Part shown: positions 1 through 13,062 of the stretch, piece after piece
How positions within the stretch are numbered: position 1 is the first letter of the stretch
How the letters are laid out: every line of letters begins with the position of its first letter
Assembly: GCA_025963615.1 (NCBI GenBank)
Contig: JAOQAL010000626.1
Coordinates: 1-13,062 of the forward strand
Direction of reading: 5' to 3'
Source: Chitinophagaceae bacterium
GTDB lineage: Bacteria; Bacteroidota; Bacteroidia; Chitinophagales; Chitinophagaceae
DNA: 13,062 bases
Notes under the pieces: model-generated
Databases searched by the model: none
Seen by the model: the letters and a program-made list of their open reading frames with translations, nothing else
Told to the model about the DNA's origin: nothing
Made by a program: the position numbers and the translations under genes

Positions 1-574
1 CCAAACTAACCGGCATTCCATTTACGCGGCATTCTATGATTCCACCCACGGAATCTTTGGCATCAATGGCCCGTTGTAATCCTTTTTCCAAATCAGTTTC
101 CCCACCGATTTCTGTAACAGCAGCTTCTATCTTTACCTGTGACATTATTTTTTTTGCAATAGCCCCTGCAGCCACCAACCCAGTTGTTAGCCTTGCACTG
201 AAATGCCCGCCACCCCGGTAATCTTCATGGCCACCAAATTTCTGATGGGCTACCCAATCAGCGTGACCGGGCCGGGGAATGCTGCGCTGTTTCTGATAAT
301 CTTCGCTGCGCGTATTATTATTTTCAAAAAAAATAGTGATGGGGAAGCCCGTTGTTTTACCGTTGAACAACCCGCTTTTGAAAAAAGGATAATCGGCTTC
401 CTGTCGGGGTGTGGTACCTTTTTGTTTACCCCCTTTTCTTCGTTCCAGGTCGGGAAGTAAATCCTCCGCGGTTAAAGACAAACCTGCCGGGCAACCATCG
501 ATAACAATTCCTACCGATTCGCCATGCGATTCGCCGAAGATGCTCACCCGAAAAAGGCGTCCAAAACTATTCAT
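1..574 (-). CDS. aroC: Chorismate synthase, N-terminal part (runs off the left edge)
   Basis: AroC converts 5-enolpyruvylshikimate-3-phosphate to chorismate, the last shikimate step, using reduced FMN as a catalytic cofactor. I translated the minus strand from the ATG at 574: 191 codons stay open to the edge, about half of a normal AroC. The family signature is clear: GESHG at residues 14-18 (conserved His17), the IDGCPAGL segment at 25-32, the RRKGGK stretch at 45-50, RPGHAD at 101-106 (His104), and a YRGGGHFSAR segment at 119-128 where many AroC proteins read GGGRSSAR. The start is supported by position: the ATG overlaps the last 8 bases of aroA, so the two genes are probably translationally coupled. 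The C-terminal half lies outside the window. Confidence 0.96.
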   Translation of the reverse strand, partial: MNSFGRLFRVSIFGESHGESVGIVIDGCPAGLSLTAEDLLPDLERRKGGKQKGTTPRQEADYPFFKSGLFNGKTTGFPITIFFENNNTRSEDYQKQRSIPRPGHADWVAHQKFGGHEDYRGGGHFSARLTTGLVAAGAIAKKIMSQVKIEAAVTEIGGETDLEKGLQRAIDAKDSVGGIIECRVNGMPVSL

Positions 575-1883
575 GAAATGTAAACTTATTGTTCAAAGAT
601 AACTTAGCTCCTAATGATTCAAGGTGTTCATAAAAATCGGGGTACGATTTTTTCACCGCCTGGGCTTCTTCAATGACCGTTTCACCTTCCGCCTTTAATG
701 CAGCGACGGCGCAAGCCATAGCAATACGATGATCATGACGGGAATGTACCGTAGCGCCTTTCACTCCCTGACCACCGTGCACAATCATCAGATCATCCAG
801 TAATTCAATCTTTACTCCCATTTTCCCAAATTCTGCCTGTAGCGTCAACCCCCTGTTACTTTCCTTATGCGCCAGCCTGCTTACCCCTTTTATTTTTGTT
901 TCTCCTTTACAATAGGCAGCCAGAGCAACTAAAGGCGGAAATAAATCCGGGCAATCCGTCGCATCAAATTCAAACGCGTTCATGTCACCTGCGTGTAACT
1001 GAATGCCCTTCCCATCCATTGCAATGGAAGCATTGGCATTCATTAATGCGTCAATAATTTTTTTATCCGCCTGCGTCGAAAGTAAGTCCAATCCTCTCAC
1101 TCTGATAGAACCTGCAATAACTCCGGCAACGAGCAAAAAAGCACCGCCGCTCCAATCGCCCTCAACGGTGTAAGTTCCCACCCCCTCTGAGGGTGTTATT
1201 TCAACAGCCTCTTTATGAAATATAAACTCCTCATAATTTTTATTTTCTGGCAATGGCAATCCGAATTGTCGCATCACATCCAACGTAAGATCTATGTAAG
1301 GTTTACTTTTTAAATTCCGAACCTTTATTGACACTGGCAGGTTTGAAGAGGATTTAGCTGGAGCCGCAGCAAAAGCCATCAACAATCCCGTTAAAAACTG
1401 GGAACTTAATGAGCCATCTATTTCGATACTGGTTGGTTGTAACGGGCCTTTTATTTTTAAAGGCAGTTTCCCGTTATTTGATTGAACTGACACTCCCAGT
1501 TTTGGCAATATCTCATCAAAGAAATCCATCGGTCTGGTCAATAAACTCCCTTCGCCATTGATTCTGATTTCCTTTTCACTCAAGGCTACCAAGGGCGTAA
1601 ACATGCGGATACTTAAACCGCTTTCCCCACAATTAATTTCATCAACTACAGGTTTTACTCCATTGCTTTTAACGGTTAATTCTTCACCAGCTATCTCCCA
1701 CTCCGCTCCCAGCCTTTTAATAATATCCAACGCCGCAATATCATCGTTGCTATGCCCTGGATTTTGCACCAGCCTGGTACCCTTCGACAACAAAGCTGCC
1801 GCACAGGCCCTTTGCATAGAACTTTTGGAAGCTGCCGCCAATATAGTTCCGGATAGTATTGATGGTTGTATTGTTACTTTCAT
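567..1883 (-). CDS. aroA: 3-phosphoshikimate 1-carboxyvinyltransferase (EPSP synthase)
   Basis: AroA transfers the enolpyruvyl group of PEP to shikimate-3-phosphate, the sixth shikimate step. The 438 residues match family length and show both lobes. Visible active-site segments, with E. coli equivalents from family knowledge: ASKSSMQR at 18-25 (K20, S21, R25); the PEP/glyphosate loop GESGLSIR at 86-93 where enteric enzymes read GNAGTAMR; SLSSQFLTG at 158-166; D313 in the CPDLFPPL segment; K340-E341 in AHKESNR; D384-H385-R386 in RHDHRIAM; and K411/K412 before SYPDFYE. The ATG start lies 28 nt after the aroB stop, and the stop overlaps aroC by 8 bases, so aroB-aroA-aroC look like one transcript. 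Function is near certain; only the loop substitutions are unusual compared with enteric enzymes. Confidence 0.97.
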   Translation of the reverse strand: MKVTIQPSILSGTILAAASKSSMQRACAAALLSKGTRLVQNPGHSNDDIAALDIIKRLGAEWEIAGEELTVKSNGVKPVVDEINCGESGLSIRMFTPLVALSEKEIRINGEGSLLTRPMDFFDEILPKLGVSVQSNNGKLPLKIKGPLQPTSIEIDGSLSSQFLTGLLMAFAAAPAKSSSNLPVSIKVRNLKSKPYIDLTLDVMRQFGLPLPENKNYEEFIFHKEAVEITPSEGVGTYTVEGDWSGGAFLLVAGVIAGSIRVRGLDLLSTQADKKIIDALMNANASIAMDGKGIQLHAGDMNAFEFDATDCPDLFPPLVALAAYCKGETKIKGVSRLAHKESNRGLTLQAEFGKMGVKIELLDDLMIVHGGQGVKGATVHSRHDHRIAMACAVAALKAEGETVIEEAQAVKKSYPDFYEHLESLGAKLSLNNKFTFHE

Positions 1884-1911
1884 AACGCTGACCCTCGAAA
1901 AGCGAAAAATT

Positions 1912-2931
1912 TTATAACCCGTTAAGTATAGATTCTAATTCTTTCATCGGAATAGGCTTTACGATGCCTTTCCCAATCTTTTCCAGCAATATGTAATTCA
2001 TTTCAGCCCTTTCTCTCTTCTTATCCATCTTCAGCACGTCAAATACTTTTTGCTTGTCAAACTTTAGACAGGTAGGTAATCCATATTTCTCCAGCACATT
2101 CACTACTTTCTTAGCATCCTTAAATCCATTCAGTTGTTGTGACATGTTGGCGGCATAGGTCATGCCGATAGAAATAGCCTGGCCATGAGATAGATCATAC
2201 TGGTTTTCCAACGCATGACCAAGTGTATGACCAAAGTTCAATAGCTTCCTGTCCCCTTTTTCGAATTCATCCCGTTGCACCAGTTTTGTTTTCAAAATAG
2301 CATTGCGCCGAATGAGTTCACCAACAGCTTTCTTTCCTGTGTGGTATTTTCTTAATGAACCTGATTCCAGTTCACGGAACATGGCGGCATCCTTTATACA
2401 GGCATGTTTGATAATTTCCGCAAACCCATTTTCCCATTCATTTTGCGGGAGTGTATTGAGAAAAATCAGGTCATGTAAAATAAATGAAGGTTGTCTTATA
2501 ATCCCGACAATATTCTTGTAAACCCCCAGATCAATCCCATTCTTACCGCCAATAGAAGCGTCCACCATAGCAAGTAATGTAGTCGGTAAAAACCCAAACT
2601 TTATTCCGCGCATGTATACGGATGCCACATAACCCGTCATATCCGTTATCACACCGCCGCCCAGGCCGACCAAGGTCGTTTTCCGGTCAGCTTCCATAGC
2701 TATCAATTGCTCAATGACTGCATTGGCTGTTTCCTGTACCTTATATTCTTCGCCGGGTTTCAGGACAATGGTCTTCCAGTTTTTAAATCTTTTGCCATGT
2801 GCATTAGAGATATTTTCATCCGTGATAATAATAGAATTCTTCTGATCCACTATTTCTTTCAGATGAGAAATGCTCCCGGCGAGATAATAATCAACGGAAC
2901 TGTTTGAAAATTTATAAGTGAGTTTCTTCAT
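1912..2931 (-). CDS. aroB: 3-dehydroquinate synthase
   Basis: AroB cyclises DAHP to 3-dehydroquinate, the second shikimate step, with NAD and a divalent metal (usually zinc). The 339 residues show the NAD-binding GLGGGVITDMTGYVAS segment (89-104) and FLPTTLLAMVDASIGGKNGID (114-134). The three family metal ligands are present: E172 in GFAEIIKHA, H235 in NFGHTLGHALE, and H249 in LSHGQAISIGM. The start ATG is just downstream of a repeat-borne promoter match (TTTG-N19-TACTTTTG, 2952-2982), so aroB probably opens a separate transcription unit with aroA and aroC. The leader RNA would be short and has no clear Shine-Dalgarno motif, which is normal for Bacteroidota. Confidence 0.97.
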   Translation of the reverse strand: MKKLTYKFSNSSVDYYLAGSISHLKEIVDQKNSIIITDENISNAHGKRFKNWKTIVLKPGEEYKVQETANAVIEQLIAMEADRKTTLVGLGGGVITDMTGYVASVYMRGIKFGFLPTTLLAMVDASIGGKNGIDLGVYKNIVGIIRQPSFILHDLIFLNTLPQNEWENGFAEIIKHACIKDAAMFRELESGSLRKYHTGKKAVGELIRRNAILKTKLVQRDEFEKGDRKLLNFGHTLGHALENQYDLSHGQAISIGMTYAANMSQQLNGFKDAKKVVNVLEKYGLPTCLKFDKQKVFDVLKMDKKRERAEMNYILLEKIGKGIVKPIPMKELESILNGL

Positions 2932-2940
2932 TTTAATTCA

Positions 2941-3000
2941 AGAGGCTGTCTCAAAAGTAATATTTCACGCAAAGGGCGCAAAGAAGCAAAGAACGCAAAG
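2941..3000. repeat. Intergenic repeat: CGCAAAG units plus an IS-end-like GAGGCTGTCTC segment
   Basis: Three exact CGCAAAG units (2968-2974, 2977-2983, 2994-3000) and one AGCAAAG variant (2985-2991) recur with an 8-9 base period. Beside them at 2941-2957 lies AGAGGCTGTCTCAAAAG, a sequence that resembles, from memory, ends of insertion sequences and small mobile repeats in Bacteroidota. No transposase and no inverted partner of that segment occurs in the 166-bp gap, so this would be a solitary remnant. The repeat structure is read directly; its mobile origin is inference. Confidence 0.6.
2952..2982 (-). promoter_or_regulatory. Bacteroidota-type promoter for aroB
   Basis: On the minus strand TTTG (2982-2979) is followed after exactly 19 bases by TACTTTTG (2959-2952). 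This is a full match to the Bacteroidota vegetative promoter form TTTG-N19/20-TAnnTTTG. The -33 half comes from a CGCAAAG repeat unit and the -7 half from the IS-end-like segment. Transcription would begin near 2945, about 15 nt before the aroB ATG. Confidence 0.6.
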
Positions 3001-3097
3001 AGACGAACGGTGAATACCATTACCGAACGCCCTGGACAGAACAAAGCTCCATCCACAACTTTGCAGCCGGCAACTATAAATCACCAACTCCAAACTC

Positions 3098-4186
3098 TTA
3101 CGAATTCATAACCTTATTCTGGTGATTGATACTTTCCATGTGCACCGCGTCAAAATACTTCGTGATGAATTCCTTGCTCAATCCCAATTTATCGCCTTTC
3201 AAAAAAGCCCGTTCCAGAATTGAATTCCAGCGGTTAGTCTGAAGAATGGTAATGTTATTATTTTTTTTGTATTCCCCAATTTTTTCAGCAATCTTCATCC
3301 GCTGACCGATGATTTGCATCAGTTCATCATCCAGGTGATTAATCTGCTGGCGGAGTTTTTCCAGCGCCGCATGATATTCTTCTGAATTGACATCTTCTTT
3401 ACGCCAAATAATTGCATCAAGCATTTCGGCCAGGCGTTCAGGTGTTACCTGTTGTTTCGCATCGCTCCATGCATTATCAGGATCAACATGGCTTTCAATC
3501 ATCAATCCGTCAAAGTCAAGATCAATGGCTTTCTGCGCCACTTCCAGCAATATATCCCGGCGGCCACAGATATGCGAAGGATCGTTGATGATCATCATCT
3601 CAGGATTGCGGCGTTTCATTTCAATAGCCAGGTGCCACATCGGCGCGTTGCGGTATTCGGTATTACCATAGGAAGAAAATCCGCGGTGAATCAAACCGAT
3701 TTGTTTTACACCAGCTCTCGCTACCCGTTCCACTGCGCCGGACCATAATTCCAGATCCGGATTGATTGGATTCTTGATCAACACGGGTACATCTACTCCA
3801 CGCAAGGCATCGGCTACTTCCTGAACACTGAATGGATTCACCGTTGTTCTGGCACCAATCCAAAGCACATCTACCTCAAAGGTCAATGCATCTTCGACCT
3901 GTTTGCCGGTAGCTACTTCAACCGTTGTTGGCAGGCCTGTTAATTTCTTCGCCTGTTGCAGCCAGGGCAATCCCTTGGCGCCAATGCCCTCAAACAAACC
4001 AGGTTTGGTCCTGGGTTTCCAGATGCCGGCCCGGAGCATATCTACTTTGCCGGTGTTGGCTAAGCGTTGGGCTGTCGCCAATAACTGTTCTTCTGTTTCG
4101 GCGCTGCAGGGGCCGGAAATTATCAGGGGTCGTTTGTTCCATTTTCCCTGAGTTACTTCTTTCATGGTTTGTGTTGCTGTTTGCAT
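3098..4186 (-). CDS. Bifunctional DAHP synthase / chorismate mutase (AroQ type)
   Basis: The N-terminal domain condenses PEP and erythrose-4-phosphate to DAHP; the C-terminal domain rearranges chorismate to prephenate. Residues 18-260 are a DAHP synthase of the KDO8PS-like (type I-beta) fold: GPCSAE (25-30), RAGIWKPRTKPG (52-63), GARTTVNPFS (111-120), KNPINPD (138-144), IHRGFSS (166-172) and NDPSH (201-205). The metal ligands inferred from family spacing are C27, H205, E231 and D242. Residues 274-356 form an AroQ chorismate mutase helix bundle with R279, R296, K307, R319 and Q356 at the expected active-site spacing. The same fusion is known in Bacteroidota (for example Porphyromonas gingivalis), where the mutase domain also gives allosteric control. 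Starts at M1 or M8 are both possible; neither has a Shine-Dalgarno site. I see no consensus promoter in the 244 nt upstream, so read-through from tyrA is likely. Confidence 0.95.
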   Translation of the reverse strand: MQTATQTMKEVTQGKWNKRPLIISGPCSAETEEQLLATAQRLANTGKVDMLRAGIWKPRTKPGLFEGIGAKGLPWLQQAKKLTGLPTTVEVATGKQVEDALTFEVDVLWIGARTTVNPFSVQEVADALRGVDVPVLIKNPINPDLELWSGAVERVARAGVKQIGLIHRGFSSYGNTEYRNAPMWHLAIEMKRRNPEMMIINDPSHICGRRDILLEVAQKAIDLDFDGLMIESHVDPDNAWSDAKQQVTPERLAEMLDAIIWRKEDVNSEEYHAALEKLRQQINHLDDELMQIIGQRMKIAEKIGEYKKNNNITILQTNRWNSILERAFLKGDKLGLSKEFITKYFDAVHMESINHQNKVMNS

Positions 4187-4430
4187 GTTGTAAAGTTACG
4201 GCTCATTTCCTAAAGGGAGTCAGGAGCCATTTTATGTTGTTAATATTTATGTTTCGAACCTGGTAATTCTTTTTATTTTTTTTTATTTTTTCGATTGTGA
4301 TTTGTTCAACCCCCACCCCGGACGTTTCTATTTGATATTTTCCTTCGTTCGCCTTCCGCGTGAGGCGGGAAAGGCTCTCCGGGTAGAGGATGATTAGCTA
4401 TAGCCGACGATGTTAAATATGATAAGAAAA
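4187..4430. other. tyrA-DAHP synthase intergenic spacer with small inverted repeats
   Basis: This 244-bp stretch has no gene I can support. It contains an inverted repeat CGCCT/AGGCG (4350-4354 and 4363-4367) without a following T-run, a self-complementary GCTATAGC near 4397, and an A/T-homopolymer stretch at 4268-4291. A weak GGCTC/GAGCC hairpin (4200-4204 and 4224-4228) lies just before the DAHP synthase ATG. No TAnnTTTG match occurs on the minus strand; TAACTTTA (4198-4191) is one base off and lacks a -33 partner. Confidence 0.5.
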
Positions 4431-5279
4431 TTATTTTATTATCCTCCTGATCGTATTCGCATCTTCAATCAATTTCTTTAAATCTCCGAAATTCTCCTGC
4501 TCAATACTATCCCTGAATTTCAATAGCTGTTCAATATGCTCATTCAATACGTCCAGTACGTTCACTTTATTTTGCATAAATACAGGAACCCACATCGCAG
4601 GATTACTTTTTGCCAGCCTCACCGTACTTTCAAAACCCGCGGAGGCTAATTCGAAAATGGCTTTCTCTTCTCTTTCTTTTTCCAGCACCGTATTGGCGAG
4701 CGCGAAGGACGTGATATGTGATATATGACTTACATACGCCGCATGCAGATCATGTGCCTTTGCTTCCATCTCCAGTAAGTGCATGCCTATTTTTTTATAC
4801 ATCGCTTTGGTCCAGCCGAGTGCATCCGGATCACTTTCATTGGCATTGCAGATAATCACGGCTTTGTTTTCAAATGCTCCTTTCACGGCCGCCTGCGGAC
4901 CGCTGTATTCTGTACCCCACATCGGGTGCGTAGCTACATATCTTCCTCTTTTCGGATGATCTTTGACCGCTTCAATGGATTGTGATTTTGTAGACCCCAG
5001 GTCAATCACAATCTGCTGATCAATTTTATCGAGTATCTGTGGTAATAACGTGACCACTGTATCAACCGGAATGGCTAATACCACCACATCCGACGCGGCA
5101 ATCGCTTCATCCAGTGGCCATGTTTCATCTACGAGCTCCAGTTCCACTGCCTTGGCTGCATGGTCTTTATTGGCATCAACACCAATCAATTTTGATGAAA
5201 TCTTCTTTTCATGCAGTTGAAGCGCCAGCGACCCACCAATGAGCCCCACGCCTACTATAGCTATTCTTTTTCTTTCCAT
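4431..5279 (-). CDS. tyrA: Prephenate dehydrogenase
   Basis: TyrA oxidatively decarboxylates prephenate to 4-hydroxyphenylpyruvate, the tyrosine-branch step. The 282 residues hold an N-terminal Rossmann domain with GVGLIGGS (10-17) and Asp35 at the end of the second strand, which suggests NAD rather than NADP. LGSTKS (94-99) follows, then the HPMWGTE segment with the family catalytic His118, SHISHITS (184-191), and R221 in the VRLAKSNPAMW stretch that binds prephenate in homologues. There is no C-terminal ACT domain and no fused mutase; mutase activity comes from the DAHP synthase fusion downstream. The ATG lies 31 nt after the aminotransferase stop, so these genes are probably cotranscribed under the pheA attenuator. 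Confidence 0.95.
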   Translation of the reverse strand: MERKRIAIVGVGLIGGSLALQLHEKKISSKLIGVDANKDHAAKAVELELVDETWPLDEAIAASDVVVLAIPVDTVVTLLPQILDKIDQQIVIDLGSTKSQSIEAVKDHPKRGRYVATHPMWGTEYSGPQAAVKGAFENKAVIICNANESDPDALGWTKAMYKKIGMHLLEMEAKAHDLHAAYVSHISHITSFALANTVLEKEREEKAIFELASAGFESTVRLAKSNPAMWVPVFMQNKVNVLDVLNEHIEQLLKFRDSIEQENFGDLKKLIEDANTIRRIIK

Positions 5280-5310
5280 AATATTTCTTTTCGGAATAAG
5301 TGATCGACTC

Positions 5311-6543
5311 TTAGCGCTTTATTCTTTTTATCGCTTCTTCGAATTTTTCCACCGCCCCACATAAGCTGATCCTGATATATTTCTGACCGGCGTCTCCGAA
5401 TATACTGCCCGGAGTAATGAACACATTGGAATTATACAATGCCTCATCACTCAGCGCATAGCCATCTTTATATTTGGAAGGAATCTTCGCCCATACAAAC
5501 AAGCCTACCTGCTGTTTTGAATATTTACAACCCAACAGGGTAAGTAATTCAAAAACCTTTTCCCGTCGCACTGTATAAATCGCATTGACAGCATCGTGCC
5601 AATCATTTCCCAGCGACAAGGCCCTGGCCGCAGCTAACTGTACCGGCAGAAACATACCGCTGTCCATATTACTTTTGAACCGCAGCACTTCATCAATTCT
5701 TCCTTTGGCACCGCATAACATACCCACTCTCCAACCAGCCATATTATGCGATTTACTTAATGAATTCAACTCTATAACACCCTCTTTGGCATCCGTTACA
5801 CTCAATAAACTCATCGGCTCATCATTCAGAATAAAACTGTAAGGATTATCATGAATGATGAGAATATCATTTTCTTTACCAAAAGCCACTATGTTCCGAA
5901 ACAATTCTTTTGACGGTAATTGCCCGGTTGGCATTTGCGGGTAATTGACAAACATCAGTTTCACTTTCTTCAGATTCTTTTTGGAAAGTTTGTTAAATTC
6001 AGGCTCGTAATTATTTTTCTCCTTTAATTTATATTCAACACATTTACCACCTGCCAGCTTTACCGCACTCCGGTAGGTCGGATAGCCAGGATTGGGTACC
6101 AGCACTTCATCTCCTTTGTTAAGATAGGTCATGCAGATATGCATGATACCTTCCTTACTTCCCATTAAGGGTAAAATTTCGGTATCCGGATTTAACTCCA
6201 CCTGGTACCATTTCTTATACCAGTCACTTATTGCTTTTCTTAATAGCGGAGAGCCTTTATAATTCTGATACGCGTGCACGTTAGGTTTTGCACTTTCTTC
6301 CTGCAATGTTTTGATTACATCCGGGTGCGGTGGCAGATCGGGGCTGCCAATACCGAGATTTATTATATCTTTTCCCTGTTTATTTAACTCATCGATCTCC
6401 CGCAGCTTTTGCGAAAAATAATATTCTCCAATTCCTTCCAATCTTTTACTGGTCCGGCCTTTTTGCGCGTCCGGATATTCCAAGGTCACCAACGCGCCCA
6501 TGGGGCTTGTTGAAGTTTCTTTTATTTTTTTTGAATCCTTCAT
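5311..6543 (-). CDS. Class I/II PLP aminotransferase, probable aromatic or prephenate aminotransferase
   Basis: A fold-type I aminotransferase of 410 residues from the ATG at 6543. The reading frame is open up to a GTG at 6609, and another ATG lies at 6501. I chose 6543 because the stretch before it is AT-rich and looks non-coding; family homology begins only around the RLEGIGEYYFSQ segment. Visible motifs: LGIGSPDLPPHP, HAYQNYKGSPLLRKAI, MGSKEGI, NPGYPTY, D232-x-x-Y235 in HDNPYSF, the PLP lysine K264 in SLSKSHNMAGWRVG, and R391 in KYIRISLC for the substrate carboxylate. The usual NPxNPTG reads NYPQMPTG (200-207): the conserved Asn is Met204. Its place between pheA and tyrA suggests transamination of phenylpyruvate, 4-hydroxyphenylpyruvate or prephenate; sequence alone does not settle which. 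The core also resembles AlaC- and DapL-like enzymes. Confidence 0.88.
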   Translation of the reverse strand: MKDSKKIKETSTSPMGALVTLEYPDAQKGRTSKRLEGIGEYYFSQKLREIDELNKQGKDIINLGIGSPDLPPHPDVIKTLQEESAKPNVHAYQNYKGSPLLRKAISDWYKKWYQVELNPDTEILPLMGSKEGIMHICMTYLNKGDEVLVPNPGYPTYRSAVKLAGGKCVEYKLKEKNNYEPEFNKLSKKNLKKVKLMFVNYPQMPTGQLPSKELFRNIVAFGKENDILIIHDNPYSFILNDEPMSLLSVTDAKEGVIELNSLSKSHNMAGWRVGMLCGAKGRIDEVLRFKSNMDSGMFLPVQLAAARALSLGNDWHDAVNAIYTVRREKVFELLTLLGCKYSKQQVGLFVWAKIPSKYKDGYALSDEALYNSNVFITPGSIFGDAGQKYIRISLCGAVEKFEEAIKRIKR

Positions 6544-6633
6544 TCTGTCTGATAATATTATTTTCTTTAAAATATTTTTAGCGTTAACCAGCGAGTGCCT
6601 ACCCACCACTGCCCCCCATGGATTTGAAAGGCG

Positions 6634-7563
6634 CTACTTCCACACCCCTCTCTTATAAATTCCATAAATCTTCAAATGCTCTGTTTTCGGTTTAATGGTC
6701 TTCATTACATCGTTAAATTGCTGCAGGCTGTCAAATTCCATATCCGCATGAAAACTGTACTTAAAATCACTACCTGGAATCGGGAAACTCTGCAGTTTGC
6801 TGAGATTAATGCCGCCATCCGAAATGGCTGTCAATACTTTTGCAAGACTACCTTTTGAATGGTCAGTATGAAAATTAACTGATGCTTTATCGGCACCTTT
6901 TATTTCTGTAATGGTCTCTTCACATTTTAAAATCAGGAACCTTGTATAATTGTTTTTAAGTGTATGAATGTTCGGAGCGATCATATCCAGATCGTATAAA
7001 TCAGCAGCCAGTTTGCTGGCGATGGCGGCAATATGCTTGCTCTTATGCTGGTGAACATGTTTTGCGCTTAAGGCGGTATCTTCGGTTTCTACCAATTTCC
7101 ATTTATATTGATCCAGGAAATCATAACATTGCTGCAGCGCCATGGTATGTGAATGTACTTCACGGATATCTTCCAGTTTTACGCCGGGGTTTACCAATAA
7201 GTTTTGCTTTATGTGCAGGTATACTTCCCCGGCAATTTTTAGATTTGATTTTTGCAGCAGGTTATAATTGGGAAGGATGCTTCCGGCAATGGAATTTTCG
7301 ATCGCCATGACTGCACCATCACTTTCGTTTTTATGCGCGGCGATCCTGACCACGTCACGAAAAGTAGGACAGGTAATAACTTCAACATTTTTACCAAAGA
7401 ACAATTGGGCTACCATCTGGTGAAAACTACCTTCATAACCCTGTATCGCAATACGGCCACCCGCTGGTGCCGAAAGAGGCGGAACCACCAGCATGCGATC
7501 TTTGCTTTTCGACGCATCTTCCTGCTTTCGATCCATTTTTTTCCTGGTTGCTTTTTCTGCCAT
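6634..7563 (-). CDS. pheA: Prephenate dehydratase with C-terminal ACT domain
   Basis: PheA decarboxylates and dehydrates prephenate to phenylpyruvate, the phenylalanine-branch step. In the 309 residues a dehydratase domain spans about 37-215: AIQGYEGSFHQ (39-49), AIENSIAGS (87-95), a HSHTMALQQC segment (137-146), EDTALSA (161-167) and the catalytic NYTRF (205-209). An ACT domain follows (about 227-305), with KGSLAKVL and INLSKLQSFP. The phenylalanine-binding ESRP motif known from enteric and Gram-positive enzymes reads QSFP here. The first 35 residues are a lysine-rich extension. The ATG at 7563 has AAGGAA 9 bases upstream; M24 is an alternative. It is the first structural gene after the Phe/Tyr attenuator, 24 nt or more ahead of the aminotransferase. 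Confidence 0.95.
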   Translation of the reverse strand: MAEKATRKKMDRKQEDASKSKDRMLVVPPLSAPAGGRIAIQGYEGSFHQMVAQLFFGKNVEVITCPTFRDVVRIAAHKNESDGAVMAIENSIAGSILPNYNLLQKSNLKIAGEVYLHIKQNLLVNPGVKLEDIREVHSHTMALQQCYDFLDQYKWKLVETEDTALSAKHVHQHKSKHIAAIASKLAADLYDLDMIAPNIHTLKNNYTRFLILKCEETITEIKGADKASVNFHTDHSKGSLAKVLTAISDGGINLSKLQSFPIPGSDFKYSFHADMEFDSLQQFNDVMKTIKPKTEHLKIYGIYKRGVWK

Positions 7564-7636
7564 ATTTTAATTCCTTTTCAATTTCTTGTTTTACGTTCCC
7601 GCTCCCTGTCCCGATGTCCTTCTGCAGCGGGGACTT

Positions 7637-7670
7637 AAAACAAGAATCCCGGCTTTAGGCCGGGATTCTT
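7637..7670 (-). terminator. Attenuator terminator of the pheA leader
   Basis: On the minus strand a perfect 12-bp stem (AAGAATCCCGGC, 7670-7659; GCCGGGATTCTT, 7653-7642) with a 5-nt loop is followed by G and TTTT (7640-7637). It lies between the leader peptide stop and the pheA ATG. Its 5' arm is also the 3' strand of the alternative antiterminator. No other hairpin with a T-run lies after the helicase stop, so it may also end helicase transcripts. Confidence 0.85.
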
Positions 7671-7721
7671 TATGTTGATGTTAGTTTACACTATTTAGCT
7701 TTCAACAAAAGCAATCCCGGC
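7659..7721 (-). promoter_or_regulatory. Antiterminator of the pheA attenuator
   Basis: The RNA segment 7721-7702 (starting GCCGGGATT, inside the last third of the leader ORF) can pair with 7678-7659 (ending AATCCCGGC). I count 9 + 4 + 6 = 19 Watson-Crick pairs, interrupted by one bulged base on each strand (7712 and 7672). The helix uses up the whole 5' arm of the terminator, so the two structures exclude each other. Confidence 0.8.
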
Positions 7722-7780
7722 TTCTTACTAAAAAAGAAGTAGTAAAAATAGAAACCAAAATATGTCTTTGTTGTCATCAT
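7691..7780 (-). CDS. Phe/Tyr-rich leader peptide of the pheA operon (pheL-like)
   Basis: A 29-residue ORF begins at ATG 7780 (a second ATG follows at once) and ends at TAG 7693-7691, about 130 nt before pheA. Residues 7-17 read YFGFYFYYFFF: six Phe and four Tyr in eleven positions, using TTT, TTC, TAT and TAC. Its role would be to sense charged tRNA-Phe and tRNA-Tyr. A ribosome held in this run covers segment 1 (7773-7766) and leaves the antiterminator strand free; a ribosome that reads on covers the antiterminator strand, and the terminator forms. E. coli PheL is a 15-residue Phe-rich analogue by family knowledge, but this peptide is longer, mixes in Tyr, and ends with PGLLLLKAK encoded by the antiterminator strand itself. 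It was too short to be called by length alone; codon content plus structure make the case. Confidence 0.85.
   Translation of the reverse strand: MMTTKTYFGFYFYYFFFSKKPGLLLLKAK
7703..7773 (-). promoter_or_regulatory. Anti-antiterminator (1:2) pairing in the leader RNA
   Basis: Segment 1 CAACAAAG (7773-7766, leader codons 3-5) can pair with CTTTTGTTG (7711-7703) through 8 pairs with one bulged T. This masks the distal part of the antiterminator strand when the leader ORF is not being translated. A second small hairpin, CTTCTT/AAGAAG (7739-7734 with 7726-7721), falls in the Phe run and touches the first base of the antiterminator strand. Confidence 0.55.
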
Positions 7781-7787
7781 GAGTTGG

Positions 7788-7795
7788 CAAATATA
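7788..7795 (-). promoter_or_regulatory. -7 box of the pheA operon promoter
   Basis: TATATTTG on the minus strand is an exact TAnnTTTG box. Nineteen bases upstream the -33 position reads TTTT rather than TTTG, just past the helicase stop codon. The box ends 7 nt before the leader peptide ATG, so the transcript would begin at or a few bases before that ATG. Confidence 0.6.
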
Positions 7796-7821
7796 AAGCT
7801 GAATTTGAAATAAAAAAATTA

Positions 7822-9519
7822 TTATCTCCTGCTGCCACCACTTTCGGCGTCATTCATCCGGATTTTGCGGCCTTTGAAATTTTTACCATCCATCGCTTTA
7901 ATCATTTTTTTACCTGCTAACGGTTCAATCTCAATCCAGCTATTCATTTCCTTCATATCAATGCGCCCCAGTACTTCTTTCTTTAAGTCACTCATATCAA
8001 GCACAAACTGGAGGAAACTTGCTTTATAAAAACCGTCTTTCGTTCCAAGATTTACGAACAATCGTTGGTAATTTCCATTGCCGCCAAAACTTCTGCCTTT
8101 GGTATCGCGATCCCGGTCCCTTGTAGCCGCAGGCCGTTCAGGTCTTTCGCCCCTGCGATCGCTGCCCCTTCTGTCATCCGTACGCATATTCAGGTCAGCG
8201 GCATTTTCATAGTACTTCAGAAAACGGTCGAATTCAAGGGCCGCGACTTTTTGCAAAATTTCTTCTTTTTCAATATGCCCAAATTTTTCTTTCAAAATCG
8301 GCAGATACGTTTCATAATCACCATGACTGATATCCGCCTGCAGCATCTTATCAATAAAGTGAAAGAATTGTTTACGGCAAACATCTTTGCCAGAAGGGAT
8401 ATCCATTTTATGAAGCCGGGTATTGACCAGCCTTTCGATCTGGCGTAACCGGTAGGTATCCTTGGGTGTGACAATTGAAATGGAAATACCACTTTTACCG
8501 GCACGACCGGTACGGCCACTCCGGTGCGTATATACCTCCATATCATCGGGAAGTTCAAAGTTGATTACATGGGTGATGCCGGCTACATCAATACCCCTGG
8601 CCGCGACATCCGTAGCTATTAAGAGTTGTAACTGCTTTTCCCGGAAATGGCCCATCACTTTATCACGCTGCTGCTGGGTCAGATCGCCATGCAACGCTTC
8701 AATATCATAACCTTCACGCACCAATTGTTCTGAAATATCCTGCGCATCCGCCTTGGTACGGGTAAAAATAATTCCATAAATACCCGGATTGAAATCAATG
8801 ATACGCTTCAGCGTTTCATACCGGTTAACATGCTGAGTTACATAATAATGATGGTCAATATCCGCATTACCGGCATTGACCTTTCCGATGGTGATCTCAA
8901 AAGGCTGGTTCATGTAGCGCTTGCTGACCTGCTTTATTTCAGTCGGCATCGTGGCGCTGAATAACCAGATACTTTGCCGCTTGGGCGTATTTTTTAAAAT
9001 GAATTCAATATCATCCTTAAAACCCATGTTCAGCATTTCATCTGCCTCATCCAGTATTACGTAATGAATATTATCCAGATTAATTGCTTTTCGTTCTATC
9101 AAATCAATTAAGCGGCCAGGTGTCGCAACAACGATATGGGTACCTCTTTTTAAATCCCGTATCTGTTGTGTAATGGATGTACCACCATATACGGCCGTAA
9201 CCGCAACGAGTGTTGATTTCTTTTTGAAAGAATCCAGGTCTTTTGTAATCTGCATGCAGAGTTCCCGGGTGGGGCAAACGACCAATGCCTGTGGAAACCT
9301 GTCCGCCTTATTAATCAGTTGTAATAAGGGTAACCCGAAAGCCGCGGTTTTACCCGTTCCGGTTTGCGCCAAACCAATAAAATCCTTGGTGCCCTGTAAT
9401 AAAACGGGAATGGCCTTTTCCTGTATCGCTGTGGGTTGCGTAAATCCTAATGCTGCAATAGATTGTAGTAGTCCTTCTTCAATTCCTAATGCCTCAAACG
9501 TAGTTGCTGTCTGTACCAT
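7822..9519 (-). CDS. DEAD-box ATP-dependent RNA helicase with DbpA-type RNA-binding domain
   Basis: An RNA-remodelling helicase of 565 residues (DeaD/CsdA/DbpA group), likely active in ribosome assembly or mRNA turnover. Motifs in order: Q motif with TAIQ (30-33), AQTGTGKT (51-58), PTREL (83-87), TPGR (133-136), DEAD (157-160), SAT (188-190), IIFTRTKADAQ (250-260), HGD (277-279), ATDVAARGID (302-311) and HRSGRTGR (332-339). A helical region follows, then an Arg/Asp-rich linker (446-476) and a C-terminal DbpA-like RNA-binding domain (485-555, starting RLFVNLG). The start is supported by the standard N-terminus, eight residues before the conserved Phe of the Q motif. A TACTTTTG box lies 29 bases upstream. 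Downstream RNA can enter the pheA attenuator. It could be annotated as deaD or csdA; the exact subfamily is not decided here. Confidence 0.95.
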   Translation of the reverse strand: MVQTATTFEALGIEEGLLQSIAALGFTQPTAIQEKAIPVLLQGTKDFIGLAQTGTGKTAAFGLPLLQLINKADRFPQALVVCPTRELCMQITKDLDSFKKKSTLVAVTAVYGGTSITQQIRDLKRGTHIVVATPGRLIDLIERKAINLDNIHYVILDEADEMLNMGFKDDIEFILKNTPKRQSIWLFSATMPTEIKQVSKRYMNQPFEITIGKVNAGNADIDHHYYVTQHVNRYETLKRIIDFNPGIYGIIFTRTKADAQDISEQLVREGYDIEALHGDLTQQQRDKVMGHFREKQLQLLIATDVAARGIDVAGITHVINFELPDDMEVYTHRSGRTGRAGKSGISISIVTPKDTYRLRQIERLVNTRLHKMDIPSGKDVCRKQFFHFIDKMLQADISHGDYETYLPILKEKFGHIEKEEILQKVAALEFDRFLKYYENAADLNMRTDDRRGSDRRGERPERPAATRDRDRDTKGRSFGGNGNYQRLFVNLGTKDGFYKASFLQFVLDMSDLKKEVLGRIDMKEMNSWIEIEPLAGKKMIKAMDGKNFKGRKIRMNDAESGGSRR

Positions 9520-9547
9520 GAAAGTAAATAATGTGTTTATTAAGCCG

Positions 9548-9555
9548 CAAAAGTA
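9548..9555 (-). promoter_or_regulatory. -7 box candidate for the helicase gene
   Basis: TACTTTTG on the minus strand fits TAnnTTTG and ends 28 nt before the helicase ATG, in the short space after the reductase terminator. No TTTG is found 19-20 bases upstream, so support is partial. Confidence 0.45.
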
Positions 9556-9600
9556 AATTTAATTAGCGAATTACCTTCATAGTTTGATTTTTTAGGTGTT

Positions 9601-9636
9601 AAAACAACAAATCACCGCCTCAGCGATGATTTGTTG
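9601..9636 (-). terminator. Rho-independent terminator after the aldo/keto reductase gene
   Basis: CAACAAATCA (9636-9627 on the minus strand) pairs with TGATTTGTTG (9614-9605). Inside these are one mismatch, a further 3-bp CGC/GCG stem and a 4-base loop. TTTT (9604-9601) follows directly. It lies 28 nt after the reductase stop and separates it from the helicase promoter. Confidence 0.8.
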
Positions 9637-9664
9637 AATAGTATCTGCTTTTTACCGCAATGTA

Positions 9665-10669
9665 TTAGTTATTTACCAATGCCAAAGATCCCTGGCTGTA
9701 CCGCTGGCCCGTATCGGGATATTTGTTCAGCAGGTTCTGTATGGCAGCCAAGTCTGAATCTGATAAAGAAATATCTATCGCACCTGCATTTTCTTCCAGG
9801 TATTTTCTTTTTTTGGTGCCGGGAATAGGAATGACATCATCGCCTTGTGCCAGTACCCAGGCCAGGGCGAGTTGTGCAGGAGTAGCTTTTTTATCTTTCG
9901 CAAGCGAAGCAAATTCAGTAACGAGCTTTGTATTGTTTTGTACATGCTGTTCTTCAAAGCGGGGCAGTGTGCGGCGGAAATCATCAGCCGCCAGTTGCGA
10001 TACGTTATTCACTGTAGCGGTCACCAATCCTCTGGCCAATGGTGAATAAGGAACCAATGCAATTCCTAACTCCCGCACCGTATCTAAAATTTCACCCTCC
10101 ACATCTCTTGACAACAGTGAATATTCGCTTTGCAAAGCTGCGATGGGATGAACCGCATGCGCCTTACGGATCGATTTGGCTGAAGCCTCGCTCAACCCAA
10201 TGTAGCGGATCTTACCTGCCTTTACCAGGTCAGCCATGGCTCCTACGGTATCTTCAACAGGAACCGTTTTGTCAATACGATGCGCATAATACAAATCGAT
10301 CGTGTCAATCTTCAACCGCTTTAGACTTTTTTCTACGGCTGTTTTAAGATAGGCCGGCGACCCGTCGACATAAGTACCAGGCAAACCGCTATGACCTGGC
10401 AATTCCTCTTTAAAACGGAACCCAAATTTTGTAGCGATAAAAATTTCAGCGCGATGTGGCACGAGCACTTTTGAAATTAATTCTTCATTATGCCCATTGC
10501 CATACATATCGGCCGTATCCCAAAAATTGATTCCCAGTTCCAGGGCTTTGTTTAAGGTAGCAATGGATTCATCATCATTGCGCGGACCATACGCAAAGCT
10601 CATTCCCATACAACCCAAACCGATTGCAGACAATTTTTCACCCGTGTTGCCAAGCTTTCTTTGTTTCAT
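9665..10669 (-). CDS. Aldo/keto reductase
   Basis: An NADPH-dependent oxidoreductase of the aldo/keto reductase superfamily, cytosolic, 334 residues. The frame is open to a TTG at 10771, but family homology starts with [23 protein letters not shown], so I took the ATG at 10669; the excluded 34 codons cover the promoter and dyad. The catalytic tetrad is present: D51 and Y56 in [11 protein letters not shown]81 in ATKFGF and H130 in YYAHR. The cofactor end shows [20 protein letters not shown] and VIPIPGTKK. It resembles the YakC/AKR13-like group that reduces small carbonyls; the substrate cannot be read from sequence. It has its own promoter candidate and terminator and so looks monocistronic, lying downstream of a two-component system that could be unrelated to it. 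Confidence 0.92.
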
Positions 10670-10695
10670 AAGAAATATTTTATGTTGAAATAATC

Positions 10696-10718
10696 CCGGT
10701 TTCACCCATCGAAACCGG
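10696..10718. promoter_or_regulatory. Dyad CCGGTTTC-N7-GAAACCGG at the reductase promoter
   Basis: A perfect 8-bp inverted repeat with a 7-base spacer starts 3 bases after the -7 box of the reductase gene, so it spans the expected transcription start. It has no T-run after it on either strand, which argues against a terminator. It may be an operator or a 5'-UTR hairpin. Confidence 0.55.
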
Positions 10719-10721
10719 CTA

Positions 10722-10729
10722 CAAACATA
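10722..10729 (-). promoter_or_regulatory. -7 box of the aldo/keto reductase promoter
   Basis: TATGTTTG on the minus strand fits TAnnTTTG exactly and lies 52 nt before the chosen ATG. No TTTG is seen 19-20 bases upstream. A second box, TACATTTG (10776-10769), lies further upstream and is a weaker alternative. Confidence 0.5.
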
Positions 10730-10795
10730 AACAAACAATACAGTAAAATTGTTTAAAGAATCAATGAGCAAATGTAATCGAGGACTGGAAAGATT

Positions 10796-11497
10796 CTACT
10801 GCGAAAGCATTTTATTGATATTGGCTTTATAGTTTTCGCTAAGGGGCAGCTCGATTTTATCAATGCAGACAAGGTCGCGTTTGATAGCTGTTATTTTATC
10901 AGCGGAAATAATGTATGATTTATGAATACGCACAAAACGATGGGTGGCGAGTCTCTCTTCCATCGCTTTCATACTTGTTCTTGTAATCACAGGGCGGGAT
11001 GAAGACGTGATAAATATTTTTACATAATCTTTCATTCCTTCGATATAAAGGATTTCTGATACAACGACTTTCACCAGGTTGTATTCCACATACACAAAAA
11101 AATAACCGGGGTCTTTTTCTTTTGTCGCTGGCTTTTGCTGCAGGTTGTAGAACTCATAAGCCTTGTTGCAGGCCTTTAAAAAACGTTCGAAAGAAACGGG
11201 CTTTAGTAAATAATCAACGGCATTCAGGTTAAACCCCTCCAGTGCATACCCTTTATACGCTGTCACAAAAATCACCATGGGGGGATTATTTAATGTTTGC
11301 AAAAATTGCAACCCGCTTAAACCCGGCATCTGAATATCCAAAAATATAAGATCAATAGGTTCTTTATGTAAAACCTCAGCCGCTTCCATGGCGTTCCTGC
11401 ATCGCCCGGCGAGTTTCAGAAATGGCACTTTCTGAATATCATCTATGAGAAGATCCAGTATGAGTTTTTCATCATCTACCGCAATGCAATTCATCAT
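10796..11497 (-). CDS. LytTR-family response regulator
   Basis: A two-component response regulator of 233 residues. The N-terminal receiver domain (about 3-118) has the acidic pair D8-D9, the phosphoacceptor D54 in LIFLDIQMPG, T79 in FVTAY and K99 in LLKPV. The C-terminal LytTR DNA-binding domain (about 132-231) has the typical EILYIEGMKDYVKI, the TRTSMKAMEERL segment and FVRIHKSYIIS. Such proteins bind direct repeats upstream of target genes. The first ATG overlaps the kinase stop as ATGA (11494-11497); a second ATG follows immediately. It is surely the partner of the kinase upstream; the target genes are not shown by the sequence. Confidence 0.96.
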   Translation of the reverse strand: MMNCIAVDDEKLILDLLIDDIQKVPFLKLAGRCRNAMEAAEVLHKEPIDLIFLDIQMPGLSGLQFLQTLNNPPMVIFVTAYKGYALEGFNLNAVDYLLKPVSFERFLKACNKAYEFYNLQQKPATKEKDPGYFFVYVEYNLVKVVVSEILYIEGMKDYVKIFITSSSRPVITRTSMKAMEERLATHRFVRIHKSYIISADKITAIKRDLVCIDKIELPLSENYKANINKMLSQ

Positions 11498-12510
11498 GAC
11501 AGGTCAAGCTTTAATTTCACTTCGAAAATTCCATTTTCCTTGTTTATTAAAAGATTGCTTTTCTCCGGATATACCAGGTTCAACCTTTCTTTCACATTTA
11601 CAAGACCAATTCCCGAGTTCTTATCCTTGGAGGAATTCCGGGAACTAAAATTATTTCTTACACAAAATTGCAACTGTTTATCCTTTACTTCTAATTTAAT
11701 AAAAATAAACGGGTCCTTTACCAGGCCAAGCCCGTGCTTAAAAGCATTCTCTGCAAAAGGTATGAGCAACAACGGCTCGATGAGGCGATCGGGTCCTTCA
11801 TTATGTATTTCCAGTTTTACGTTGGCTTCATCCCCGAAACGCAATTGCTGTAACTCAATATAATTTTTAAGGTTCGCTATTTCACTGGTTACTGAAAATT
11901 TTTCCCCGTTCGTATCGTATAACATATACCTGAGTAATTCAGATAATTTGATCAACGACGGTTCCAGCAACTCCGATTTTTGTCTTGCCAGCGCGACCAT
12001 ATTGGTCATCATGTTGAACAGGAAATGAGGACTGACCTGTGACCGAAGAAATTTTAGCTCCGATGACAGCCGCTCCGCTTTCTTTGCTTTTTCGTTTTTA
12101 TCAGCTTCAATCCTATTTGCCACCAGCCTGAAAATGAAACTGGCAACAAAAAAGGCAAATGGCGGGAAAAAAATGATCCGCTTGTTTTCGTCACTTACTT
12201 CAAAAAGAGGATCCTGCCATTTCAGGAAAAATATCTTTCCATAATAAGAAAGAGTCATCAAAATGTCGATAGCGATAATGTAAAGCCACCAGTTTCTTCG
12301 GTTTACCAGTCGGGGATATAAAAAAAATGCATTCAGGTAAAACAACCCGACATGATAGATATTGGTGATTAAAAAAAAATAACCGGGAAGGCCAGTACCA
12401 TTCGGGATATCATGAAAGAGCAGCGTCAACGTGGTAAACAGCAACGCCCATACCAGAATATGGATCGCCGGTGTAAAATATTTTGAAGCTATGGGTCTGA
12501 AAAAAGGCAT
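11494..12510 (-). CDS. LytS/YehU-like sensor histidine kinase
   Basis: A membrane histidine kinase of 338 residues. Four hydrophobic segments (about 14-33, 43-65, 74-96 and 112-131) form the N-terminal membrane part; there is no obvious extracellular sensor domain. A short helical, charged linker (131-156) leads to the His_kinase domain, with the phosphorylated H162 in LRSQVSPHFLFNMMTN. The ATP-binding part has N255 in PFAENAFKHG and GIGLVNVKERL (300-310). This is the usual partner type of LytTR regulators, and the 4-base overlap with the response regulator gene confirms the pair. The ligand is unknown; membrane-embedded sensing is an inference. I found no convincing promoter in the 110 nt before the ATG. 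Confidence 0.95.
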   Translation of the reverse strand: MPFFRPIASKYFTPAIHILVWALLFTTLTLLFHDIPNGTGLPGYFFLITNIYHVGLFYLNAFFLYPRLVNRRNWWLYIIAIDILMTLSYYGKIFFLKWQDPLFEVSDENKRIIFFPPFAFFVASFIFRLVANRIEADKNEKAKKAERLSSELKFLRSQVSPHFLFNMMTNMVALARQKSELLEPSLIKLSELLRYMLYDTNGEKFSVTSEIANLKNYIELQQLRFGDEANVKLEIHNEGPDRLIEPLLLIPFAENAFKHGLGLVKDPFIFIKLEVKDKQLQFCVRNNFSSRNSSKDKNSGIGLVNVKERLNLVYPEKSNLLINKENGIFEVKLKLDLS

Positions 12511-12620
12511 AATTTAAAGACAACGACTGAATCAGCATGATTATATCAAAGGCAAGTTACCTCCTGGTTCACAATAAACGGAAAATCAGTCGACATAAGC
12601 AGCCAATGAGTAGACAACCC
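12511..12620. other. Spacer between the AraC-type gene and the histidine kinase gene
   Basis: These 110 bp hold no gene, no hairpin with a T-run and no TAnnTTTG box on the minus strand. The kinase gene is either read through from the AraC-type gene or uses a promoter I cannot recognise. Confidence 0.5.
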
Positions 12621-13062
12621 TCAGGCAAATTGGCCGCGGTATGCCGTCGGGCTCATGTTAAAGTTCTTTTTATAGGCTGTTACAAAATGTTCCAGGCTGT
12701 TAAAACCGCACTCAAATGCCATATCCCCTACCGGCAGTTCCGTCGTTTCCAGTAAAATTTTTGCGTGGTTTAATCTTACAGCGCATAGGAACTGGTGAGG
12801 CGAAACATGCTGAATACTTTTAAAAATGCGGCTGAAGTGAAAAGCACTTACATGACAATGCTGCGCTAATTGTTGTAAAGAAATATTTTTTTGAAAATGG
12901 CTTAGCATATAATCCCTGGCCGACTCCACGGTAACCAGGTGAAACTTTTTCAAATTTTCCGCAATATTCCCAGGTTGTGAAAAATTACTCAACAGGCGGA
13001 TCACTTTTTCCAGCAGTACCATGATCCGTTCATCCAGTTCCAGTGTGTCCGCATTACCGGCT
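12621..13062 (-). CDS. AraC-family transcriptional regulator, C-terminal part (runs off the right edge)
   Basis: The frame is open from the TGA at 12621 to the window edge, giving the last 146 residues. An ATG at 13022 is internal: 13 in-frame codons before it continue the protein, so the true start and the N-terminal ligand-binding or dimerisation domain lie outside. The visible part has a helical linker (about 8-28) and a full AraC DNA-binding domain. Its first helix-turn-helix is around 61-82 (SLQQLAQHCHVSAFHFSRIFK); the second is around 111-132 (VGDMAFECGFNSLEHFVTAYKK), followed by the conserved SPTAYR. It shares the strand with the kinase gene, 110 nt upstream of it. A functional link to the kinase/regulator pair is possible but not shown. 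Confidence 0.9.
   Translation of the reverse strand, partial: AGNADTLELDERIMVLLEKVIRLLSNFSQPGNIAENLKKFHLVTVESARDYMLSHFQKNISLQQLAQHCHVSAFHFSRIFKSIQHVSPHQFLCAVRLNHAKILLETTELPVGDMAFECGFNSLEHFVTAYKKNFNMSPTAYRGQFA

What the first reader, a model, noticed from the sequence alone, without database searches (positions are those of the whole stretch)
7637..7795. Ribosome-mediated Phe/Tyr attenuator in front of a Bacteroidota pheA-tyrA operon
All parts of a classical attenuator occur in order: a promoter box, a 29-codon ORF with YFGFYFYYFFF, a segment-1 strand (7773-7766), an antiterminator strand (7721-7702), its partner (7678-7659), and a perfect 12-bp terminator with a T-run (7670-7637) ahead of pheA. 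The 19-bp antiterminator and the terminator share the same strand and exclude one another. The position of the Phe/Tyr run fits: a stalled ribosome frees the antiterminator strand, while a moving one covers it. Classical leader-peptide control is best known from enteric bacteria. I cannot search whether this Bacteroidota element has been described.
Basis: partly seen in the sequence, partly recalled or inferred. Interest (0 to 1): 0.93.

Follow-up and report, generated by a model that had tools for sequence, protein, structure and literature searches.

The report
Leaderless Phe/Tyr attenuator in Bacteroidota
A tiny gene full of phenylalanine and tyrosine codons sits in front of the genes that make these two amino acids and very probably works as a ribosome-driven switch that stops transcription when both are plentiful; the same kind of switch was found in most of the related bacteria examined.

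Summary
On the minus strand a Bacteroidota promoter box (7795-7788) is followed by a 29-codon ORF with an 11-residue Phe/Tyr-rich run, an antiterminator (7721-7702 with 7678-7659) and a terminator (7670-7642) that shares its strand, ahead of pheA-aminotransferase-tyrA. All 80 fetched relatives have such an ORF upstream of pheA; 79 of 80 plus the window have both hairpins by script, the last by eye. In a folding model of 80 leaders the antiterminator is lost within -2 to +4 codons of the last F/Y codon. Of 100 further hand-picked pheA upstream regions, 58 have leader plus switch (54 of 74 in the own class, 4 of 26 outside) against 1 of 100 on the reverse strand. New: a perfect TAnnTTTG ends 4-8 nt before the leader ATG in 72 of 81 (22 of 11,028 control ATGs), so the transcript should be leaderless. 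The family also has His and Trp leaders and perhaps Thr. Prior art: PMC9723704 names pheA and hisG 5' elements in Flavobacteriaceae and 'strong clues' for leader-peptide attenuation. A new variant of classical attenuation; nothing was measured in a cell.

The parts
7788..7795 (-). promoter -7 box TATATTTG (TAnnTTTG type); predicted transcript start about 7783-7782
   Evidence: perfect TAnnTTTG 7 nt before ATG; start 4-5 nt after the box in F. johnsoniae (PMC6847099 passages). No TTG at the -33 position in the window itself (sequence)
7691..7780 (-). leader ORF, 29 codons plus TAG; F/Y run at codons 7-17
   Evidence: such an ORF in 80 of 80 relatives
   Evidence: pairs with strand 2 in the free fold; 1:2 helix 81.6% of 794 cells paired in relatives
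7702..7721 (-). strand 2, antiterminator 5' arm, inside the leader ORF
7659..7678 (-). strand 3, shared by antiterminator (7678-7659) and terminator (7670-7659)
7637..7653 (-). strand 4 of the terminator (7653-7642) and its U-tract (to 7637)
6634..7563 (-). pheA, prephenate dehydratase, first gene after the attenuator
   Evidence: Pfam PF00800
5311..6609 (-). class I/II aminotransferase (true start uncertain)
   Evidence: Pfam PF00155; downstream of pheA on the same strand in 80 of 80 relatives
4431..5279 (-). tyrA, prephenate dehydrogenase
   Evidence: Pfam PF02153, PF20463; same strand downstream in 78 of 78 relatives with room
3098..4186 (-). DAHP synthase/chorismate mutase fusion; same strand, shared transcript assumed
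   Evidence: Pfam PF00793, PF01817
1912..2931 (-). aroB, 3-dehydroquinate synthase; shared transcript assumed (a weak terminator-like site lies before it at 2982-2964)
   Evidence: Pfam PF01761, PF24621
567..1883 (-). aroA, EPSP synthase; shared transcript assumed
   Evidence: Pfam PF00275
2..574 (-). aroC, chorismate synthase, cut by the window end; shared transcript assumed
   Evidence: Pfam PF01264

Best explanation
This is a ribosome-mediated transcription attenuator that senses charged tRNA-Phe and tRNA-Tyr and controls an aromatic amino acid operon. Transcription starts almost at the leader AUG (leaderless), so a ribosome can load as soon as the 5' end emerges. If tRNA-Phe or tRNA-Tyr is short, the ribosome waits within codons 7-17; strand 2 stays free and pairs with strand 3 as soon as that is made, so the terminator is held off and the operon is read. 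If supply is good, the ribosome runs on over strand 2, which is part of the ORF; strand 3 stays single until strand 4 appears, the 3:4 terminator forms and transcription stops near 7637. Without a ribosome, strand 1 can pair with strand 2 first, which would make the terminator the default. Shown: parts, conservation, covariation, geometry in a folding model. Inferred: start site, ribosome-polymerase coupling, the no-ribosome default, and direction and size of the response.
For: 80 of 80 relatives have the F/Y ORF; 79 of 80 and the window have both hairpins by script. Two-sided changes in 7 of 13 pairs of 3:4, 8 of 19 of 2:3 and 7 of 10 of 1:2; covariation scores above all 500 shuffles for each. 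F/Y codons make up 534 of 560 of the last seven codons of the run in 80 leaders; both F and Y in 80 of 80; no TTA, TTG, CTT, ATT or GTT among the 786 codons of the dense windows. In the window 17-18 antiterminator pairs form at every tested ribosome position up to codon 17 and at most 1 at those from 19 to 26; in 80 leaders the loss lies -2 to +4 codons from the last F/Y codon, 74 of 80 at 0 to +3. Leader plus switch in 58 of 100 further pheA upstreams, 1 of 100 on the reverse strand. The gene upstream is the window's helicase in only 32 of 78 relatives, while the aminotransferase follows pheA in 80 of 80 and tyrA in 78 of 78.
Against: No expression data. Once strand 4 is present the model favours the terminator at every tested ribosome position, so the choice must be kinetic; and at the moment strand 3 is complete the model without a ribosome prefers 2:3 (-30.1) over a 1:2 arm (-21.1), so the no-ribosome default is unsure. 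At codons 28 and 30, 4 and 9 antiterminator pairs come back. Further pair types do not exceed shuffles for 2:3 (232/500) and 1:2 (203/500); pairs changed on both sides are reached by 18/500 and 47/500 shuffles; slid versions of 2:3 reach the same number of such pairs (8), and one slid version of 1:2 has more two-sided cells (21 against 14). 42 of 100 further pheA upstreams lack leader plus switch. The U-tract of the window is short.
Confidence: 0.92

Rival explanations
1. Attenuator as above, but not leaderless: the box before the ATG is not the main promoter, and the transcript starts further upstream.
For: The start site was not measured. The window lacks a TTG at -33. In families f5 and f3 the nearest box is mostly 17-29 nt before ATG.
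Against: Perfect box ending 4-8 nt before ATG in 72 of 81 against 22 of 11,028 control ATGs. A TTG starts 21-23 nt upstream of that box in 60 of 76; any TTG at 18-24 nt in 65 of 76 against 14 of 76 at 32-38 nt.
Confidence: 0.12
2. Nascent-chain arrest: the F/Y-rich peptide itself stalls the ribosome in response to a free ligand (TnaC-like, recalled), and the same hairpins read out the stall.
For: A conserved peptide in front of a switch would look alike.
Against: F and Y replace each other freely, run length varies by whole codons, and the conserved residues outside the run lie in strands 1 and 2 of the RNA, which gives them another reason to be kept. His- and Trp-rich leaders stand before hisG and trpE in the same family, the pattern expected of codon sensing.
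Confidence: 0.04
3. An ordinary terminator of the upstream helicase gene next to a chance F/Y-rich ORF.
For: The hairpin lies downstream of a gene on the same strand.
Against: The leader is found with pheA in 80 of 80 relatives although the helicase is upstream in only 32 of 78; strand 2 covaries with strand 3.
Confidence: 0.01

Closest known systems
pheA leader attenuator of enteric bacteria (Rfam RF01859 Phe_leader)
   Same: Leader peptide rich in the regulated amino acid, mutually exclusive 2:3 and 3:4 hairpins, terminator before pheA.
   Different: No family match (28.3 bits against a cut-off of 55, and 27.5 on the wrong strand). Here F and Y are interleaved, strand 2 lies inside the ORF with the stop after it, strand 1 lies before the run, and the start is probably leaderless. 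That the stop lies before strand 2 in the E. coli trp leader is recalled.
5' elements of pheA and hisG in Flavobacteriaceae (Flavobacterium psychrophilum transcriptome, PMC9723704)
   Same: Same gene and phylum; [quoted passage not shown] Probably the same element in another family.
   Different: The text read gives no leader sequence, no switch and no codon run for pheA; its supplement was not open to me. It reports leaderless mRNAs as only 5.5%.
Sinorhizobium meliloti trpL attenuator (rnTrpL)
   Same: Attenuator transcript begins with the ATG of the leader ORF (PMC7298713 passages), a precedent for a leaderless leader peptide.
   Different: Alphaproteobacterium, Trp, other promoter type; unrelated in sequence as far as seen (not compared here).
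Bacteroid-trp RNA (Rfam RF01692)
   Same: Candidate cis-regulatory RNA of Bacteroidetes named after trp (table row seen, PMC2864571).
   Different: No match in the window at E up to 1, nor at the gathering score in 20 loci including the own-genome trp, his and thr leaders.

Membership tests
Ribosome-mediated transcription attenuator | Short leader ORF with a run of codons for the product amino acid of the operon | tested here: met
   80 of 80 relatives; codons
Ribosome-mediated transcription attenuator | Intrinsic terminator between leader ORF and first gene | tested here: met
   79 of 80 relatives and the window by script, L035 by eye
Ribosome-mediated transcription attenuator | Antiterminator that shares a strand with the terminator, both conserved by covariation | tested here: met
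   weaker measures told in the Against line
Ribosome-mediated transcription attenuator | Run placed so that a stalled ribosome frees strand 2 and a moving one covers it | tested here: met
   folding with masked ribosome, 80 leaders
Ribosome-mediated transcription attenuator | Read-through rises when the amino acid is short and needs translation of the leader | not testable with these tools
   needs RNA-seq or a reporter
Rfam RF01859 Phe_leader | Covariance model score at or above the gathering score | tested here: not met
   28.3 bits against 55; 27.5 bits on the opposite strand
Rfam RF01692 Bacteroid-trp | Covariance model score at or above the gathering score | tested here: not met
   no match in the window or in 20 loci
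T-box riboswitch | Match to a T-box covariance model | tested here: not met
   no T-box match in the Rfam scan at E up to 1
Leaderless mRNA | Transcript starts at or within a few nt of the AUG | tested here: inconclusive
   promoter spacing predicts a 0-3 nt 5' UTR in 70 of 76 leaders with a perfect box; start not mapped

The most novel reading that the evidence does not exclude
This family (Chitinophagaceae, by record titles) runs a set of leaderless attenuators (Phe/Tyr, His, Trp, perhaps Thr) in which the promoter is fused to the start codon, so that the first ribosome loads as the RNA 5' end emerges. That would be how bacteria that do not use Shine-Dalgarno sequences keep ribosome and RNA polymerase in step, and it makes tight coupling in Bacteroidota directly testable. 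The Phe/Tyr form is older than the family and has moved between classes together with its operon.
Probability: 0.6. Interest if true: 0.75.

Novelty: new variant of a known kind. Interest (0 to 1): 0.6.

Why it matters
Classical attenuation needs a ribosome closely behind RNA polymerase. Bacteroidetes naturally lack Shine-Dalgarno sequences (PMC6847099, abstract seen), and leaderless mRNAs are reported as uncommon there: 5.5% in F. psychrophilum (PMC9723704), about 3.7% with 5' UTRs under 10 nt in B. thetaiotaomicron (PMC7366714). A conserved element best read as ribosome-mediated attenuation suggests that coupling works in this phylum, and in this family the start codon seems to sit at the promoter. 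No Rfam family reaches its threshold for the leaders tried, so annotation by Rfam will miss them.

Tried and rejected
Rfam Phe_leader: below threshold and nearly as good on the wrong strand. Terminator of the upstream helicase: rejected. ilvB: 13 of the 17 loci fetched (those over the family cut-off) were scanned for an Ile/Leu/Val run; one weak hit 831 nt away. The homoserine dehydrogenase loci should not reach the thrA start, so 13 upstream stretches were fetched instead; 10 of 13 show a Thr/Ile-rich ORF, without a control, the weakest of the extra leaders. For trpE I scanned 15 of the 20 loci fetched, leaving out five weaker matches. The His scan of both strands gave two off-place hits in 16 loci (L187, L192).

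The first structure script set the run end wrongly for several loci (L035, L044, L047, L048, L051, L068), left L073 out and found no terminator for L074; one search mended these except L035, which is also absent (n = 80 = 79 relatives plus window). In one search the leader start was set wrongly for L073, L023 and L027; mended.

The 100 extra regions are no random sample: 40 picked by hand, mostly the best-ranking, from the 138 hits of the phylum search; 20 order and 20 family members from the 106 hits; and 20 from families of other classes (f12 and f15 twice; L176 is only 246 bases). At least two family members (L143, L144) repeat a leader of the set. L110 has a leader with 6 F/Y and a switch and was missed by the threshold. 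L089 has a leader but no terminator by the script.

Literature: ten searches; the library lacks most subscription journals. I recall comparative surveys of classical attenuation from the Lyubetsky group that may include Bacteroidetes; I could not see them.

Full report
What is there. On its minus strand the window carries pheA (7563-6634), a class I/II aminotransferase, tyrA, a DAHP synthase/chorismate mutase fusion, aroB, aroA and the start of aroC. That the genes after tyrA share the transcript is assumed. Between the upstream DEAD-box helicase gene (7822-9519) and pheA lies the element in question. The free RNA folds into a 1:2 arm plus the terminator at -46.8 kcal/mol, z -6.2.

Conservation among relatives. 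A scan of genome contigs with the PheA protein kept the best 80 of 220 loci. Their titles are mostly Chitinophagaceae, or MAGs titled Bacteroidetes, Bacteroidota or Sphingobacteriales. All 80 have an ORF with 6 to 11 F/Y within 12 residues in the 700 nt upstream. A script found terminator and antiterminator in 79 of the 80 and in the window; L035 shows them by eye. Median energies are -25 (2:3) and -21 kcal/mol (3:4). In the dense windows of 80 leaders 687 of 786 codons are TTT, TTC, TAT or TAC. These windows were chosen for density, so the telling facts are that all 80 hold both F and Y, that one-base neighbours such as TTA, TTG, CTT, ATT and GTT do not occur in them, and that third positions are T (431) or C (256).

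Covariation. On alignment A1 (81 rows, 80 distinct) helix 3:4 has 92.8% of 1021 cells paired and two-sided changes in 7 of 13 pairs; 2:3 has 88.5% of 1499 cells and 8 of 19; 1:2 has 81.6% of 794 cells and 7 of 10. The covariation score and the percentage paired exceed all 500 shuffles for each helix, and the percentage falls to 34-63% when the partner is slid. Against this: further pair types do not exceed shuffles for 2:3 (232/500) or 1:2 (203/500); two-sided pairs are reached by 2, 18 and 47 of 500 shuffles; slid 2:3 reaches 8 such pairs as well; slid 1:2 (-1) has 21 two-sided cells against 14; and shuffles do not allow for relatedness. The residues conserved outside the run (T-K-A-Y before it, K-P-G-M-L-L-L after it) are those encoded by strands 1 and 2.

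Geometry. I masked 17 nt behind and 12 nt from the first base of the A-site codon and folded the RNA at the moment strand 3 is complete. In the window 17-18 antiterminator pairs form at every tested ribosome position up to codon 17, the last Phe; 14 remain at codon 18, at most 1 at the tested codons from 19 to 26, and 4 and 9 at codons 28 and 30. In 80 leaders the last codon that keeps at least half of the antiterminator lies -2 to +4 codons from the last F/Y codon of the dense window, 74 of 80 at 0 to +3. Once strand 4 is present the terminator is favoured at every tested position, so the decision must be kinetic. Without a ribosome the 1:2 arm (-21.1) forms before strand 3 exists, but 2:3 is the better fold once strand 3 is out (-30.1), so the no-ribosome default is unsure.

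Leaderless start. In Flavobacterium johnsoniae many starts lie 4-5 nt after TAnnTTTG (PMC6847099, passages). In 72 of 81 leaders a perfect TAnnTTTG ends 4-8 nt before the leader ATG; among 11,028 other ATGs of the same loci 22 do. A TTG, as of the -33 element, starts 21-23 nt upstream of the box in 60 of 76, though not in the window. The predicted 5' UTR is 0-3 nt in 70 of 76. In family f5 the nearest box is 8-41 nt away, 12 of 15 at 18-29, and in f3 17-18 nt; f2 and f48 are mixed, some with short spacing. So the short spacing is the rule in this family and scattered elsewhere.

Reach. Among 100 further upstream regions (L082-L181; choice told under Tried and rejected) 62 have the leader and 58 leader plus switch; the reverse strands of the same regions give 10 and 1. 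Own class: 54 of 74 with switch (own family 24 of 25; f5 15 of 15; f3 4 of 5; f48 3 of 4; f8 2 of 4; f2 6 of 11, with 9 leaders; f9 0 of 1, with 1 leader; f4 0 of 2; f34 0 of 1; f35 0 of 3; f43 0 of 3). Outside the class: 4 of 26. Those four (L087, L088, L103, L118) have a PheA 40-57% identical to the window's, while the other members fetched of their four families (L119, L177, L179, L166, L173) have no leader: transfer of the operon with its attenuator, or misbinned contigs. Stem sequences differ widely between families while the switch is kept.

Other operons. In the family (own genome included) hisG has an HHH-rich leader in 15 of 16 loci (own MKQNIHIHHHHTYPLR), trpE a WWW leader in 14 of 15 loci scanned (own MNQKITNKLWWWHTSSSGVL), thrA a Thr/Ile-rich ORF in 10 of 13 (looser test). 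A box with at least 5 of 6 letters lies 4-7 nt before ATG in 10 of 15 trp leaders and 4-10 nt before it in 11 of 16 his loci. Among 20 loci scanned, no leader reached an Rfam gathering score.

Prior art. PMC9723704 (passages and one section read) reports for F. [quoted passage not shown] PMC7366714 (passages) mentions sORFs reminiscent of leader peptides in B. thetaiotaomicron. PMC7298713 (passages) gives the precedent of an attenuator RNA that begins with the leader ATG. PMC8305728 (passages), on his genes of Bacteroidota, speaks of attenuation in the passages seen only for enteric bacteria. The searches showed me no description of the Phe/Tyr leader sequence, its switch, or leaderless attenuators in Bacteroidota; they cover one open library and mostly listings.

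Verdict. It works like the classical attenuators and meets their structural features as tested. It differs by its probable leaderless start, by strand 2 lying inside the ORF, and by sensing two amino acids. The physiological response remains to be measured.

Noticed in passing
L188 (+ strand, ORF from base 1270), own genome contig C559; L182-L197: His-rich leader ORF (MKQNIHIHHHHTYPLR) upstream of hisG with a TAnnTTTG box 9 nt before ATG; HHH-rich leaders in 15 of 16 family loci.
   Followed up: partly
L261 (+ strand, TGGTGGTGG near base 1334), own genome contig C122; L248-L262: Trp leader ORF (MNQKITNKLWWWHTSSSGVL) upstream of the trpE-like gene; WWW in 14 of 15 loci scanned, no Rfam match at the gathering score in the three scanned.
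   Followed up: partly
L237 (+ strand, ORF from base 669), own genome contig C665; L235-L247: Thr/Ile-rich short ORF upstream of a fused aspartokinase/homoserine dehydrogenase-like gene; 10 of 13 loci by a loose test without control.
   Followed up: partly
L087, L088, L103, L118: Genomes outside the class carry a PheA 40-57% identical to the window's and the leader plus switch, while the other fetched members of their families lack it: possible transfer of the operon with its attenuator, or misbinning.
   Followed up: no
L089-L099, L104, L106-L111: Several leaders outside the family mix Trp codons into or next to the Phe/Tyr run (e.g. L096, L099, L104, L106-L108, L111), as if all three aromatic amino acids were sensed.
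   Followed up: no
window 7563-7456: The window's PheA open frame begins about 36 residues before the point where most relatives' matches begin, so its true start codon may lie further downstream.
   Followed up: no
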